Origin: Devosia submarina
Lineage (GTDB): Bacteria; Pseudomonadota; Alphaproteobacteria; Rhizobiales; Devosiaceae
DNA: 64,000 bases
Direction: 5' to 3'
Assembly: GCF_003056345.1 (NCBI RefSeq)
Contig: NZ_PYWB01000001.1
Span: 186,001 to 250,000, forward strand
Every line of letters starts with the position of its first letter. Within the stretch, counting starts at the first letter, position 1. Under the pieces are notes generated by a model. That model was not told where the DNA came from and did not search any database. It saw nothing but the letters and a program-made list of their open reading frames with translations. Position numbers and translations under genes: made by a program. Below are positions 1 to 64,000 of this stretch, piece by piece.

Positions 1-1
1 G

Positions 2-619
2 TCGGCTGCCGGAACGCTTGTGCCCCTGCTGACCCTGGGCCTGCCGACCTCCGCCACGGCCGCCATCATGCTCGCCGGCTTTCAGCAATTCGGCCTCCAG
101 CCTGGCCCGCTTCTGTTCGCCAACAATGCGCCCCTGGTTTGGTCGCTGGTTGCGAGCCTGCTGATCGCCAATTTCATGCTCCTGGTGCTGAACCTGCCCC
201 TGATCGGCCTTTGGGTACGGCTCCTTACCATTCCAAAGCCTTGGCTTTATGCCGGCATCCTGACCTTTGCGACCTTGGGCACGCTCGGCGCCAACGGGGC
301 CATGTCCGGCCGCCTTGGACCAATTCCCTTCTCGTTCGAACTGCTGATCCTCCTGGCCTTTGGCATATTGGGCTTCATCCTGCGCCGCTTTGGCTACCCC
401 ATCGCCCCCGTGGTGATCGGGCTCATCCTAGGGCCGCTGTCCGAACAGCAATTGCGCCGCGCCCTCGCCATCAGCCAGGGCGACCCCGGCATTCTGGTCC
501 ATTCGCCCATTGCCATCACCCTCTACATCATCGCCGCCATCGCCCTGCTCGTCCCCTTTTACTTCCGCCTGCGCGGCAAAGGGGCCGTACTCCAACAAAT
601 GGCCAGCGACGAAGACTAA
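2..619 (+). CDS. Tripartite tricarboxylate transporter permease TctA, C-terminal part
   Basis: This is the C-terminal 205 residues of a TctA-family large permease, cut by the window edge; the frame is open from base 2. In this family the large permease works with a small TctB subunit and a periplasmic TctC binding protein to import tri- or dicarboxylates. The sequence shows the loop LTLGLPTSATAAIMLAGF, close to the conserved Gly-Pro-rich substrate motif of TctA, then hydrophobic helices to about residue 190 and a short polar tail ending SDED. Full-length members have about 500 residues, so some 300 are missing upstream. No tctB or tctC is visible downstream, so partners should lie to the left. 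The substrate cannot be told from this part. Confidence 0.85.
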   Translation, partial: SAAGTLVPLLTLGLPTSATAAIMLAGFQQFGLQPGPLLFANNAPLVWSLVASLLIANFMLLVLNLPLIGLWVRLLTIPKPWLYAGILTFATLGTLGANGAMSGRLGPIPFSFELLILLAFGILGFILRRFGYPIAPVVIGLILGPLSEQQLRRALAISQGDPGILVHSPIAITLYIIAAIALLVPFYFRLRGKGAVLQQMASDED

Positions 620-636
620 AACGTCCTCACGCACAA

Positions 637-833
637 TGTCATCCCGGGCTCGACCCGGGATCCATCCCGAGATCCCGTCCCCGCCGCAAGGTGGTTTGGT
701 CTTCACCGCGTCTTTACCTTGCTACGGCGCGTGACCCACCCCGATCGTCACCCTCGGACTTGATCCGAGGGGCTCTGCACTTTCTAAGGTACCCCAACCA
801 AAGACCCCTCGGGTAAAGCCCGAGGGTGACGAT
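637..833. repeat. Family B palindromes, single copy plus inverted doublet
   Basis: The 251-base gap 620-870 is mostly repeat. A first hairpin at 637-676 has stem CCCGGG/CCCGGG followed by ATCCATCCCGAGATCC. An inverted doublet follows: ATCGTCACCCTCGG at 744-757 and its reverse complement at 820-833, each half being its own hairpin (CCTCGG/CCGAGG and CCTCGGG/CCCGAGG). The same units recur in many gaps of this window. Confidence 0.8.
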
Positions 834-870
834 CCAGCTCTTGAGTAATCCACCTAAAGGTTCAAAGCCT

Positions 871-1041
871 CTACGGCGCCCGCCACAACACCAGCAGCAC
901 CACAACCAGTCCCGTCACCAGCAGCAACAACAACCCACCCACGCCATTCACGATCTGGCGCAATATTCCCGTCCGCGCCTCGTCCGCTGCCACGATGTCG
1001 TTGATCTCGGCGCCCTTGCGTTCATAAGTCCCGTGCGTCAT
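871..1041 (-). CDS. Small single-pass membrane protein, unknown function
   Basis: This 56-residue protein starts MTHGTYERKGAEIN, has a polar N-terminal half, then one strongly hydrophobic helix (GGLLLLLVTGLVVVLLVLW, about residues 35-53) and a short Arg-Ala-Pro end. The start is chosen because AGAGGGA lies a few bases upstream on the minus strand; an in-frame ATG six codons earlier lacks this. The layout suggests an inner-membrane protein with a cytoplasmic N-terminal segment. I do not recognise a family and assign no function. It stands alone, divergent from the kinase gene to its right. Being short, it could be spurious, but the ribosome-binding site and clean helix argue for a real gene. 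Confidence 0.5.
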   Translation of the reverse strand: MTHGTYERKGAEINDIVAADEARTGILRQIVNGVGGLLLLLVTGLVVVLLVLWRAP

Positions 1042-1252
1042 CGCGGTCCCTCTTTCCACCTGACTTCGCCAAACCTCAGTGTGGTTCGCAACTGGCTAAG
1101 AAAAACCTTCAAAAATAGCCCAATCGGCTTGAAAAGGTTACCAAGAGGAAAATTGGCAGCGTTAACGAACCGTTGACGCCACTGTTTCATCATGTTTACC
1201 AGCCACCTCAATGCTTTGCCCAATCAGGAGCGCCTTCTTCTTGAATGGCACC

Positions 1253-2104
1253 ATGATGAACCAGTCACCTGCCGAAACAGCGCTCAGCCGTGCCCTGATC
1301 CGCTGGTCCCTGACCAAAGCCACGCCCATGGCCGAAACGCCGACCAGCTGGATTTTCCAGGTGGAGCAAAACGGCCGCAATCATGCCGTCCTCAAGATCC
1401 TCAAGCCCGGCAAGGGCGATGGGGAACAGCGCGGCGGCGAGCTGATGCAATGGTATGCCGGGGAGGGGGCCGCCACCGTCTTTGATCGCCATGGCGGCAC
1501 GCTTTTCATGGAATGGCTCGATGGCATCCCCCTGGGCGAAGCCGTGCGCCAGGGCCGCGACGATGAAGCAACCATTGCCCTCGCGACTGTCGTGACCCAC
1601 CTTCACCGTCCAAGGCCTGACGCCCCCAAGGACCTTTTGCCTCTCCGGACCCATTTCGATCCGCTGTTCAACACCAATATTCGAAACTGGCCCTATACCG
1701 CCCGTGATCTTTTCGCGCGTGCGGCTGGTGTGGCGCTGACCCTGTTTGATCGACCCAGCCCGCAAATCCCGCTCCACGGCGATTTGCACCACGACAACAT
1801 CATTTCAAGCCCCCGTGGCTGGCTTGCCATCGACCCACGCGCGCTCCTGGGCGATCCCGTCTATGAAGTTGCCAACGCCCTCAACAATCCCGTTGGCGCC
1901 GATGATCTGGTGAAGGACCCCCGGCGCATCGCCGCCATGTCCGAACTCCTGTCCCTTCGGCTCGGCTTCCCACGCAAGCGCATCCTGGGCTGGGCCGCCG
2001 CACACGCCGCTCTTTCGGCCTGCTGGGCGCTCGAGGACGAGCAACCCATTGCCGCGCAATTGGCTATGTTGCCCCTGCTTCTGACCGCTTATGATCAAGC
2101 CTGA
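1253..2104 (+). CDS. Aminoglycoside phosphotransferase family kinase
   Basis: The product (about 283 residues) is a small protein-kinase-fold phosphotransferase of the APH/streptomycin 6-kinase group. Visible motifs are the catalytic loop HGDLHHDNI near residue 180 and the metal-binding segment WLAIDPRALLGDPVYEVAN that follows it, which matches the IDP.G..GD..YD pattern of StrB-like kinases. The N-terminal part carries the expected ATP-site lysine region (HAVLKIL). Such proteins phosphorylate aminoglycosides or small hydroxylated metabolites; a resistance role is not shown here. The start is uncertain: two adjacent ATGs at 1253 and 1256 fit the family, while an upstream ATG at 1211 adds an atypical extension. 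The end overlaps the next open frame slightly, suggesting co-transcription. Confidence 0.75.
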   Translation: MMNQSPAETALSRALIRWSLTKATPMAETPTSWIFQVEQNGRNHAVLKILKPGKGDGEQRGGELMQWYAGEGAATVFDRHGGTLFMEWLDGIPLGEAVRQGRDDEATIALATVVTHLHRPRPDAPKDLLPLRTHFDPLFNTNIRNWPYTARDLFARAAGVALTLFDRPSPQIPLHGDLHHDNIISSPRGWLAIDPRALLGDPVYEVANALNNPVGADDLVKDPRRIAAMSELLSLRLGFPRKRILGWAAAHAALSACWALEDEQPIAAQLAMLPLLLTAYDQA

Positions 2105-2111
2105 GATCCCC

Positions 2112-2612
2112 ATGCTCCACCTAACCCGTCGCGGCTTGCTGTTCCTGGGCGCGGCCGCTGCCGTTTCCGCCTGCGCCAGCACCATTCCCGTGCTGCCCAA
2201 AACGGCCAGCACCCCCGAAACCCTGAGCGACGCGGAAATCCTTTTCGCCATCAACGCCGTGCGCGCCGCCAATGGCTCGCCACCCTGGCGATACAACGCT
2301 GCGCTTGAAAACGCCGCCCGCTCCCAGGCGCGCCTCATGGCTCAGAAAAACACCATGAGCCACGACCTCGGTGTTACCCTGCGCGAGCGCGTCACAGCCG
2401 CCGGCTATCTCGGCGCCGTCGGCGAAAACGTGGCAAAAGGCTATCCCGATCTCCCCAGCACCATAGGCGGCTGGATGAACTCCTCCGGCCACCGCTCGAC
2501 GCTTCTGAGCAAGAAATTTACCGAGTTCGGCCTCGCCGCCGTCCGTGCCCCGAACGGCAAACTCTTCTGGGCCATGATCGCCGGCGGCAGCTTCGACGCT
2601 TGGCGCGCCTAG
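2112..2612 (+). CDS. CAP/SCP-domain lipoprotein
   Basis: This protein of 166 residues begins MLHLTRRGLLFLG and has a hydrophobic signal ending in VSACAS, a lipobox whose Cys would be lipidated. A twin-Arg pair precedes the hydrophobic core. The rest is a CAP (SCP/PR1-like) domain: ILFAINAVRAANG helix, the region AMSHD-like (NTMSHDLG), GENVAKGY and WMNSSGHRSTLLS, which carry the usual His and Glu cavity residues. Bacterial CAP proteins are extracytoplasmic and mostly of unknown biochemical role. The chosen ATG is 8 bases after the upstream kinase stop; a second ATG at 2091 overlaps that gene and would spoil the signal peptide. Confidence 0.8.
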   Translation: MLHLTRRGLLFLGAAAAVSACASTIPVLPKTASTPETLSDAEILFAINAVRAANGSPPWRYNAALENAARSQARLMAQKNTMSHDLGVTLRERVTAAGYLGAVGENVAKGYPDLPSTIGGWMNSSGHRSTLLSKKFTEFGLAAVRAPNGKLFWAMIAGGSFDAWRA

Positions 2613-2630
2613 CTAGACAATGAGCTTTCA

Positions 2631-2844
2631 GTAGACCTCATCCTGAGCCTGTCGAAGGACGAGGTCGTGCCACCCAAGCCCTCCACTCGCCCGACCTCGT
2701 GGTTCGACAAGCTCACCATGAGGTTTTGGGAGCAATGGAGTTACCTAAATGAGGACAGTGGCCCAGCGGCAAACCTCATCCCGAGGTCTGCCCCGCCAGT
2801 CCCCAGTAGACCTCATGGTGAGCCTGTCGAACCACGAGGTCGTG
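2631..2844. repeat. Family A repeats, three copies (two form an inverted doublet)
   Basis: This gap of 251 bases between the CAP gene and glpK is filled by family A. Copies lie at 2631-2669 (plus), 2693-2726 (minus) and 2806-2844 (plus). Each is an imperfect hairpin built on GACCTCATGGTGAGCCTG and TCGAACCACGAGGTCG. The 2806 copy ends 20 bases before the glpK stop codon. Confidence 0.8.
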
Positions 2845-2863
2845 GCACAACCCGTCGAAAAAC

Positions 2864-4351
2864 CTAAACCGTCAGCGTCCGCCGCACCGCATCATCCCAG
2901 CCGGCAATTTTGCGCTCCCGTTCCCCCGCATCCATCCGCGGCTCGAACCGATGCTCCAGCGCCCAGCCCCGCGCAAACTCATCCATCCCCGGCCAAACCC
3001 CAGCCCGCGAACCTGCCAGCCACGCCGCACCCAGCGCGGTTGTTTCCAAAATCTCGGGCCGATCCACCGGCGCGTCCAGAACATCGGCCAAAAACTGCAT
3101 GGTCCAATCCGACGCCACCATGCCGCCATCCACCCGCAACACGGTCTCGCCACCGCCGCGCCAATCCTTGTGCATGGCTTGAAGCAGATCGCGCGTCTGG
3201 TAGCACACGGCCTCCAGCGCCGCCTTGGCGATCTCGGCCGGCCCCGAATTGCGCGTCAGCCCGTAAATGGCGCCCCGCGCCTCGGCATCCCACCACGGCG
3301 CTCCCAGCCCCACAAAGGCTGGCACCATGTAGACATTCTGGTTGGGATCGGCCGATTGCGCCAATGGCCCGGTTTCGCTTGCATGCTGCACGAGTTTGAG
3401 CCCATCGCGGATCCACTGCACGGCAGCGCCTGCAATAAAGATGGACCCTTCCAGCGCATAAGTCGTGACCCCATCAAGCCGATAGGCGATCGTTGTCAGC
3501 AGCCGGTTCTGCGAGCGCACCATGTCTGCCCCGGTATTGAGCAGAGCAAAGCACCCCGTGCCATAAGTGGACTTAAGCATGCCCGGCGCAAAGCATGCCT
3601 GCCCGATGGTCGCGGCATGCTGATCCCCCGCAACGCCCAAAATCGGGATCGGCGCCCCAAACAACGCCTCATCGGTCACGCCGAAATCATCGGCGCAATC
3701 CTTGACCTCGGGCAGCAGCGCCGCCGGCACTTCAAACAGCGCCAACAGCTCGTCGTCCCACCGGTTCGCACCGATATCGAACAGCAGCGTCCGCCCGGCA
3801 TTGGTGGCATCGGTCACATGCCGCTTGCCGCCGGTCAGCCGCCAGATCAGGAAGCTGTCCACCGTCCCGAACCGTAATTCGCCCGCCTCGGCCCGTGCAC
3901 GCGCCCCCTCGACATTGTCGAGCAGCCACTTGACCTTGGTCCCTGCAAAATATGGATCGACCAGCAGCCCCGTCTTTTCGGTAACCTTGGCCTCATGCCC
4001 CGCCTGCCGCAGCTCCGCGCAGAACCCCGCCGTGCGCCGGTCCTGCCACACAATGGCATTGTGGATCGGCTTGCCCGTCGCCTTGTCCCAGATCAGCGTC
4101 GTTTCTCGCTGGTTGGTGATCCCGATACCCGCCACATCGCCAGCCGCAATTCCGGCATCCGCAAGCGCCGTCCGCACCGACCAAACCACGCTTTCCCAGA
4201 TTTCCTCGGGGTCATGCTCCACCCAGCCATCCCTGGGGAAGTGCTGCGTGAACTCCTTCTGTCCAACCCCGGCGATCTTGCAGTCCCGATCGAACACAAT
4301 GGCCCGGCTCGACGTGGTGCCCTGGTCGATCGCCAGAATATACTCGCTCAC
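2864..4351 (-). CDS. glpK: Glycerol kinase
   Basis: GlpK makes glycerol 3-phosphate from glycerol and ATP in the cytoplasm. The 495-residue length is standard. The N-terminal phosphate loop [15 protein letters not shown], the segment [21 protein letters not shown], the second phosphate loop [12 protein letters not shown] and the adenosine motif [17 protein letters not shown] are all present, so the enzyme should be active. The start is GTG, supported by GGAGGAG just upstream. It lies 27 bases downstream of glpD on the same strand, forming a glpD-glpK operon that probably responds to the operator repeats upstream of glpD. No glycerol facilitator or GlpR gene is in the window. Confidence 0.97.
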
Positions 4352-4378
4352 TCAACTCTCCTCCCGAATAGCGCCGGC

Positions 4379-5887
4379 CTAGACTGCCACGCCCATGGCC
4401 TTGCCGGCCAAATAACTTTCCAGCGCTTCCGTTTGTGCCTGATCCACTCGCAGCCCCAGCTTGGTGCGCCGCCACAAGATGTCCTCGGCCGTACGGGCCC
4501 ATTCCTCGCGCACGAGGTAATCAACCTCCGCCGCAAACAAATCCGCGCCGAAATGCTGCCCTAGATCGCTCGTGGTCTTGGCCGATCCAAGGATCACCCG
4601 CGCCTTCGTGCCATAAAGCCGCATCAGTCGCCGCGTTAATGTCGCTGGCAGTTCCGGATAATCCTTATGGAGCCGCCGCACTTCGGCGTCAAAGCTCAGC
4701 GGCTCGAACTCGCCCCCCGGCAGCTTGCCCGTCTTGGTCCAGGCCGCGCCCTTCTTGCCCAACACGCCTTCGATCTTTTCGAGTACGGACTCGGCCAGCC
4801 GGCGCGATGTGGTGAGCTTGCCGCCAAACACATGCACCGCCGCCCCGCTTGCCGCATCGCCATCGAGTTTGAGCACATAATCGCGCGTGGCTTCCTGCGC
4901 CGCACTCGCCCCGTCGTCAAACAGCGGCCGCACGCCCGAATAGCTCCAGCGAATATCCGCACGCGTCACGGGCTCTGCAAAATACTCGCTCGCAGCCTTG
5001 AGGAGGTAATCGGTCTCCCCATCCGAAATCCGCACGTCCTTGGGATCGCCATGGTAATCCTCGTCCGTCGTGCCGATCAGTGTAAAATCGCCTTCATAAG
5101 GAATGGCGAATATGATCCGCCCGTCGCTGTTCTGGAAAATATAGCAGCGGTCGTGGTCGAACAGCTTGCGCACCACAAGGTGGCTGCCCTTGACCAGCCG
5201 CACATTGCGCGCCCCATTTTTGCCCATGGCGCCGGTGATCACCTGGTCCACCCACGGCCCCGCCGCATTCACCACAAGCTTCGCGCGCACGGTACGTCGC
5301 CCGTCCTCGCCATCAAGCTCCACAATCCAGCCGCCATTGTCGCGCCGCACGCTGGAAACCTTGGTGCGCACATAGATGTCCGCGCCCTTGTTCGCCGCAT
5401 CGCGCGCATTGAGCACCACAAAGCGCGAATCCTCCACCCAGCAATCGCTATATTCGAAGCCCAGCCGGTAGCCGGGCTTGAGCGGCTTGCCCGTCACATC
5501 CTGCGTCAAGTTCAGCGTCTTGGTGGGGGGCAGCAGGCGCCGACCGCCCATATAGTCATACATGGCCAGCCCCGCGCGCAACACGAAGGCCGGCCGCAGC
5601 CCCTTGTGGTGCGGCAACACGAACCGCAGCGGCCAGATGATATGGGGCGCTGCCGCCCAAAGCACCTCGCGCTCGGCCAGTGCCTCATGCACCAGCCGGA
5701 ACTCGTAATGCTCCAGGTAGCGCAGGCCGCCATGCACCAGCTTGGTCGCCGCCGACGAGGTGCCCGAGGCCAGATCGTTCATCTCTGCCAAGGCCACGGA
5801 AAAGCCCCGCCCCACGGCGTCCCGGGCAACGCTCGCGCCATTGACGCCGCCACCGATGACGAAAATGTCGACGCTGTCCTGGGCCAT
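4379..5887 (-). CDS. glpD: Aerobic glycerol-3-phosphate dehydrogenase
   Basis: GlpD is a membrane-associated FAD enzyme that oxidises glycerol 3-phosphate to dihydroxyacetone phosphate and passes electrons to quinone. The FAD-binding glycine loop VIGGGVNGASVARDAVGRG lies at residues 10-28. SAATKLVHGGLRYLEHYEF and GCRPLF-like SYSGVRPLFDD, both typical of the family, follow, and HVFGGKLTTSRRLAE is near residue 370. At 502 residues it has full length. AAGGAGAG precedes the ATG. It is the first gene of the glpD-glpK operon, with three phased TTTCGTTT repeats 20-70 bases upstream of its start codon. Confidence 0.97.
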   Translation of the reverse strand: MAQDSVDIFVIGGGVNGASVARDAVGRGFSVALAEMNDLASGTSSAATKLVHGGLRYLEHYEFRLVHEALAEREVLWAAAPHIIWPLRFVLPHHKGLRPAFVLRAGLAMYDYMGGRRLLPPTKTLNLTQDVTGKPLKPGYRLGFEYSDCWVEDSRFVVLNARDAANKGADIYVRTKVSSVRRDNGGWIVELDGEDGRRTVRAKLVVNAAGPWVDQVITGAMGKNGARNVRLVKGSHLVVRKLFDHDRCYIFQNSDGRIIFAIPYEGDFTLIGTTDEDYHGDPKDVRISDGETDYLLKAASEYFAEPVTRADIRWSYSGVRPLFDDGASAAQEATRDYVLKLDGDAASGAAVHVFGGKLTTSRRLAESVLEKIEGVLGKKGAAWTKTGKLPGGEFEPLSFDAEVRRLHKDYPELPATLTRRLMRLYGTKARVILGSAKTTSDLGQHFGADLFAAEVDYLVREEWARTAEDILWRRTKLGLRVDQAQTEALESYLAGKAMGVAV

Positions 5888-5906
5888 GAAGCACTCTCCT
5901 TGTTGC

Positions 5907-5957
5907 TTTCGTTTCTAGGCGATTAGCTTTCGTTTTGGAAGGTTTATGTTTCGTTTT
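5907..5957. promoter_or_regulatory. Three 21-bp-phased TTTCGTTT repeats, probable DeoR-type (GlpR) operator
   Basis: Identical octamers TTTCGTTT begin at 5907, 5928 and 5949, exactly 21 bp apart, which puts them on one face of the helix. They sit directly upstream of glpD. DeoR-family repressors such as GlpR bind short direct repeats of this kind and release DNA on binding glycerol 3-phosphate. Binding here is inferred from position and pattern only. Confidence 0.65.
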
Positions 5958-6065
5958 GCGACCGCCCTGGCGCCCTCCTGTCTACCATACAAGAACAGCC
6001 TTGACCTCCGTCGAGGACGGGTCTAGGGCAGGGGAAGGCTCCCCGGGCCAGGATATATTGGGCCC

Positions 6066-7001
6066 ATGCTCTCCATCATCACCGTTATCGCGCCGATCTT
6101 TGCGCTTATGGCCTTCGGCTATAGCGCCGTGCGCTTCCGTCTGTTCCCCGCGGAAGGCATCAAGAGCCTGATCGCGTTCGTGAACAATTTCGCAACGCCG
6201 TGCCTGCTGTTCCATTCGCTGCTCACCAGCGATCTGGTTTCAGCCTTTAATCTCGCCATTATCGGCCCGTTCTACATCGGCGCGATCACCTGCTTCGTGC
6301 TGGGCATTGTTATCGCCATCCGCTTCTTCGGCAACACGCCTGGCGTCGGCGTTTCCGTGGGTTTTTCCGGCACCTTCACCAATACGGTTCTGGTGGGTCT
6401 GCCCATCATGACCCGCGCTTATGGTGCTGAATCCCTGCCGGTCACCCTTTCCATCATTGGCCTGCATGGCGCGATCCTGCTCACCCTTGGCATGGTCACC
6501 ATGGAACTGGTGCGCCGTGACGGTCAGCCCCTGGGCAAGACCCTCGTTGTCGCCGCGCGCCGCGTCCTTTCCAATCCGCTGATCTGGGGCATCATCGCTG
6601 GGATGATCGGCTATTTCTCGGGCCTGCAGCTGATCGAGCCGGCCGAGGCCTTTTTCGTGATGATGAGTTCGGCCGTGGTGCCCGCGGCCCTGTTCGGCAT
6701 TGGCGGGGCGCTGCACGAATACAAGCTCTCGGAAAACTGGAAACAGGCGCTTGTTGCATCCTTCATCAAGCTGATCATCCACCCCGCGCTTGCCTACGCC
6801 CTGATGATCTGGGTCCTCCATGTCCCCATGGAAATCGCCCGCTATGGCATCCTGCTGTCCGCCATGCCCGCCGGCGTCAACGTTTATGTGTTTGCCACCT
6901 ATTATAACCGTGCCGCGAGCGTCGCCGCCAACACCATCCTGATCGCCACTGTTGCTTCAGCCGCCACCATTTCCGCCTGGCTCTGGATCCTCAGTCTCTA
7001 A
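6066..7001 (+). CDS. AEC family transporter (auxin efflux carrier-like)
   Basis: This 311-residue membrane protein has the AEC fold: two sets of five hydrophobic helices with a break near the middle. The N-terminal IAPIFALMAFGYSAVRF and the downstream FVNNFATPCLLFHSLL (with the family's Asn-x-x-x-Pro helix break) are typical. So is the C-terminal PAGVNVYVFATYYNRAASVAANTILIATV, where the conserved Pro and Asn of the second helix break are visible. Bacterial members export or import carboxylates such as malate or malonate; the substrate here is unknown. It is divergent from glpD with a shared 178-base intergenic region, so the operator repeats could also affect it. Confidence 0.88.
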   Translation: MLSIITVIAPIFALMAFGYSAVRFRLFPAEGIKSLIAFVNNFATPCLLFHSLLTSDLVSAFNLAIIGPFYIGAITCFVLGIVIAIRFFGNTPGVGVSVGFSGTFTNTVLVGLPIMTRAYGAESLPVTLSIIGLHGAILLTLGMVTMELVRRDGQPLGKTLVVAARRVLSNPLIWGIIAGMIGYFSGLQLIEPAEAFFVMMSSAVVPAALFGIGGALHEYKLSENWKQALVASFIKLIIHPALAYALMIWVLHVPMEIARYGILLSAMPAGVNVYVFATYYNRAASVAANTILIATVASAATISAWLWILSL

Positions 7002-7084
7002 TCTCTTCGAAATATTGCCGGGCGTGTCGATTTCCCCGATGCTCATTCGTCCTAGCGGCAGACTGCACATTTCGGAGATGACCC

Positions 7085-7795
7085 ATGCCCTATATCGATG
7101 GTTTCGTGCTTGCCGTTCCAGCGGCCAACAAAGACCAATATCGCGACCACGCCCACGGCGCCGTTCCCATGTTCAAGGATCTTGGCGCCACGCGTCTGGT
7201 GGAAAACTGGCCGGACGACGTGCCCCACGGCAAGCAGACCGATTTCTATCGCGCCACGAAAATCGAGGATGGCGAAGTTCCTGTTTTTTCCTGGGTCGAA
7301 TATCCCGATCGCGAAACGCGCATGGAAGCGGGCCGCAAGATGTCCGAGGGCTTCGACCCATCGATGATGAAGGACATGCCGTTCGACGCCCACCGCATGA
7401 TCTATGGCGGCTTCGAAGCCCTGGTGGATACCGGTCCTAACGGCAAGCCGGGCTATGTCGAAGGCATGATCTCGCCCGTTCCCGTCGGCAACAAGGATGC
7501 CTATCGCGCCGCAGCGCAAACGCAGGTGCCCCTGATCATGGAGTTCGGCGCGCTGCGCGTGGTCGACACTTGGGCCGATGACGTGCCCCCGGGGGAAACC
7601 ACCGATTTCCAGCGCGCCGTTGCTACGACGGATGGGGAAACCATCGGATTTTCATTCATCGAATGGCCCTCCAAGGATGTTCGCAACAAGGCTTGGGAAA
7701 AGCTGATGCAGGACCCGCGCATGGCACCCAACCCCGATCTTTATGACGCAAAGCGCTCCATCTATGGCGGCTTCGTGCCCCTGGTCGATGTTTGA
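7085..7795 (+). CDS. Fused tandem DUF1428 protein
   Basis: The protein has 236 residues, twice the usual length of about 117 for DUF1428 (YbaA-like, dimeric ferredoxin-like fold). Two homologous halves are evident. Residues 1-118 carry YIDGFVLAVPAANKDQYR, WPDDVP, TDFYRA and MIYGGFEALVD. Residues 119-236 carry YVEGMISPVPVGNKDAYR, WADDVPPG, TDFQRA and SIYGGFVPLVD. The halves differ at many positions, so the duplication is not recent. The family has no firmly assigned reaction; members resemble small alpha+beta-barrel dimers that bind small molecules. The fusion would turn a homodimer into a single-chain pseudo-dimer. GGAG precedes the ATG. No operon partner is evident. Confidence 0.85.
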   Translation: MPYIDGFVLAVPAANKDQYRDHAHGAVPMFKDLGATRLVENWPDDVPHGKQTDFYRATKIEDGEVPVFSWVEYPDRETRMEAGRKMSEGFDPSMMKDMPFDAHRMIYGGFEALVDTGPNGKPGYVEGMISPVPVGNKDAYRAAAQTQVPLIMEFGALRVVDTWADDVPPGETTDFQRAVATTDGETIGFSFIEWPSKDVRNKAWEKLMQDPRMAPNPDLYDAKRSIYGGFVPLVDV

Positions 7796-7850
7796 TCACT
7801 CTTGATCGACGCACCTGCATTGCCCGGACACATTCCGGGCAATGGCTCGG

Positions 7851-8771
7851 CTAATCCAGGATGTCGATCTGAACGCCCAGATCCTGGACCCCGTCGCCTG
7901 CCGGAACGCAGCGCAGGGGCGCGGCCGAGAGGGAGTCAAGCCCCGCCGCCAGCCGCACATGCCGGTCCGTGGGGCAGAGTTCGAGCATGGCATCAAAGCC
8001 GATCCAGCCCAGCTTGTCGTCATAAGCTTCGGCCCACGCATGGAAGGCGCCGGGCTCATCCCCTTCACCCACCAGATAGCCCGTGACATAGCGCGCCGGA
8101 ATCCCAAGCGCCCGCGCCGCCCCCACAAACAGATGCGCATAGTCGGTCGCTGGCGGGCGTGGCAAGCGCGCTGCAACCTCATGCCCTTCAGCTTCCACCA
8201 CGCCAGCATCATCCTCCGAGGCCAACGATAAGGCTTGCTCCGTCACCCCAGTCGCATTCTGCTCGCCCTGCGACTGCCCACCTTGGCTCTGGCTCTGCCC
8301 ATCCTCGCCCTGCATCTGCGCTTGTGCACCTGTCCCTGCTGCCGCAGGATCGAGCGTTTCACTGACGCGCAGCATCAACGCATGGAGCACATCGATCCGG
8401 CTATCCTTGCTGCCGCGGAACTTGCCATAAAGCGTAACCGGCGCGCGGGTCAGCCGCGTCATGCGCCGAAAAAGGGCAGGGACGGGATCGCCCGCGAGCT
8501 TGCCGAGCACGCCATGCGTGTCCTGCGTCTCCACCACGCCATTGACCTCAACCAGGAGCGGACCTTCGGGCCGCGCCTGGTTCACCAGAAAAGCCGAATT
8601 GCCAAATGCATCCTCGAACGGGGCGGCATTCTCCATTCCCGGCAGATCCAGCGTCCAGCTCTCGATCCGCTGTGCTGGCCCGTTTCTAGAGGTCAGCAGC
8701 GTTTGCAGCACCAGATTGGCCGTTCCGGGCGGCGGCGAAATGCTCAATTGGTGGCGGATGGAGATACGCAT
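7851..8771 (-). CDS. Transglutaminase-like protein lacking the catalytic cysteine
   Basis: This protein of 306 residues has the N-terminal beta domain of bacterial transglutaminase-like proteins (MRISIRHQLSISPPPGTANLVL) and a C-terminal papain-like domain with ALGIPARYVTGYL, FHAWAEAY (His244) and IGFDAML (Asp260). Where active relatives read CQDFAH, this one reads ATDYAH, so position 208 is Ala rather than Cys. A low-complexity insert rich in Gln, Gly and Ser (about residues 143-175) separates the domains. It forms a unit with the alpha-E gene, whose stop codon meets its start, and lies near the ATP-grasp gene, a conserved trio of unknown role linked by prediction to peptide modification. It may bind rather than cleave or crosslink peptides. 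Confidence 0.85.
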   Translation of the reverse strand: MRISIRHQLSISPPPGTANLVLQTLLTSRNGPAQRIESWTLDLPGMENAAPFEDAFGNSAFLVNQARPEGPLLVEVNGVVETQDTHGVLGKLAGDPVPALFRRMTRLTRAPVTLYGKFRGSKDSRIDVLHALMLRVSETLDPAAAGTGAQAQMQGEDGQSQSQGGQSQGEQNATGVTEQALSLASEDDAGVVEAEGHEVAARLPRPPATDYAHLFVGAARALGIPARYVTGYLVGEGDEPGAFHAWAEAYDDKLGWIGFDAMLELCPTDRHVRLAAGLDSLSAAPLRCVPAGDGVQDLGVQIDILD

Positions 8772-9721
8772 CAGTAGAAATTATAGCTTTCTGCCAAGCT
8801 GTTGGACACATGGTAGTTCCGGGCCATGAATTCGGTCAGAAATTCATGTAGCCCATGGCTAAAAACCGTTTCCATCGAGGTGTTTTCCACCATGGCGCAC
8901 AATTGGCGCACCGCCTCGCACGAGGCTTCTTCCCGGCCATAAAACTGCGCCAGCGCTTCCACGTTCTGCTTCACATGTTGCGCGCAAAAGGCCAGTGAGC
9001 GCGGCATTTCCGGCCGCAAGATCAAAAAATCGGCGATATTCTGCGCCTTGAAGCGGTCGTGGTACACGTGTCGGTACGCGCGATGCGCCGATGCCGCCCG
9101 CAGGATCAGCGTCCATTGCTGGATATCGAGATCCCCGCCCACCAGCGTCACGCGCGGCAGCAGCACATAATATTTCATGTCGAGAATTCGCGCCGTATTG
9201 TCGGCCCGCTCGATGAAATTGCCCGCCTGCAGAAAAGCAAAGCCGGCGTCCCGAAGGATCGTCCCCAGCAGGGCCCCACGGAACTGGTGGCTCAGATGCT
9301 TGACCCATTCCAGGAGCCCCAGCAATTTGGCGCCGCGCACATCACGCGGCTTGATCTGCGAAAACTCAAGCCAGGCACCATTGATCGATTGCCACATGTC
9401 GATGGTGATCGCAGTGCGCACCGAACGCGCATTGGTCCGCGCTGCAAGCAGGCACGAATAAACCGAGGAGGGATTGGTCGGGTCGAACATCATGAAATGG
9501 GCGACATTGTCGACGTCGGCAGGCTTGCCCTTGCTGGCGAAGGCCTCGTCCACCTCCGCCGCCTGCATCATGGAAACCAGATGCTCCGACACGGCTCCCT
9601 CGCGCCGGCTGGTGAGGCTCATGCGATACCCCACCTCCAGCAACCGCGCCATATTCTCCGCCCGCTCCACATAGCGCGACAACCAGAACAGGTTTTGTGC
9701 GGTACGGCCCAGCATGCTCAT
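8771..9721 (-). CDS. Alpha-E domain-containing protein
   Basis: The protein (316 residues from MSMLGRTAQN) is an all-helical alpha-E domain protein. The opening LGRTAQNLFWLSRYVERAENMARLLEV is the hallmark of the family; later segments LLGTILRDAGFAFLQAGNFIERADNTARILDMKYY repeat the ERA-N-ARLL theme. It is encoded beside the transglutaminase-like gene with a one-base junction, and the ATP-grasp gene lies upstream on the same strand, separated by 355 bases of repeats. Alpha-E proteins are known from genome context with circularly permuted ATP-grasp enzymes and transglutaminases and are predicted to help in peptide synthesis or tagging; no reaction is established. The start was set at 9721 because an upstream ATG at 9754 would read into a repeat element. 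Confidence 0.88.
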   Translation of the reverse strand: MSMLGRTAQNLFWLSRYVERAENMARLLEVGYRMSLTSRREGAVSEHLVSMMQAAEVDEAFASKGKPADVDNVAHFMMFDPTNPSSVYSCLLAARTNARSVRTAITIDMWQSINGAWLEFSQIKPRDVRGAKLLGLLEWVKHLSHQFRGALLGTILRDAGFAFLQAGNFIERADNTARILDMKYYVLLPRVTLVGGDLDIQQWTLILRAASAHRAYRHVYHDRFKAQNIADFLILRPEMPRSLAFCAQHVKQNVEALAQFYGREEASCEAVRQLCAMVENTSMETVFSHGLHEFLTEFMARNYHVSNSLAESYNFY

Positions 9722-9746
9722 GAGCGCACCTCGGCGGTGTCCAGGC

Positions 9747-9860
9747 ACCCCCACCTAACCTCCCCCTGTGAGGGGGAGGGACCGCTTAGTGAGTTACCTC
9801 TTATTGCGTCACTTGCACGAAGCCATTCCTCCCCCTCCCAGGGGGAGGTTAGGTGGGGGT
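9747..9860. repeat. Family C REPIN-like doublet, 114 bp with 19-bp terminal inverted repeats
   Basis: The ends ACCCCCACCTAACCTCCCC (9747-9765) and its reverse complement (9842-9860) are perfect inverted repeats. Each half is itself a hairpin of CCTCCCCC and GGGGGAGG. The central 40 bases are unrelated to those of the sister element at 52630-52743, which has the same length and ends. It lies upstream of the alpha-E gene. Confidence 0.85.
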
Positions 9861-9933
9861 CACACCGCTCCCCGGCTCCTGCCACAATGGTAACATCCGG
9901 TTCATCGCATGATCTCACAAGGCTCACCGGCCC

Positions 9934-10050
9934 CACCTCCCCCCTTGCGGGGGAGGCCAGGAGGGGGGTGCGATGCCCAAGCAAACCACCAGTATTCCCG
10001 CAAGCACCGCCCCATTCCTCCCCCTCCCAGGGGGAAGCTAGGTGGGGGTC
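9934..10050. repeat. Second family C inverted doublet
   Basis: A left half at 9934-9974 (CCTCCCCCCTTGCGGGGGAGG hairpin type) faces a right half at 10013-10050 of the AGGGGGAAGCTAGGTGGGGGT type. The halves come from different subtypes, so the pair is less symmetrical than its neighbour. Together with 9747-9860 it fills the gap between the alpha-E and ATP-grasp genes. Confidence 0.75.
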
Positions 10051-10076
10051 TTGCGTCAAAGCAGATACACCCATCA

Positions 10077-11498
10077 TCAATCTTCCAGCACCCAAGTATC
10101 TTTGGTGCCTCCGCCCTGGCTGGAATTGACCACCAACGATCCCTTCTTGAGCGCCACGCGCGTCAGCCCCCCCGGCGTAATCCGCACCTCGTCCCCCACC
10201 AGCACATAGGGCCGCAAATCCACATGCCTGGGTGCAATCCCGGCATTCACAAAGGTTGGACACGTGCTCAGCGCCAAGGTCGGCTGCACGATGTAATTGT
10301 CCGGCCGCGCTTCGATCTTGCGCCGGAACTCCTGGTGTTGCGCCTTGGTCGCCGTAGGCCCCACCATCATCCCATAGCCGCCCGAGCCGTGCACTTCCTT
10401 GACCACTAGGTCTGCGATGTTCTCGAGCACCCAATTGCGCTGCTCATCGTCCGTGCAATTGTAGGTTGGTACGTTCTGTAAGAGCGCCTTTTCCCCGAGG
10501 TAAAACTCGATGATCTCCGGCACATATGTATAAACCGCCTTGTCATCGGCGATGCCCGTACCCGGTGCATTGACCAGCGTCACGTTTCCCGCCCGATAGG
10601 CATTGAACAGCCCTGGCACGCCCAGCATGGAATCGGGCCGGAAGGTCAGCGGATCGAGGTAATCATCATCGATCCGCCGATAAATCACATGCACCCGCTC
10701 CGGCCCTGTGGTCGTGCGCATATAAACCTTGCCGCCATCTACAAATAGGTCCGGCCCCTCGCACAGCGTCGCCCCCATCTGGTCGGCCAGGAACGAGTGC
10801 TCGAAATAGGCTGAATTATAAATGCCCGGCGTCAGCACAACGATATTGGGCGACGAACCCGAACCCTCCGGCGCCACGCTCTCCAGCGTCCGGCGCAGAT
10901 TTTCTGGATAGTTCTCCACCGGCGCGACCTTGGTGCGCTGGAACAGATCCGGCGCCAGCATCATCATCGCCTCGCGGTCCTCCAGCATATAGCTGACCCC
11001 CGAAGGCGTGCGCAGATTGTCTTCCAGCACATAAAAATCATCCGGGCCCACCCGCACGATATCCACCCCGATAATATGGGCATAAACCCCCTTGGCCGGA
11101 TCGAGCCCCATCATCTCGGGCGCAAAGGCCGCATTCTGCAAAATCAGCTTTTCGGGAATCCGCCCCGCCTTGAGGATTTCCTGGCGATGATAGATGTCAT
11201 GCAAAAACGCATTGAGCGCGCGTACGCGCTGGTCGATCCCCTTGCTCAACCGCCGCCATTCCGCCGCCGAAATGATGCGGGGGATCACATCGAACGGAAT
11301 GACCTTTTCCGTTCCTTCTTCCGAGCCATAAACTGCAAAGGTGATGCCCAGCCGGCGAAAAATCGCCTCGGCATCCGACTGCATCAGCGTCAGCGCCTTG
11401 TCGGGCTGTTCCGCCAGCCATTCCGCCAGTGCTCTGTAGGGTTCGCGAACGGAGCCGTCCGCATTGTACATTTCGTCGAACGGCGTTTTATCGGCCAT
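10077..11498 (-). CDS. Circularly permuted type 2 ATP-grasp protein
   Basis: At 473 residues (from MADKTPFDEMYNADGS) this matches the circularly permuted ATP-grasp family paired with alpha-E proteins. Recognisable segments are GITFAVYGSEEGTEKVIPFD, RPDFYVLEDNLRTPSGVSYML (here DDFYVLEDNLRTPSGV), VVLTPGIYNSAYFEHSFLA, VKEVHGSGGYGMMVGP and DLRPYVLVGDEVRITPGGLTRVAL. The last two hold the nucleotide and metal-binding residues. The family is predicted to form amide bonds with ATP, possibly making an unknown peptide or modifying a protein. The natural partners, alpha-E and transglutaminase, follow on the same strand after 355 bases of repeats, an unusually wide gap. An ATG three codons upstream is an alternative start. 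Confidence 0.9.
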   Translation of the reverse strand: MADKTPFDEMYNADGSVREPYRALAEWLAEQPDKALTLMQSDAEAIFRRLGITFAVYGSEEGTEKVIPFDVIPRIISAAEWRRLSKGIDQRVRALNAFLHDIYHRQEILKAGRIPEKLILQNAAFAPEMMGLDPAKGVYAHIIGVDIVRVGPDDFYVLEDNLRTPSGVSYMLEDREAMMMLAPDLFQRTKVAPVENYPENLRRTLESVAPEGSGSSPNIVVLTPGIYNSAYFEHSFLADQMGATLCEGPDLFVDGGKVYMRTTTGPERVHVIYRRIDDDYLDPLTFRPDSMLGVPGLFNAYRAGNVTLVNAPGTGIADDKAVYTYVPEIIEFYLGEKALLQNVPTYNCTDDEQRNWVLENIADLVVKEVHGSGGYGMMVGPTATKAQHQEFRRKIEARPDNYIVQPTLALSTCPTFVNAGIAPRHVDLRPYVLVGDEVRITPGGLTRVALKKGSLVVNSSQGGGTKDTWVLED

Positions 11499-11648
11499 TG
11501 TGCTCACAAGAATATGCGGCGCATCGCATTGTTTTCACATTGCTACACATTTGTGAACGGCCGTCCAGCACACATGATAGACCTGCCAACACTTGTCCCG
11601 CCCGCTCTGTTCCCTATTGTAACCCATCACCACCGATCGAGATTCTTG

Positions 11649-12578
11649 ATGCCCATTGAAATCCTCCAGACCGGCAAGCTCCACGCCTCCTGCGAAGCGG
11701 CGCTCGCCGAGCGCTACACCGTCCACAAGCTGCACGAAGAGGCCGACAAGGACGCCTGGCTGCGTGAAAACGGCGCCCGCATCCGCGCCCATGCCGGCTC
11801 CGGCGTGCAGGCGGATCTGATGGACAAGCTGCCCAATCTCGAAATCATCGCCAGCTTCGGCGTCGGCTACGACAACATCGACACCAAGGCCGCCAAAGAG
11901 CGCAATATCCGCGTCACTAACACGCCAAACGTGCTCAACGATGCCGTCGCCGAGCTCACCATCGGCCTCATGATCGCCCTTGCCCGCCGTATTCCGCAGG
12001 GCGACCAGTTCGTCCGCCAGGGCAAGTGGCCCGCCGGCAATATGGGTCTTTTCACCGAACTAACTGGCAAGACCGTCGGCATTCTGGGCCTTGGCCGCAT
12101 CGGCAAGGAGATTGCCACCCGCGCCCAGGCCATGAAGATGCGCGTCGTCTACACCGGCCGCAAGCGCCAGCCATCCGAGCCACATGTCTTCTATGAAAAC
12201 CTCACCGACATGGCGCGCGATAGTGATTGGCTCGTGGTCATCGCCCCCGGTGGCAAGTCCACCGATGGCATTGTCTCGCGTGAAGTGCTCGAAGCGCTAG
12301 GGCCCAAGGGCATGCTGGTCAATGTCGCCCGCGGCACGCTGATCGACGAGGGCGCCATGCTCGAACTCCTCCAGAACGGCGGCCTTGGCGGCGCGGCGCT
12401 GGACGTCTTTGTCGACGAACCCAAAGTCCCTGAAGCCTTCTTCGGGCTCGAAAACGTTGTCCTCTCCCCCCACCAGGGCAGCGCCACCCACCAGACCCGC
12501 GACGCCATGGGCGCGCTCCTCCTCGCCAATCTCGAAGCCCATTTCGCCGGCGAACCGCTGATCAGCGCCGTGGTCTAG
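11649..12578 (+). CDS. NAD(P)-dependent D-2-hydroxyacid dehydrogenase
   Basis: The 309-residue protein is a D-isomer-specific 2-hydroxyacid dehydrogenase resembling glyoxylate/hydroxypyruvate reductases. The Rossmann motif GILGLGRIGKEIA lies near residue 146. The catalytic set is visible as Arg in LVNVARGTLIDEGA, Glu in LDVFVDEPKVPEAF and His in VLSPHQGSATHQTRDAM. The basic residues after the second strand (YTGRKRQ) favour NADP over NAD. The start ATG gives MPIEILQTGKLH and lies just inside a long open frame that reads back through the divergent ATP-grasp gene; the upstream part is non-homologous. The gene stands alone, with about 140 bases to the ATP-grasp start. Confidence 0.9.
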   Translation: MPIEILQTGKLHASCEAALAERYTVHKLHEEADKDAWLRENGARIRAHAGSGVQADLMDKLPNLEIIASFGVGYDNIDTKAAKERNIRVTNTPNVLNDAVAELTIGLMIALARRIPQGDQFVRQGKWPAGNMGLFTELTGKTVGILGLGRIGKEIATRAQAMKMRVVYTGRKRQPSEPHVFYENLTDMARDSDWLVVIAPGGKSTDGIVSREVLEALGPKGMLVNVARGTLIDEGAMLELLQNGGLGGAALDVFVDEPKVPEAFFGLENVVLSPHQGSATHQTRDAMGALLLANLEAHFAGEPLISAVV

Positions 12579-12750
12579 GGCTCCACACCCAATATTCCAT
12601 GCCCACCATACCGCCCTCGGACCCGATCCGAGGGCCACTCTCCCCACGGCACGCCCCAGGATTGAAACCGGCCCCACACCCAACCCCAATTCCCTTCCGC
12701 CCGCGAACCCGCTAGCTTCCCGCGCAAATCGCACGAGCAGGAGCAGCGGC

Positions 12751-14367
12751 ATGACGGAATGGTGGCGTGGCGGGGTGATCTATCAGGTTTATCCCAGGTC
12801 CTTTCAGGACACCAATGGCGACGGCATCGGCGATCTGCCCGGCATCATCGATCGCCTCGACTATATCCAGAGCCTGGGCGTCGATTGCATCTGGCTCTCG
12901 CCCATCAATCGCTCGCCTCAGGCCGACATGGGCTATGACGTCTCCGACTACCAGGACGTCGACCCGCTCTTCGGCTCGCTCGAGGATTTCGACTCCCTGC
13001 TGGAGCAGGCGCACCGTCGCGGCCTCAAAATCATCATGGACCAGGTGATCAGCCACACATCCGATCACCATCCCTGGTTCCAGGAATCGCGCCTCAACCG
13101 CACCAATAGCAAGGCCGACTGGTATGTCTGGGCCGATCCGCTCCCCGATGGCACCCCGCCCAACAATTGGCCCGCCGTGTTCGGCGGCCGCGCCTGGGAG
13201 TGGAACCCCACGCGCGGGCAATATTATCTCCACAATTTCCTGACCGCGCAGCCCGACCTCAACTTCCACAATCCCGCCGTGCAGCAGGCCGTGCTCGATG
13301 TCCTGCGCTTCTGGCTCGAGCGCGGCATCGACGGCTTCCGCCTCGACACCGTCAACTACTACTTCCACGACAAGCTCTTGCGCTCCAACCCACCGAGCAC
13401 CAAGCCCGAGCATTTGCCCTATGCAGTCAATCCCTATGACATGCAGGAGCACAGATACTCAAAATCCCAGCCCGAAAACCTCGATTTCCTACGCCGCGTC
13501 CGCGCGCTGCTGGACGAATATCCCGGCTCCACTTCGGTCGGCGAAGTGGGCGACAGCCACCGCTCGGTGGAACTCATGGCCGAATACACCTCGGGCGGCG
13601 ACACGCTCCACATGTGCTACGGCTTTGATTTCCTCGGGCCCGAATACGACGCTGGCCATTTCCGCTCGCGCATCGAAAAATTCTTCCGTGTCGGTCCCGA
13701 TGGCTGGCCCTGCTGGAGCTTTTCCAATCACGACGTGATCCGCCATGTGACGCGCTGGGCCTCTTTCTCGGAAGACCCCCAAGCACTCGCCCGCCAGGCC
13801 GCAGCCCTGGTCCTGAGCCTTCGCGGCTCCGTCTGCCTCTACCAGGGCGAGGAACTGGGATTAGGCGAAACCGAGCTCCTGTTCGAAGAACTGACCGACC
13901 CGCGCGGCATCCGCTTCTGGCCCGAAGACAAAGGCCGCGACGGCTGCCGCACTCCGATGCCCTGGGAGGAAGGTCCGGCGCCCAATGGCTTCACCACCGG
14001 CACCCCCTGGCTCCCCGTCAAAGCAGCGCACTCTGCCCTCAACGTCGCCCGGCAAGACGCCGACCCTAATTCCACCTTGTCCTTCTACCGCCAGGTTCTC
14101 CACTGGCGCAAAGACCACCCGGTCCTCGCCACCGGCGACATCACCTTCCTCGAAACCCCCGAGCCCATCCTCGCCTTCCAGCGCACGGATGGCGATGCCA
14201 CCATGCTCTGCCTCTTCAACCTCTCGGCGAGGCCCACGCAAATGACCCTCGACGGCCTGGGCACCAGCACCCCCGACCCCATCTCCACCGGCGCCACCCT
14301 CGCCAACGGAACCCTATCCCTCGCCCCCAACGCCTACGCCTTCATCCCCCTGCCGGCCCCCATCTAA
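12751..14367 (+). CDS. GH13 alpha-glucosidase
   Basis: This 538-residue cytoplasmic enzyme belongs to glycoside hydrolase family 13, in the oligo-1,6-glucosidase/alpha-glucosidase group. The family regions are clear: YQVYPRSFQDTNGDGIGDL, the calcium-type loop DTNGDG, VISHTSDHHPWF, the nucleophile Asp in GIDGFRLDTVNYYF, the acid/base Glu in SVGEVGD and the transition-state Asp in SFSNHDVIRHVTRW. It would release glucose from short alpha-glucosides. Relatives in rhizobia sit beside an alpha-glucoside ABC transporter (aglEFGK), but none is visible here. It follows the dehydrogenase on the same strand after 172 bases with no obvious terminator, so co-transcription is possible. No signal peptide is seen. 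Confidence 0.92.
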   Translation: MTEWWRGGVIYQVYPRSFQDTNGDGIGDLPGIIDRLDYIQSLGVDCIWLSPINRSPQADMGYDVSDYQDVDPLFGSLEDFDSLLEQAHRRGLKIIMDQVISHTSDHHPWFQESRLNRTNSKADWYVWADPLPDGTPPNNWPAVFGGRAWEWNPTRGQYYLHNFLTAQPDLNFHNPAVQQAVLDVLRFWLERGIDGFRLDTVNYYFHDKLLRSNPPSTKPEHLPYAVNPYDMQEHRYSKSQPENLDFLRRVRALLDEYPGSTSVGEVGDSHRSVELMAEYTSGGDTLHMCYGFDFLGPEYDAGHFRSRIEKFFRVGPDGWPCWSFSNHDVIRHVTRWASFSEDPQALARQAAALVLSLRGSVCLYQGEELGLGETELLFEELTDPRGIRFWPEDKGRDGCRTPMPWEEGPAPNGFTTGTPWLPVKAAHSALNVARQDADPNSTLSFYRQVLHWRKDHPVLATGDITFLETPEPILAFQRTDGDATMLCLFNLSARPTQMTLDGLGTSTPDPISTGATLANGTLSLAPNAYAFIPLPAPI

Positions 14368-14387
14368 CCACCAAACCCGCCCCACCC

Positions 14388-14562
14388 CGATGTCACCCCG
14401 GCCTCGAGCCGGGGCCCATCCCGAGATCCCGCGCCAGCCGCAAGGTTTCAAAACAGAGCACAGCGCATGGACCACCCGAACAAGTCGGGTGGTGACGCTC
14501 CCTGATAGCCCTGATGGTTGTTCAATCGTCATTGCCCGGCTCGTCCGGGCAATCCACCATTG
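14388..14562. repeat. Three family B palindromes with different stems
   Basis: The 436-base gap after the glucosidase holds no gene. Copies lie at 14388-14426 (stem CCCCGG/CCGGGG), 14470-14500 (inverted, stem ACCCGA/TCGGGT) and 14527-14562 (stem TTGCCCGG/CCGGGCAA). All share a GTCA or GTCATT flank next to the stem, while the stem sequence differs with compensating changes. Confidence 0.75.
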
Positions 14563-14621
14563 CGGCAATGGAACGCTCGAAATACCCGGGTGCTGTCGGA
14601 GTAAAAGAAAATCGGCCTCCT

Positions 14622-14757
14622 AGTCGACACCCTCCCCCTTGCGGGGCTTGAGAGCGGCCCGAAGGGACAATTTGCTCCAGTGGAGCAAATTAAGCGTACA
14701 AGGCCATGAGAGCTAAGCTCGAATGGCGATCAAGGGTGGGGGTCGATTGGCCCCGAT
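14622..14757. repeat. Family C copy with an 80-bp internal segment
   Basis: The ends AGTCGACACCCTCCCCCTT (14622-14640) and ATCAAGGGTGGGGGTCGATT (14729-14748) are those of the roughly 50-bp copies elsewhere. About 80 extra bases lie between GCGGGG and ATCAAGG. They contain a 23-bp palindrome at 14669-14691 with perfect 11-base arms (AATTTGCTCCA). It is either a long ancestral form or a copy carrying an insertion. Confidence 0.7.
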
Positions 14758-14803
14758 GCGCGGATTAGCCAATCCGTTTCCACCTCCGCCCCATTCGCAG
14801 TTA

Positions 14804-15862
14804 TCACCCCGGAGGCACAGCAGCCTTCGCCTCCCGGCGCCGGATCACCACAACCACCAGCGGAATCGCAAAACTCAGCATCAACAACCGGATGACATGA
14901 TGCGCCGCAATAAACGCGGTGTCATACCCCAGCGCGATCCCCAGCGCCCCCATGCCCTCGAGCGCCCCCGGCGATAGCCCCAGCCACAACTGCCCATAGG
15001 GCATGTCCACGGCCAAGCTCACCAGCCACGCCACCAAGGTCACGATCCCCACGGTCATCCCCGTGGCGATCACCCCACCCTTGGCCGCCATCATGAATTC
15101 GCGCCGCGTGATCCCCGCAAAGCGCGACCCGATCAGCGCCCCCGTGAGCACGAAGGTGATGATCACCAGCGGCCCGGGAATGCTCCCGCTATAAAGCCCG
15201 CCCAGCTTTGCCGCCGTTGCAGCCGCCATCGATCCCAGCACCAGCCCCGCCGGCACCTTGAGCCGGATAAAGACGAGCCCCACCAGAACACACCCCGCCG
15301 CAATCGCAAGCAATTCCCAAACGCTTAGAAACGATGTCGGGGCAGGGGCGGTAAAATGATCGATCGGCAAGAACACCGACCCGATCGGCACCACGATGGT
15401 CAGCATGAAAATCCGGATCACCTGGATAATGGCGATCTGCCGCGAATTGCCCACCCCGGCCGAGGCAATGCTCATGATAAACGAAAGGTGCCCCGGAAAG
15501 GAACTGAGATACGCCGTCCCTGGATCAAGCCGAAACAGCTTGGTCAGCATCCATCCCGTCAGCGCCACGATCACCACGAGCTCCACCGCAAGCCCCAAAA
15601 GGCTGATCGGCCAGCTCCGCAATAGCGTCAGGCTATCGGGCGCCACGCTCGCCCCCATCGACATCCCGATCAGCACAAACCCCACATCCCGCACCCGCGC
15701 CGGCATGGCCACCGGCACCCCAGCCATCGCCGCAATCGTCACCGCCAACGCCCCACCCATCAGCCACCCCGCCGGCAGGCTGAGCGCCGTGGCAAGCACG
15801 CCGCCAACGGCAGCGATCAGGACGGTGAGGAGCGTGGGGAGGAGGCCGGCGGGAGGGGACAT
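14804..15862 (-). CDS. AbrB/PF05145-type membrane protein
   Basis: The 352-residue protein is an integral membrane protein of the AbrB family (once called putative ammonia monooxygenase), built of two duplicated membrane domains. The sequence shows about ten hydrophobic helices. Two related segments, LPAGWLMGGALAVTIAAMAGV near the N-terminus and VPAGLVLGSMAAATAAKLGGL after the middle, reflect the internal duplication. Conserved-looking GMSMGASVAP and SPGALEGMGALGIALGYDTAFIAAHHVIRLLML motifs are present. In spite of the name it is not the AbrB DNA-binding regulator. A transport or sensing role is likely; the ligand is unknown. It stands alone between repeat-filled gaps. Confidence 0.85.
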   Translation of the reverse strand: MSPPAGLLPTLLTVLIAAVGGVLATALSLPAGWLMGGALAVTIAAMAGVPVAMPARVRDVGFVLIGMSMGASVAPDSLTLLRSWPISLLGLAVELVVIVALTGWMLTKLFRLDPGTAYLSSFPGHLSFIMSIASAGVGNSRQIAIIQVIRIFMLTIVVPIGSVFLPIDHFTAPAPTSFLSVWELLAIAAGCVLVGLVFIRLKVPAGLVLGSMAAATAAKLGGLYSGSIPGPLVIITFVLTGALIGSRFAGITRREFMMAAKGGVIATGMTVGIVTLVAWLVSLAVDMPYGQLWLGLSPGALEGMGALGIALGYDTAFIAAHHVIRLLMLSFAIPLVVVVIRRREAKAAVPPG

Positions 15863-15905
15863 AAACTACTTCGGATTGAAATTACTGGTTTGGCGTACAT
15901 CGTGT

Positions 15906-15961
15906 CCCGCGCTCGATCTCACCCTCCCCCTTGCGGGGAGGGCAGGGTGGGGGTTCTCTCC
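15906..15961. repeat. Family C copy, left member of a perfect 56-bp direct repeat
   Basis: This 56-bp unit (from CCCGCGCTCGATCTCACCC to GGGTTCTCTCC) is identical base for base to 16355-16410. It contains the hairpin CCTCCCC/GGGGAGG and encodes the last residues and stop codon of the DUF559 gene on the minus strand. Confidence 0.9.
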
Positions 15962-16287
15962 TCCAACGCTAAAGCCAGGATCAGGTAAACCCCTTCGCCA
16001 TTCCGCATCACCTCGGCATTGGTGAACCGCAAGACCCGGTAGCCGCGCCTCATTAGATAGGCATCCCTCTCCCGGTCCTTTGCCAAACCTTCATCGGTGT
16101 AGTGCGTGTCTCCATCCACCTCCACAACCAGCTTGGCACCGTGGCAGGCAAAATCCACGATATACGGCCCTAGGCTCACCTGCTTGCGAAAATGATGCGC
16201 CTGCCGCCGCAGCGGTTCGATCAACCGCCAGAACCTGATCTCCGCCGACGTCGGGTTTTTCCGCAATTTCTGCGCCAGCGTCGCCAT
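15919..16287 (-). CDS. DUF559 endonuclease-domain protein, bracketed by repeats
   Basis: This 122-residue protein carries a DUF559 domain, a compact Vsr-like fold of the PD-(D/E)XK nuclease group. The helix TSAEIRFWRLIEPLRR, the strand YIVDFACHGAKLVVEVDGDTHY (Asp and Glu-x-Asp as candidate metal ligands) and the end RGYRVLRFTNAEVMRN are typical. The start ATG begins MATLAQKLRKNPT; upstream the frame stays open but only reads through a repeat. The final residues TPTLPSPQGGG and the stop codon lie inside a family C repeat. Identical 56-bp repeats flank the gene at 15906 and 16355, and an inverted copy begins 5 bases upstream of the start. A nicking or repeat-processing role is possible but unproven. 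Confidence 0.85.
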   Translation of the reverse strand: MATLAQKLRKNPTSAEIRFWRLIEPLRRQAHHFRKQVSLGPYIVDFACHGAKLVVEVDGDTHYTDEGLAKDRERDAYLMRRGYRVLRFTNAEVMRNGEGVYLILALALEERTPTLPSPQGGG

Positions 16288-16292
16288 CCCAC

Positions 16293-16402
16293 CCCCCACC
16301 CTGGCCCTCCCCGCAAGGGGGAGGGTGAACTTCGTGCTCGCACGAGGATGTTGCCCCGCGCTCGATCTCACCCTCCCCCTTGCGGGGAGGGCAGGGTGGG
16401 GG
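16293..16402. repeat. REPIN-like family C doublet upstream of the DUF559 gene
   Basis: An inverted half (CCCCCACCCTG at 16293-16303, hairpin to about 16328) faces a direct half ending CAGGGTGGGGG at 16392-16402. The pair spans about 110 bases, like the 114-bp doublets elsewhere. The right half is part of the 56-bp direct repeat 16355-16410 that matches 15906-15961. Confidence 0.85.
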
Positions 16403-16427
16403 TTCTCTCCACCCCCCAAGCCTCAGT

Positions 16428-17597
16428 TCACCCCACCGGAAGTGCCCGCTCCACCAGCCGAACCCAATAGCTCGTCCCCTCCGGGATCACCGCATCATTA
16501 AAGTCATATTCCCCCGTATGGAGCTCCGCGCTTTCCCCATTCCCGAGGAAAATATAAGCCCCGGGCTTTGCCTCGAGCATGAACGAAAAGTCCTCGCCCC
16601 CCATGGAGGGCGGCGTATCCTCGTCCACCCGCTCGGCGCCCACCACGTCGCGCGCCACTTCGGCCGCAAACCGTGTCTGCGCCGGCGCATTCACTGTCAC
16701 CGGATAGCCCCTGGCATAGCGCACGCTGGCACTCGCCCCAAAACTCTGGGCAAATTGTGGAACGAACTGGTTGAGCCGTTCCTCGATCTGGTCTTGTACG
16801 CCCAGATCAAGCGTTCGCACTGTGCCCGTGATCTTGGCCGTCTTGCTGATCACATTGTCCGCTTCACCCGCTTCCACCATGGTTACAGACAAAACAGCGC
16901 TTTGCAGCGGATCGACATTGCGCGACACGATGGACTGCAAACCCGTGATCATGTTGGCCGCAACAATGATCGGATCGATCGTCGTATGCGGCCGCGCCGC
17001 GTGCCCGCCTTGTCCCGATATATCAATATAAAACCGGTCCGTGGCCGCCATGATCCCGCCCGGGCGAATGCCGAAATGCCCTGCGGGCATGCCGGGCCAA
17101 TTGTGCATGCCGTAAAATTCGTCAATGGCGAACCGCTCCACCAGCCCATCCTCGAGCATGGCCTTGCCGCCCGCGCCACCCTCTTCCGCCGGTTGGAAAA
17201 TCAAGGCGACCCGCCCATCGAAATTGCGCGTTTCGGCCAGATATTTCGCCGCGCCCAGGAGCATGGCCGTATGCCCGTCATGCCCGCAGGCATGCATCTT
17301 CCCCGCGATGGTAGACGCATAAGGCTTGCCTGTCCGCTCCGTCATGGGCAGCGCATCCATGTCGGCGCGCAGGCCAATCGTGCGCCCGCTAGTGTTCGCG
17401 CGCCCTTCGATGATCCCCACCACCCCGGTCCGCCCGATCCCAGTCACCACCTCGTCGCAGCCAAACGCCCGAAGCTTGTCCGCCACAATGCCTGCCGTGC
17501 GCGTCACCTCGTAAAGGATTTCCGGATGCGCATGAAAATCCTGCCGCCAGGCAGCGATCTCATCGGTGAACTCAGCGATACGGTTGATAACAGGCAT
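16428..17597 (-). CDS. M20 family amidohydrolase (hippurate hydrolase-like)
   Basis: The product (389 residues) is a metal-dependent M20D amidohydrolase that cleaves N-acyl amino acids or similar amides. Metal-site motifs are clear: IGLRADMDALPMTE, KMHACGHDGHTAMLLGAAKYL (Cys and His ligands), FQPAEEGGAGGKAML (catalytic Glu pair), YGMHNWPGMPAGHFG and GGEDFSFMLEAKPGAYIFLG near the C-terminus. The lid domain lies between residues 185 and 300 (ISGQGGHAARPHTTIDPI). Length is normal for the family. The true substrate could be hippurate, N-acetyl amino acids or indole-acetyl conjugates. It is a single gene separated from neighbours by repeats on both sides. Confidence 0.92.
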   Translation of the reverse strand: MPVINRIAEFTDEIAAWRQDFHAHPEILYEVTRTAGIVADKLRAFGCDEVVTGIGRTGVVGIIEGRANTSGRTIGLRADMDALPMTERTGKPYASTIAGKMHACGHDGHTAMLLGAAKYLAETRNFDGRVALIFQPAEEGGAGGKAMLEDGLVERFAIDEFYGMHNWPGMPAGHFGIRPGGIMAATDRFYIDISGQGGHAARPHTTIDPIIVAANMITGLQSIVSRNVDPLQSAVLSVTMVEAGEADNVISKTAKITGTVRTLDLGVQDQIEERLNQFVPQFAQSFGASASVRYARGYPVTVNAPAQTRFAAEVARDVVGAERVDEDTPPSMGGEDFSFMLEAKPGAYIFLGNGESAELHTGEYDFNDAVIPEGTSYWVRLVERALPVG

Positions 17598-17701
17598 AAA
17601 GATTCCAGGGAAAAAATCGCGTCAGGTCAGTGTCGCTGCCCCAATGGGCACAGTCAACCACCCCGCTAGCGGCCACCCGCCCGCGATCGTCTCTCACCCA
17701 C

Positions 17702-17877
17702 CAATCGTCACCCTCGGGCCTGACCCGAGGGCTCTGCACTTACCAAGCCCAGTGCAACGTCGTGCCCCCTTTCTCCCCCCTAGTTCCCCCCTATTGTCAT
17801 TGCCCGGCTTGTCCGGGCAATCCAGACCGCACCATCCCCTAGCAATGGATCCCCCGGACAAGCCGGCTGATGACGAA
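17702..17877. repeat. Family B palindromes in a gene-free gap
   Basis: The 407-base gap 17598-18004 holds no convincing gene. Copies lie at 17702-17741 (CCCTCGGG/CCCGAGGG with GCTCTGCACT flank), 17793-17826 (TTGCCCGG/CCGGGCAA) and an inverted, decayed one at 17852-17877. The remaining 125 bases before etfB show no clear structure and probably carry the etf promoter. Confidence 0.75.
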
Positions 17878-18004
17878 GCCGCAATCCCCACCCCCAGGCA
17901 CCCTTTTCCAACATTCCCCTCCAGCCTAGCCCATTATTCCCCACCCACGCCTTGCCCCTCCAATCCATATTTGCCATGACACCGCCAACTCGCGGGAGCC
18001 GCAC

Positions 18005-18763
18005 ATGAAAATTCTTGTCGCCATCAAGCGCGTCGTCGATCACAACGTCCGCATACGCGTTCGCCCCGATGGCACAGGCGTTGAAACGCAAGGCGTGCGC
18101 ATGTCCATGAACCCGTTCTGCAAGCACGCCGTGGAAGCCGCGGTGCAGCTGGGCGACGCGGGGCACGCCGACGAGATCGTCGTTGTTTCGGTCGGTCCCA
18201 AAGCCGCCAATGACGTGATCCTCACCGCCCTCGCCATGGGTGCCCATCGCGGCATTCTGGTCGAAACCGACGCCGAGCTCGAAACCCTTGCTGTTGCCAA
18301 GCTCCTCGCCAAGATCGTGGCCGAAGAAAACCCGGACATCGTCCTGCTCGGCAAGCAGGCCGTGGACGATGACAGCAACCATGTGGGCCAGATGCTCGCA
18401 GCGCTCACCGGCCGCCCTCAGGCGACCTTCGCCTCCGAGATCAAGGTGGTGGGGCAGGGGCTCGAAGTCACCCGCGAAATTGACACTGGCCGCGAAACGA
18501 TCGCCATTCCGCTCCCGGCTATTGTCACCGCCGATTTGCGCCTCAACACGCCGCGCAACGCTGCCCTCCCCATGGTCATGAAAGCGCGCTCCAAGCCATT
18601 GGCTGTACGCCCCGCCGCCGAGTTCAGCGTCGATCTCGCCCCGCGCCTCCAGGTCGAAAAGATCTCCCCGCCCGCTGAGCGCGTGGCAGGAAAGACCGTT
18701 GGCTCCGTTTCGGACCTCGCCGCTTTCATCGCCGGCGAAGTTTCACAGATGGAGGCGCTGTAA
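18005..18763 (+). CDS. etfB: Electron transfer flavoprotein, beta subunit
   Basis: EtfB (252 residues) pairs with EtfA to carry electrons from acyl-CoA and other dehydrogenases to the ETF-quinone oxidoreductase. The start MKILVAIKRVVDHNVRIRV, the middle segment LGKQAVDDDSNHVGQMLAALTGRPQATF with its AMP-binding motif, and the exposed recognition loop ITADLRLNTPRNAALPMVMKARSKPL (here VTADLRLNTPR) match the housekeeping group I ETF, not the nitrogen-fixation type. The gene ends in TAATG, so its stop codon shares one base with the etfA start, indicating translational coupling. No acyl-CoA dehydrogenase or etfD is adjacent. Confidence 0.97.
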   Translation: MKILVAIKRVVDHNVRIRVRPDGTGVETQGVRMSMNPFCKHAVEAAVQLGDAGHADEIVVVSVGPKAANDVILTALAMGAHRGILVETDAELETLAVAKLLAKIVAEENPDIVLLGKQAVDDDSNHVGQMLAALTGRPQATFASEIKVVGQGLEVTREIDTGRETIAIPLPAIVTADLRLNTPRNAALPMVMKARSKPLAVRPAAEFSVDLAPRLQVEKISPPAERVAGKTVGSVSDLAAFIAGEVSQMEAL

Positions 18764-19692
18764 TGAGCGTCCTCCTCGTCGCCGACCACGATCTGGGCCA
18801 GCTCTCGCCCGCCACGGCGCGCATCGTCCATGCCGCTGCCCAGCTCGGGCCCATTGACCTCCTCGTCATCGGGGAAAACGGGGACAAGATCGCCGAACAA
18901 GCTGCTAAACTTGCCGGCGTCCATAAAGTGCTGCTCGCGCAGGAACTTAGCTTCACCGATAGCGATCTGGCGTTACTCGAAACGTTGGCTCAACGTTATC
19001 AGTACGTTATCCAGAGCGCGGGAAGTGTGGGTCGCGATCGCATCCCCGCACTCGCCGCCCGCCTCGATCTGATGCCGGTCACCGATGTCATCGAAATCTT
19101 GGGTCCCAACCGTTTCGTCCGCCCCATCTATGCCGGCAATGCGCTCCAGACCATCACCGACCCGCAAGCCAAGCACATCCTCACCATCCGCGCCTCGGCC
19201 TTCCCAGCCGCCAAGTCAGACAATACGGCACCCATCGAAACCCTCGGCGATACAACGGCTTCTGTCGCCCGCCTCATTGCCACGCACCGGACCGAAGGCG
19301 ATACGCCCGATCTCGCCACCGCCCAGATCGTGGTCGGCGGTGGCATTGCCCTGGGCTCGGCCGAAAACTTTCAACTGGTTGAGAAGCTTGCCAAAAAGCT
19401 GGGCGCCGCGATCGGCGCCACCCGCGCAGCAGTCGATGCGGGTTATGCCCCCAATGATTGGCAAGTCGGCCAGACCGGCAAGATCATTGCGCCCGACCTT
19501 TATATCGCCATCGGCATTTCCGGCGCCCTCCAGCACCTCGCCGGCATCCAGGGCGCCAAGCGGATCGTCGCCATCAACAACGATCCCGAAGCCCCCCTGG
19601 TCAAGCTCGCCGACGCCGCCCTGATCGGCGATCTCTTTGAGATCGTTCCGCAATTGATCGACGAACTCGACAAGGCCGGGGTATCTCGGTGA
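18763..19692 (+). CDS. etfA: Electron transfer flavoprotein, alpha subunit
   Basis: EtfA (309 residues) contributes the FAD site of the ETF heterodimer. The N-terminal domain ([29 protein letters not shown]) is followed by the C-terminal FAD domain. There [50 protein letters not shown] contains the signature loop, and [39 protein letters not shown] is near the end. These segments give the flavin-binding Arg, Ser, Gln-Thr-Gly and His positions expected of an active protein. It is co-translated with etfB. A family B repeat follows about 17 bases after the stop. Confidence 0.97.
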
Positions 19693-19708
19693 CCTCTCCC
19701 CACCCACA

Positions 19709-19750
19709 GCGTCACCCCGGACTCGATCCGGGGCCCATCCTGAGATGGTC
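19709..19750. repeat. Family B palindrome after etfA
   Basis: Stem CCCCGGA/TCCGGGG with the flank CCCATCCTGAGATGG, the same subtype as the copies at 637 and 14388. Confidence 0.7.
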
Positions 19751-19848
19751 GGACGGAAGCTCTAGAGCATAGAAATCAGCCGCTTCCGATTGCAAAATCC
19801 ACCATCCCGCCTATAACCACCTTCGCCTCCACCGGAACGACTCCAGAC

Positions 19849-21033
19849 ATGTTCGAGACCCTCTCCAAGGCCCCCGGCGACAAGATCCTTGCGCTCATGG
19901 GCGAATACGCGGCTGATCCGCGCCCGACCAAGATCGACCTGGGCGTCGGCGTCTACAAGGACGAGCAGGGTGTCACCGCCGTGATGTCGGCCGTCCGCAA
20001 GGCCGAACAGCGCATTCTCGAAAACGAAAAGACCAAGACTTACCTAGGGATAGCTGGAAACAAGGGCTATGGCGCCGCCGTGCTCGATCTGGCCCTGGCC
20101 GATAGTGTCGAGCGCTCCCGCGTCCGCATCGCCCAGGCTCCGGGCGGCACTGGTTCGCTCTGGGTCCTGATGCAGTTGATCAACCGCGCGCGGCCCGGCG
20201 CCAATGTCTGGGTCAGCGATCCAACTTGGCCCAATCACAATCCCATTGCCGAAAATTCCGGGCTTCAGGTCAAGACCTATCCCTATTTCGACCGCGAAAC
20301 CCGCGGCGTTAAATTCCAGCAAATGCTTGCCGCACTTGATCAATTAAGCGCGCAAGACGTGGTTCTGCTTCATGGTTGCTGTCACAATCCGACCGGCGCC
20401 AATTTGTCGCCCGAGCAGTGGGACCAGGTCGCCGCAAGCCTTGCTCGCACCGGCGCGCTGCCTTTTATCGACCTGGCCTATCTCGGTTTTGGCGACGGCC
20501 TGCTCGAAGATGCCTATGGCACGCGAAAAATCTTGTCCTCGGTGCCCGAGGCTCTGGTAGCTTTCTCGGGTTCGAAGAATTTCGGGCTATATCGTGAACG
20601 AGTCGGTGCTGCCATTCTGGTCGCCAAGGACGCTGCGCAGGCCGATGTCGCGCAGTCCCAACTGCTCAACATCATCCGCGGCGCCTATTCGCAGCCGCCG
20701 GATCATGGCGCGGAGATCATCCGCACCATTCTGGAGGATGCCGAATTGCGCGCAGAATGGGAAACCGAGCTCAACTCCATGCGTGCGCGCATGATCCGCC
20801 TGCGCGAAAAACTCAGCGAAGCCATTCGCCAGCGCTCGAACTCGGAAGACTTCGATTTCATCGCCGATCACCGCGGCATGTTTTCGCTGCTGGGGCTCGA
20901 AAACAGCGTCGTCGAACGTTTAAAAACCGAGAATGGTATCTATATGATAGGTGACAGCCGCATCAACGTTGCCGGCATCCCGGAGGATCGCATCGGCGAT
21001 CTGGCCGACGCTCTTCTCGGCGCCATCAAATAG
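19849..21033 (+). CDS. Aromatic amino acid aminotransferase (class I, aspartate-type)
   Basis: The 394-residue PLP enzyme belongs to aminotransferase subgroup I-alpha, with AspC and TyrB. Features are KIDLGVGVYKDEQG at the N-terminus, the cofactor and substrate segment SDPTWPNHNPIAENSG, LLHGCCHNPTGANLSPEQW and the Schiff-base lysine in AFSGSKNFGLYRERVGA. The C-terminal substrate Arg lies in GIYMIGDSRINVAGI. It transfers amino groups between aspartate or aromatic amino acids and 2-oxoglutarate. TyrB and AspC cannot be separated on sequence alone here; many alphaproteobacterial members are annotated as aromatic-amino-acid transaminases. It stands alone on the plus strand. Confidence 0.9.
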   Translation: MFETLSKAPGDKILALMGEYAADPRPTKIDLGVGVYKDEQGVTAVMSAVRKAEQRILENEKTKTYLGIAGNKGYGAAVLDLALADSVERSRVRIAQAPGGTGSLWVLMQLINRARPGANVWVSDPTWPNHNPIAENSGLQVKTYPYFDRETRGVKFQQMLAALDQLSAQDVVLLHGCCHNPTGANLSPEQWDQVAASLARTGALPFIDLAYLGFGDGLLEDAYGTRKILSSVPEALVAFSGSKNFGLYRERVGAAILVAKDAAQADVAQSQLLNIIRGAYSQPPDHGAEIIRTILEDAELRAEWETELNSMRARMIRLREKLSEAIRQRSNSEDFDFIADHRGMFSLLGLENSVVERLKTENGIYMIGDSRINVAGIPEDRIGDLADALLGAIK

Positions 21034-21111
21034 ATCATGCGCCTTGCCGCACGTCTTTGCCGTGCTACATCCATAGCCTAAGGGCCAGCTTTAAGTATTC
21101 AGGAGGGAACC

Positions 21112-21765
21112 ATGAAGTTCTTTGTCGATACCGCCGAAATCAAGGACATCAGGGAGCTTCATGAAGCTGGTCTGGTGGACGGCGTCACCACCAACCCATC
21201 GCTGATCGCCAAGTCGGGCCGCGACTTCAAGGAAGTGGTCAAGGAAATCTGCGCGCTAGTCCCCGGGCCGGTGTCCGCCGAAGTCGCTTCGCTCGAATAT
21301 GATGGCATGATCGCCGAAGGCGAAGTGCTTGCCAAGCTTGCAGAAAACGTCGTCGTCAAGCTGCCGCTGACCCTGGCTGGCCTCAAGGCTACCAAGACCT
21401 TTTACGAGCGCGGCATCAAGACCAATGTGACGCTCTGCTTCTCGGCCAACCAGGCCCTGCTCGCCGCCAAGGCCGGCGCGACCTATATCTCGCCCTTCCT
21501 TGGCCGCCTCGACGACATCAACCTCGATGGCGTCGAACTGATCGAGAACATCCGCCAGATCTACGACAACTACAGCTTCGACACCGAGATCCTGGCCGCC
21601 TCGATCCGCTCGCCCAACCATGTGACCCAGGTCGCTCTGGCCGGCGCCGACGTTGCCACGATCCCGCCAGCCGTGATCCGCAAGCTTGCCGATCACCCGC
21701 TGACCAATGCCGGCATCGAAGGCTTCCTCAAGGATTGGGCCGGCACCGGCCAGTCGATCCTTTAA
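21112..21765 (+). CDS. Fructose-6-phosphate aldolase / small transaldolase
   Basis: At 217 residues this is a short, single-domain transaldolase of the TalC/FSA type. [36 protein letters not shown] is the family opening, the Schiff-base lysine is in [16 protein letters not shown], and [31 protein letters not shown] follows. The enzyme either splits fructose 6-phosphate or transfers the dihydroxyacetone unit between sugar phosphates in the pentose phosphate pathway; rhizobial relatives are generally annotated as transaldolase (tal). AGGAGGG stands 7 bases before the ATG, a strong ribosome-binding site. A small hairpin (TTCGCC/GGGCGAA) immediately after the stop might be a weak terminator. Confidence 0.92.
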
Positions 21766-21797
21766 GGTTCGCCTTCGGGCGAAAACAAACCTCTACA

Positions 21798-21886
21798 CAC
21801 CGTCACCACCCGACTTGTTCGGGTGGTCCAGGGGACGCGCCGCCATCCTTGGATTACTGGGACAAGCCCGGTAATGACGGCGGATC
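21798..21886. repeat. Family B inverted doublet
   Basis: Left half 21798-21830 has stem ACCCGA/TCGGGT; right half 21854-21886 is inverted with stem TTACCGGG-like TACTGGG/CCCGGTA. The outer sequences CCGTCA and TGACGG are inverted repeats. It lies between fsa and mrp. Confidence 0.7.
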
Positions 21887-21922
21887 CAAAGGTCCCTGGC
21901 TCTGGAGGCCCGCACCACCACC

Positions 21923-22996
21923 ATGGCCGATACCGAACTCGCTGCCGCCATCAAATCCGCACTCGCTGCCGTTGAAATTCCCGGCGGCGCCGATCTGGCG
22001 AGCTATTCCGGCCTATCGGAAATCATCGTAACGCCCTCCGCCGTAGCCTTCGCGATCGCCGTAGCACCCGGCATGGAAGCCGCCTTCGGGCCCGTGCGCG
22101 AGCAGGCCCAACAGGTTGCCCAAAAGATCGCCGGCACCCGCAAGATCATGGTGTCGCTGACTGGCGGAAAGCCGCCTGCCGGCCCCACCTTCTCCCACGG
22201 CAAGCCCGTTCCCGCCGGCAAGACCAAGGTGCCCGGCATCAAGCACATCATTGCCGTAGGCTCTGGCAAAGGCGGCGTCGGCAAGTCCACCACCGCCGTG
22301 AACCTGGCTCTGGCGCTCCAGGCCGAGGGCCTGCGCGTGGGCATCCTGGACGCCGACCTTTACGGCCCCTCGCTCCCCAAGCTCCTGGGCATTGACGACC
22401 GTACCGCCATTCGCGACGACGGCATCTTCGCACCCCACGACGTGTTCGGGCTCAAGGCCATGTCCATCGGCTCCATGTTGGTCAAGGATCAGGCGGTTGT
22501 CTGGCGCGGCCCCATGGCCACGGCGGCCCTGCGCCAATTGCTGCGCGAAACCGCCTGGGGCGATCTGGACATCCTCGTCATCGACCTGCCGCCCGGCACC
22601 GGCGACATCCACATCTCTCTGTTCCAGCAGACCGAAATCGACGGCGTCGTCATCGTCTCCACCCCCCAAGATCTGGCCCTGATTGACGCCAAGAAGGCGA
22701 TCGACATGCTGCGGCGCCTCCAGGTTCCGCTCCTGGGCCTCATCGAAAACATGAGCTATTTCATCGCTCCAGATACCGGCACGCGCTACGATATCTTTGG
22801 CTCGGGCGGCGCCGAAAAGGCTGCGACAACGCTCGGCATGCCTTTCCTCGGCGCCATTCCGCTCGTGATGGCCATTCGCGAAGGCTCCGACGCCGGCCAG
22901 CCTCCCGTGATTGCCCGGCCGACTGGCCCTGAAGCCCAGGCTTTCCGCACTATCGCCCAGCAAATCCTGTCAAACACACCCACGCTGCGGAACTGA
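21923..22996 (+). CDS. Mrp/ApbC-family iron-sulfur cluster carrier ATPase
   Basis: The 357-residue protein has an N-terminal DUF59-like (MIP18) region (residues 1-75) and a P-loop ATPase domain with deviant Walker A IIAVGSGKGGVGKSTTAVNLALAL near residue 112 and Walker B LDILVIDLPPGTGDIHISL. Such proteins bind and transfer Fe-S clusters. In E. coli Mrp the cluster is held by a CXXC after ENMSYF; here that stretch reads ENMSYFIAPDTGTRYDIFG with no Cys, a state I recall from other Hyphomicrobiales members too. Cluster handling may therefore differ. A linker rich in Pro and Lys joins the domains. The DUF3072 gene follows after 42 bases. Confidence 0.92.
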   Translation: MADTELAAAIKSALAAVEIPGGADLASYSGLSEIIVTPSAVAFAIAVAPGMEAAFGPVREQAQQVAQKIAGTRKIMVSLTGGKPPAGPTFSHGKPVPAGKTKVPGIKHIIAVGSGKGGVGKSTTAVNLALALQAEGLRVGILDADLYGPSLPKLLGIDDRTAIRDDGIFAPHDVFGLKAMSIGSMLVKDQAVVWRGPMATAALRQLLRETAWGDLDILVIDLPPGTGDIHISLFQQTEIDGVVIVSTPQDLALIDAKKAIDMLRRLQVPLLGLIENMSYFIAPDTGTRYDIFGSGGAEKAATTLGMPFLGAIPLVMAIREGSDAGQPPVIARPTGPEAQAFRTIAQQILSNTPTLRN

Positions 22997-23038
22997 GCAG
23001 CGACCAGAACATTATGGGAACAAGCAACGAGGTTCCCT

Positions 23039-23266
23039 ATGTCCACAACCAATCCCAAAGTCGCCGACACGCCTAACACCAACACTGAAAAAGACCCGGA
23101 CGATTGGACCACGGGCGACGAGCCGATGACCGGCGCGCAGGGCTCCTATCTCAAGACCCTGAGTGAACAGGCGCATGATGACACGGCGTTTGCCGAGGAT
23201 CTGACCAAGGCCGAAGCCTCCAAGCGCATCGACGCGCTGCGGCAGAAACTAGGGCTTGAAGCCTAA
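23039..23266 (+). CDS. DUF3072 domain-containing protein
   Basis: This is a 75-residue acidic protein. The core DDWTTGDEPMTGAQGSYLKTLSEQA followed by LTKAEASKRIDALRQKLG matches DUF3072, a small family of unknown function whose C-terminal half resembles a SAP-like helix pair. The first 25 residues are polar and probably disordered. It follows mrp at 42 bases, and its stop codon overlaps the end of the convergent ABC ATPase gene by four bases, so no terminator fits between them. Confidence 0.85.
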   Translation: MSTTNPKVADTPNTNTEKDPDDWTTGDEPMTGAQGSYLKTLSEQAHDDTAFAEDLTKAEASKRIDALRQKLGLEA

Positions 23267-24834
23267 ATCTTGGCCGGCGAGGCGCCGATCTCGGGCAGTC
23301 TTGCTGCCACCAATTCCCGTGTCATCCGGTGCTTGGGATGAGCAAAAAGCTCCTGCGGGCTTCCCTGTTCCACGATCCGCCCCGCTTCCATCACCAGCAC
23401 CCGATCAGCCATGGCCCGTACCATATCAAGGTCATGGCTGATCAGCAGATAGGTGAGGCCATACTCCGCCCGAAGCCGTGCCAAAAGCGCCAGCACCTCG
23501 CCCCGCACCGACACATCCAGTGCGGACACAGGTTCATCCAGCACCAGCAGCTTGGGTCGCGTCACCAGCGCCCGTGCAATGGCCAGCCGCTGCCGCTGCC
23601 CCCCGGAAAATTCATGCGGATAGCGCTCCAGCATGCCAGTATCCAGGCCCACCGCGCGGACAGCATTCCTCACCCGCTCGAGCCGCTCCGCAATCGTCAG
23701 CCCTGACGCCAGTCGTAACGGCTCCATCAGCGAGCGGCCAAGCGTCATGCGTGGATTGAAACTTCCAAACGGATCCTGGAACACCAGCGACACATCCCTC
23801 CGCAGGGCGTTGGGCAGGTCGCGACCGCGATAGCTCGTTCCCTCCAACTGCAGGCCGCCACTGCTCGCCGTATCAAGCCCCACAACGATCTTGGCCAATG
23901 TCGTCTTGCCACAGCCCGAAGGCCCCACCAGCGCCAGGCACTCCCCCGTCCCGATGGAAAAGCTCGCCTCGTCTACCGCCCGCAGCGGCTTACCCCGCCA
24001 CGGCAGGAAGCCCCCTTGCCGGAACTCGCGGCTAACCCCCTCGACCTTCAACAATTCCGGACCGGGCACCCGCGCCCCGTCGGGAATATCGAACCGCGAT
24101 GCAGCGACGAGCTTGCCCGTATACTCAGCCTCAGGCGCCCGGAACACCCGCTCGGTCGGGCCAAGTTCAACCAATCGTCCCTTCTGCATCACCATGACGC
24201 GCGTGCACAAGGCGGCGATGGCTTTGAGATCATGGCTGATGAAAAGAAGCGTCATGCCCCTCCGGGCACAAATTTCGGCAATCAGATCCAGGATCTTGCG
24301 CTGGGTCACCAAATCGAGCGCAGAAGTCGGCTCGTCGGCAATCAGGAGGTCCGGTTGCCCGGCAAGCGCCATGGCAATCATCACCCGCTGGCGCTGCCCG
24401 CCCGAAAGCTGATGGGCATAGCGCCGCCCATGCCGGGGTTCCAGCCCCACCTCTTGGAGCAGGCGGGACACATCCAAAGGCCCCTCGTCGCCACCATTGA
24501 GCGAAATGGCTTCCTCGATCTGCTCCCCAATTCGGACCAGCGGGTTGAGCGCGGTCATCGGTTCCTGGAAAACAAGCCCGATCCGCTTGCCCCGCAGCCG
24601 CGCCATCTGTCGTTCGTCGCTGGGAAGGGGCTCGCCGTCGAGCGCGATACTACCGAAAACCTCTGCACCCTCAGGCAGCAATCCCGTAATGGCGAGCGCC
24701 GTCAGCGTCTTGCCCGAACCGCTCTCGCCAACAATCCCGAAGCGCTCCCCGCGCCCTACGGCGAAGCTCAAATCGGAAACTGCCTCGCTCCCGCCAAAGC
24801 GCACCGAAAGTTCGCGGACCTCAAGCAGTGACAT
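23263..24834 (-). CDS. Peptide/nickel ABC transporter, dual ATP-binding protein
   Basis: This 523-residue protein contains two complete ABC ATPase domains in one chain, equivalent to DppD and DppF. Domain 1 has GESGSGKTLTAL (Walker A), LSGGQRQRVMIAMALA (signature) and LLIADEPTSALD. Domain 2 has GPSGCGKTTLAKI, FSGGQRQRLAIARAL and LLVLDEPVSALDVS. Both retain the switch His (ISHDL). A linker with ELLKVEGVSREFRQGGF joins them. It powers the two permeases encoded just upstream and overlaps the dppC-like gene by 14 bases. The start MSLLEVRELSVRFGG is chosen over an ATG 19 codons upstream, because the latter lies deep in the permease gene. Confidence 0.93.
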   Translation of the reverse strand: MSLLEVRELSVRFGGSEAVSDLSFAVGRGERFGIVGESGSGKTLTALAITGLLPEGAEVFGSIALDGEPLPSDERQMARLRGKRIGLVFQEPMTALNPLVRIGEQIEEAISLNGGDEGPLDVSRLLQEVGLEPRHGRRYAHQLSGGQRQRVMIAMALAGQPDLLIADEPTSALDLVTQRKILDLIAEICARRGMTLLFISHDLKAIAALCTRVMVMQKGRLVELGPTERVFRAPEAEYTGKLVAASRFDIPDGARVPGPELLKVEGVSREFRQGGFLPWRGKPLRAVDEASFSIGTGECLALVGPSGCGKTTLAKIVVGLDTASSGGLQLEGTSYRGRDLPNALRRDVSLVFQDPFGSFNPRMTLGRSLMEPLRLASGLTIAERLERVRNAVRAVGLDTGMLERYPHEFSGGQRQRLAIARALVTRPKLLVLDEPVSALDVSVRGEVLALLARLRAEYGLTYLLISHDLDMVRAMADRVLVMEAGRIVEQGSPQELFAHPKHRMTRELVAARLPEIGASPAKI

Positions 24835-25660
24835 TGGTTTCACTCTGCCGCAGCCGCGGATCGATAGCATCGCGCAGGCCATCGCCGGCAATGTTGAGGG
24901 CGATAACGATCAGCACGATACACAGCCCCGGTACCAGCGTCAGCCAGGGGTGAAGGAGGAACAGGCTCTGCGCATCGCGCAACATCAGACCCAGGCTCGT
25001 GTCCGGCGGCTGCGTGCCCAGGCCCACATAGCTCAACCCCGCCTCGGACAGGATTCCCAGCGAAAGCTGTATCGTTCCCTGCACGATCAGAAGGCTCATG
25101 ATGTTGGGTAAGAGGTGCTGGAAGGCAACGGCAGCATTCCCCAACCCGGCCAAACGTCCCGCTGCCACGAAGTCCAGCGTTGCAACACTCAGCGCTCCGC
25201 CCCGCGCCACCCGCGCAAATACGGGAATGTTGAAAATGCCGATAGCCACAACCGCATTGCTGGCTCCGGGCCCGACCAGCGTGGTGATCAGGATTGCAAC
25301 GACGATTGCCGGAAATGCAAAAACAAAATCCGACAGGCGCAGCACCAGCCATTCAACCGGCCCGCCCCATGCCGCTGCCGCAAGGCCGAGCGGCACTCCG
25401 ACCCCGGCGCCAATTGCAACAGCCAGCGCCGCCACCACAAAGCTCGTGAGCGTGCCCGACATCACGAGCGAAGCCATGTCCCGCCCCAGATGATCCGTTC
25501 CCAGCCAATGCTCTGGCGATGGACCAAGGAAGCGGCGGGGGATGACGATCTGCTCGATAGGGTAGGGTGTCCAAGCAAGCGATAGCAACCCGAGCGCGGC
25601 GAACAGCAAGGTCGCCGCAAGCCCGATGGCAAGGCTTGGGTGAGCCAGCACGCGCCTCAC
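24821..25660 (-). CDS. Peptide ABC transporter permease, DppC type
   Basis: The 279-residue protein has the DppC/OppC fold: an N-terminal helix (LAATLLFAALGLLSLAW), then the conserved PRRFLGPSPEHWLGTDHLGRDMASLVMSG segment that precedes the core, then five helices. The EAA loop RLAGLGNAAVAFQHLLPNIMSLL contacts the ATPase. The end segment SYVGLGTQPPDTSLGLMLRDAQSLFLLHPWLTLVPG is typical of the family. It overlaps both neighbouring genes, marking tight translational coupling. The transporter should import oligopeptides or a related solute; the substrate cannot be named. Confidence 0.93.
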   Translation of the reverse strand: MRRVLAHPSLAIGLAATLLFAALGLLSLAWTPYPIEQIVIPRRFLGPSPEHWLGTDHLGRDMASLVMSGTLTSFVVAALAVAIGAGVGVPLGLAAAAWGGPVEWLVLRLSDFVFAFPAIVVAILITTLVGPGASNAVVAIGIFNIPVFARVARGGALSVATLDFVAAGRLAGLGNAAVAFQHLLPNIMSLLIVQGTIQLSLGILSEAGLSYVGLGTQPPDTSLGLMLRDAQSLFLLHPWLTLVPGLCIVLIVIALNIAGDGLRDAIDPRLRQSETNVTA

Positions 25661-26610
25661 GAAGGGCTCCGTTCGCGCAAGCGCGGATCAACCAAGGCAT
25701 AGGCAATATCGGTCAGAAGCATGGTTGCCGTCACCGCCAGAACCAGGATGATGGTCGCGCCCCGCACCAGCACAAGGTCGCGCTCGCCAATGGCAGTAAA
25801 GATCAGCCGCCCCAGGCCCGGCAGGTAGAAAACATTCTCGACAATGATCGTGCCCGTGATCAAAATCGCAAGCTGTAGCCCCAAAATGGTGAGCACCGGC
25901 AGCAAGGCATTGCGCACCCCATGACGCCAGATCGCCTCGCCCATGGTCAGCCCCTTGGCGCGTGCCGTGCGGATAAAGTCCTGCCCGCGCACATCCACCA
26001 ACGCCGTGCGCATCACCCGCGCCAGGATCGACGCCTGCGGCAGCGCCAGGGCAATACTGGGCAGCACCAGGCCGCGCAGCGCCAATAAAGGATTCTCGCT
26101 CCAGGGCGTAAAGCCGCCCGGCGGCAGCCAGCGCAGGGCCACGGCAAAAAGAAGGGTCAGCAACATGCCGAACCAGAAACTGGGAACGGCCACACCCATC
26201 TGGGCTAAGACCATTATGGAGGTATCCACGCCCTTGCCGCGCCAGCGTGCCGCGATGATCCCCAGCGGCAAGCCCACCAGAACGGAAAGGATCATGGCCA
26301 AGCCCGCCAGCGGCAGCGTCACGGCTAGCCGCTCCCAGATCAAACCGGCGACAGGCGCCTGCTGGGTATAGCTGGTGCCAAAATCACCCTGCAGCATGCC
26401 CCAAACCCAGCCGACGAACCGCTCATGCGCCGGCGCATCGAGCCCCAATTGCGTGCGCAGCACGGCGAGCTTTTCCGGCGTGGCTGATATGCCGAGGATG
26501 AACTGCGCCGGATCGCCTGGCAGCAGGTCCAGCAGGAAAAAAATCGCGAGCGCCGCCAGAAGCAGCGTTGCAGCAAAGCCAAGCGTACGGCGAAGGGCAA
26601 AAACGATCAA
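25657..26610 (-). CDS. Peptide ABC transporter permease, DppB type
   Basis: The 317-residue membrane protein matches DppB/OppB. The N-terminal helix is followed by LLPGDPAQFILGISATPEKLAVLRTQLGLD, the periplasmic loop typical of the family, then five further helices. The EAA motif FIRTARAKGLTMGEAIWRHGVRNALLPVLTILG is complete. ENVFYLPGLGRLIFTAIGERDLVLVRGATIILVLAVT is the conserved C-terminal block. Its stop overlaps the start of the DppC-like gene by four bases. A repeat-filled gap of 159 bases separates it from the binding-protein gene upstream, where transcript levels might be tuned. Confidence 0.93.
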   Translation of the reverse strand: MIVFALRRTLGFAATLLLAALAIFFLLDLLPGDPAQFILGISATPEKLAVLRTQLGLDAPAHERFVGWVWGMLQGDFGTSYTQQAPVAGLIWERLAVTLPLAGLAMILSVLVGLPLGIIAARWRGKGVDTSIMVLAQMGVAVPSFWFGMLLTLLFAVALRWLPPGGFTPWSENPLLALRGLVLPSIALALPQASILARVMRTALVDVRGQDFIRTARAKGLTMGEAIWRHGVRNALLPVLTILGLQLAILITGTIIVENVFYLPGLGRLIFTAIGERDLVLVRGATIILVLAVTATMLLTDIAYALVDPRLRERSPS

Positions 26611-26630
26611 ACAGCGGGCAGGGGCAAGGC

Positions 26631-26748
26631 ACCCCCCCTCCCATCCTTCCCGGCGAAGGGCAAGGTGCCGTTTAGAGCTGCTGCCCCTATCGGTATACAG
26701 TCACCGATCAGCACCTCCCCCCTTGTGGGGGAGGGTGGGAGGGGGGGG
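26631..26748. repeat. Family C inverted doublet inside the peptide transporter operon
   Basis: Left half starts ACCCCCCCTCCCATCC at 26631; right half ends GGGAGGGTGGGAGGGGGGG near 26748 and contains the hairpin CCTCCCCCC/GGGGGAGG. About 118 bases separate the ends. It fills the gap between the binding-protein and first permease genes. Confidence 0.75.
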
Positions 26749-26769
26749 CGTGCGGCGCTCAAACTGCGC

Positions 26770-28251
26770 CTATTCCGTCCAGCGAATATCCCGCAGCACC
26801 AATCCTTCGATAGGCGAATTCTGCCACATGCCGGTGAGCTTGGCGTTCCAGACACCCGTCTGCGCCAGCTCGAAGAGGTAGCCGTTGACGGCGTCATTGG
26901 CGAGGATCGTCTGCGCCTCGACAGCCAGTTCCTTGCGCCGCGCTTCATCGGTGGTGCCATTGAGTTCGGTGATCAGCGCCTGGAATTGCGGGTTGTCGTA
27001 GCCGAAGTAATAGTCCGGGTTGGCGTAATTGCCAATGTCGAACGGCTCCACATGGCTGATGATGGTCAGGTCGAAATCATTGTTGGTGTAGACCTCGTCC
27101 AGCCATTGCGCGAATTCCATGTTGATCAGCTCAAGCTTGATGCCCACTTCGGCGAACTGGCTGGCGATGATCTGCCCACTTAGCCGCGCATAGGCAACCG
27201 GCGGCAGCTTCAGCGTCGCGCTGAACCCATCGGGGAAGCCGGCTTCCGCCAGCAGAGCCTTGGCCTTTTCCACATCATGGGGATAGGTGCCGGTCAAATC
27301 CACATAATAGGGATTGTGCGGCGCAAAGGGTGCCCCGATGGGCGTGCCATAGCCATAAGTTGCACCATCAATGATCGCCTGCCGGTCAAGCGCATGAGCC
27401 ATGGCTTGCCGCACCTTGAGATTGTCGAAAGGCGGCTTGCGGTTGTTGGTCCCCAGGATCGTTTCGCCTTCGGTGGTCCCCACCAAAATCTGGTACTGCG
27501 GATTGCCTTCAAAAACACCAAGCGCTTCGGTTGCAAAATTGTTGGTGCCGTCCACATCGCCCGCAAGAAGGGCATTGGTCATGGTCGAGGTGTCGCTGAT
27601 AAACACATAGGTCGCCTTGCTCAGATGCACCGGCTCGCCCCAATAGGGGCCATAAGCCTCGAGCACGACGCGGCTGCCCTTGTTCCACTGCACAAAGGCA
27701 AAGGGCCCGGTCCCGATGGGCTCATTGGCATTATTGTCGGCGCTTTCGGGCGCCACAATCACCGCATCGCCGCGCCCCAAATCAAACAGGAATCGCCCAA
27801 CCACATGGTCCAGCGTCATCTCCACGGTGAGTGGATCGATCACTGTCATCGCCGTAATGGGCGTAAAGAATTCCTTGTGCGCATTGACGCTGTCTTCGGC
27901 TAGGATGCGTTCAAAGGTGAACTTGACGTCTTCCGCATCAAATGCGGTGCCATCATGGAAGGTCACGCCTTCTGCGAGCTTGAAGGTATAGGTCAGCTGG
28001 TCGGGAGAAATGGTCCATTCCCGCGCAAGGCCCGGTTGCACCTCCCCGTTCTGGTCGATCCGGGTCAGTCCCTCGAAAATGTTCTGGTACACGACAATGT
28101 CGATGGCCTCGGCCGCGCCAGCCGTAGGGTCAAGAATCGGTGGCTCCAGCGCCACGCCGATGCGCACTTCGCTCGGCTGCGCCAGTGCCGTTCCCGCCAT
28201 TGCGCCTGCAAGCGCTAGAGCCAGGCCCAGCGACTTCATCAGATTGGTCAT
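26770..28251 (-). CDS. Peptide ABC transporter substrate-binding protein
   Basis: The 493-residue protein is a periplasmic SBP family 5 (DppA/OppA-like) receptor. The Sec signal is MTNLMKSLGLALALAGAMAGTALAQ. The signature region lies near residue 70-110, ending in SPDQLTYTFKLAEGVTFHDGTAFDAEDVKFTFERIL, with EPIGTGPFAFVQWNKG and VRQAMAHALDRQAIIDGATYGYG further on. It delivers peptides or a similar solute to the permeases encoded downstream. As first gene of the operon it is followed by a palindromic doublet, a place where mRNA is often cut so that the binding protein is made in excess; this is inference. No specificity can be read from sequence. Confidence 0.93.
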   Translation of the reverse strand: MTNLMKSLGLALALAGAMAGTALAQPSEVRIGVALEPPILDPTAGAAEAIDIVVYQNIFEGLTRIDQNGEVQPGLAREWTISPDQLTYTFKLAEGVTFHDGTAFDAEDVKFTFERILAEDSVNAHKEFFTPITAMTVIDPLTVEMTLDHVVGRFLFDLGRGDAVIVAPESADNNANEPIGTGPFAFVQWNKGSRVVLEAYGPYWGEPVHLSKATYVFISDTSTMTNALLAGDVDGTNNFATEALGVFEGNPQYQILVGTTEGETILGTNNRKPPFDNLKVRQAMAHALDRQAIIDGATYGYGTPIGAPFAPHNPYYVDLTGTYPHDVEKAKALLAEAGFPDGFSATLKLPPVAYARLSGQIIASQFAEVGIKLELINMEFAQWLDEVYTNNDFDLTIISHVEPFDIGNYANPDYYFGYDNPQFQALITELNGTTDEARRKELAVEAQTILANDAVNGYLFELAQTGVWNAKLTGMWQNSPIEGLVLRDIRWTE

Positions 28252-28404
28252 CGATTATCCCCCAGACTGCCCAATTGCGGCATCATATAGGGCAGGGCCA
28301 CTAACATGGCAGCGGCCTTCCCTGTTATACTTTCCTACGATCCGCCAGCCCCGTAGCAAGAATGACCGGAAAATGACTTCGCCAAGGCGGGGCGTTGCAC
28401 GCCC

Positions 28405-30978
28405 TTATTCTGCTACGCCCGATGACGTCTGGTCTTCCACCTGATCGGCCGGGATGATGAGGGTGAACAACAGGCCACGTTCGCCCGCCGGATCAACCGA
28501 CAGCGAGAAGGTATTGACCGCCAGCAGCGAGCGGGTGAGCGCCAGTCCCACGCTGGAGCGTACTGGCGCCAGCGCCTTGCCATCGCGCCCCACGCCATCG
28601 CGGAACACGACGAAGCGTTCCGCCATGTCGACGGCATTGCTCGAGCTGTCCCGCACATGCACCGATATGCTGCCATCTTCCTCGAGCTTGGCCGAGATCA
28701 CCACGGCGCCGCCCGTGGGGCTCTGGTCCACCGCACTAGCCAGAAGGTTCAGCACAGCCTGTTCCAGCGAGGCCTGGTCGGCCGTGATCCGGGGCAAGCT
28801 CTCCGAGATCGCGTTGCGCAGGATCACGCGGGCGCTATTGGCCTGGTGGCGGATGCGCAGAACGCAGCTCTCTAGCAGTGATGTCAGATTGATGCTGGCC
28901 CGCTGCGGCAAATACCGCCCGTCCCGCAGCCGGGCATAATTGTCCAGCTCATCGATCAGCGCTGCAATGTCCTGCCCGGCCGCAGCGATATCCTGCGCAT
29001 AGCCTTCGAACGGCTTGTCCTGCTGCCCGCCAAAGGCCTGCGAGCGCAGCAATTCAGCAAAGCCGATAATGGTGTTGAGCGGCCGCCGCACGCCTCGGCT
29101 GATCCGCGCCAGAAGCGCCGGATCGGCTTCGGCTGGCGCGGCAATCCGGGCCGGCACGGCATCACGCCCGCGCACAAAGCCGAAATAATTGGTGACGACA
29201 CCGGCCTGTCCCTGCGCAAACAGGACGATCTCGGCATTGCCCCCTTGCGCATGCAGGCTCAGATAAGGCCGCTCGCTTTCAGCGAACCGCGCTGGACGCT
29301 CCAGGAACTCCCGCAGGGCCGGCACTTCGCGCGGAGCGATCAATGTAGACAGCGCCTTGCCTTCCAGCGGCCCACCAGCATTCAGCAGATTGGCCGCCCG
29401 TGGCGTAACGGCGCTAAGAACACCAGTGCGCGTGGCTTCAAAGAACCCATCGCCGCGCAGATCCGCCGCCGTCTGCGCAAAGGCCCGAACGGCCGCTTCA
29501 TGCCCGGTGCGCACCTCGGTAGCGCTGGCCGACAGCATCAGGGCAGGGCGCCCCTGCCAGGAAATGGATTGCAGCCGCGCCGTTACCGGCACCAGCGTTC
29601 CGTCGCGCTGCACCAGGTGATTGACTGGCCCAGCCTCTTGTCCTTCCGGCCCTGCTGCGGGAAAAACCGCCGCCAGGCCCGCTTCACGCAGCGCCTCCAC
29701 CGAATGGTAGCCCACCATCTCGGTGATCGCCCGATTGGCAAACAGCACCTGCTGGTCGCGGAACACCAGGATGCCCAAGGGCAAGCGGTTCAGCACCAGC
29801 GTTTCGCCGCCCAGATTAATCAGCGCTCCACCACGCTGCGGCTCGCTTACGGCTCGCGGCGGTGGTGACAACTCGCCCACGCGATCGTTGAGAATGCGCG
29901 ATAGCTCGTCGAAATTGTAGCGCGAGACGCGCTCAACTGCCTCGACGTCCTCGGCCGCCTCCGGCTCAGAGGCGTCGGGCTCCGGAGCCGCTTCAGTGTC
30001 AACCGCGCCATCGCCATCAAGCGCTGCCACATCCTCCAGGTCCGCTTCAGCCTCGGTGATGGCCGCATCGGTTGAGGTCAGGTCGGGCAGGGCAGTTGCG
30101 CCTTCAAAATTATCATCCGCATCGGTCAACGGAGTATAAAGCGCGCCATCCGATGCCAACTGATCCACCAGCCGGCTCAACCGGCTCGTGCCGGGCTGCG
30201 GCTCGCTCGTTTCGGTCGGCTGTGCCTGGGGCTCTTCATCGCCTTCATCCGCTGGCATATCAGCAGGCCCGCTCGGCTCGACAGCCTCTTCGGGTTGGGC
30301 AGAATCACCTTCTGCGTCACGCCAATTCTCGAGTTCGCGCTGGTAAGACTCATCCGCAGGAGTAACCGCCTCCGTCTCGTCTACGGACGATATCAGCTCA
30401 TCGCCATGCTCTTGCGGCGCAGCCAATTGCTCCAAGGACGGCTCAACCAAAGGCGGCAGCTTGTGCGGCTCGGGCTCCTGAACCGGCTCAACCTGCGGCA
30501 CTTCCGCAAACACGGGCTCTGAAGCGGGCAGTGATTCCTCAGCTCCAGCCGGCTCCTGCACCTCGACGGGCTTAGGCTCTGCCATCGCGCCCATTTGCCG
30601 CGCCGCGTCCATGATCTCCGGCGCAATCGGATCAACCGCAACAATCAGCAGTGCGAGATTACCATCTTCCCACACCAGCGGCGTTGTGGCGCAGGTGCTC
30701 GATGCCGGCTTGTCGCCCGCCAAGAACTGGATGCGGGCAAGGCTGGTACGCCCGGGCGAGCCCAGCCGGATATTGCGCGCCACCTGGCCTCTAATCGGAA
30801 CCGCGAGGGCGGCGCGTCTAAGCCCGTTTTTCTTGAGTTTTGCCAGAAACAGATCCGCTGCCGGATTGCACCACAACAGCGTCTCGCCATCGGCGGACCA
30901 CAGCCAAGCGGGACGCGAATCCGACCCGTGCTGCTGCACGCGGCGGGCGCTTGGCGATGTGATCCAGTCACCGTCCAT
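28405..30978 (-). CDS. PAS-containing histidine kinase homologue with degenerate catalytic core
   Basis: This 857-residue protein has an N-terminal PAS-like domain (WLWSADGETLLWCNPAADLF), a long acidic, Pro/Glu-rich linker (about residues 130-350), two PAS-like domains (about 390-490 and 500-605), a dimerisation helix pair (620-690) and a kinase-like C-terminal domain (700-845). The H box reads ISRGVRRPLNTIIGFAELL, so the phospho-accepting His is Arg628. The N-box Asn is Ser748 and the G1 glycines are lost (VRDSSSNAVD). It therefore cannot work as an ordinary kinase and probably acts as a scaffold or allosteric sensor, as DivL does in Caulobacter with a Tyr at this place. No response regulator is adjacent and no membrane helix is seen. 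Confidence 0.85.
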   Translation of the reverse strand: MDGDWITSPSARRVQQHGSDSRPAWLWSADGETLLWCNPAADLFLAKLKKNGLRRAALAVPIRGQVARNIRLGSPGRTSLARIQFLAGDKPASSTCATTPLVWEDGNLALLIVAVDPIAPEIMDAARQMGAMAEPKPVEVQEPAGAEESLPASEPVFAEVPQVEPVQEPEPHKLPPLVEPSLEQLAAPQEHGDELISSVDETEAVTPADESYQRELENWRDAEGDSAQPEEAVEPSGPADMPADEGDEEPQAQPTETSEPQPGTSRLSRLVDQLASDGALYTPLTDADDNFEGATALPDLTSTDAAITEAEADLEDVAALDGDGAVDTEAAPEPDASEPEAAEDVEAVERVSRYNFDELSRILNDRVGELSPPPRAVSEPQRGGALINLGGETLVLNRLPLGILVFRDQQVLFANRAITEMVGYHSVEALREAGLAAVFPAAGPEGQEAGPVNHLVQRDGTLVPVTARLQSISWQGRPALMLSASATEVRTGHEAAVRAFAQTAADLRGDGFFEATRTGVLSAVTPRAANLLNAGGPLEGKALSTLIAPREVPALREFLERPARFAESERPYLSLHAQGGNAEIVLFAQGQAGVVTNYFGFVRGRDAVPARIAAPAEADPALLARISRGVRRPLNTIIGFAELLRSQAFGGQQDKPFEGYAQDIAAAGQDIAALIDELDNYARLRDGRYLPQRASINLTSLLESCVLRIRHQANSARVILRNAISESLPRITADQASLEQAVLNLLASAVDQSPTGGAVVISAKLEEDGSISVHVRDSSSNAVDMAERFVVFRDGVGRDGKALAPVRSSVGLALTRSLLAVNTFSLSVDPAGERGLLFTLIIPADQVEDQTSSGVAE

Positions 30979-31228
30979 CTAAAACTCAACTACTCCGTCA
31001 CGCGGTCACCGCAAAAGCGTGCCATTTCGGCACAATTGCTGCGCCACCTTTAGGACTTCTTCAATACCGCTCCGGCTGCGCAGGGTCCAGCAAAGCCCGC
31101 ATTTGCGGTGTGTTGATGTGCCTGCATGGTTAAATCGCCACCATGCAGCCTTTGCCAGGCAAGTCATTGAGGGAAATCCGCCTGCGGATTAGCCGCCATT
31201 TGTGTTTTAACAAGGACGAAATCGGTGC

Positions 31229-31257
31229 TTGTCATTGCCGATTTATCGCCCTATGTT
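31229..31257 (+). promoter_or_regulatory. Probable sigma-70 promoter of tRNA-His
   Basis: A -35 box TTGTCA (31229-31234) and a -10 box TATGTT (31252-31257) are separated by 17 bases, about 46 bases upstream of the mature tRNA. The rest of the 325-base gap 30979-31303 shows no gene. Confidence 0.5.
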
Positions 31258-31303
31258 CCGCCCGCTTTCGGAGCGCGCCGCAAGGGCCCTCCCAAACGCA
31301 GAT

Positions 31304-31380
31304 GCCGCCTTAGCTCAGTTGGTTAGAGCGCTAGATTGTGGATCTAGAGGTCCCCCGTTCAATCCGGGGAGGCGGTACCA
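31304..31380 (+). tRNA. tRNA-His (anticodon GTG)
   Basis: All four arms fold cleanly. The acceptor stem GCCGCCT/AGGCGGT begins with a G-T pair, the anticodon stem is CTAGA/TCTAG with loop TTGTGGA (anticodon at 31338-31340), and the T arm is CCCCG/CGGGG with TTCAATC. CCA is encoded. The discriminator base is A73 and the base before position 1 is T, so the usual G-1:C73 identity pair of tRNA-His is absent, as known for many Alphaproteobacteria. Confidence 0.97.
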
Positions 31381-31392
31381 CTTCCCACCAGA

Positions 31393-33219
31393 TCATTGGG
31401 TAAGCCGCAGCGCCGAGATATTGCGGGCAATCTGCTGAAACGCCTCTTTGAGCTCGTCACCGTTCTCGGCAGCGTAATAATTGGCCGGCTCGGTGGCGCA
31501 GTAAGCCATGATGTTAGCGGCCGGGGTGCCATTGCCGATATCGAAACCTACCGTATAGACGGTTATTTTTGCTGTACGCATGGCGTCGCAATAAGCCTTG
31601 GCTTGAACATAGGGTGCGCCGTTGTGGGCAATGTTGGCGTGCCGCATGGCGGAACTGCCGATATTGGAATCACGCGACAGCACGCCATCGAAATGCACCG
31701 TGTTGAAGTCGCCGTCGGTCATGATGATGGCAACCTTCAAGGTTTCCTTGTCACCATAGGGAGCCGGCTGCGCATTTTCCCAAACATAACCGAACTTGGG
31801 CGACAGCATGTACCAGCTCCAAAGGATACCCAGGCTGCCCGCAGTGGTGCCGGTCGCTGGCAGCTCATCAATGGCTTTGACGAGGTCAGCTTTGCGGTCC
31901 GTCAGCGGAATGATGGCACTGCTTGGACAATCGCGATCCGGTGGATAGTTCCGGCCAACAAGCGTGGTGGTCGGCGGCTGGTCGTTGAGAGCGTTGGGCC
32001 CCGCGCGCTCGGTTACGCAGTTAGTAACCTCCGCGATGTTTTGCGTGCGCGCTTGCGTGGGGTAAACAAGAAAGCCGCAGCCCTCGCTGGCATTTTGCCA
32101 GGTACAATGCATCTTGCCCGTTCCCGCCACATAGCTGCCGCCACCGCCTGCCGACGCGCCGTTCAGGATCAGTGTGTTGGCGGTGACATCGCTGACCAGG
32201 AAAGCGTTTCCGTTCAGCCCCGTCATGCCCTGTACGTCCGAGAACGCGACATAGTCGTTGTTCTTGAAGCCATGCTGGTTAGATGTGACCTGCGGCGTGC
32301 AATTGGGTCTGAGGCATTTCACCACCGTGCCGCTGCCATAATAGCTCGCGTACCATACGGCAGACGTGCCACTTAGCGTGAAGGTATCAGTAGAGACATT
32401 CTGTACCTGAAAAGCGCTGTTGTTGACGTGGCCGAAATTGAAGCCGCTGACATTGGAGATAAAAACCCACTCGCCGTTCTTGAAGCCATGCCGCGATGAA
32501 GTGACCTTGACTGGGCTTGAATTGCTCAAAGCGCTGATCGGCTTGCTCGATCCGCTAGCCCAATTGATGTCGCTGATCGGTTTGCCTGCGCGAATAGGCC
32601 CACGCAGCGCGGTGGCATACTTGCCGCCATTCACTGCCTGGGAATAGGGAACCAGAGCGATTTTAGCGCTGATCTCACCGCGGTTGTTTTGCAGAATGAC
32701 GTCCACCAAATCCTTGGCGGCGACCTTGAGATCTCTGATGCGTGAGCCGCCCATCGAGCCGGTAACGTCCAGGGACAGCGAAACCTCCAAATTCACCGAA
32801 CCTTGTATCGCCTCGGCGCTGAAGGCCGATTTGAGTTCATTCACGCCAACAAGGCTCACGAACATGGTGGGCATGGTGAATTCGCCGCTAAAGAACAGCC
32901 TGCCGGTTTCAAGATCAATGCTGCTTCTGTCGACCTTGGCCGCAATGCGGGAATCGCCAATCCGGTCGATGACGATGGCCTCTGCCCTTTGCCGCAGCGA
33001 TTCTTCCGTGACGCCGCGCTCATTGATTTCCGGCTGCAAGGCAAGCACCGCGGCATCAAGCGCGATTTGCGCACGACTGCGCGCCTGCTGGAGCGCCACA
33101 TAGTCCACCACGGCGCCGCTGAGCGCCACCAGGACAATGGCCATAACCCCAAAGATTACGGCAAACGCGCCGCCTTCATCACGCCGGAAGCGTACCACCA
33201 GTTCGAAAAAGCGACGCAT
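31393..33219 (-). CDS. TadG-like pilus/VWA protein with duplicated beta-repeat insertion
   Basis: The 608-residue protein opens with a short basic segment and the TadE/TadG-type helix RDEGGAFAVIFGVMAIVLVALSGAVVDYVALQQARSRAQ. A von Willebrand A domain follows with MIDAS motif LDVTGSMGGSR (Asp151) and, much later, IIMTDGDFNTVHF. Between these lie two homologous blocks of about 60 residues (about 235-300 and 308-368), built on HGFKNGEWVFISNVSGF and HGFKNNDYVAFSDVQGMTGLNG. Their pattern resembles the FCCH-type beta repeat found in E1 enzymes and some phage tail proteins. Members are secreted or inner-membrane-anchored surface proteins, often part of Flp pilus loci, but no tad cluster is here. The start MRRFFELVVRF was chosen over an ATG 16 codons upstream. 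Confidence 0.85.
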   Translation of the reverse strand: MRRFFELVVRFRRDEGGAFAVIFGVMAIVLVALSGAVVDYVALQQARSRAQIALDAAVLALQPEINERGVTEESLRQRAEAIVIDRIGDSRIAAKVDRSSIDLETGRLFFSGEFTMPTMFVSLVGVNELKSAFSAEAIQGSVNLEVSLSLDVTGSMGGSRIRDLKVAAKDLVDVILQNNRGEISAKIALVPYSQAVNGGKYATALRGPIRAGKPISDINWASGSSKPISALSNSSPVKVTSSRHGFKNGEWVFISNVSGFNFGHVNNSAFQVQNVSTDTFTLSGTSAVWYASYYGSGTVVKCLRPNCTPQVTSNQHGFKNNDYVAFSDVQGMTGLNGNAFLVSDVTANTLILNGASAGGGGSYVAGTGKMHCTWQNASEGCGFLVYPTQARTQNIAEVTNCVTERAGPNALNDQPPTTTLVGRNYPPDRDCPSSAIIPLTDRKADLVKAIDELPATGTTAGSLGILWSWYMLSPKFGYVWENAQPAPYGDKETLKVAIIMTDGDFNTVHFDGVLSRDSNIGSSAMRHANIAHNGAPYVQAKAYCDAMRTAKITVYTVGFDIGNGTPAANIMAYCATEPANYYAAENGDELKEAFQQIARNISALRLTQ

Positions 33220-33282
33220 TGCAGTCCACCATAGTCGGCTGGCCCAGACTGGAGCCGCGCCGACCATGTCGGAAAAACCTTA

Positions 33283-33906
33283 TCAAAAGACCACGACTTT
33301 GGTGTTGATTTGCACCCGCGCATAAAGGTCTATGACGTCGTCATTGGTCATGCGGATGCAGCCCGAGGACACGTTCTGCCCGATGCTCCAGGGCTCGGTC
33401 GTGCCATGAATGCGATAAAGCGTGGAACCGAGATACAGCGCCCGTGCGCCGAGCGGATTGTCGAGTCCGCCCTTCATATGGCGCGGCAGATCGGGCCGGC
33501 GGCGCAGCATTTCGGCCGGCGGCGTCCAGCTCGGCCACTCCGCCTTGCGCGTCACCCGATGGGTGCCACCCCATTCAAAGCCTGATTTGGCAACGCCGAT
33601 CCCGTAGCGCAGCGCCCGTCCGTCGCCGAGCACGAAATAAAGGAAATGGGCCGTGGTATCGACCACAATGGTGCCGCTGCGCTCGCGCGTTTCGTAGCGC
33701 ACGACCTGACGCAGGAACACGGGATCGACCTGCATATTGGCATACAGGGCAAGGCCATGCCTTGGCTTGTTGGGCGGCACGATGGTGATGCCCGGCGGTG
33801 GCCGGAAGCGCCAGCCGGGCTCAAGGCCCTGCGCCTGGGCCGGGATCATGCTCGTCGCCAGGAGAACAAGCGCCATGGCGCTCCGAACCACCATACCAAG
33901 TTTCAT
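33283..33906 (-). CDS. L,D-transpeptidase (YkuD domain)
   Basis: The 207-residue protein has a signal peptide (MKLGMVVRSAMALVLLATSMIPAQAQ) and a YkuD catalytic domain. The active-site region is YRIHGTTEPWSIGQNVSSGCIRMTNDDVIDLYARV, with the conserved His and the Ser-x-Gly-Cys-x-Arg nucleophile motif. RSGTIVVDTTAHFLYFVLGDGRALRYGIGV is the family's opening strand pair. Such enzymes make 3-3 crosslinks in peptidoglycan or attach proteins to it in the periplasm, and Hyphomicrobiales carry many copies. It is encoded 63 bases upstream of the TadG-like gene on the same strand, so the two may share a transcript. No separate peptidoglycan-binding domain is present. Confidence 0.92.
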   Translation of the reverse strand: MKLGMVVRSAMALVLLATSMIPAQAQGLEPGWRFRPPPGITIVPPNKPRHGLALYANMQVDPVFLRQVVRYETRERSGTIVVDTTAHFLYFVLGDGRALRYGIGVAKSGFEWGGTHRVTRKAEWPSWTPPAEMLRRRPDLPRHMKGGLDNPLGARALYLGSTLYRIHGTTEPWSIGQNVSSGCIRMTNDDVIDLYARVQINTKVVVF

Positions 33907-34091
33907 TCCGATCGCCTCGCTCTGTTAGCCGCCCAATTGGGCTAGTTCTGGCGCCCATGGTGCGCCGCAAAAAGGCAAGGAGCGGTGAAGCCGGTTGGTT
34001 AAGCCATTGCAGATGCTGATGGTTAGCGCAGCGCTAAGATTGCGTTGAATCTAGCTGCGGGGTAGATCGGAGGAGAGGGGACATTATCGCC

Positions 34092-34724
34092 ATGACCATC
34101 ACCGCTGCAGCACCTGACGCCTTGCCCCGCTGCCCCTGGGCCGGCGATGATCCGCTTTACCAGCACTATCATGACAATGAATGGGGTCGGCCAGTCACCT
34201 CGGACACAAGGCTCTTTGAAAAGATCTGCCTTGAAGGCTTTCAGTCTGGCCTTTCCTGGATCACCATTCTGCGCAAGCGGGAGCGCTTCCGCGAAGTGTT
34301 CCACCGCTTTGACATACCCAAGGTCGCCGCCATGACCGAAGTCGATATAGAAACGCTTCTGGGTGATCCCGGTATTATCCGGCATCGCGGCAAGATCGCC
34401 GCAACCATCAACAACGCCAAACGCGCCTTGGCTGTTCAGGAGGAGTTCGGCTCCCTTGCGGCCTATTTCTGGCCCTTCGAAACCGCTCCCGAGCACCGAC
34501 CAAGCGATCTGAGCTGGGACAACCTGCGCAAGCTTGCACAAACTGAAGGCTCGGTGCGCCTCAGCAAGGACCTTCGCAAGCGCGGCTTTGCCTTTGTCGG
34601 CCCCACCACCTGCTACGCCTTTATGCAGGCCATGGGCCTGGTGAACGACCATGTGGAAAACTGCTTCTGCCGCGCAGATGCCGAGGCCGAGCGCAACGCG
34701 CTGGTCCGCCCCATAAGGTCCTGA
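34092..34724 (+). CDS. tag: DNA-3-methyladenine glycosylase I
   Basis: Tag removes 3-methyladenine from alkylated DNA, starting base excision repair. The 210-residue protein begins with the zinc-site and active-site region RCPWAGDDPLYQHYHDNEWGRPV, where the Cys and His are zinc ligands and Glu is in the base pocket. Next come LFEKICLEGFQSGLSWITILRKRERFREVF and IIRHRGKIAATINNAKR. GFAFVGPTTCYAFMQAMGLVNDHVENCFCR closes the protein and supplies the remaining His and Cys zinc ligands. All key residues are there. It is a single gene, followed by a 355-base gap. Confidence 0.96.
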   Translation: MTITAAAPDALPRCPWAGDDPLYQHYHDNEWGRPVTSDTRLFEKICLEGFQSGLSWITILRKRERFREVFHRFDIPKVAAMTEVDIETLLGDPGIIRHRGKIAATINNAKRALAVQEEFGSLAAYFWPFETAPEHRPSDLSWDNLRKLAQTEGSVRLSKDLRKRGFAFVGPTTCYAFMQAMGLVNDHVENCFCRADAEAERNALVRPIRS

Positions 34725-34857
34725 CCCCGGCCCGCCCTGTTGCGCGCCAGCCACAGCTCGCCCGATCTGCGACATCCCGCCACATCTACGCTTGCGGATC
34801 ACGAAGTCGCGAGCTAAAAGAGCCACGTCCACAACGCCAACCCGAGGGAGGCACTCC

Positions 34858-34917
34858 ATGACTGTAATGCTCGTGCTCCCCAACGGTTCTAAATCGCGAC
34901 ATTGCGTCTGGGGTTAA
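34858..34917 (+). CDS. Possible 19-codon leader-like peptide
   Basis: The frame encodes MTVMLVLPNGSKSRHCVWG and stops with TAA. GAGGGAGG lies 6-14 bases before the ATG, a better ribosome-binding site than most genes here have. It lies in the otherwise empty 355-base gap between tag and the small protein at 35080, upstream of hisS. It has one His and no run of one amino acid, so it is not a classical attenuation peptide. Its reality is uncertain. Confidence 0.3.
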   Translation: MTVMLVLPNGSKSRHCVWG

Positions 34918-35079
34918 CGCCCACGCTCGTCGCCCTTCGGCAGTTTTCCTGCCATGGACACTTCCACCACTACCAAACCGTGATGCGCTGAAACCGGGTC
35001 GCTCTGCGTCCTGATTCCTGCCCATCCACCATCATCAACAAGAGGCCGGCCCGCGCCCAAACGCGTCCCGGAAATCATC

Positions 35080-35340
35080 ATGTTCAACAACACTGTTCCT
35101 CAAGGCAGCATTGTTCTGCGCCTCGAGTTCTCCATCGCCGATGCCGTGCACCAACGCGGCTTGCTATCCGTGCTTGCCGCAGCCATCGCCGCTTGGTGGA
35201 ACCGTCCGCGTCTGCCTGCAACCCTGCCGGCATATTTGCGGGAAGATCTGGGCCTGCTCCCGTCTGCAAGCCCCGCCCACTGGCTCGACATCCCAAGCAA
35301 TGTCACCATCCCGCCCCCCTTAAGGAGACCCGGGATGTAA
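35080..35340 (+). CDS. Small DUF1127-like protein
   Basis: This 86-residue frame encodes a hydrophobic first half (LLSVLAAAIAAWWNRPR) followed by LPAYLREDLGLLPSASPAHWLD. The Arg-rich turn after a Trp pair and the motif LxxxLREDLGL resemble DUF1127 proteins, short Arg-rich RNA-associated proteins common in this order. Unlike typical members it is less basic and has a Pro-rich end. The match is partial and rests on one motif. No clear ribosome-binding site precedes the ATG. A strong hairpin follows 6 bases after the stop. I assign no function. Confidence 0.4.
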   Translation: MFNNTVPQGSIVLRLEFSIADAVHQRGLLSVLAAAIAAWWNRPRLPATLPAYLREDLGLLPSASPAHWLDIPSNVTIPPPLRRPGM

Positions 35341-35345
35341 AAGAG

Positions 35346-35379
35346 GAGGTGGCTGCGCTGCAGTGCACGCAGCCACCTC
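35346..35379. terminator. Perfect 12-bp hairpin upstream of hisS
   Basis: Arms GAGGTGGCTGCG and CGCAGCCACCTC pair perfectly around a 10-base loop. The plus-strand flank AATTCG is not T-rich, so it is not a textbook terminator in that direction; on the minus strand a CTCTTTT run follows. It could end the small upstream gene or act in the hisS leader. Confidence 0.5.
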
Positions 35380-35526
35380 AATTCGTCCTCAAAGGAGCCG
35401 GTGCCTGCGCAAGATTCAGCAACACGCAAGGCGCCGTCACATGGGACGCCAGGTGGGGGTTTCAACCCCTGTTGTCTCCACCCCCTTGATCCGCTAGGAA
35501 CGGCGCGACTTCGCCAAGGCAGCCAG

Positions 35527-37032
35527 ATGACCGAAAAAACGCAAAAAACCAAGCTGATCGCGCCCCGCCTGCCACGCGGCTTTGAAGACCGCACGCCCGG
35601 CGAAATCGCGGCTGTCGGCGCCATGATCGAAAAGATTAAGGCGGTCTACGAGCGCTATGGCTTCGATCCCGTCGAAACCCCGCTCTTTGAATACACCGAG
35701 ACGCTGGGCAAATTCCTGCCCGACACCGATCGGCCAAATGCCGGCGTCTTTTCCCTGCAGGACGACGACGAACAATGGATGAGCCTGCGCTATGACTTGA
35801 CGGCGCCGCTCGCCCGCTATTTCGCCGAAAACTTCGAAACTCTGCCCAAGCCCTACCGCTCCTATCGGCAGGGCTATGTGTTCCGCAACGAAAAGCCCGG
35901 CCCCGGCCGCTTCCGCCAGTTCATGCAGTTTGACGCCGACACTGTTGGGGCAGGGGGGGGCGAAGCCGACGCTGAAATGTGCATGATGATGGCCGATGTG
36001 ATGGACGCGCTAGGCCTTTCCGGCCAATACGTGGTACGCGTCAACAATCGCAAAGTGCTCGACGGTGTCCTTGCCACAGCCGGGGTCACCACCGACGAGC
36101 AGAAGCTCACGGTCCTCCGCGCCATCGACAAGCTCGATAAATTCGGAACCGAAGGCGTGAAACTTCTCCTCGGCGCCGGCCGGAAGGACGAAAGTGGCGA
36201 CTTCACCAAGGGCGCTGGCCTTTCCCCCGAACAGATCGAGCCGATCCTTGCCTATGTCGATAGCGGCGTCCCGGCCGATGGCGTGGAACGCGGCAGCAAC
36301 GCCCATGTCGTTTCGACCATCAACACGCTTGCCGGCCTCATCGGCGGGTCCGAAGCAGGCCTGCAGGGTGTGCAGGAACTGGCCTCCATCTTCGGCCTCG
36401 TCAGCGCCGCTGGCTTCGGCGGCCGCGTCATCCTCGATCCCTCCGTCGTGCGCGGCCTTGAATACTACACTGGCCCCGTCTTCGAAATTGAATTGACCTT
36501 CAAGGTTCAAAACGAAAAGGGCCAGGACGTTGTATTCGGGTCCGTCGGCGGCGGAGGCCGTTATGATGGCCTTGTGTCCCGCTTCCGCCGCGAGCCCGTC
36601 CCGGCTACCGGCTTTTCCATCGGCGTGTCGCGCCTGGCCAATGCTCTGAAGCTTACCGGCAATCTCGGCGCCTCCGAACCCGTCGGGCCTGTCGTTGTCC
36701 TCGTCATGGACAAGGACCAGATGGCCGGCTACCAGGCCATGGTTTCAGAACTCCGCAATGCCGGTATCCGCGCCGAAATGTTCCTGGGCAATACCAAGAA
36801 CTTTGGCAAACAAGTTGCCTATGCCGACAAGCGCAATGCCCCCGCCGTTATCATCGAAGGCTCCCAGGAGCGCGAAACGGGAATCCTTCAGATCAAGGAT
36901 CTGATCGCCGGCAAACAAGCCGCCTCTGCCATCACCGACAACGCCGAATGGAAAGCCGCTCGCCCCGGCCAGTTCGAAATCAAGCGCGAAGACCTCGTCA
37001 GCGCCATCCAAAAACTGCTGAGCGAGCAATGA
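35527..37032 (+). CDS. hisS: Histidyl-tRNA synthetase
   Basis: HisRS charges tRNA-His. The 501-residue protein starts [29 protein letters not shown]. Class II motif 2 is visible as [29 protein letters not shown], the HisRS-specific histidine motifs as [16 protein letters not shown], and motif 3 near [13 protein letters not shown]. The C-terminal anticodon domain spans the last 100 residues ([15 protein letters not shown]). It is longer than E. coli HisRS and fits the alphaproteobacterial type that reads tRNA-His without G-1, which is what the tRNA at 31304 shows. The gene overlaps hisZ by four bases (ATGA). The 186-base leader contains a strong hairpin. Confidence 0.96.
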
Positions 37033-38093
37033 CCGGCGCCGCCCTCCGCCGCGCCAACCTCGAGGCCCTCGTGGAGGCCCAGGGCGCCACGCGCGCAACG
37101 CCGCCCTTGTTGCTGTCCGCCGATCCCTATTTCGACCTCGCCGGCGAGGAATTCGGACGCCGCCTCCTGCTCACCACGGATGCGACTGGCGCCGAGCACT
37201 GCCTGCGCCCCGATTTCACCCTGCCGATCGTTCAAGCCTATATTGCCGATGGCGTCGGCAAGCCCGCAGCCTTCTCCTATCTTGGGCCCATTTTCCGCCA
37301 GCGCGAAACCGGTGCCGCCGAGTTCGACCAGGCCGGCATCGAACTCCTCGCCCAGCCCGATGGCGATATCGCGCTTGATCAGGTGCTGACCTTCGCCCGC
37401 GCCGCCCTTTCCATTTTCCACGTTGTGCCCCATGTTCGCCTTGGCGGCGTCGGCCTCTTCGAAGCCTTGCTGGTCCAGGCCGATATGCCCGACGCTTGGC
37501 GCCCGCGCATCCGCAACCGCTTCGGCCACACCGAAGCGCTCGATCGCCTGCTGACCCGTCTGGAAGCTGCGCCCGACATGCCACGCGAACAGCAGCCCAG
37601 CCGCGATGCGCTGATCGAGGACATCACCGCCCAAATGGTCGCAGCCGGGCTCAGCCTCTCTGAAGGCCGCAGCCCCGCCGAGATCGCTGACCGCTACCTC
37701 GAACAGCAAGCCCTCGACGCCGCCCACGTTCCCGCCGCAACTCTCAAACTCCTGCGCGATTACCTCGCTATCTCCGGCCCCGTCTTGCAGGCGCTGACCC
37801 AGATCGAAGCCCTCGCCAGCCAGCACAAGCTGATGCTCGGCGCCCCCATCCGCGCCATTCGCCGCCATCTCAATGGCCTGGGTGAAGCCCGTGTCACCTT
37901 CGACGCCAGCTTCTCCCCGCGCCTTGATTATTACACCGGCATTGTCTTTGAGATGACCGGCGCAAATGGACAGATCCTGGCTTCCGGCGGCCAATATGAC
38001 CGCCTCCTTGAACGCCTCGGCGCCACTGCCCCCATTGCCGCCTCCGGTTGCTCTGTCTGGGTCGACCGCCTCGAAGCGGAGGTTAAGCTATGA
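37029..38093 (+). CDS. hisZ: ATP phosphoribosyltransferase regulatory subunit
   Basis: HisZ is a HisRS-like protein without charging activity that joins the short form of HisG to make the first enzyme of histidine synthesis. The 354-residue product has class II synthetase-like segments such as [41 protein letters not shown] and [40 protein letters not shown]. It lacks the HisRS anticodon domain. Overlap with hisS (ATGA) shows translational coupling, and hisG of the short form follows after a repeat. The set agrees with a HisG-HisZ octameric enzyme that is feedback-inhibited by histidine. Confidence 0.95.
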
Positions 38094-38105
38094 CTGACGT
38101 GTCGC

Positions 38106-38160
38106 TGATGTCGCAGTCGACACCCTCCCCCTTGCGGGGAGGGATCAAGGGTGGGGGTAG
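38106..38160. repeat. Family C copy between hisZ and hisG
   Basis: This is the standard short copy: AGTCGACACCCTCCCCC, then GCGGGGAGGGATCAAGGGTG and a GGGGT end. It occupies most of the 97-base hisZ-hisG gap, inside what should be one operon. Confidence 0.8.
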
Positions 38161-38190
38161 GCTGGCCCTAATCCATGAGGCGTCAACAGC

Positions 38191-38898
38191 ATGACCGGCA
38201 TCACCCTCGCCGTTCCGTCCAAGGGACGCCTTGAAGAACTCACCCGCGAATGGTTCGCGCAAAACAGCATGATCATCACCCGCCCCGGCGGCGCGCGCTC
38301 CTATCTGGGCGCCATCGAGGGCATGCCTGAGGTTACCGTCCGCTTCTTCCCGGCCTCCGAGATCGCCCGCGAACTCATTCGCGGCACCATCGATATCGGT
38401 GTCACCGGCCGCGACCTGATCCACGAAACCAGCGAGCAGGGCCCCGGCGCCGTCCACTTCGCCAAGCCCCTGGGCTTCGGTAATGCCGATGTGGTGGTCG
38501 CGGTACCCGACTCCTGGATCGACGTCACCCATATGCACGATCTGGCCGACGTCGCCTCCGATTTCCGCACCCGCCACGGCCGTTGGATGCGCATCGCCAC
38601 CAAATACATCACCATAACCCGCCAGCATTTTGCCAAGGCGGGGATTGCCGAATACCGGACCGTTGAAAGCCTCGGCGCCACCGAAGCCGCACCCGCTTCG
38701 GGCGTCGCCGATATCGTTGTGGACATCACCACCACCGGCTCCACTCTCGCCGCCAATGGCCTGCGCGTCCTTGAAGATGGCGTCATGCTCCAAAGCGAGG
38801 CCTGCCTCATTGTCTCGCGAACTGCCGAACGTTCACCACCAAGCCAAGCCCAGCTCGACAGCTTCCTCACCAAACTCAGCGCCGAAATAGCCTCCTGA
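38191..38898 (+). CDS. hisG: ATP phosphoribosyltransferase, short form
   Basis: HisG joins ATP and phosphoribosyl diphosphate in the first step of histidine synthesis. The 235-residue protein is the short form that lacks the C-terminal regulatory domain and needs HisZ. Family segments are ITLAVPSKGRLEELTREWF at the start, ARSYLGAIEGMPEVTVRF, TVDIGVTGRDLIHE (here TIDIGVTGRDLIHE) and the phosphate-binding loop DIVVDITTTGSTLAANGLRVLEDG. It follows hisZ after 97 bases, mostly a family C repeat. Confidence 0.96.
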   Translation: MTGITLAVPSKGRLEELTREWFAQNSMIITRPGGARSYLGAIEGMPEVTVRFFPASEIARELIRGTIDIGVTGRDLIHETSEQGPGAVHFAKPLGFGNADVVVAVPDSWIDVTHMHDLADVASDFRTRHGRWMRIATKYITITRQHFAKAGIAEYRTVESLGATEAAPASGVADIVVDITTTGSTLAANGLRVLEDGVMLQSEACLIVSRTAERSPPSQAQLDSFLTKLSAEIAS

Positions 38899-38905
38899 AA
38901 CCCTG

Positions 38906-38944
38906 GTAGACCTCTTGGTGAGCCAGTCGAACCACGAGGTCGTC
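38906..38944. repeat. Family A copy after hisG
   Basis: A single copy, GTAGACCTCTTGGTGAGCC with its partner arm, begins 8 bases after the hisG stop. It might act as an mRNA end structure. Confidence 0.75.
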
Positions 38945-38978
38945 TCACCACAATCGCCACCCGCCCGAAAGCTGACCC

Positions 38979-39731
38979 ATGCTTATCGACCCCATGATCC
39001 TTCTGGCGCTTGCGGGGGTCGGCATGCTGGCCGGCTTTGTGGATGCTGTGGCAGGCGGCGGCGGCATGATCGGCATTCCCGCCTTGCTTTTTGTTGGCCT
39101 GCCACCCGTATCGGCTCTCGCCACCAACAAGCTCCAGGGCGTGGTCGGCACGGCCATGGCCGCGCTCACCTTCTGGCGGCGCGGCTATGTCTCCTTGCGC
39201 GCACTGGTTCCCGCCATTGCGCTCACCTTTGCCGGCAGTCTCATCGGCGCCCTTGTCGTCAAGCAGGTTGACACGAGCCTCCTCCAGATCGCCGTGCCCG
39301 TCGCCCTGATCGGGATCGCACTTTACTTCCTGTTTTCCCCCAGCCTTTCCGACGCCGATCGCACGGCTCGCTTGCCATTTGCGCTGGCCGTCCCCGCCAT
39401 CGGCTTCGTCCTCGGCTTCTATGATGGCATTTTCGGTCCCGGCACCGGCTCGTTCTTCACCATCTGCTTCGTGACGCTCCTGGGCCTGGGCGTCACCCGC
39501 GCCTCGGGCCACACCAAGGTGCTCAACTTCACCTCAAATTTAGCAGCACTGGTGATCTTTATTCCTGCCGGCGACGTCGTCTGGCCCGCCGCCATCGCCA
39601 TGGCCATCGGCCAGCTGATCGGCGGCTATGCCGGCGCCCGCGCCGGCATCCGCTTCGGCGCCAAGCTTATCCGCCCTCTCGTGGTGGTCATTTCCGTCAG
39701 CATGGCCGTCAAGCTTCTGTTCTTCCCGTAG
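38979..39731 (+). CDS. TSUP family transporter (TauE/SafE)
   Basis: The 250-residue membrane protein belongs to the TauE/SafE (TSUP) family. It has about eight helices in two related halves: DPMILLALAGVGMLAGFVDAVAGGGGMIGIPALLFVGLPP opens the first, and LPFALAVPAIGFVLGFYDGIFGPGTGSFFTICFV opens the second. The two Gly-rich loops with Asp are characteristic. Members export or import sulfite, sulfoacetate, taurine-derived compounds or other small acids; which one is unknown here. The subgroup with VVGTAMAALTFWRRGYVSLRAL resembles the YfcA type. It is a single gene, 15 bases from the convergent BrnA-like gene. Confidence 0.9.
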   Translation: MLIDPMILLALAGVGMLAGFVDAVAGGGGMIGIPALLFVGLPPVSALATNKLQGVVGTAMAALTFWRRGYVSLRALVPAIALTFAGSLIGALVVKQVDTSLLQIAVPVALIGIALYFLFSPSLSDADRTARLPFALAVPAIGFVLGFYDGIFGPGTGSFFTICFVTLLGLGVTRASGHTKVLNFTSNLAALVIFIPAGDVVWPAAIAMAIGQLIGGYAGARAGIRFGAKLIRPLVVVISVSMAVKLLFFP

Positions 39732-39745
39732 GGAAGGGCAGGCGC

Positions 39746-39979
39746 CTATTCCTCCGGCAGCCCCACCGCCTGGCGCAGGGCCGCATTGATCCGCTCCTGC
39801 CAGCCCGGCCCATCCTCCTGGAAGTGCTCCAGCACGGCGCGATCGAGACGCATCGTCACCATCTCCTTACCCGATGGCGGCACGACCTTCTTGGGTGCTG
39901 CCTCCGCTGGCTTGCTCGTCACCGCCTTGAACGCCGCTTCCGCCTGATCAAACGCGCTGCCGCGCCGTGGTGGTCTCAT
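39746..39979 (-). CDS. BrnA-like antitoxin domain protein without a toxin partner
   Basis: The 77-residue protein begins MRPPRRGSAFDQAEAAFK and ends KEMVTMRLDRAVLEHFQEDGPGWQERINAALRQAVGLPEE. The ending matches the ribbon-helix-helix of BrnA antitoxins (VTxRLDxxVLExFxxxGPGxQxRINAxLR). BrnA normally represses its operon and neutralises the BrnT RNase encoded beside it. No BrnT-like frame is found on either side, so this is either an orphan antitoxin or a ribbon-helix-helix regulator of something else. GAGGGAGAG precedes the ATG. It lies just downstream of the groEL terminator on the same strand and meets the transporter gene end to end. Confidence 0.75.
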   Translation of the reverse strand: MRPPRRGSAFDQAEAAFKAVTSKPAEAAPKKVVPPSGKEMVTMRLDRAVLEHFQEDGPGWQERINAALRQAVGLPEE

Positions 39980-40034
39980 GTTTATCTCTCCCTCGAGCTT
40001 GCTCCCATTTGGTTCTAACCCGCCTGAGACAAAC

Positions 40035-40062
40035 AAAAAAGGCGCAGTGTTTCCACTGCGCC
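40035..40062 (-). terminator. Rho-independent terminator downstream of groEL
   Basis: On the minus strand the stem GGCGCAGTG/CACTGCGCC closes a four-base loop and is followed by TTTTTT. It lies about 170 bases after the groEL stop. Two more hairpins lie between it and the gene: CTAGTTCGC/GCGAACTAG at the stop codon and GCGATCGGC/GCCGATCGC at 40168-40190. Confidence 0.8.
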
Positions 40063-40234
40063 TTTCCTTGAAGGTTCGTGACTGGGAAGAAACGAACCTC
40101 CAAGTCCTTAATCTTACTTTAGGCGGCAAAGGCCGCCCGGCCGTCGGCCGCACTCGCGTAGGGGCAGCGATCGGCGGCTTGCCGATCGCGATACGGCCCG
40201 TGAGCGAGAAGGAAACCTAGTTCGCTTTCGCGAA

Positions 40235-41887
<1,653 letters not shown>

Positions 41888-41924
41888 TTAAAGTGCAAAT
41901 GGAGGGAAAAGGCAAAAGAAGCGC

Positions 41925-42215
41925 TTAGGCTTCGATGATGCCCATGATGTCCGACTCTTTCATGATCAGCAGGTCTTCACCGTCGACCTTGACTTCAGTG
42001 CCGCTCCACTTGCCAAACAGCACGCGGTCGCCGGCCTTCACGTCAAGCGCAGTGATCTTGCCCTGGTCGTCGCGCGCACCGGGGCCAACAGCAACGATCA
42101 CGCCTTCGCTTGGCTTTTCCTTGGCGGTGTCGGGGATGATGATCCCGCCTTTGGTCTTTTCTTCGCTGTCGAGGCGACGAACGACCACACGGTCGTGCAG
42201 GGGACGGAAGCTCAT
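41925..42215 (-). CDS. groES: Co-chaperonin GroES
   Basis: GroES (96 residues) caps the GroEL chamber. [38 protein letters not shown] contains the mobile loop (about residues 16-32), and [34 protein letters not shown] completes the fold. AGGAGCAAAC precedes the ATG, and an ATG nine codons upstream is rejected since the family starts at MSFRP. It is first in the groESL operon, with the CIRCE operator 37-63 bases upstream of the start. Confidence 0.99.
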
Positions 42216-42251
42216 GTTTGCTCCTATAGCATCTGAATGCAATTTGGTCCT

Positions 42252-42278
42252 TTAGCACTCACGCGAAGAGAGTGCTAA
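42252..42278. promoter_or_regulatory. CIRCE element, HrcA operator
   Basis: TTAGCACTC and GAGTGCTAA flank a 9-base spacer, a perfect match to the CIRCE consensus. It lies in the groESL 5' region just after the predicted transcript start, where HrcA would block transcription at normal temperature. Confidence 0.97.
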
Positions 42279-42290
42279 CAAGGTGCACGG

Positions 42291-42319
42291 GATATATGGC
42301 TGCCCCTCTGAGGAGTCAA
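42291..42319 (-). promoter_or_regulatory. Sigma-70 promoter of groESL
   Basis: On the minus strand TTGACT (42319-42314) and TATATC (42296-42291) are spaced by 17 bases. The predicted start, about 7 bases further, falls right before CIRCE. Confidence 0.8.
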
Positions 42320-42387
42320 GGACGCGTGAACTGATCATCTTGTTTAGGCGTTAGAAAAGATCAGTTTCCAACCCATGGCAGGTAATC

Positions 42388-42750
42388 ATGACGCGTCAAT
42401 GTCTCGACAAGGATATCAAGATCAGGCCGGTCGAGGGGCGGGTGCACGTTATTTTCGACGATGCGGAAATCGCAAGTTCCCTCAATGCGCTCGAGCTGGA
42501 TGAACCCGGCTCGCCCTTGCGCATCTATCTGCCCCGCAGCGATGTACGTGAAGACGTGCTCGAAATGTCCGAAACCCACACGACTTGCCCCTACAAGGGC
42601 GTTGCGTCCTATTACAACATCAAGACCCTGACCGCTAACGGACCCGACCAGGTCTGGTATTACCCCGACCCATGCCCGCTGGTCGAACCCATTCGCGACC
42701 ACCTCGCCTTCTGGGGCGACAAGATCGAGTACCGCCGCTCCGAGGTCTAG
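42388..42750 (+). CDS. DUF427 domain-containing protein
   Basis: The 120-residue protein is a single DUF427 domain. IKIRPVEGRVHVIFDDAEIASSLNALELDEPG is the first half; THTTCPYKGVASYYNIKT, where Cys and the Lys-Gly pair are conserved, and VWYYPDPCPLVEPIRDHLAFWGDKIE form the second. DUF427 proteins are small beta-rich proteins, widespread in bacteria and fungi, with no established activity; the conserved Cys-Pro-x-Lys-Gly suggests a ligand site. It is divergent from groES and stands alone. Confidence 0.9.
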   Translation: MTRQCLDKDIKIRPVEGRVHVIFDDAEIASSLNALELDEPGSPLRIYLPRSDVREDVLEMSETHTTCPYKGVASYYNIKTLTANGPDQVWYYPDPCPLVEPIRDHLAFWGDKIEYRRSEV

Positions 42751-43127
42751 CCCATCGGCTGTGCGCACACTTGTCCATCTACTCCCCCATGGTGCAGGCC
42801 GTGGCACATTGCCTGCCAACCTCCATGCGCCCAGCGGGTCGCGCGAACCGGCTAGCATGGAGGTCAGATGGGGCGGGAATGTTCGTGATTCCCGCAGGCA
42901 AGCGGAAGTGTCACCAATGCCTCTGGGAGGCTCAGGGACCAGAGTCGCGCGCGCCAGAAAATCCCATCGCATGTGGCGGGGCTTTGTCTCACTACTCTAA
43001 AATCAATCCGGGGCATCGCTCCGCCACATGCACGCTGATCATCACCGCACCTGGGGCGGCGCTTGCGTTCGCCCCCAAAACCACTTTCCCCCTTTAACCC
43101 CACGCCAAGCTGCGCCATAAGGCACCC
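42751..43127. other. Gene-free 377-base stretch with a long inverted repeat
   Basis: No convincing gene is present and none of the three repeat families occurs. Perfect 11-base arms GCATGTGGCGG (42969-42979) and CCGCCACATGC (43021-43031) enclose 41 bases. A second pair, GCGGGAAT/ATTCCCGC, lies at 42876-42897. The minus strand reads GGTCCCTGAGCC near 42930-42941, resembling a segment of 6S RNA. A structured RNA is possible. Confidence 0.35.
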
Positions 43128-43322
43128 ATGACACAGGACAACGCACTCTCCATCAAGCTGCGCCTCAAGGGCGGCAGCGGTCCCAACGCCAACTGGCATT
43201 GGGAGATCCACGACGCTTCCGGCAAAATCGTCAAGACCGGCTCTGCTGTCGGCCCCGAGCACAAGGCTTTCGCCACCGCGCGGATCGCCAAGGAAAAGCT
43301 GGAGCAATCCTCCAGCCGCTAG
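43128..43322 (+). CDS. Small conserved hypothetical protein
   Basis: This 64-residue protein (MTQDNALSIKLRLKGGSGPNANWHWEIHDASGKIVKTGSAVG, then an Ala/Lys-rich helix) has an alternating pattern of beta strands in the first 40 residues and a C-terminal helix. The pattern KLRLK...WHWEIHD..G.IVKTG looks like a small beta-sheet protein rather than random translation, and its codon use is like that of neighbouring genes. I do not recognise a named family. It lies 22 bases before the DMT transporter gene on the same strand, so the two probably share a transcript. No signal peptide or metal motif is visible. Confidence 0.6.
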   Translation: MTQDNALSIKLRLKGGSGPNANWHWEIHDASGKIVKTGSAVGPEHKAFATARIAKEKLEQSSSR

Positions 43323-43344
43323 GCCCGGCAACAAAGAGACCGTC

Positions 43345-44307
43345 GTGACCGATTCCGCGTCGCCTGCCGCGATCAGCCCCGCACAGCATCAGGGCGGACC
43401 CTTGCGCGGCATTACCCTCAAGGTGTTTTCTGTCTGCGCCTTTGTGGTCATGGCGACGCTGCTCAAGGCGACCCAAACCATTCCGGCGGGAGAACTCGTG
43501 TTCTTCCGCTGCTTCTTTGCCATTTTGCCTGTTGTTGCCTATCTCGGCTGGAAGCGGCAATTGCGTGTGGCGCTTTATACCGCCAACCCTTGGGGCCACG
43601 TGCTGCGCGCCCTGATCGGCGTTGTCTCCATGGGCCTGGGCTTTTTCGCTCTGACGCGCCTGCCACTGCCTGAAACCACCGCCATCCAATATGCGACGCC
43701 GCTTTTGATCGTGGTGTTCAGCGCGCTCCTTCTCAAGGAACGCGTGCATATTTTCCGCTGGAGCGCTGTCCTGATCGGGCTCGTCGGCGTCGTCATCATC
43801 CTTTGGCCGCGCCTGACGGTATTTTCCAGCGGCAACATGGATGACAGCGCCACCATCGGCGCCATCGCCTCCTTCTGCGCGGCCATCATGGCGGCGTTTG
43901 CCATGATGCAGGTGCGCAAGCTGGTGCAAACCGAGCGCACCGAAGCGATCGTCGTTTATTTCTTTATATGCGCCACGATCCTGTCGCTGCTGACCATCCC
44001 CTTCGGCTGGGTCATGCCAACGCCCGAGCAAGCATTCCTGCTGATCTGTGCGGGCTTTGCCGGCGGCGTCGGCCAGCTTTTGCTCACGTCATGCTACCGC
44101 TATGCCGACATGTCGGTGATCGCGCCGTTTGAATATGTCTCGCTGATCCTCACCATCATCATCGGCTTCGTAGTGTTCAGCGACATTCCCACGCCCACCA
44201 TGCTGATCGGCGCCCTGATCATCGTCGCCTCCGGCATCGCCGTCATCCTGCGCGAACACTATCTCGGCTTGGATCGGGTAAAAGCCCGCGAAGCCAACAC
44301 GCCCTGA
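43345..44307 (+). CDS. DMT/EamA family transporter
   Basis: The 320-residue inner-membrane protein has ten hydrophobic helices formed by two EamA repeats. GITLKVFSVCAFVVMATLLKATQTIPAGELVFFRCFFAILPVVAYLGW opens the first, and IGAIASFCAAIMAAFAMMQVRKLVQTERTEAIVVYFFI opens the second. PLPETTAIQYATPLLIVVFSALLLKERVHIFRW is the usual end of the first half. The family exports amino acids, nucleosides or other metabolites; the solute is unknown. The start is GTG, supported by AAAGAGA a few bases upstream and by the family's N-terminal layout. A family A repeat pair follows the gene. Confidence 0.9.
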   Translation: MTDSASPAAISPAQHQGGPLRGITLKVFSVCAFVVMATLLKATQTIPAGELVFFRCFFAILPVVAYLGWKRQLRVALYTANPWGHVLRALIGVVSMGLGFFALTRLPLPETTAIQYATPLLIVVFSALLLKERVHIFRWSAVLIGLVGVVIILWPRLTVFSSGNMDDSATIGAIASFCAAIMAAFAMMQVRKLVQTERTEAIVVYFFICATILSLLTIPFGWVMPTPEQAFLLICAGFAGGVGQLLLTSCYRYADMSVIAPFEYVSLILTIIIGFVVFSDIPTPTMLIGALIIVASGIAVILREHYLGLDRVKAREANTP

Positions 44308-44328
44308 GCCAACTTGTCCCCCAAGGCC

Positions 44329-44574
44329 CAGAGACCTTTTGGTGAGCCTGTCGAACCAGGTGGTCGAGTGAGTGGAGCGCCCCACATCCCAGATCGTCAC
44401 CCTCGGGCTCGACCCGAGGGCTCTGTACTTATTTAAGAACTTCCAAGTGAAGAACCCTGGAGTTGGGCCGAGCCTCAGAGACCTTATGGTGAGCCTGTCG
44501 AACCACGAGGTCGAGCGAGTGGAGGCCGGGGTGCCACGCCCCCATCCTTCTACAGGCTCAGGATGAGGCCTACT
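44329..44574. repeat. Cluster of family A and family B repeats
   Basis: Family A copies lie at 44329-44367, 44480-44517 and, inverted, 44549-44574; one family B copy (CCCTCGGG/CCCGAGGG) lies at 44392-44432. They fill the 270-base gap between convergent genes. Confidence 0.8.
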
Positions 44575-44577
44575 GCA

Positions 44578-46008
44578 CTAGCTCGCGACCGCCATCTCAG
44601 CCCACCCCTGCCGCTTCCGATAAATCGTGGAAGGACTTATCTCCAGCGCCGCTGCAGCCAACGAAACATTGCCGCCAAAGCTTGCAATCGCATCCTCGAT
44701 GATGCGCTGCTCCTGCTGCCACATAGGCAAGATCGCACTGCGCTTTTCCACCCGCGGCGCTGCTTCGGCCGAAGCAATTGTCCCCCGCGACTCGATATCC
44801 GCGTTTGCCAGCATCGCGGCGGTCACTTCACCGCCATCAAACATCACCACCAGCCGCCGCACCAAATTCTGCAACTGCCGCACATTGCCCGGCCATTCCG
44901 CTGATGCCAGCGTCACCGCCGCTTCTGCCGAAAACCCTGCAAAAACCTTGCGTTCCTCGGCAGCATATTTCGCAAGGAAATGCCGTGCCAGCACCAGGAT
45001 ATCGCTGGGCCGTTGCCGCAGGGGTGGCAAATGGATCGGCAGGACATGCAGCCGGTAAAACAGATCCTCGCGGAACTTCTTTTCCCCGATCAGCTGCATG
45101 GGATTACGATTAGTGGCGCAGATCACGCGCACATCGACATTGCGCACCCCCGCTTCGCCAACCCGGCTCAGCGTTCCGGTCTGCAAAAAACGGAGGAGCT
45201 TGCTTTGCAGCGACAGATCCATTTCCCCGATCTCGTCGAGAAACAGCGTGCCCCCATCGGCCAGTTCTGCCGCGCCCTTGCGGTCTTCATGCGCTCCGGT
45301 AAAGGCGCCTCGTGCCACGCCGAACAATTCGCTTTCCATGAGGTCGCGCGGGATCGCCGCGCAATTGATCGCCACGAGCCGCTTGTTTGCCCTGGGCCCC
45401 TGGCTATGAAGCGCCTCGGCGCACACATCCTTGCCTGTGCCGCTTTCGCCGGTAATGAACACGGGCGCTGCCGAAGCCGCGATGCGCCCGATCTGCTCGT
45501 AAACAAACTGCATGGCGCTCGAAGCGCCAATAAACCCGGCGAAATCCGACAGCCCCTGTGCGGCCCGCGCCTCGATGCTCAGTGCCTTGGCCTTGCCATG
45601 CCGCTGCGCCAATTCCCCGATCCGCGCGACCATGGCCGGTCCATTGATGGGCTTGGCCACATAATCATGCGCCCCAGCCCGCATGGCGCCCACAGCCGCC
45701 GAAACCGAGGCGCCATCTGCCAGCGCCACCACCAGCGCCCCCTCAGCGAGACGCACGAGCCGCATCACAGCATCATCCGTCCGCTCGGAAAAATCCGACA
45801 GGCTCGAAAGATCGGCCAGAACGATATCGAACGGCCGCTCGCGCAGGAGATCCGCTGCCTGCCGCCCACCAGCCACCACGCTGATTCGCGTTGCGGCACC
45901 CAGGCTCTCGCCCAGCGTTTCCGTGATGGCGCGGGCACAATCCTCGTCTCGGTCGATCAGCAGGAGCCGTCCTGTGGCTTCGCTATCGGTTCGAGAGTGC
46001 ATCGCCAT
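44578..46008 (-). CDS. Sigma-54-dependent response regulator (NtrC family)
   Basis: The 476-residue protein has a receiver domain (about 1-120: LLLIDRDEDCA, phosphate-accepting Asp in IVLADLSS, Lys in DYVAKPI), a sigma-54 AAA+ domain (about 160-390) and a Fis-type helix-turn-helix (NVSLAAAALEISPSTIYRKRQGW). In the AAA+ domain GESGTGKDVCAEAL is Walker A, GAFTGAHEDRKGA is the sigma-54 loop and GTLFLDEIGEMDL is Walker B. The switch Thr of the receiver appears to be Ala (VVALADGAS), so phosphorylation may signal weakly. It activates sigma-54 promoters, but targets are unknown. No kinase is adjacent; a degenerate EAL gene is divergent. The start MAMHSRTDS follows AAGGAATGG; an earlier ATG adds an unlikely extension. 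Confidence 0.9.
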   Translation of the reverse strand: MAMHSRTDSEATGRLLLIDRDEDCARAITETLGESLGAATRISVVAGGRQAADLLRERPFDIVLADLSSLSDFSERTDDAVMRLVRLAEGALVVALADGASVSAAVGAMRAGAHDYVAKPINGPAMVARIGELAQRHGKAKALSIEARAAQGLSDFAGFIGASSAMQFVYEQIGRIAASAAPVFITGESGTGKDVCAEALHSQGPRANKRLVAINCAAIPRDLMESELFGVARGAFTGAHEDRKGAAELADGGTLFLDEIGEMDLSLQSKLLRFLQTGTLSRVGEAGVRNVDVRVICATNRNPMQLIGEKKFREDLFYRLHVLPIHLPPLRQRPSDILVLARHFLAKYAAEERKVFAGFSAEAAVTLASAEWPGNVRQLQNLVRRLVVMFDGGEVTAAMLANADIESRGTIASAEAAPRVEKRSAILPMWQQEQRIIEDAIASFGGNVSLAAAALEISPSTIYRKRQGWAEMAVAS

Positions 46009-46237
46009 GCCGCCATTCCTTTTCTTGTCGTCCTGCACCGGTTGTTGTGCGAACCCGGGCTTGCCCTGATTGTTGATGAACAGGGTAAATAATCCGTTCC
46101 GCACTTGCGTGTTTGTCCGGAGCCCGCCTGCCAACAAGCTTGGGAAGACAAGGGAACGGGCGCTTTTGCCTCGCCCGGTGCGATGCTAGAAGGATCAGGC
46201 CGAATCCCGGCTCTTGCGGAAGCTCAGAGGTTCCAGC

Positions 46238-47467
46238 GTGCAGGCCTTGGTCTACACCTTTATCGCCCTTGCTGCGATCGGCGCTGGCGCTACCGCCTAT
46301 TTCGCCCTGGTTTTCACGCCCGCCGACGCCATCATGGTCACGGTGGTTTTTGGCTGCGTCTGCGTGGTCCTGATGGAGCGCATCTTGCGCCAGCGCGCCG
46401 AGAATCGCCTGGAAAAAGCCATCGAGGACCTTTCCCGGCTGCTCGCCACCGACGCGCAGGCCGGCGCCGTCCTTGGTCAGCGCATCAATGCCTTGGCCGA
46501 CCAGAATGCCGGACAGCGCCTCGATGGCGTAGAGGCCGACATCTCGGTTCTGGGCACGGTGATCCGCCAGGTTGCAGAAGCAGTCGCTGACATCGAGGTG
46601 CGCGCATCCCAGCCTCAAAGCCAGGCGCGGGACCGGATGATCACCCCCGCGCCCCCTCCGCCCGTCCGCGAGCCCGAACCGATTATTCCCCTCGAAACAG
46701 TGCGCCAGGCGCTGGCTGAAAACCGGCTACTGTTTCACATCCAGCCGATCGTCACACTCCCCCAGCGCCGCCCACACGGCTATGACCTTGTTCCCCGCCT
46801 CATGCTGGAAGATGGCGATCTGGCCGATGCGCCCGATTTCCTGCCTCGCCAGGGCGGGGACGACGTGCGGCGGCACATTGAAGGGGTGGCGCTGGTTGAA
46901 GCCATCACCATTTCCCGCCGCGCCCGCACGGCCGGACAGCCCGTTACTCTCTATATTCCGCTGTCCCGCGCCACTTTTGGGGACACCACAGCCGCCGAGC
47001 AATTGCTGGCCTCCCTTGAAGCCAATCGTGCAATTGCTCCCTTCATGATCTTTGCCATCAGCGACACCGATTGGCAGGACCTGACCACGGCCGAACGCGC
47101 CATAGCTGACGCCATGGCCAAGAAAGGCGCCGGCTTCTCGCTCACTCATATGGGCTCGTTGCGGGTCGATGTGGCCGAACTTGCAGGGCAGGGGGTCCGC
47201 TCCCTGCGCATCGATGCCGGCCATTTCATCGAAAGCCCGCAAATCTATACCGACTTCCACGCATCCGACATCGCCAACTATGTTGCTCGCTTCGAAGTCT
47301 CGCTGCTTGCAACCGGCATCAGCAGCGAGCGCGAAATCGTTGAACTCCTGGACAACGGGATCCGCCTCGTCCAAGGCCCCCACATCGCTGCCCCCGGCCC
47401 TGTCCGCCCTGATCTGGTGGGCGAACCTACCCGCCCAATAGCTCAACTCCGGCGTGCGGAAATCTGA
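46238..47467 (+). CDS. Membrane-anchored degenerate EAL-domain protein
   Basis: The 409-residue protein starts at GTG, chosen because AGAGG is 7 bases before it; an in-frame TTG at 46214 is the alternative. Two N-terminal helices (residues 3-50) are followed by a coiled-coil-like stretch, a Pro-rich linker and an EAL-type fold (about 155-400: LLFHIQPIVTLPQRRPHGYDLVPRL). The catalytic residues are gone: EAL is DLV, the metal Asn of the NLS motif is Pro (YIPLS), the DDFG segment reads LTHMG and the late catalytic Glu is Ser (GISSEREI). It cannot be a c-di-GMP phosphodiesterase and may bind a partner or nucleotide instead. It is divergent from the sigma-54 activator. Confidence 0.8.
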   Translation: MQALVYTFIALAAIGAGATAYFALVFTPADAIMVTVVFGCVCVVLMERILRQRAENRLEKAIEDLSRLLATDAQAGAVLGQRINALADQNAGQRLDGVEADISVLGTVIRQVAEAVADIEVRASQPQSQARDRMITPAPPPPVREPEPIIPLETVRQALAENRLLFHIQPIVTLPQRRPHGYDLVPRLMLEDGDLADAPDFLPRQGGDDVRRHIEGVALVEAITISRRARTAGQPVTLYIPLSRATFGDTTAAEQLLASLEANRAIAPFMIFAISDTDWQDLTTAERAIADAMAKKGAGFSLTHMGSLRVDVAELAGQGVRSLRIDAGHFIESPQIYTDFHASDIANYVARFEVSLLATGISSEREIVELLDNGIRLVQGPHIAAPGPVRPDLVGEPTRPIAQLRRAEI

Positions 47468-47515
47468 GCACCGACGGCAGTCCGCGGAGCAAAGATTGCT
47501 CCCAGTCACCGGCTG

Positions 47516-47562
47516 CACAGTCGACACCTCCCTCTTGCGGGGAGGGACCAAGGGAGGGGTTT
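47516..47562. repeat. Family C copy with a shortened end
   Basis: AGTCGACACCTCCCTCTTGC, then GGGGAGGGACCAAGGGAGG and a TTTTTG end. The 261-base gap it occupies holds no gene. Confidence 0.75.
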
Positions 47563-47728
47563 TTGCGCCCTCGATCAGCTCAATGCCGGTACTCACGCAG
47601 CCAAGCCCATTCATTCCTCCCGCATCCCACCCATGCCCGTCCTTCCACACCCCGCCACCATTTCCCCTTGATCCCGCCACCCCGGCTGCCACATACAACA
47701 CTCACCTTTCCACGCACCGGATAAAGCC

Positions 47729-48595
47729 ATGACCGCCTCCCTGCCTTCCATCTCTGGCCTTTCGGATCTTGCCAGCCGCTATGATGCGGTTCTGAGCGAT
47801 GTCTGGGGCGTGGTGCACAATGGCGTTTCGGCCTTTCCTAGCGCGGTGGACGCTCTCACGCAGTATCGGAACAAGGGCGGGAAGGTCGTCTTCATCACCA
47901 ATGCACCCCGCCCATCGGGCCCACTGGTTGCCATGCTTGATCGCCTGGGCATCACCCCGGCCGCCTACGACGCCATTGTTTCTTCCGGCGATGCCACCCG
48001 TGCTATGATCGCCAAATACCGCGGCAAGCCCATTCACCATGTCGGCCCGCCCACCGAAGATGATTCGCTCTACGAAGGTCTCGACGTGCGCCGCGCTTCT
48101 GCCGAGGAAGCCGAAGCCATCGTCGTGACCGATCTCGACACAGACGACGACACCCCCGAAATGTACCGCGAGCGCGCCAAGCTTTGGCTCTCGCGCAAGC
48201 TCCCCATGATCTGTGCCAATCCTGACAGGGTGGTCGAACACGGCGAAAAGATCATCTACTGCGGCGGCGCGCTGGGCGATCTCTACGCGGCCATGGGCGG
48301 CATGGTCTTGATGGCTGGCAAGCCTTACCAGCCCATCTACGAGGAAGCCTTCCGCTTGGCCGAAGAAGCGGCCGGCCGCCCGCTCGACAAATCGCGCGTT
48401 CTCGCCATCGGCGACAGCGTGCGCACCGACGCCACTGGCGCTGCCCAGTTCGGCATCGACCTCCTGTTTGTCACCGGCTCGATCCACGCCGCCGAGCTCG
48501 ACGCCTTCGGCAAGCCCGATCCGCAAGCTATCGCCGATCTGGTTGCGCCCAGCCGTGCCCACCTGGCCGGTTTCCTGCCGCGCCTGTCCTGGTAA
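47729..48595 (+). CDS. TIGR01459 family HAD-type hydrolase
   Basis: The 288-residue cytoplasmic protein is a HAD phosphatase of class IIA. RYDAVLSDVWGVVHNGVSAFPSAVDAL contains motif I with the nucleophile Asp, VFITNAPRPSG is motif II, and GKPYQPIYEEAFRL plus RVLAIGDSVRTDATGAAQFGIDLLFVTGS hold motifs III and IV. The group resembles NagD and 4-nitrophenyl phosphatases; a precise substrate is unknown. In many alphaproteobacteria this gene stands next to ribF, as it does here (ribF begins 5 bases after its stop), which suggests a link to flavin phosphate metabolism. Confidence 0.93.
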   Translation: MTASLPSISGLSDLASRYDAVLSDVWGVVHNGVSAFPSAVDALTQYRNKGGKVVFITNAPRPSGPLVAMLDRLGITPAAYDAIVSSGDATRAMIAKYRGKPIHHVGPPTEDDSLYEGLDVRRASAEEAEAIVVTDLDTDDDTPEMYRERAKLWLSRKLPMICANPDRVVEHGEKIIYCGGALGDLYAAMGGMVLMAGKPYQPIYEEAFRLAEEAAGRPLDKSRVLAIGDSVRTDATGAAQFGIDLLFVTGSIHAAELDAFGKPDPQAIADLVAPSRAHLAGFLPRLSW

Positions 48596-48600
48596 AGCCC

Positions 48601-49575
48601 GTGAGCGATTTCATTCGCCTGGCCAATCTTGATGAGGTGCCGTCAAATCTGCGCGGCGCCTATGTCGCCATCGGCAATTTCGATGGCTTCCACCGTGGCC
48701 ATCAGCAGGTGGTGGAAACCCTCAAGGCGCGTGCCAGCGAAGCGGGCGTTCCGGCGATGGTGCTCACCTTCGAGCCCCACCCACGCGACGTCTTTGCGCC
48801 CGCGCCCTTCATGTTCCGCCTGACGGATGGTGACGCCAAGGCGCGTCTTGCACAAACCTTTGGCCTTGACGCCATCGCCATTCTCCCCTTCGACCGCGCC
48901 TTCTCCCAGATTGAAGCCGAGGACTTCGTGTCCCGCTTCCTCGTGGATGCGCTGGGCGTCTCAGGGGTCATCGTTGGCGCCGATTTCCACTTCGGCCGCC
49001 AGCGTCGCGGCACGCCCAATTTCCTCAAAAGCGCCGGCGAGCAACATGGCTTTGCCGTCCAGACGCTGGATCTGGCGGACGAGGGCGACGAACCCATTTC
49101 CTCCTCCCGCATCCGCGCCGCGCTTTCCGAAGGCGCGGTCACCGCTGCCAATCGCCTCCTCGGCTACCACTGGTTTTTCGATGGCTGCGTGGTCAAGGGC
49201 GACCAGCGCGGCCGCGAGCTCGGTTATCCCACCGCCAACACTGTGACGCACACCAATTTCCAGCTTGCCCAAGGCGTCTATGCCGTTCGCGCCCGATTAG
49301 GCGACCGGCTCCTTGACGGCGTCGCCGCCTTTGGCAAACCCATGTTCAACAATCAGCGCCCGCCCTTTGAAACGCACATCTTCGATTTCGACGAAGACAT
49401 CTATGGCCAGACGCTCACCATAGCCCTCATCGCCCACATCCGCGGCCAGGAAGTCTTCTCGGGCTTGGACCAGCTCATTGCCGCCATGGACCGTGACTCC
49501 CGCAAGGCGCGAGACCTTATTGCCGCAGCAAAACCGCTAAGCGAATTGGACGCCAAGCTGGGCTTTGTCGGCTAG
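48601..49575 (+). CDS. ribF: Bifunctional riboflavin kinase / FAD synthetase
   Basis: RibF makes FMN and then FAD from riboflavin and ATP. The N-terminal adenylyltransferase domain has YVAIGNFDGFHRGHQQVVETL with its nucleotidyltransferase HxGH motif and later DFHFGRQRRGTPNFL and ISSSRIRAAL. The C-terminal kinase domain starts at VVKGDQRGRELGYPTANTV, whose GxPTAN motif binds flavin and metal, and includes FNNQRPPFETHIFDFDEDIYG with the catalytic Glu. The 324-residue length is normal. It starts at GTG. It directly follows the HAD gene and precedes ileS by about 90 bases, then lspA, an order known in many Gram-negative bacteria. Confidence 0.96.
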   Translation: MSDFIRLANLDEVPSNLRGAYVAIGNFDGFHRGHQQVVETLKARASEAGVPAMVLTFEPHPRDVFAPAPFMFRLTDGDAKARLAQTFGLDAIAILPFDRAFSQIEAEDFVSRFLVDALGVSGVIVGADFHFGRQRRGTPNFLKSAGEQHGFAVQTLDLADEGDEPISSSRIRAALSEGAVTAANRLLGYHWFFDGCVVKGDQRGRELGYPTANTVTHTNFQLAQGVYAVRARLGDRLLDGVAAFGKPMFNNQRPPFETHIFDFDEDIYGQTLTIALIAHIRGQEVFSGLDQLIAAMDRDSRKARDLIAAAKPLSELDAKLGFVG

Positions 49576-49664
49576 GCCGCGTGGACCCACCCAAATCATC
49601 CTTTGCCCCCGCCGCCCCGCCTTGCTAAAAGGCCGCCAAACTCCTTTACCGATTGCCTGATCCC

Positions 49665-52613
49665 ATGACCGATACAGCCACCGGCGCGACCGAAACCGAC
49701 TATTCGTCGACCCTCTTCCTGCCGGAAACCAATTTTCCCATGCGCGCCGGCCTGCCCGATCGCGAGCCCATCTGGCTCAAGCGTTGGCAGGAAATGGATA
49801 TTTACGGAGCTCAGCGGGAACAGGCCAAGGATCGGCCGCTCTTCACCATCCATGATGGCCCCCCCTATGCCAATGGCAACATCCATATCGGTCACGCGCT
49901 CAACAAGACGCTGAAGGACCTTGTGTCCCGCTCCATGCAGATGCTGGGCTACAACTCCGCTTATGTGCCGGGTTGGGATTGCCACGGCCTGCCTATCGAG
50001 TGGAAGATCGAGGAACAATACCGCGCCAAGGGCAAGGACAAGAACGAAGTTCCTGTTGTTGAATTCCGCCAGGAATGCCGCGCCTTTGCCGAGCAATGGG
50101 TTGGCATCCAGCGCGAGGAGTTCAAGCGGCTGGGCGTCTTGGGCGAATGGGACAATCCCTACCTCACCATGAGCTTTGACGCCGAAGCCCAGATCGCGCG
50201 CGAACTGATGAAGGTCGCCACCACCGGCCAGCTCTATCGCGGCTCCAAGCCGGTCATGTGGTCCGTCGTCGAACGCACGGCCCTGGCCGAAGCCGAAATC
50301 GAATATCAGGACTACGAGAGCGACACGATCTGGGTGAAGTTCCCGATATTTCTCGCTGGACGCGAAGGCAGCCAGATGAACCCCCTTGTCTCCGCTGGAG
50401 CTTCGGTGGTCATCTGGACGACCACCCCCTGGACCATCCCGGCCAACCGCGCCATCAGCTATTCGGGCAAGATCGCTTATGGCCTCTACGAGGTCACTCA
50501 GGCTCCCGCCGAGAATTGGGCCAAGGTTGGCGAGAAATACATCATTGCCGACAAGCTGGCCGCGGAAGTCTTCGCCAAGGCTAAGGTCGAAGCCTTCGAG
50601 AAGCGTGCTGATGTATCTGCTGAAGACATGGCGAGCCTCACCTGTTCGCATCCACTAAAGGGCCTCGCCGACGGCTACAACTTCCCCGTCCCCCTCCTTG
50701 ATGGCGAGCACGTCACCGACGACGCGGGCACCGGCTTTGTCCATACCGCGCCCAGCCATGGCCTCGATGACTTCGAGATCTGGATGAACTCGACCCGTGC
50801 CCTCCAAGCGCGCGGCATCGACACCACCATCCCCTTCGCCGTTGACGATGCCGGCTTCTACACAGCGGAAGCGCCGGGCTTGGAAGGCGCACGCGTGATC
50901 GACGACAACGGTAAGAAGGGCGACGCCAACCAGCGCGTCATCACGGCTCTTGCGGAACGCGGCGCCATGGTCGCCCGTGGCCGCGTCAAGCACCAATACC
51001 CCCATTCCTGGCGCTCCAAGAAGCCGGTTATCTTCCGCAACACGCCGCAATGGTTCGTCTACATGGACCGGCCGATCGAAGGTGCCGAGGGCGATACGCT
51101 GCGCCATCGTGCCCTCAACGCCATCGACGCGACCCGCTTCTACCCCGCCGCCGGGCAAAATCGCCTCCGTTCCATGATCGCCGATCGCCCCGATTGGGTC
51201 CTCTCGCGCCAGCGCGCCTGGGGCGTGCCGATCACCGTCTTCGTGGAAAAAGCCACCGGCGAAATCCTCAAGGACGAAGCGGTTAATCACCGCATCGCCC
51301 AGAGCTTCGAGGAAGAAGGCGCCGACGCCTGGTACAAGGAGGGCGCTGCCGCCCGCTATCTCGGCGAAACGCGCAATCCCGATGACTACGAAATGGTCAC
51401 CGACATTCTCGACGTCTGGTTCGACTCCGGCTCGACCCACTCCTTCGTGCTGCGCAACAAGCAGAAATGGCCGCACCTCAAATTCCCGGCCTCCATGTAT
51501 CTGGAAGGCTCGGACCAGCACCGCGGCTGGTTCCATTCGTCCCTGCTTGAATCCTGCGCCACTAACGGCCACGCGCCCTATGAAAGCGTGCTGACCCATG
51601 GCTTCACCATGGATGGCGAAGGCAAGAAGATGAGCAAGTCGCTGGGCAACACCGTCGCCCCGCAGGACATCATCAAGCAATACGGCGCCGATATCCTGCG
51701 CCTCTGGGTTGCGTCATCCGACTATTCGGAAGATCTGCGCCTGGGCAAGGAGATCATCCAGACCACCGTCGACAGCTACCGCAAGCTGCGCAACACGCTG
51801 CGCTGGCTGCTGGGCAATCTCGCCCACTATCAGCCAAGTGACGCAGTCGATTTTGCTGACATGCCCGAACTCGAGCAGCTGATCCTTCATCGCCTCGCCC
51901 AGCTCGATGGGCAGGTGCGTGACGCCTACAAGGAATATGACTACCGCCGGATCGTCACGCTCCTTACCAATTTCATGAACATCGAGCTGTCGGCCTTTTA
52001 TTTCGACATCCGCAAAGACGCGCTCTACTGCGATCCAATCTCCTCCATCCGCCGCAAGGCGGCGCTGACGGTTCTCAACCATCTTTTCGAGTGCCTCACC
52101 GCCTGGCTCGCCCCTATCCTGGTCTTCACCATGGAAGAAGTCTGGCTCGAGCGCTTCCCCCAAGAAGGCTCGTCCGTCCATCTGCGCCTCTTCCCCGAAG
52201 TACCGGCTGAGTGGATCAATGACGAGCTCGCCGCAAAGTGGCAGCTGATCCGCGCTGTTCGTCGCGTGGTGACTGGAGCACTGGAAATCGAGCGCCGCGA
52301 AAAGCGCATCGGCTCCTCGCTTGAGGCTGCACCCAAGGTCTTCATTGCCGACGAGCGCTATCGCACGGCCCTCCAAGGCCAGGACCTCGCCGAGATTGCC
52401 ATCACCTCCGATATCGAAGTGATCGCCGGAACCGGCGAAGGCTTCACCCTGGAAGACGTGCCCGGTGTCGCCGTTGCGCCGGCTCTAGCCGAGGGCAATC
52501 GCTGTGCCCGCTCCTGGAAGATCCTGCCTGAAGTGGGCACCGACCCTGACTTCCCCGATGTCACCCTGCGCGACGCCCAAGCCCTGCGCGAACGCGCCGC
52601 GGCAGGGCTGTAG
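49665..52613 (+). CDS. ileS: Isoleucyl-tRNA synthetase
   Basis: IleRS charges tRNA-Ile and edits valine. The 982-residue enzyme shows the class I HIGH motif in [20 protein letters not shown], the KMSKS motif in [19 protein letters not shown], and the editing domain (about residues 190-420) with [17 protein letters not shown] and [19 protein letters not shown]. The segment [20 protein letters not shown] is typical. It follows the bacterial type and, as in other alphaproteobacteria, seems to lack the C-terminal zinc finger. The ATG is preferred to a TTG four codons upstream. It belongs to the ribF-ileS-lspA cluster, though a 114-bp repeat element now separates it from lspA. Confidence 0.97.
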
Positions 52614-52629
52614 CGCTTGATGGCTAGCC

Positions 52630-52743
52630 ACCCCCACCTAACCTCCCCCTCGAAGGGGGAGGAACTACACCGCGCAAGTGGCAATATCCCGCCACATCCA
52701 CAAACTTGTCCCTCCCCCTCCCAGGGGGAGGCTAGGTGGGGGT
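52630..52743. repeat. Family C REPIN-like doublet between ileS and lspA, 114 bp
   Basis: Terminal inverted repeats ACCCCCACCTAACCTCCCC (52630-52648) and GGGGAGGCTAGGTGGGGGT (52725-52743) match with one change. Size and ends equal the element at 9747-9860; the centre differs. Its right end lies 7 bases before the lspA start and supplies the GGTGGGGG that would serve as ribosome-binding site. Confidence 0.85.
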
Positions 52744-52750
52744 CTCGCCC

Positions 52751-53311
52751 ATGAATCTCCGCTCCTGGACCCACCCCTCCGTCTACATCTCCCTCACCAC
52801 CGCCATCCTCGCCTTTGGCCTTGATCGCGCCCACAAGGGCTTTCAGGTATCCGGTGAATGTATTGCCCCCGGCGCTGCGCCATGCGTCGAGATCTTTTCG
52901 AGCTTCATACCCTTTGCCATGACCAATTGGCGCGGCGGTGAAGTCGTTCGCGTCACCGATTTCTTCGATTATGTCCTGGTCTGGAACACTGGCATTTCCT
53001 ATGGCCTGCTGGAAGGCCTGCCCGTCTGGGTTCTGGGCGTGATCATGCTCGTGGCCATTGCAGCCCTTTCGGTCTGGTGGTGGCGCGCCGATTCAAGCCT
53101 GATCCGCATAGGCCTTGCCCTTTGCATCGGGGGCGCTCTTTCCAACGCGCTGGATCGGTTCCTTTATGGCGCCGTGGCCGACTTCTTCCACCTCCACTGG
53201 GGCACCTGGTCGTTCTACATCTTCAACATTGCCGATGTGGCAATAACCGCGGGCGTTATCCTCTTGCTCGCCGATCTTCTTGGGCTGGGACGCAGAAAAT
53301 CGAGCGCATAG
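52751..53311 (+). CDS. lspA: Signal peptidase II (lipoprotein signal peptidase)
   Basis: LspA is an inner-membrane aspartic protease that removes the signal of prolipoproteins. The 186-residue protein has four membrane helices. The two catalytic Asp motifs are seen as GGALSNALDRFLYGAVADFF and SFYIFNIADVAITAGVILLL. VWNTGISYGLLEG is the conserved N-terminal loop with the NxGxxF-like stretch, and the first helix carries LDRAHKGF in place of the usual LDQxTK. The ATG lies 7 bases after a repeat element whose end acts as ribosome-binding site. A lipoprotein gene, a likely client, follows after 85 bases. Confidence 0.95.
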   Translation: MNLRSWTHPSVYISLTTAILAFGLDRAHKGFQVSGECIAPGAAPCVEIFSSFIPFAMTNWRGGEVVRVTDFFDYVLVWNTGISYGLLEGLPVWVLGVIMLVAIAALSVWWWRADSSLIRIGLALCIGGALSNALDRFLYGAVADFFHLHWGTWSFYIFNIADVAITAGVILLLADLLGLGRRKSSA

Positions 53312-53396
53312 TTCTTGGCGAACACGGTCCCGCCAGAATCTGGTCTTAGGCGCCAAAGTGCGCTATAAGCGCGGCCGAAAAGGTGAAGGACGTTTC

Positions 53397-54119
53397 ATGG
53401 CAATTGGTTTGACCGCGGAGCAGGCAAAACTCTCTGGGCTGTTCGGGGCCGGCAAGGCTGTCGGAGGCATCCTGCTGGCTATGGCGCTGGCTGCCTGCAC
53501 CACGGTGGAAGGCACCAATGCCCTCACCGACGTTGGCACGTTCGAGCGCGAAGTGATGAGCTCCACCGCCCGGGGCGTTGGCCTCATTCCTGGCGAAAAG
53601 CCCAAGGAAGACTTGACCAAGCCACGGGCGCCCCTGGTGCTGCCCGGCTCTGCCCAGACCCTGCCGCCGCCGTCCACCACGACGGCCAAGGCGCAACTGC
53701 CCGCCAATAGCGACACTGTCCAGATCAACACCGCTAACCTCAGCGAAGCCGATATCCAGCGCCTTCGCAATGCCAAGGTAGTCGATTTGCGCTCCGTATC
53801 CGGCCGTCCGCTGACCGACGCCGAAGCTCGCGCACTCACTGCCCGTATGCAGCGCGCCAATATGAGCGTCACCGTCAACACCGATCGCCCGCTTTACCTG
53901 CCACCGGAAGAATACTTCACCCGCGTCGGCGATGCCGAAATGGTCTGCGCCGTCGGCAATGGCGAGATCGTCTCCATCAACGATCCAAAATGCCCCGCAA
54001 AGGTGCGCAATGCCATCCGCGCTGCCCAGGCGCCCAAGCTCAACAATGCCGGCACGCCAGGTTCCCTGAGCTCTGGTGTTGGTGCCGGGCTGACCAACGA
54101 CGACACCACTCTCGACTAG
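53397..54119 (+). CDS. Conserved lipoprotein of unknown function
   Basis: The 240-residue protein has a hydrophobic signal (GAGKAVGGILLAMALAACTT) with a lipobox ending LAAC, so the mature part would be lipid-anchored after LspA cleavage. The following 80 residues are Pro/Thr-rich and probably flexible. A more ordered part contains LSEADIQRLRNAKVVDLRSVSGRPLTDAEARALTARMQ and VGDAEMVCAVGNGEIVSINDPKCP. A Cys pair in the latter could form a disulphide in the periplasm. I do not recognise a named family. AAGGTGAAGGA precedes the ATG. It follows lspA at 85 bases and ends at a clear terminator. Confidence 0.75.
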   Translation: MAIGLTAEQAKLSGLFGAGKAVGGILLAMALAACTTVEGTNALTDVGTFEREVMSSTARGVGLIPGEKPKEDLTKPRAPLVLPGSAQTLPPPSTTTAKAQLPANSDTVQINTANLSEADIQRLRNAKVVDLRSVSGRPLTDAEARALTARMQRANMSVTVNTDRPLYLPPEEYFTRVGDAEMVCAVGNGEIVSINDPKCPAKVRNAIRAAQAPKLNNAGTPGSLSSGVGAGLTNDDTTLD

Positions 54120-54149
54120 GCCCTTTGCGTCTGGTCCATCGGAATATCG

Positions 54150-54182
54150 AGCGGCTGGTTCACCCAGCCGCTTCTCGTTTTT
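54150..54182 (+). terminator. Rho-independent terminator after the lipoprotein gene
   Basis: Stem AGCGGCTGG/CCAGCCGCT with a 5-base loop is followed by TCTCGTTTTT. Confidence 0.85.
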
Positions 54183-54227
54183 CGCGCCGCCCCATCGGGT
54201 CCCGCATGTCATGAAAGAACTATCGCT

Positions 54228-55958
54228 ATGAGCGACACTACCCCCTCCAAGCCAGACACCGGCGATCGCCTTGCCAAGGTCATTGCCCGTTCCGGCCTCT
54301 GCTCGCGCCGCGACGCCGAAGCCTGGATCACCGAAGGCCGCGTCGTGGTCAACGGCAAGAAGGTGCTGACCCCGGCCTTCAACGTCACCGACCGCGACAA
54401 GATCATGGTGGATGGCGCGCCCCTCGCCGCCCGCCAGGGCACGCGCGTCTGGCTCTACCACAAGCCCGCGGGCCTCGTGGTCACCGAGAAGGATCCCGAA
54501 GGCCGCGATACTGTTTTCGAGCACCTCGAACAGCTCGGCCTTCCCCGCGTCGTTTCCGTGGGTCGCCTCGATATCAACACTGAAGGCCTCCTGCTCGTCA
54601 CTAATGACGGCGGCCTCAAGCGCGTGCTCGAACTGCCCGCAACTGGCTGGCTGCGCCGCTATCGCGTTCGCGCTCATGGCAGTGTCACCCAAGCTGCCCT
54701 CGACAAGCTCAAGGACGGCATCGAGATCGATGGCATCCGCTATGGCTCCATCGAAGCCACGCTGGAGCGCGAGCAGGGCTCCAATGTCTGGATCGTCATG
54801 GCTCTGCGCGAAGGCAAGAACCGTGAAGTCAAAAACGTCCTGGGTGCGCTGGGCCTCGAGGTCAATCGCCTGATCCGCGTCAGCTACGGTCCTTTCCAGC
54901 TCGGCGACATCCCGGTGGGTGGCATCGAGACCGTCAAGGCCTCCACCCTACGCGACCAGCTAGGCAAAAAGCTCGCCGAAGCTGCGGACGTCGATTTCGA
55001 CAGCGAAATGCCCGAAGTGCACCAGCTTGTCGGCAAGCCCACGCGTGACCGCCTCACCGGCCGCGGCACCAACACGGTGGAAATCGCGCGCCAGCGCTTC
55101 CGCTTTACCGACCATGCCGAAAAGAGCGAGGAGGAGTGGCGCGCGGAGCGTCCTCGCCAGGATCGTCCCGGCCGGTTCGACAGCCGCAAGCCCATGCCCA
55201 AGCGGGACGAGCGCGAAGAAGAAACCGCGCCACCACGCCGCATCCATTTCGACGACGACGGTCGCGCGCCCGAGGAGTTTGTTCAGAAGCGTCTGGGCAA
55301 GCCAGGCTGGCGCGATCCGGACGATCAACCCGCGCGCAGCTTCGGCAAGAAGCCGGAACGTGCACCGGGTGCCAAGAAGCCGTTCGAGAAGAAGGCCTTC
55401 GGCGATAAGCCAGCCTTTGGAAAGAAGTCGTTTGGCGACAAACCCGCTCTCGACAAGCCGCGCGGTCCGCGCCGTGAAGATGGTGATCGGCCAAAGCGTC
55501 CCTTTAATGCGCGTCCTGAAGGAGGCGAGCGTCCGCCACGCGATCGCGAGTTCACCGGCACGCCCCGTGGTCCACGCCGCAACGACGCCGCCGCTGCCGA
55601 AGGCCCACGCACCTATACGCCCCGCTTGCGCCCTGACAGCGAAAAGGGCGAGGGCGCAGCCTTCCGTGGCGAAGCCAAGCGCCCCGGCCGCAACTTCTCC
55701 GAAAAGCACCGCAGCTTCCGCCCCGAGGGCGATCGTCCCGCGCGTCCTGCACGCCCGGGTCGCGATCACCTCGGCTCCGAAAGCAAGACCTATGGCAAGC
55801 CCAAGACCCGCGCCGACGGAAAGCCTTTCCCCAAGCGCGACGGCGCCGCACCGCAGCGCGGTCCAAAGCCTGGCGGGCGTCCAACGGGGGCAGGGCGCCC
55901 GGGCGCCGCTCGTCCGGGTGCTGGACGGCCCACCGGTCCTCGTCGTCCCAAGGCCTGA
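54228..55958 (+). CDS. Ribosomal large-subunit pseudouridine synthase (RluB/RsuA family) with long basic tail
   Basis: The N-terminal 260 residues are a standard RsuA-family enzyme. An S4 RNA-binding domain (RLAKVIARSGLCSRRDAEAWITEGRVVVNG) is followed by the catalytic domain with VVSVGRLDINTEGLLLVTNDG, where Asp is the nucleophile, then NREVKNVLGALGLEVNRLIRVSYGPFQLGD. By similarity it modifies 23S rRNA, as RluB does at U2605 in E. coli. From about residue 270 to 576 the protein is a low-complexity tail rich in Arg, Lys, Pro and Gly, with repeated KKAFGDKPAFGKKSFGDKP-like units. Such tails occur in alphaproteobacterial homologues and probably bind RNA; this one is long. Confidence 0.92.
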   Translation: MSDTTPSKPDTGDRLAKVIARSGLCSRRDAEAWITEGRVVVNGKKVLTPAFNVTDRDKIMVDGAPLAARQGTRVWLYHKPAGLVVTEKDPEGRDTVFEHLEQLGLPRVVSVGRLDINTEGLLLVTNDGGLKRVLELPATGWLRRYRVRAHGSVTQAALDKLKDGIEIDGIRYGSIEATLEREQGSNVWIVMALREGKNREVKNVLGALGLEVNRLIRVSYGPFQLGDIPVGGIETVKASTLRDQLGKKLAEAADVDFDSEMPEVHQLVGKPTRDRLTGRGTNTVEIARQRFRFTDHAEKSEEEWRAERPRQDRPGRFDSRKPMPKRDEREEETAPPRRIHFDDDGRAPEEFVQKRLGKPGWRDPDDQPARSFGKKPERAPGAKKPFEKKAFGDKPAFGKKSFGDKPALDKPRGPRREDGDRPKRPFNARPEGGERPPRDREFTGTPRGPRRNDAAAAEGPRTYTPRLRPDSEKGEGAAFRGEAKRPGRNFSEKHRSFRPEGDRPARPARPGRDHLGSESKTYGKPKTRADGKPFPKRDGAAPQRGPKPGGRPTGAGRPGAARPGAGRPTGPRRPKA

Positions 55959-55971
55959 CCGCTCTCACCGG

Positions 55972-56062
55972 CCGTCACCCTCGGGCTTGACCCGAGGGCT
56001 CTGCACTAGCCAGGCAAGCGATCAAATATGGCGCCCTCGGGTCATCGCCCGAGGGTGACATC
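55972..56062. repeat. Family B inverted doublet
   Basis: The left half 55972-56010 (CCCTCGGG/CCCGAGGG with GCTCTGCACT flank) faces the inverted half 56030-56062. This is the same arrangement as at 744-833, in the gap before rsmD. Confidence 0.8.
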
Positions 56063-56104
56063 CGGCGAACGTCTGTCTGCTGCATTATCCATCCGGAGCC
56101 TCCC

Positions 56105-56686
56105 ATGCGCATCATCGCCGGCAAATATCGCGGCAAACCGCTGACCTCACCCGCCGACGACTCGATCCGCCCAACTGCCGATCGCGTGCGCGAATCCATG
56201 TTCAACATTCTCTCGAGCAAGCTGGGCCCGGTCTTTACCGATCTGCGCGTGCTTGACCTCTTTGCCGGCACCGGCGCGCTCGGCTTCGAAGCCCTGTCCC
56301 GCGGCGCCAGCCACGTCACCTTTGTTGAGACCGGCGCCGAAGGCCGCGGCCTCATCCGCGACCACATCGAAGCGTTTGGGGCAGGGGGCGTCACCAAGCT
56401 CCTCCGCCGCGACGCCACGAACCTCGGCACCCCCGGAACCTTCGGCCAATTCGATCTCGTCTTCCTCGATCCCCCCTATGGCCAGGGCCTGGGCGAACAA
56501 GCCCTCGCCAATGTCGCCGCGAACGGCTGGCTCACGGCCGGCGCCACCATCGTGTTCGAGGAAAGCGCGGAAGCCGACATCACCATCCCCGAGGGCTTCA
56601 CCCTCGACGACCGCCGCATCTACGGCGCCGCAGCAGTGCATTTCTTGACGTTTAGCCCTGTCGCTGAGCCCACAACTCAGCCTTGA
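56105..56686 (+). CDS. rsmD: 16S rRNA (guanine966-N2)-methyltransferase
   Basis: RsmD methylates G966 of 16S rRNA using S-adenosylmethionine. The 193-residue protein starts MRIIAGKYRGKPLTSPADDSIRPTADRVRESMFNIL, which is nearly diagnostic. LRVLDLFAGTGALGFEALSRGASHVTFVE is the SAM-binding motif, and FDLVFLDPPYGQGLG holds the catalytic DPPY tetrapeptide. Size is normal. It follows the pseudouridine synthase gene after 146 bases that contain a family B doublet, so two rRNA-modifying enzymes are neighbours. The end is followed by a family C repeat, facing the convergent zur gene. Confidence 0.95.
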   Translation: MRIIAGKYRGKPLTSPADDSIRPTADRVRESMFNILSSKLGPVFTDLRVLDLFAGTGALGFEALSRGASHVTFVETGAEGRGLIRDHIEAFGAGGVTKLLRRDATNLGTPGTFGQFDLVFLDPPYGQGLGEQALANVAANGWLTAGATIVFEESAEADITIPEGFTLDDRRIYGAAAVHFLTFSPVAEPTTQP

Positions 56687-56701
56687 ACGTCACCGATCAT
56701 G

Positions 56702-56750
56702 CAGTCGACACCCTCCCCCTTGCGGGGAGGGATCAAGGGTGGGGGTGGGC
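56702..56750. repeat. Family C copy between convergent rsmD and zur
   Basis: This is the standard short form, from GCAGTCGACACCCTCCCCC to the GGGTGGGGGT end, filling much of the 151-base gap. Confidence 0.8.
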
Positions 56751-56837
56751 TGGCCACCCATTTGCAACAGTAACGCTAAGCCCGAGCCCCAACTGCTAGC
56801 GCTAAGAGCAGCGCGAGTGACAAGCGAGACCAGCTCC

Positions 56838-57248
56838 TCACACCCCCACACAAGCCCCACACTTCCCGCGGATCTCCATCGTCGTCCGTTCCACGCGGAA
56901 ACCCTTGGCTCCCGCCCAATCTCCCAGCCGCTCTTCGATCACTCCGTCGGCAAACTCGTCCACCTTCCCGCACCCTTCGCAGATGGCAAACGCGATCAGC
57001 CCTTTGCGATGGCAATGCTCATCCGCGCAGGCCACAAAGGCATTGAGCGACTCCAGCCGGTGCGCGAGGCCCCGCTCCACCAGCTTGTCGAGCGCCCGAT
57101 AAACCTGCAGCGGCGCACGCAACCCGTCGCCGCGCAGCTTGTCCAGGATGTCATAGGCGCTGAGCGGCCCCTCCGAATGGTTGAGCGCGCTCAACACCAG
57201 CCCCTGGTTGCGCGTCAGATCGGCCGGTAAGTCGTGGCTATGTGCCAT
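56838..57248 (-). CDS. zur: Zinc uptake regulator, Fur family
   Basis: Zur (136 residues) is a zinc-sensing repressor. The winged-helix part has LTRNQGLVLSALNHSEGPLSAYDILDKLRGDGLRAPLQVYRALDKLVERGLAHRLESLNAFVAC, and the metal-binding part has CADEHCHRKGLIAFAICEGCGKVDEFAD and a final GKCGACVG. The two CxxC pairs are the structural zinc site of Zur. It should bind the two palindromes between znuC and znuA. Its start MAHSHDLPADL overlaps the end of znuB by 11 bases, so the order is znuC-znuB-zur in one operon, giving autoregulation. It could be confused with Fur, but context and residues favour Zur. Confidence 0.93.
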   Translation of the reverse strand: MAHSHDLPADLTRNQGLVLSALNHSEGPLSAYDILDKLRGDGLRAPLQVYRALDKLVERGLAHRLESLNAFVACADEHCHRKGLIAFAICEGCGKVDEFADGVIEERLGDWAGAKGFRVERTTMEIRGKCGACVGV

Positions 57249-58056
57249 AAATTTCTCTCCTGCCGAAAAGGCGTGACACTGGCACTGCCAGCGACACCAC
57301 AAAAACCAGAAGCGCCGCGACCACGATCGACGGCCCCGAAGCGGTGTCCCAGGTCCGCGAGCCAAACAATCCGCCCACCACGGCAATGACCCCGAGCACG
57401 GCCGCCACGATAGCCATGGCCTCCGGCGTAGCGCTCAGCCGCCGCGCAGTGGCTGCCGGAATGATCAGCAGCGAGGTGATCAGCAACACGCCCACCAGCT
57501 TCATGGCAATGGCGATGACGCTGGCCATCAGGATCATCAGCAACAGCCGGCTCGCCTCCGGTCGCAGTCCTTCGGCCTCTGCCAGTTCCGGGCTGACGGT
57601 AGACGCGAGCAGTGGCCGCCAAGCCCAGATCAGCACGCCGACGATTACGGCGCCACCGGCATAGATCACGGCGATGTCCTCAACAGATACGGCAAGGATA
57701 TCACCAAACAAAAAGCCCATGAGGTCTATCCGCACCGTGGTCAGAAACCCCACCAGCACCAGCCCTACGGCGAGCGTCGAATGGCTCAAAATCCCCAGCA
57801 GGGCATCGGTCGACAGCGTTGCCTGCCGCTGCAGGACGATCAGCGCCCCCGCCACCAGCGCCGCCACGGCAAACACGCCTAGCGTCATGTTCATCGAGAG
57901 GATGATCGACAGCGCCACGCCCAACAGGGCCGAATGCGCCATGGTATCCCCAAAATACGCCATGCGACGCCACACGACAAAACACCCCAAGGGGCCCGCC
58001 ACCAGGGCCAGTCCGATCCCCGCGATCAGCGCGCGGGAGAAATAATCACCGAACAT
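57238..58056 (-). CDS. znuB: Zinc ABC transporter permease
   Basis: ZnuB (272 residues) is the membrane channel of the high-affinity zinc importer. It begins MFGDYFSRALIAGIGLALVAGPLGCFVVWRRMAYFGDTMAHSALLGVALSII, a block typical of the ABC-3 metal permeases, and has eight or so helices. The ATPase-contacting segment is around PEASRLLLMILMASVIAIAMKLVGVLLITSLLIIPAATARRLS. An ATG two codons upstream (58062) is also possible. It overlaps znuC by 11 bases and zur by 11 bases, a very compact operon. Confidence 0.93.
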   Translation of the reverse strand: MFGDYFSRALIAGIGLALVAGPLGCFVVWRRMAYFGDTMAHSALLGVALSIILSMNMTLGVFAVAALVAGALIVLQRQATLSTDALLGILSHSTLAVGLVLVGFLTTVRIDLMGFLFGDILAVSVEDIAVIYAGGAVIVGVLIWAWRPLLASTVSPELAEAEGLRPEASRLLLMILMASVIAIAMKLVGVLLITSLLIIPAATARRLSATPEAMAIVAAVLGVIAVVGGLFGSRTWDTASGPSIVVAALLVFVVSLAVPVSRLFGRREIYGT

Positions 58057-58849
58057 GGGCATGCCCCTCGTGGCTGTGATCATGCACCTGCCCCTCGGCC
58101 ACGACACAACCATCGTCATGGTGCTCATGGTCGTGGTGGTGCTGGTAGATCGCCAACGACCCCGCCGCCCGCTCGCCGAACAGACGCAAATATTCCGGGC
58201 TCCGCTTGACCGTCGACGGCGTGCCCCGGCAGCATACATGGCCGTTGAGGCAAATGACGGTATCAGTTTCCGCCATCACCACATGCAGATCGTGGCTGAT
58301 CATCAGGATGCCACTACCCGTCGTGTCACGAATAGAGCGCACCAATCGGTAGAGCGCCGCCTCGCCCGACAGATCTACCCCTTGCACCGGCTCGTCGAGC
58401 ACCAGCAAATCCGGCTTGCGGATCATCGCCCGCGCAAAGAGCACGCGCTGGAACTCTCCGCCCGACAATTCCTGAACCGCCGCTTTCAGCAGCCGACCAG
58501 CGCCCACCTTGTCCAACGCCTCTTCGATTTCGCGGCGCCCAAACCGTCCGGTCAGCGTCATCAGACGCTCCACCGTCAGCGGCAGCGTCCAGTCTATGCT
58601 AAGCTTTTGCGGCACATAGCCGATGCGCAATCCTTGCTTCCGCCAAACCGCACCACTGGTCGGCTTGTGCACGCCCGTCACCATCTTGGCCGTGGTGGAT
58701 TTTCCCGACCCGTTCGGCCCGATCAGCGTCACGATCTCGCCCCGCGCGATCGAAAGGTCGATGCCGCTCACCAGCGTTCGCCCACCCCGGGCCACGCCGG
58801 CATCTTCCAGCCTCACCAGAACATCTTTGCCAGCCAGGGCGTCCATCAT
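58046..58849 (-). CDS. znuC: Zinc ABC transporter ATP-binding protein
   Basis: ZnuC (267 residues) drives zinc import. Walker A is GPNGSGKSTTAKMV, the signature is LSGGEFQRVLFARAMI, Walker B is LLVLDEPVQGVDLSG and the switch His is in ISHDLHVV. The C-terminal 40 residues are His/Asp-rich (HQHHHDHEHHDDG and HDHSHEGHAHVR), a metal-binding tail seen in alphaproteobacterial ZnuC proteins and possibly a cytoplasmic zinc sink. It is the first gene of znuC-znuB-zur. Two ATG codons in a row stand at the start. Confidence 0.94.
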   Translation of the reverse strand: MMDALAGKDVLVRLEDAGVARGGRTLVSGIDLSIARGEIVTLIGPNGSGKSTTAKMVTGVHKPTSGAVWRKQGLRIGYVPQKLSIDWTLPLTVERLMTLTGRFGRREIEEALDKVGAGRLLKAAVQELSGGEFQRVLFARAMIRKPDLLVLDEPVQGVDLSGEAALYRLVRSIRDTTGSGILMISHDLHVVMAETDTVICLNGHVCCRGTPSTVKRSPEYLRLFGERAAGSLAIYQHHHDHEHHDDGCVVAEGQVHDHSHEGHAHVR

Positions 58850-58904
58850 ATCGGCTTTCTTCTCTCGGCCTGGCTCTGCCGACCAGGCTTGACGTCTTCA
58901 TTTA

Positions 58905-58944
58905 TGTTATAGCATAACGTCACCACAAGCGTAATAGTATAACA
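58905..58944. promoter_or_regulatory. Two Zur boxes in the divergent znuC/znuA promoter region
   Basis: TGTTATAGCATAACG (58905-58919) and, in inverted orientation, TGTTATACTATTACG (58930-58944) share the pattern TGTTATANNATWACG. They lie 25 bases apart centre to centre in the 108-base gap between znuC and znuA. A TTGACG at 58889-58894 upstream of box 1 could be a -35 element for znuA, so Zur would cover the promoters of both operons. Confidence 0.8.
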
Positions 58945-58957
58945 TACGAGGCTCCCG

Positions 58958-59935
58958 ATGAAGTTCCTGCCCCCAGCGATTCTGCTGAGCGCTGCCCTCT
59001 TGCCTATTCCGGCGCTCGCTGCGCCTGCTGTTGTTGCCTCCATAAAGCCCGTTCATTCGCTTGTTGCCGCTGTCATGGCTGGAGTGGGTGAGCCGACGCT
59101 CCTGGTGCGCGGCGCGGCTTCCCCCCACAACTACGCACTCAAGCCCTCCGACGCCGGTGCGCTGGAGTCAGCCGACATCGTGTTTTGGACCGGTCATGGC
59201 ATGGAGCTGTTTCTGGGCGACGCGCTCGACACGCTTTCCACCGATGCCCAACTGGTCGAATTGGCTGAAGCGCCTGGCATCACGCTGCTCCCCGTCCGCC
59301 AAGGTGGCGCCTTTGAAGCGCATGAGCATGACGACCAACACAATCATGACCATGACCACGACCACGACCACGATCATGGGCACGAGGACGATCACGACCA
59401 TGATCATGCGCACGAGCACGCCGAAGGCGACATGCACTTCTGGCTCGATCCCGAGAATGCCAAGCTGATGGTCACGCACATCGCGGCAACGCTCGCCGCC
59501 GCCGATCCGGAGAACGCAGCCTCCTACACCGCCAACGCTCAAACCGAGATCGCCACCCTCGACCAGCTTCAGGCAGAGCTAACCGCTACCCTCGAGCCAG
59601 TTAAGGACAAGCCCTTCATCGTCTTCCACGACGCCTACCAGTATTTCGAATCGCGGTTTGGGCTGACCCTGGCCGGCTCCATCACCGTCACCCCCGACAC
59701 CACCCCGGGCGCCGCGCGCATCGACGAGCTCAAGAGCAAGGTCAGCGAGCTAGGCGCCACCTGCGTCTTTGCCGAGCCCAATTTCCAGCCCACCATTATC
59801 AACGCCATCACCGAAGGCAGCACTGCCAAGTCTGGCGTGCTCGACCCCGAAGGCGGCGCGCTCCCCGAAGGCCCCGACCTCTATCCCAATCTCCTGCGCG
59901 GCCTGGCGACTAGCCTGGTAGATTGCTTGCAGTAG
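58958..59935 (+). CDS. znuA: Zinc ABC transporter periplasmic binding protein
   Basis: ZnuA (325 residues) captures zinc in the periplasm and passes it to ZnuB. A signal peptide (KFLPPAILLSAALLPIPALA) is followed by VASIKPVHSLVAAVMAGVGEPTLLVRGAASPHNYALKPSDA, with the first zinc-ligand His. A long His/Asp-rich loop (about residues 124-158, many HDHD repeats) follows, then GDMHFWLDPENAKLMVTHIAATL and FHDAYQYFESRFGL with the next ligands. A Cys pair near the end (TCVF and VDCLQ) probably forms the usual disulphide. It is transcribed divergently from znuC, under the shared Zur boxes. Confidence 0.96.
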   Translation: MKFLPPAILLSAALLPIPALAAPAVVASIKPVHSLVAAVMAGVGEPTLLVRGAASPHNYALKPSDAGALESADIVFWTGHGMELFLGDALDTLSTDAQLVELAEAPGITLLPVRQGGAFEAHEHDDQHNHDHDHDHDHDHGHEDDHDHDHAHEHAEGDMHFWLDPENAKLMVTHIAATLAAADPENAASYTANAQTEIATLDQLQAELTATLEPVKDKPFIVFHDAYQYFESRFGLTLAGSITVTPDTTPGAARIDELKSKVSELGATCVFAEPNFQPTIINAITEGSTAKSGVLDPEGGALPEGPDLYPNLLRGLATSLVDCLQ

Positions 59936-59948
59936 TTAGCCGAACTAG

Positions 59949-59994
59949 CAGTCGACACCCTCCCCCTTGCGGGGAGGGATCAAGGGTGGGGGGC
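59949..59994. repeat. Family C copy after znuA
   Basis: This is the standard short form with the GGGTGGGGGGCGGTTGGCCC end subtype, shared with the copy at 63718. Confidence 0.8.
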
Positions 59995-60036
59995 GGTTGG
60001 CCCTGATGTCGAGCGCTCAGGAGACGGGCAGGAGCC

Positions 60037-60393
60037 TTACTTCAACGGCCCCTTGAAAATAAAAAACGCCCCCAAAGCGATCAAGGCAAAGCCCACCCCG
60101 TGGTTCACGGTCAGCTTCTCGCCAAAGTAAAACACCGTGAACACCGCAAAGACGCTAAGCGAAATCACCTCTTGGATCGTCTTGAGCTCGGAGGGCGAAT
60201 AAACCGCTTCCCCGATCCGGTTGGCCGGCACAGCCAGCCAATATTCGAAAAACGCGATGCCCCAGCTGATCAGCACAGCGGCCCACAGCGCCGAGGTCGG
60301 CCATTTCAGATGCCCGTACCAGGCAAAGGTCATGAACACATTGGAGGCGAGCAGCAGGCCAATCGGCGCCAGCGTCGCAAAGTTAAGGCCCAT
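60037..60393 (-). CDS. DMT family protein, DUF486
   Basis: The 118-residue membrane protein has four helices and matches DUF486, a short relative of the drug/metabolite transporters. LLLASNVFMTFAWYGHLKWP begins the protein, WGIAFFEYWLAVPANRIGEAVYSPSELKTIQEVISLSVFAVFTVFYFGEKLTVNHGVGFALIALGAFFIFKG completes it. The motif ANRIG and the Gln-Glu in LKTIQEVISL are conserved family features. Being half the size of EamA proteins, it should act as a dimer. Its solute is unknown. It lies downstream of the DUF2164 gene on the same strand, 12 bases apart, so they probably form an operon. Confidence 0.9.
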   Translation of the reverse strand: MGLNFATLAPIGLLLASNVFMTFAWYGHLKWPTSALWAAVLISWGIAFFEYWLAVPANRIGEAVYSPSELKTIQEVISLSVFAVFTVFYFGEKLTVNHGVGFALIALGAFFIFKGPLK

Positions 60394-60405
60394 CTCCCGC
60401 TCCCT

Positions 60406-60660
60406 TTAGCGCAGATGCTTGGTGGGCTGCTCAAGCCCGAACATATCATCAGCCAGGCTGTCCATTCGCTCGCGCACCAGCGCCTGCGCGTCATACACCC
60501 CGCGATTGTAAAAATACGCGCCCATCTTTTCGGCAAAGAACAGCATCAGCATCTCGGCCGGCATGGGTCCGATCGATTGGTCGAGCTCGTTCCGGAAGTA
60601 ATCCTGGATCTCTCCGACAATGGCTTTGGTTTCTTCCCGGCTGAATTTGATGGGCTGCAT
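60406..60660 (-). CDS. DUF2164 domain-containing protein
   Basis: This 84-residue cytoplasmic protein starts MQPIKFSREETKAIVGEIQDYF and continues NELDQSIGPMPAEMLMLFFAEKMGAYFYNRGVYDAQALVRERMDSL, a good match to DUF2164. The family has no known function; its conserved FFAEKMGAYFYNRG block suggests a helical domain. AGGAGAG lies 7 bases before the ATG, which settles the start against longer alternatives. It is co-directional with the DUF486 gene. Confidence 0.9.
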   Translation of the reverse strand: MQPIKFSREETKAIVGEIQDYFRNELDQSIGPMPAEMLMLFFAEKMGAYFYNRGVYDAQALVRERMDSLADDMFGLEQPTKHLR

Positions 60661-60754
60661 GAGGCTCTCCTGTATTGCCGGTTCATAAGGCGAGTCGCCC
60701 GTTGTAGGACGCACGAAATTGCTCCAGAATTGGGCAAAAGAGGAAGTTATCCCG

Positions 60755-61381
60755 ATGCGCGCCCGCCTGCTTGTCCTTGCCGTCTCCGCCGCTTTTTCCA
60801 CTCCCGCTCTTGCCCAAACGGATGCAGTCAGCTGCTCCAGTATTTTCGGCCCCGACAGCTCCGAAGCGCAGCTGATCGAAACCTATGGCGCCGACAATGT
60901 CGTGTCTGGCGACGTGCCTGGCCCTGAAGGCACCACCATTTTTGCCACAACAGTTTTTCCCGATGATCCCGATCGGCGAATGGAGTTCGGCTGGTTCGAC
61001 GAGGAAAACCGCGACACGCTGAGCTATGTGCAGCTGTCCCCCTCGCAGGTTGGGCCACAGGGCGTGCGGATCGGCATGAGCGTTGCCGAAGTGGAAGCGG
61101 TTAACGAGGCGCCCTTCGACATTGGCGGCTTCGGCTGGGATTATGGTGGCTATGCTGAGATCAACGAGGGCAAGCTCGCAGGCGACGCAAACGGCTGCTT
61201 CATCTCGCTGCGCTTCTCGCCCGATTACGACAATATCGGTGATACCGATACTTCCCAGATCTCGGGCGAAATCTCCGTTCCCTCGGACGAACCCCTGCTG
61301 GAGGAAGTCAATACCACCGTTCAGGCCATTAGCCTGGGCTATCCTGATCCCAACTACCAGGAGCCTGCCGCCGACGAGTGA
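60755..61381 (+). CDS. Secreted hypothetical protein
   Basis: The 208-residue protein has a signal peptide, MRARLLVLAVSAAFSTPALAQ, preceded by AGGAAG. The mature part is acidic and includes CSSIFGPDSSEAQLIETYGADNVVSGDVPGPEG, then TTVFPDDPDRRMEFGWFDEENRDTLSYVQL and GVRIGMSVAEVEAVNEAPFDIGGFGWDYGG. Two Cys residues (positions about 27 and 148) could form a disulphide. The repeated VRIGMSVAEVEAVNE segment recalls small periplasmic proteins that follow mutational hydrophilic folds, but I recognise no family. The cobalamin riboswitch begins about 40 bases after its stop, so it is not part of the cobalt operon. Confidence 0.75.
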   Translation: MRARLLVLAVSAAFSTPALAQTDAVSCSSIFGPDSSEAQLIETYGADNVVSGDVPGPEGTTIFATTVFPDDPDRRMEFGWFDEENRDTLSYVQLSPSQVGPQGVRIGMSVAEVEAVNEAPFDIGGFGWDYGGYAEINEGKLAGDANGCFISLRFSPDYDNIGDTDTSQISGEISVPSDEPLLEEVNTTVQAISLGYPDPNYQEPAADE

Positions 61382-61419
61382 CATTGACCACCTCGTCGCA
61401 ACAGCGTAACGCTCTTCCT

Positions 61420-61605
61420 CGTGTCGGTTCCCCGCGCCCGTAGCGGCAAGGGGATCAAAAGGGAACACGGTGCGGATTACCCATCAGGGGCCAAAACCGT
61501 GGCTGCCCCCGCAACTGTAAGCGGTGCGCGCCCTCTCATGCCACTGGCGAAAGCCGGGAAGGCGAGGGCGCTTTATCCACCGCGAGCCAGGAGACCTGCC
61601 GGCAC
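61420..61605 (+). promoter_or_regulatory. Cobalamin (B12) riboswitch
   Basis: The leader of cbtB carries the cobalamin riboswitch pattern. It opens with GGTTCCCC and AGGGAACACGGTGC, then has GGCTGCCCCCGCAACTGTAA, the ATGCCACTGG segment, GCCGGGAAGGC and the B12-box GAGCCAGGAGACCTGCC near 61584. This RNA binds adenosylcobalamin and would switch off expression of the downstream cobalt uptake and cobalamin synthesis genes. The expression platform should lie between 61605 and the cbtB ribosome-binding site at 61642. Confidence 0.97.
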
Positions 61606-61654
61606 ACGAGCCGGGCGAAAAGCCCACCCATGTTCCGCGCACGGAGGGTGCTGC

Positions 61655-61837
61655 ATGAATACGACGATTTCCACGACTGGCATCCAGTCTCTTTCGATTT
61701 CCCAACGGCTCATTGCCGGATCGCTGGCCTTGATGCTGGGCCTGGTCCTGCTGGTCGGCACTGGTTTTGCAGGCGATTACCGCCTCCACAACGGTGCCCA
61801 CGACACGCGCCACGCCATGGGCTTCCCCTGCCACTAG
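61655..61837 (+). CDS. cbtB: Cobalt transporter subunit CbtB
   Basis: CbtB (60 residues) is a single-pass membrane protein of the predicted cobalt importer CbtAB, known mainly from B12-riboswitch control. After a polar start (MNTTISTTGIQSLSISQRL) comes one helix (IAGSLALMLGLVLLVGTGFA) and a short metal-binding tail DTRHAMGFPCH with His and Cys. GGAGGG lies 8 bases upstream of the ATG. The gene is the first after the riboswitch and is followed after 30 bases by cbtA. Confidence 0.93.
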   Translation: MNTTISTTGIQSLSISQRLIAGSLALMLGLVLLVGTGFAGDYRLHNGAHDTRHAMGFPCH

Positions 61838-61867
61838 GGCCGGGCAAGTAAGCAAGAGACCAAAAGA

Positions 61868-62596
61868 ATGTTCCGCAATCTATTTTTCGCTGCGCTCGTC
61901 GCAGCTCTTTGTGCTGGCCTCGTCACCTCGGCCGTCCAGTATTTCCGCGTTACCCCGTTGATCTTTGCCGCCGAGGCCTATGAAGGCGATGGCGCTCACG
62001 ACCATGGCGAGGCGGCCGACCACACCCACGCCGAAGGCACCCCCGCCCACAGCCATGGTGATGACGAGTGGATGCCACAGGATGGTTTTGAGCGCACCGC
62101 CTACACTGTCCTTGCCAATGTGCTGATGGCTGCGGGCTATGCCCTTGTTATCGGGGCTGTGTCTGTGCTGTTCAATTTGCCTATCACTTGGTCCACCGGT
62201 CTTCTCTGGGCCGTGGGCGGCTTTGCCGCCTTCTCGCTTGCGCCCGCTTTTGGCCTCGCACCAGGCCTGCCTGGCATGCCAGTGGCTGATACCTTGGCAC
62301 GCCAGCTTTGGTGGGCCGGCACCGCCTTGGCTACCGGCGGCGCGCTCCTGCTCACCGCCAAGTTCCGCGCCCCTTGGGCCCTCGCGCTGGCCATTGCCTT
62401 GGCCATCCTGCCCCACCTGATCGGCGCGCCACAGGCGCCCGACGAAGCGACCGGTGTGCCTGCCAGCCTTGCTGCCTCCTTTGCCTCGGCTGTCCTGTTC
62501 AACGCCGCCGTGTTCTGGATCGTCCTGGGCGTCACCTTTGGCCGCATGAACGATTACCTCGCCGCCCGCAACCACTCTGCTGGAGCCTTCGCATGA
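61868..62596 (+). CDS. cbtA: Cobalt transporter subunit CbtA
   Basis: CbtA (242 residues) has five predicted membrane helices and a His-rich periplasmic loop (AHDHGEAADHTHAEGTPAHSHGDDEW) between helices 1 and 2. MFRNLFFAALVAALCAGLVTSAVQYFRVTPLIFAAEAYE is the family start. The fused, longer form differs from the usual CbtA only in the loop. With CbtB it is thought to bring cobalt into the cell for cobalamin synthesis. Its stop overlaps the start of cobW by four bases. Confidence 0.93.
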   Translation: MFRNLFFAALVAALCAGLVTSAVQYFRVTPLIFAAEAYEGDGAHDHGEAADHTHAEGTPAHSHGDDEWMPQDGFERTAYTVLANVLMAAGYALVIGAVSVLFNLPITWSTGLLWAVGGFAAFSLAPAFGLAPGLPGMPVADTLARQLWWAGTALATGGALLLTAKFRAPWALALAIALAILPHLIGAPQAPDEATGVPASLAASFASAVLFNAAVFWIVLGVTFGRMNDYLAARNHSAGAFA

Positions 62597-63651
62597 CCAC
62601 CAAGATCCCGACCACTGTCATTACGGGCTTCCTCGGCGCCGGCAAGACCACGCTGGTGCGCCACCTTCTGGCCCACGCCCCCAAGGGCAAGCGCATCGCC
62701 CTCATCATCAACGAGTTCGGTGACCTCGGCGTCGACAAGGACATCCTTGCCGGCTGCGGCGATGAAACCTGCCGCGAAGAGGACATGGTGGAACTTTCCA
62801 ATGGCTGCATCTGCTGCACCGTAGCCGACGAGTTCATCCCCACCATGCAGGCGCTGCTCGCGCGTCCGGAAAAGTTCGATCACATCGTCATTGAAACCTC
62901 CGGCCTCGCTCTGCCGCAGCCTTTGATCCGGGCCTTCAACTGGCCCGAGATCAAGGCGCAGGTCACCATCGACGGCATCGTCACCGTGGCTGATGCCTCG
63001 GCCCTCGCCGAAGGCCGCTTCGCGTCCGATGAAGACGCGGTCGACGCGCAGCGCAAGGAGGACGAAATGCTCGACCATGAAACGCCGCTGGGCGAACTGT
63101 TCGAAGACCAGCTTTCCGTCGCCGATCTCGTCATCATCAACAAGGCTGACCTTGTCGACGACGCCATGCTCGCCAAGGTCGAAGCCAACATCCGCGCCGA
63201 ACTGCGCCCCGGCGTCGGGATCATCCACGCCCGCAACGGCCATGTCGATATCACGGCGCTCCTGGGCATGGGCATGGGTTCGGAAGACGACATCGCCAAC
63301 CGCCCCAGCCACCATGAGCTCGAACATGGCGGGGAGACCCACGAGCACGACGACTTCGACAGCTTCTCCCTGCGCATCCCCTCGGTTGCCAGCAAGGACG
63401 AACTCCTTGCGGTAGTCGAGCAAACCATCCGCGATCACGACGTGCTGCGCCTCAAAGGTTTCGCCGCTATCCCCGGCGCCGCCGCCCGTCTCGCCATCCA
63501 GGCCGTCGGCCCCCGCGTCACCGCCTATTTCGACCGTCCCTGGAAAGACGGCGAGCCCCGCGAAACCGCTCTCGTCGTCATCGGCGAAAGCCCTCTCGAT
63601 CACGAGGCGATTACGGCAAGCCTGCAGCGGGCCATGGCCAAGGCGGCTTAA
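62593..63651 (+). CDS. cobW: Cobalamin biosynthesis protein CobW
   Basis: CobW is a P-loop GTPase metallochaperone thought to supply cobalt to the cobaltochelatase. The 352-residue protein starts MTTKIPTTVITGFLGAGKTTLVRHLL with the Walker A site. It then shows the metal motif NGCICCTVADEF (CxCC), FDHIVIETSGLALPQPL and the guanine site IINKADLVD. A His-rich stretch (HHELEHGGETHEHDDFD) precedes the C-terminal CobW_C domain (VLRLKGFAAIPGAAARLAIQAVGPRVTAYF). It is coupled to cbtA through ATGA. The presence of cobN next in line supports CobW itself over zinc-related COG0523 relatives. Confidence 0.95.
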   Translation: MTTKIPTTVITGFLGAGKTTLVRHLLAHAPKGKRIALIINEFGDLGVDKDILAGCGDETCREEDMVELSNGCICCTVADEFIPTMQALLARPEKFDHIVIETSGLALPQPLIRAFNWPEIKAQVTIDGIVTVADASALAEGRFASDEDAVDAQRKEDEMLDHETPLGELFEDQLSVADLVIINKADLVDDAMLAKVEANIRAELRPGVGIIHARNGHVDITALLGMGMGSEDDIANRPSHHELEHGGETHEHDDFDSFSLRIPSVASKDELLAVVEQTIRDHDVLRLKGFAAIPGAAARLAIQAVGPRVTAYFDRPWKDGEPRETALVVIGESPLDHEAITASLQRAMAKAA

Positions 63652-63678
63652 TGTTCACTCCCGCTACTCCCGACCGAG

Positions 63679-63702
63679 GTGTGCTTGCATGCACACTTTC
63701 TC
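63679..63702 (+). terminator. Hairpin with T-rich tail after cobW
   Basis: GTGTGC and GCACAC flank a 6-base loop and are followed by TTTCTCTT. It could be a weak terminator or only lower read-through into cobN. Confidence 0.5.
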
Positions 63703-63717
63703 TTAGGCGGGAAGTTC

Positions 63718-63829
63718 CAGTCGACACCCTCCCCCTAGCGGGGAGGGATCAAGGGTGGGGGGCGGTTAGCCCGAATATGGGGGCTCTGGCTGCCCCTCCC
63801 ATCCTCCCCCGTCCAGGGGGAGGTGCGGT
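63718..63829. repeat. Family C copy and a further hairpin between cobW and cobN
   Basis: A standard copy at 63718-63764 (with CCCTAGCGGGG in place of CCTTGCGGGG) is followed by a half-copy hairpin CCTCCCCC/GGGGGAGG at 63800-63824. They fill much of the 289-base gap; the remaining 110 bases before cobN show no clear structure. Confidence 0.75.
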
Positions 63830-63940
63830 CCGGTGCAGGCCGGCGCATGGAGTTCCGCTGACCGGCTCAAAACGCCTTTCCCCGGAAGAAGGTGGGAGTG
63901 CTTCGCCTGGAACCCTCTCTCGCCTCCGAGGCCACCGCTA

Positions 63941-64000
63941 ATGCACCTCCTCTCCGCCCAAGCCGGCGCCATCCAGCAAGAAGGCGAAGCCATCGACCTG
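63941..64000 (+). CDS. cobN: Cobaltochelatase subunit CobN, N-terminal start only
   Basis: The last 20 codons of the window read MHLLSAQAGAIQQEGEAIDL, which matches the conserved N-terminus of CobN. CobN is the large subunit of the aerobic cobaltochelatase, which inserts cobalt into hydrogenobyrinate a,c-diamide together with CobS and CobT. The gene is cut by the window edge. Its position after cbtBA-cobW agrees with the role. Confidence 0.8.
   Translation, partial: MHLLSAQAGAIQQEGEAIDL

Follow-up and report, generated by a model that had tools for sequence, protein, structure and literature searches.

Few kinds of repeat are commoner in bacterial genomes than dispersed palindromes. To our knowledge, the only enzyme tied to such palindromes is RAYT (TnpA-REP), the transposase of the REP/REPIN systems known as REPtrons. 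In Rickettsia, palindromic elements are inserted in frame in protein genes, and we know of no enzyme partner for them. Co-evolution of RAYT and REP has been stated (PMC8266576), and species with several families of GTAG palindromes are described as possessing repeat-specific REPtrons (PMC3733652). The latter source presents the CGTC repeats, found mostly in alpha-Proteobacteria, as not tied to transposase genes (PMC3733652), hence partnerless families are a recognised gap, though the repeats of the present study are of another kind. A search of titles and abstracts, with most subscription journals and bioRxiv outside its reach, retrieved no paper linking DUF559/COG2852 to palindromic repeats.

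PD-(D/E)XK enzymes hydrolyse DNA and are not known to carry out strand transfer. The EDxHD homing endonuclease I-Bth0305I is described as having extended DNA-binding regions (PMC3943268), and a DUF559-containing gene has been placed in the EDxHD homing endonuclease family (PMC9403480). The Caulobacter protein VsrA (CCNA_02930) contains a DUF559 domain and has been connected with SOS induction and with a cytosine methyltransferase (PMC12907096). Legionella segments carrying a transposase and a DUF559 gene are reported as recombination hotspots (PMC12308824), and in a Deinococcus methylation mutant a DUF559 gene appears beside repair genes in an expression table (PMC6712171).

The window analysed here, a 64,000-nucleotide stretch of the Devosia submarina genome, harbors an intergenic DUF559 (PF04480) nuclease gene coding for 122 aa (15919..16287, minus strand; ATG start, TGA stop). 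A preceding sequence-only reading had assigned this gene to DUF559 and placed it between identical 56-bp repeats; both statements hold, as the profile match reaches E 1.4e-28 (99.3 bits vs. a cut-off of 20.6), and the left (15906..15961, plus strand) and right (16355..16410, plus strand) copies agree at 56 of 56 bases. Their match can be extended to 62 bases at 97% (15903-15964 and 16352-16413). An inverted copy (16294..16328, minus strand), 89% identical over 35 bases, is situated just 5' of the start codon; its second register extends to 16293, leaving the claimed five bases to the start codon at 16287. The stop codon (15919-15921) lies inside the left repeat, as had been stated, but it is preceded there by 13 complete codons rather than by 11. 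The hairpin cores of the left, inverted and right copies occupy 15922..15942 (plus), 16305..16325 (minus) and 16371..16391 (plus), respectively. The left copy has its tail towards the gene, whose open frame crosses the hairpin and stops directly after it. This copy pairs with the inverted one, their tails facing the gene, and the inverted and right copies form an outward-facing doublet. Read along the gene strand, the order is the outward-facing doublet, the start codon, the gene and the copy with its tail towards the gene.

Folded as single-stranded DNA, the inverted pair at 16294-16410 reaches -51 kcal/mol (z -9.3); a single 56-bp repeat folds no better than its shuffles (z -0.7). Neither a GTAG nor a CGTC tag is present on either strand of the 56-bp repeat. 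An Rfam identity for the repeats was rejected: there were only sub-threshold matches, 13 of 14 of them to microRNA models, which stemmed from the long inverted pair and are attributable to chance. For a defence function of the gene, PADLOC returned only weak partial matches (the best, DpdF, at 23 bits). From position 14527, the window contains a palindrome of another kind (CGTCATTGCCCGGCTCGTCCGGGCAATCC), similar to the CGTC repeats described in PMC3733652.

An AlphaFold2 model of the window protein (mean pLDDT 83.6) was compared with known structures by Foldseek. The best match was PDB 3hrl (the putative endonuclease-like protein NGO0050), which is also the closest by sequence (E 7e-37), followed by both chains of I-Bth0305I (PDB 3r3p; E 3e-5, TM 0.81 of the target) and, more weakly, by Vsr. 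The invariant residues of DUF559 include E, D, ExD and H; together with the model match, they give the window protein the catalytic fold of the EDxHD homing endonucleases. Judging by the model, the fold is PD-(D/E)XK of the EDxHD/Vsr-like kind. The protein does not belong to the Vsr family as defined by the model TIGR00632 (E 0.18, 12.1 bits vs. a cut-off of 97.85). The median dN/dS of 0.11 (24 pairs of 80-99% identity) indicates that the DUF559 gene is under purifying selection.

The hairpin core matches the window nine times with at most three mismatches (0 expected from 100 shuffles), and three of these matches are at the gene itself, so the earlier count of about 15 other places was loose. 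Dispersed copies on the plus strand are located at 38123..38143, 56711..56731 and 59958..59978 and, with one and two mismatches, at 63727..63747 and 47526..47546, respectively. A second hairpin type (CCTCCCCC..GGGGGAGG) has seven further sites in the window, e.g., three hairpins within 9759..9956 and two within 52642..52731 (no strand assigned); by strict patterns, there are seven hairpins of each type. In the whole genome, the core occurs 48 times with at most two mismatches vs. 0 for the reversed control pattern. A PF04480 search of this genome yielded two DUF559 genes, each with a different hairpin type. The second gene (locus L001) is flanked by the CCTCCCCC..GGGGGAGG hairpins, and just downstream of it, at about 1960-2095 of the locus, there is a remnant of its own 3' end with one more hairpin. 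Of three hairpin types characteristic of DUF559 clades that this genome lacks, 0 copies were counted.

In the wider survey, a gene was regarded as bracketed if a segment scoring at least 15 (match +1, mismatch -2) was common to the 300 bp on both its sides, a threshold taking in any shared repeat, hairpin or not. In the genus, 47 of 61 genomes matched DUF559, with 0-9 copies each, truncated and stop-containing ones included. The genus set (loci L001, L002 and L033-L142) comprised 122 domain hits reduced to 117 distinct cores, of which 110 were full length and 109 had enough flank. Bracketing turned out to be the usual state of the homologues, in line with the sequence-only reading: it was found for 86 of these 109 genes vs. 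4 of 261 control ORFs more than 1 kb away (21/441 for the control ORFs of loci L063-L142 at all distances). The shared segments contained both CCC and GGG runs in 80 of the 86 cases (6 lacked them), and CCC..GGG hairpins were present on both sides of 83/109 DUF559 genes vs. 5/261 controls. Twenty additional loci (L143-L162), kept outside the genus counts, mostly displayed the same flanks by eye, split or truncated genes included.

Beyond the genus, 70 Pseudomonadota loci (30 best matches plus 40 hand-picked over many genera) provided 69 full-length genes, 46 of which were bracketed vs. 2 of 84 controls; hairpins stood on both sides of 43/69, and 3/46 of the shared segments were without CCC or GGG runs. 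A scan of named genomes gave 578 confirmed candidates; the best 80 of these represented Pseudomonadota, Chlorobaculum, Chloroflexi, Pseudanabaena, deltaproteobacterial, Clostridia and other records, and 72 had enough flank. Among these best 80, 44/72 genes were bracketed (shifted controls: 9/406) and 37/72 had hairpins on both sides (6/406), with 10/44 shared segments devoid of CCC or GGG runs. Four loci from other bacteria (L286, L292, L305, L317) have DUF559 enclosed by another family of repeats (CCC..TTTG..AAAGGGGG). At this threshold, 23/109 genus genes, 23/69 phylum genes and, among the best 80 of the 578 named candidates, 28/72 genes remained unbracketed; two Haemophilus genes and several Mesorhizobium ones were not bracketed. 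Sixteen of the 23 unbracketed genus genes adjoin in the tree listing and, by eye, possess hairpins upstream and none of the CCC..GGG kind downstream.

In its anatomy, the unit resembles a REPIN: two elements in inverted orientation enclose the gene with their tails, and gene-free pairs are dispersed as well. An element of the ACCTCTCCC type consists of a hairpin, a second hairpin and a tail (GGTGAGGGGGCCTT). Across 50 distinct copies, the second hairpin varies in sequence and length, with its pairing kept: the mean stem is 4.88 bp vs. 2.54 in shuffled sequences (highest shuffle mean 3.0). Gene-free inverted pairs with facing tails, their starts separated by about 100 bp, were found in genomes G047, G058 and G036, and pairs facing apart in G055. 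At locus L063, the start codon directly follows one tail and the frame continues through the opposite element. More generally, an in-frame start separates the upstream hairpin from the domain in 97 of the 104 genus genes that have such a hairpin. A downstream hairpin is present in 88 genes; the open frame stops short of it in 34 of these, within it in 7 and past it in 47.

In the protein tree, the clade is tracked both by the type of hairpin and by how far from the gene it lies. For 108 genus genes, protein identity correlated with the best hairpin identity at r 0.61, a value equalled or exceeded in 0 of 2000 permutations. With 630 syntenic pairs left out, the remaining 5148 non-syntenic pairs still gave r 0.51 (0/2000 permutations). 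A common hairpin at 90% identity or above was shared by 56% of the non-syntenic pairs with more than 65% protein identity and by 1% of those with less than 45%. Hence, a gene and its hairpin type remain associated also at unrelated locations.

The expectation that hairpin copy number would follow DUF559 was confirmed in 349 Pseudomonadota genomes, using the pattern CCTCTCCC-N2-8-GGGAGAGG, which had itself been chosen from hairpins beside DUF559 genes. At least five hairpins were present in 61 of 91 genomes with DUF559 vs. 14 of 258 without it, where positives were defined by E <= 1e-10 and 31 genomes with weaker matches counted as negative. The odds ratio was 35 (32 when stratified by family, p 1e-10), base composition being controlled only via the reversed pattern and this stratification; the reversed pattern itself gave mostly 0, at most 7 in a genome listed. 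The Y1_Tnp domain (PF01797) had no positive link with the hairpins in the same genomes (at least five hairpins in 35/192 with vs. 40/157 without). In the genus, it was found in 3 of 61 genomes, and a profile match was lacking in the genome under study and in 58/61 genus genomes.

Within the genus, the dependence of copy number on the cognate clade stood for one of the two types tested. It was assessed in 54 of 61 genomes, seven being dropped as less complete (including G040, which at a listed 90% could have been kept), with clade membership taken from the tree listing and G036 assigned by its flanks, which is partly circular. For type TCCCTCCCCCTTGTGGGGAGGGA, the median copy number was 24 in the 9 genomes possessing the clade vs. 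2 in the 45 lacking it (p 1.9e-5); for type ACCTCTCCCTTTGGGGGAGAGGT, the medians were 10 and 2 in 9 and 45 genomes, with p only 0.053. Genome G042 has the cognate clade and 0 copies of ACCTCTCCCTTTGGGGGAGAGGT; G055, G032 and G027 carry 42, 47 and 21 copies, respectively, without DUF559. Type CCTCYCCCGYTTRCGGGRGAGG has few copies. Repeat-rich genomes without DUF559, which the sequence-only reading had named as evidence against the pairing, thus exist, but as a minority: the three genus genomes and 6 of 59 Pseudomonadota genomes with at least 10 hairpins (51 of the 59 have DUF559 and 2 a weak match). Among the hairpin-rich genomes of the phylum, G200, G114, G322 and G259 had no DUF559 match.

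Sites with and without the unit were compared at two places. The gene cobN was matched in 47/61 genus genomes, and one linker in it was classed by eye at 30 loci: 11 had no insert, 13 a repeat of the types described here, 2 another repeat and 4 (L253, L255, L277, L280) a DUF559 unit, the frame remaining open and read through. One and the same linker contains, in frame, both DUF559 units and several palindromic repeat types; by coordinates, DUF559 lies in the cobN frame in G042 and G002, too. The unit of L253 (repeat, inverted repeat with gene, repeat) reproduces the window arrangement, and L257 and L258 have one repeat only. In L277, a tandem repeat array precedes the gene. A further dispersed repeat (CCTCATGGTGAGCCTGTCGAACCACG and its variants) was noticed at these same two places, in the intergenic stretches of L366, L371 and L381 and in cobN of L259 and L274.

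The window site is occupied by DUF559 in the genome under study (G000) and in G014, G049, G057 and G015; it carries a single hairpin and no gene in L376 and L380, and it is empty in L377 and L383, where the neighbor genes are 27 and 13 bp apart, respectively. Sites having a repeat but no gene, proposed earlier as something to look for in close strains, hence exist at both places, though in other species. The inverted ends of the element are present, and the sites are too diverged for a target duplication to be read. On Azospirillum plasmids, no within-species empty site was found: the whole region recurs in 7 records, the one searched with included, so the association is partly vertical. In one strain of Sphingomonas parapaucimobilis, three units are situated in or next to conserved gene pairs: between sufB and sufC, between transhydrogenase genes and, at the pair yqeY-dnaG, before dnaG (L398, L399, L400).

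Collectively, the flanking and the copy numbers support the analogy with RAYT and REP from which the sequence-only reading had proposed DUF559 as the partner of the palindromes. They suggest that hairpin repeats of a widespread class have their regular partner in DUF559, as REP has in RAYT, and the gene-hairpin partnership is well supported. As to its cause, the enzyme either moves the hairpins or lives on them; the former is favoured because the hairpins are clade-specific and no other mover is evident. The best reading, to which we assign a probability of about 60%, is a REPtron-like system where a dedicated hydrolytic DUF559 nuclease replaces RAYT. Against it, the filled and empty sites belong to different species, not strains, and no movement was observed. 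Also counting against it are the hairpin-rich genomes lacking DUF559, the weak clade link of type ACCTCTCCCTTTGGGGGAGAGGT, the unbracketed genes, the shared segments devoid of CCC or GGG runs, the vertical share of the association in Azospirillum and the hydrolytic chemistry of PD-(D/E)XK enzymes.

In such a system, the autonomous unit would consist of two hairpin elements in inverted orientation whose tails enclose the nuclease gene, the start codon of the gene placed just inside the upstream tail and its frame often continuing into the downstream element. Elements of the same kind, alone or as gene-free inverted pairs, are dispersed genome-wide, and each DUF559 clade goes with its own hairpin type. 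From the fold and the conserved pairing, we infer that the nuclease mobilises the palindromes by hairpin cutting and host-dependent copying. The DUF559 protein would bind its cognate hairpin and nick or cut it, the substrate probably being a folded single strand, e.g., in the lagging-strand template. Since strand rejoining is not to be expected of a hydrolytic PD-(D/E)XK enzyme alone, the host would have to supply that step; through its repair or template switching, the element could be copied to new sites or from one existing copy to another, and the gene could be included or not. It is conceivable, at slightly less than even odds, that this represents a class of mobile DNA extending over many phyla, where hairpins are spread by structure-specific nicking and host repair through a single PD-(D/E)XK hydrolase whose gene they enclose.

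The opposite direction of cause deserves the most attention among the alternatives, although we consider it unlikely. Another agent might spread the palindromes, and DUF559, as a homing-type passenger, would cut them and have its gene copied in by double-strand-break repair, the repeats serving as homologous arms. This would explain the occurrence of DUF559 where palindromes are common and agrees with the position of the gene between repeat copies, including the direct repeats around the window gene and the cobN unit of L253. The kinship with homing enzymes is apparent from the second and third best structure matches, which are the two chains of I-Bth0305I, and from the DUF559-containing gene in the EDxHD homing family (PMC9403480); the Legionella hotspots with transposase and DUF559 segments (PMC12308824) would fit as well. 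However, no other mobiliser is apparent (Y1_Tnp, the one searched for, is absent from 58/61 genus genomes and uncorrelated with the hairpins in the phylum), and the tracking of protein clade by hairpin type at non-syntenic places is not obviously expected of a passenger. RAYT itself was rejected as the mover in view of the rarity of Y1_Tnp in the genus and the lack of a positive link in the 349 Pseudomonadota genomes. For all the REP/REPIN-like architecture, it is very improbable that the palindromes belong to the classical REPs, owe their movement to a RAYT encoded elsewhere in the genome and are only incidentally linked with DUF559: PF01797 is absent from the genome under study and from 58/61 of the genus, it has no positive link in the 349 genomes, and the 56-bp repeat bears neither a GTAG nor a CGTC tag.

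A host function is improbable, if less so than the classical REPs. DUF559 could be a Vsr-like repair enzyme, with the hairpins acting as terminators or regulators of its gene and the dispersed copies functionally unrelated to it; the similarity of fold to Vsr, the link of VsrA, a DUF559 protein, to a methyltransferase and SOS (PMC12907096) and the DUF559 gene tabled beside repair genes in Deinococcus (PMC6712171) point in this direction. Still, the window protein matches TIGR00632 only at E 0.18, and a repair role leaves much unexplained: the hairpin abundance following DUF559, the clade-specific hairpins, the 0-9 copies per genome with truncated ones among them, and the units inside cobN and between genes of the suf and transhydrogenase operons. 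The sequences are of low complexity and G+C-rich, and GC-rich hairpins, being common in such genomes, might simply have been over-read. This is scarcely credible, given that the reversed-pattern controls were 0 (the core and three further hairpin types) or mostly 0 (phylum) and that the gene and position controls were low.

If the conceived class of mobile DNA extending over many phyla exists, REP mobility would have been solved a second time and independently, and many of the G+C-rich palindromic repeats that lack a known partner in Pseudomonadota, a large share of them, would be explained. A partnership of DUF559 with palindromes would provide a testable role for a large gene family that is uncharacterised, the substrate of each enzyme being predictable from its own flanks, and it would offer a hydrolytic route of repeat mobility to be compared with the HUH one.

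Among characterised nucleases, I-Bth0305I has the closest fold; it is listed as a mobile intron protein, unlike the protein considered here, which comprises little beyond its catalytic part and has dispersed hairpins as partners. PDB 3hrl (NGO0050) belongs to the same family as the window protein but is listed only as putative. Vsr and VsrA are related to the window protein in fold. The main text of the VsrA paper is free of the terms 'palindrom', 'hairpin' and 'transposon' (PMC12907096). For vsr itself, no association with palindromes is known to us. The Legionella segments are likewise repeated and DUF559-bearing, but they have a transposase within the segment, and palindromes are unmentioned in the passages on them (PMC12308824). 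The in-frame palindromic inserts of Rickettsia differ in that an insert of the present kind can carry a nuclease gene, as in cobN. The closest likeness is to the REP/REPIN systems with RAYT: in both, palindromes flank the enzyme gene, have many dispersed copies and form inverted doublets, and enzyme and palindrome co-vary, here as the r of 0.61 and, for non-syntenic pairs, 0.51. The enzyme, however, is by its fold a PD-(D/E)XK-type hydrolase and that of the REPtron is an HUH tyrosine transposase, and the 56-bp repeat is free of the GTAG/CGTC tag. The system thus works like a REPtron, yet it is not one by enzyme or tag.
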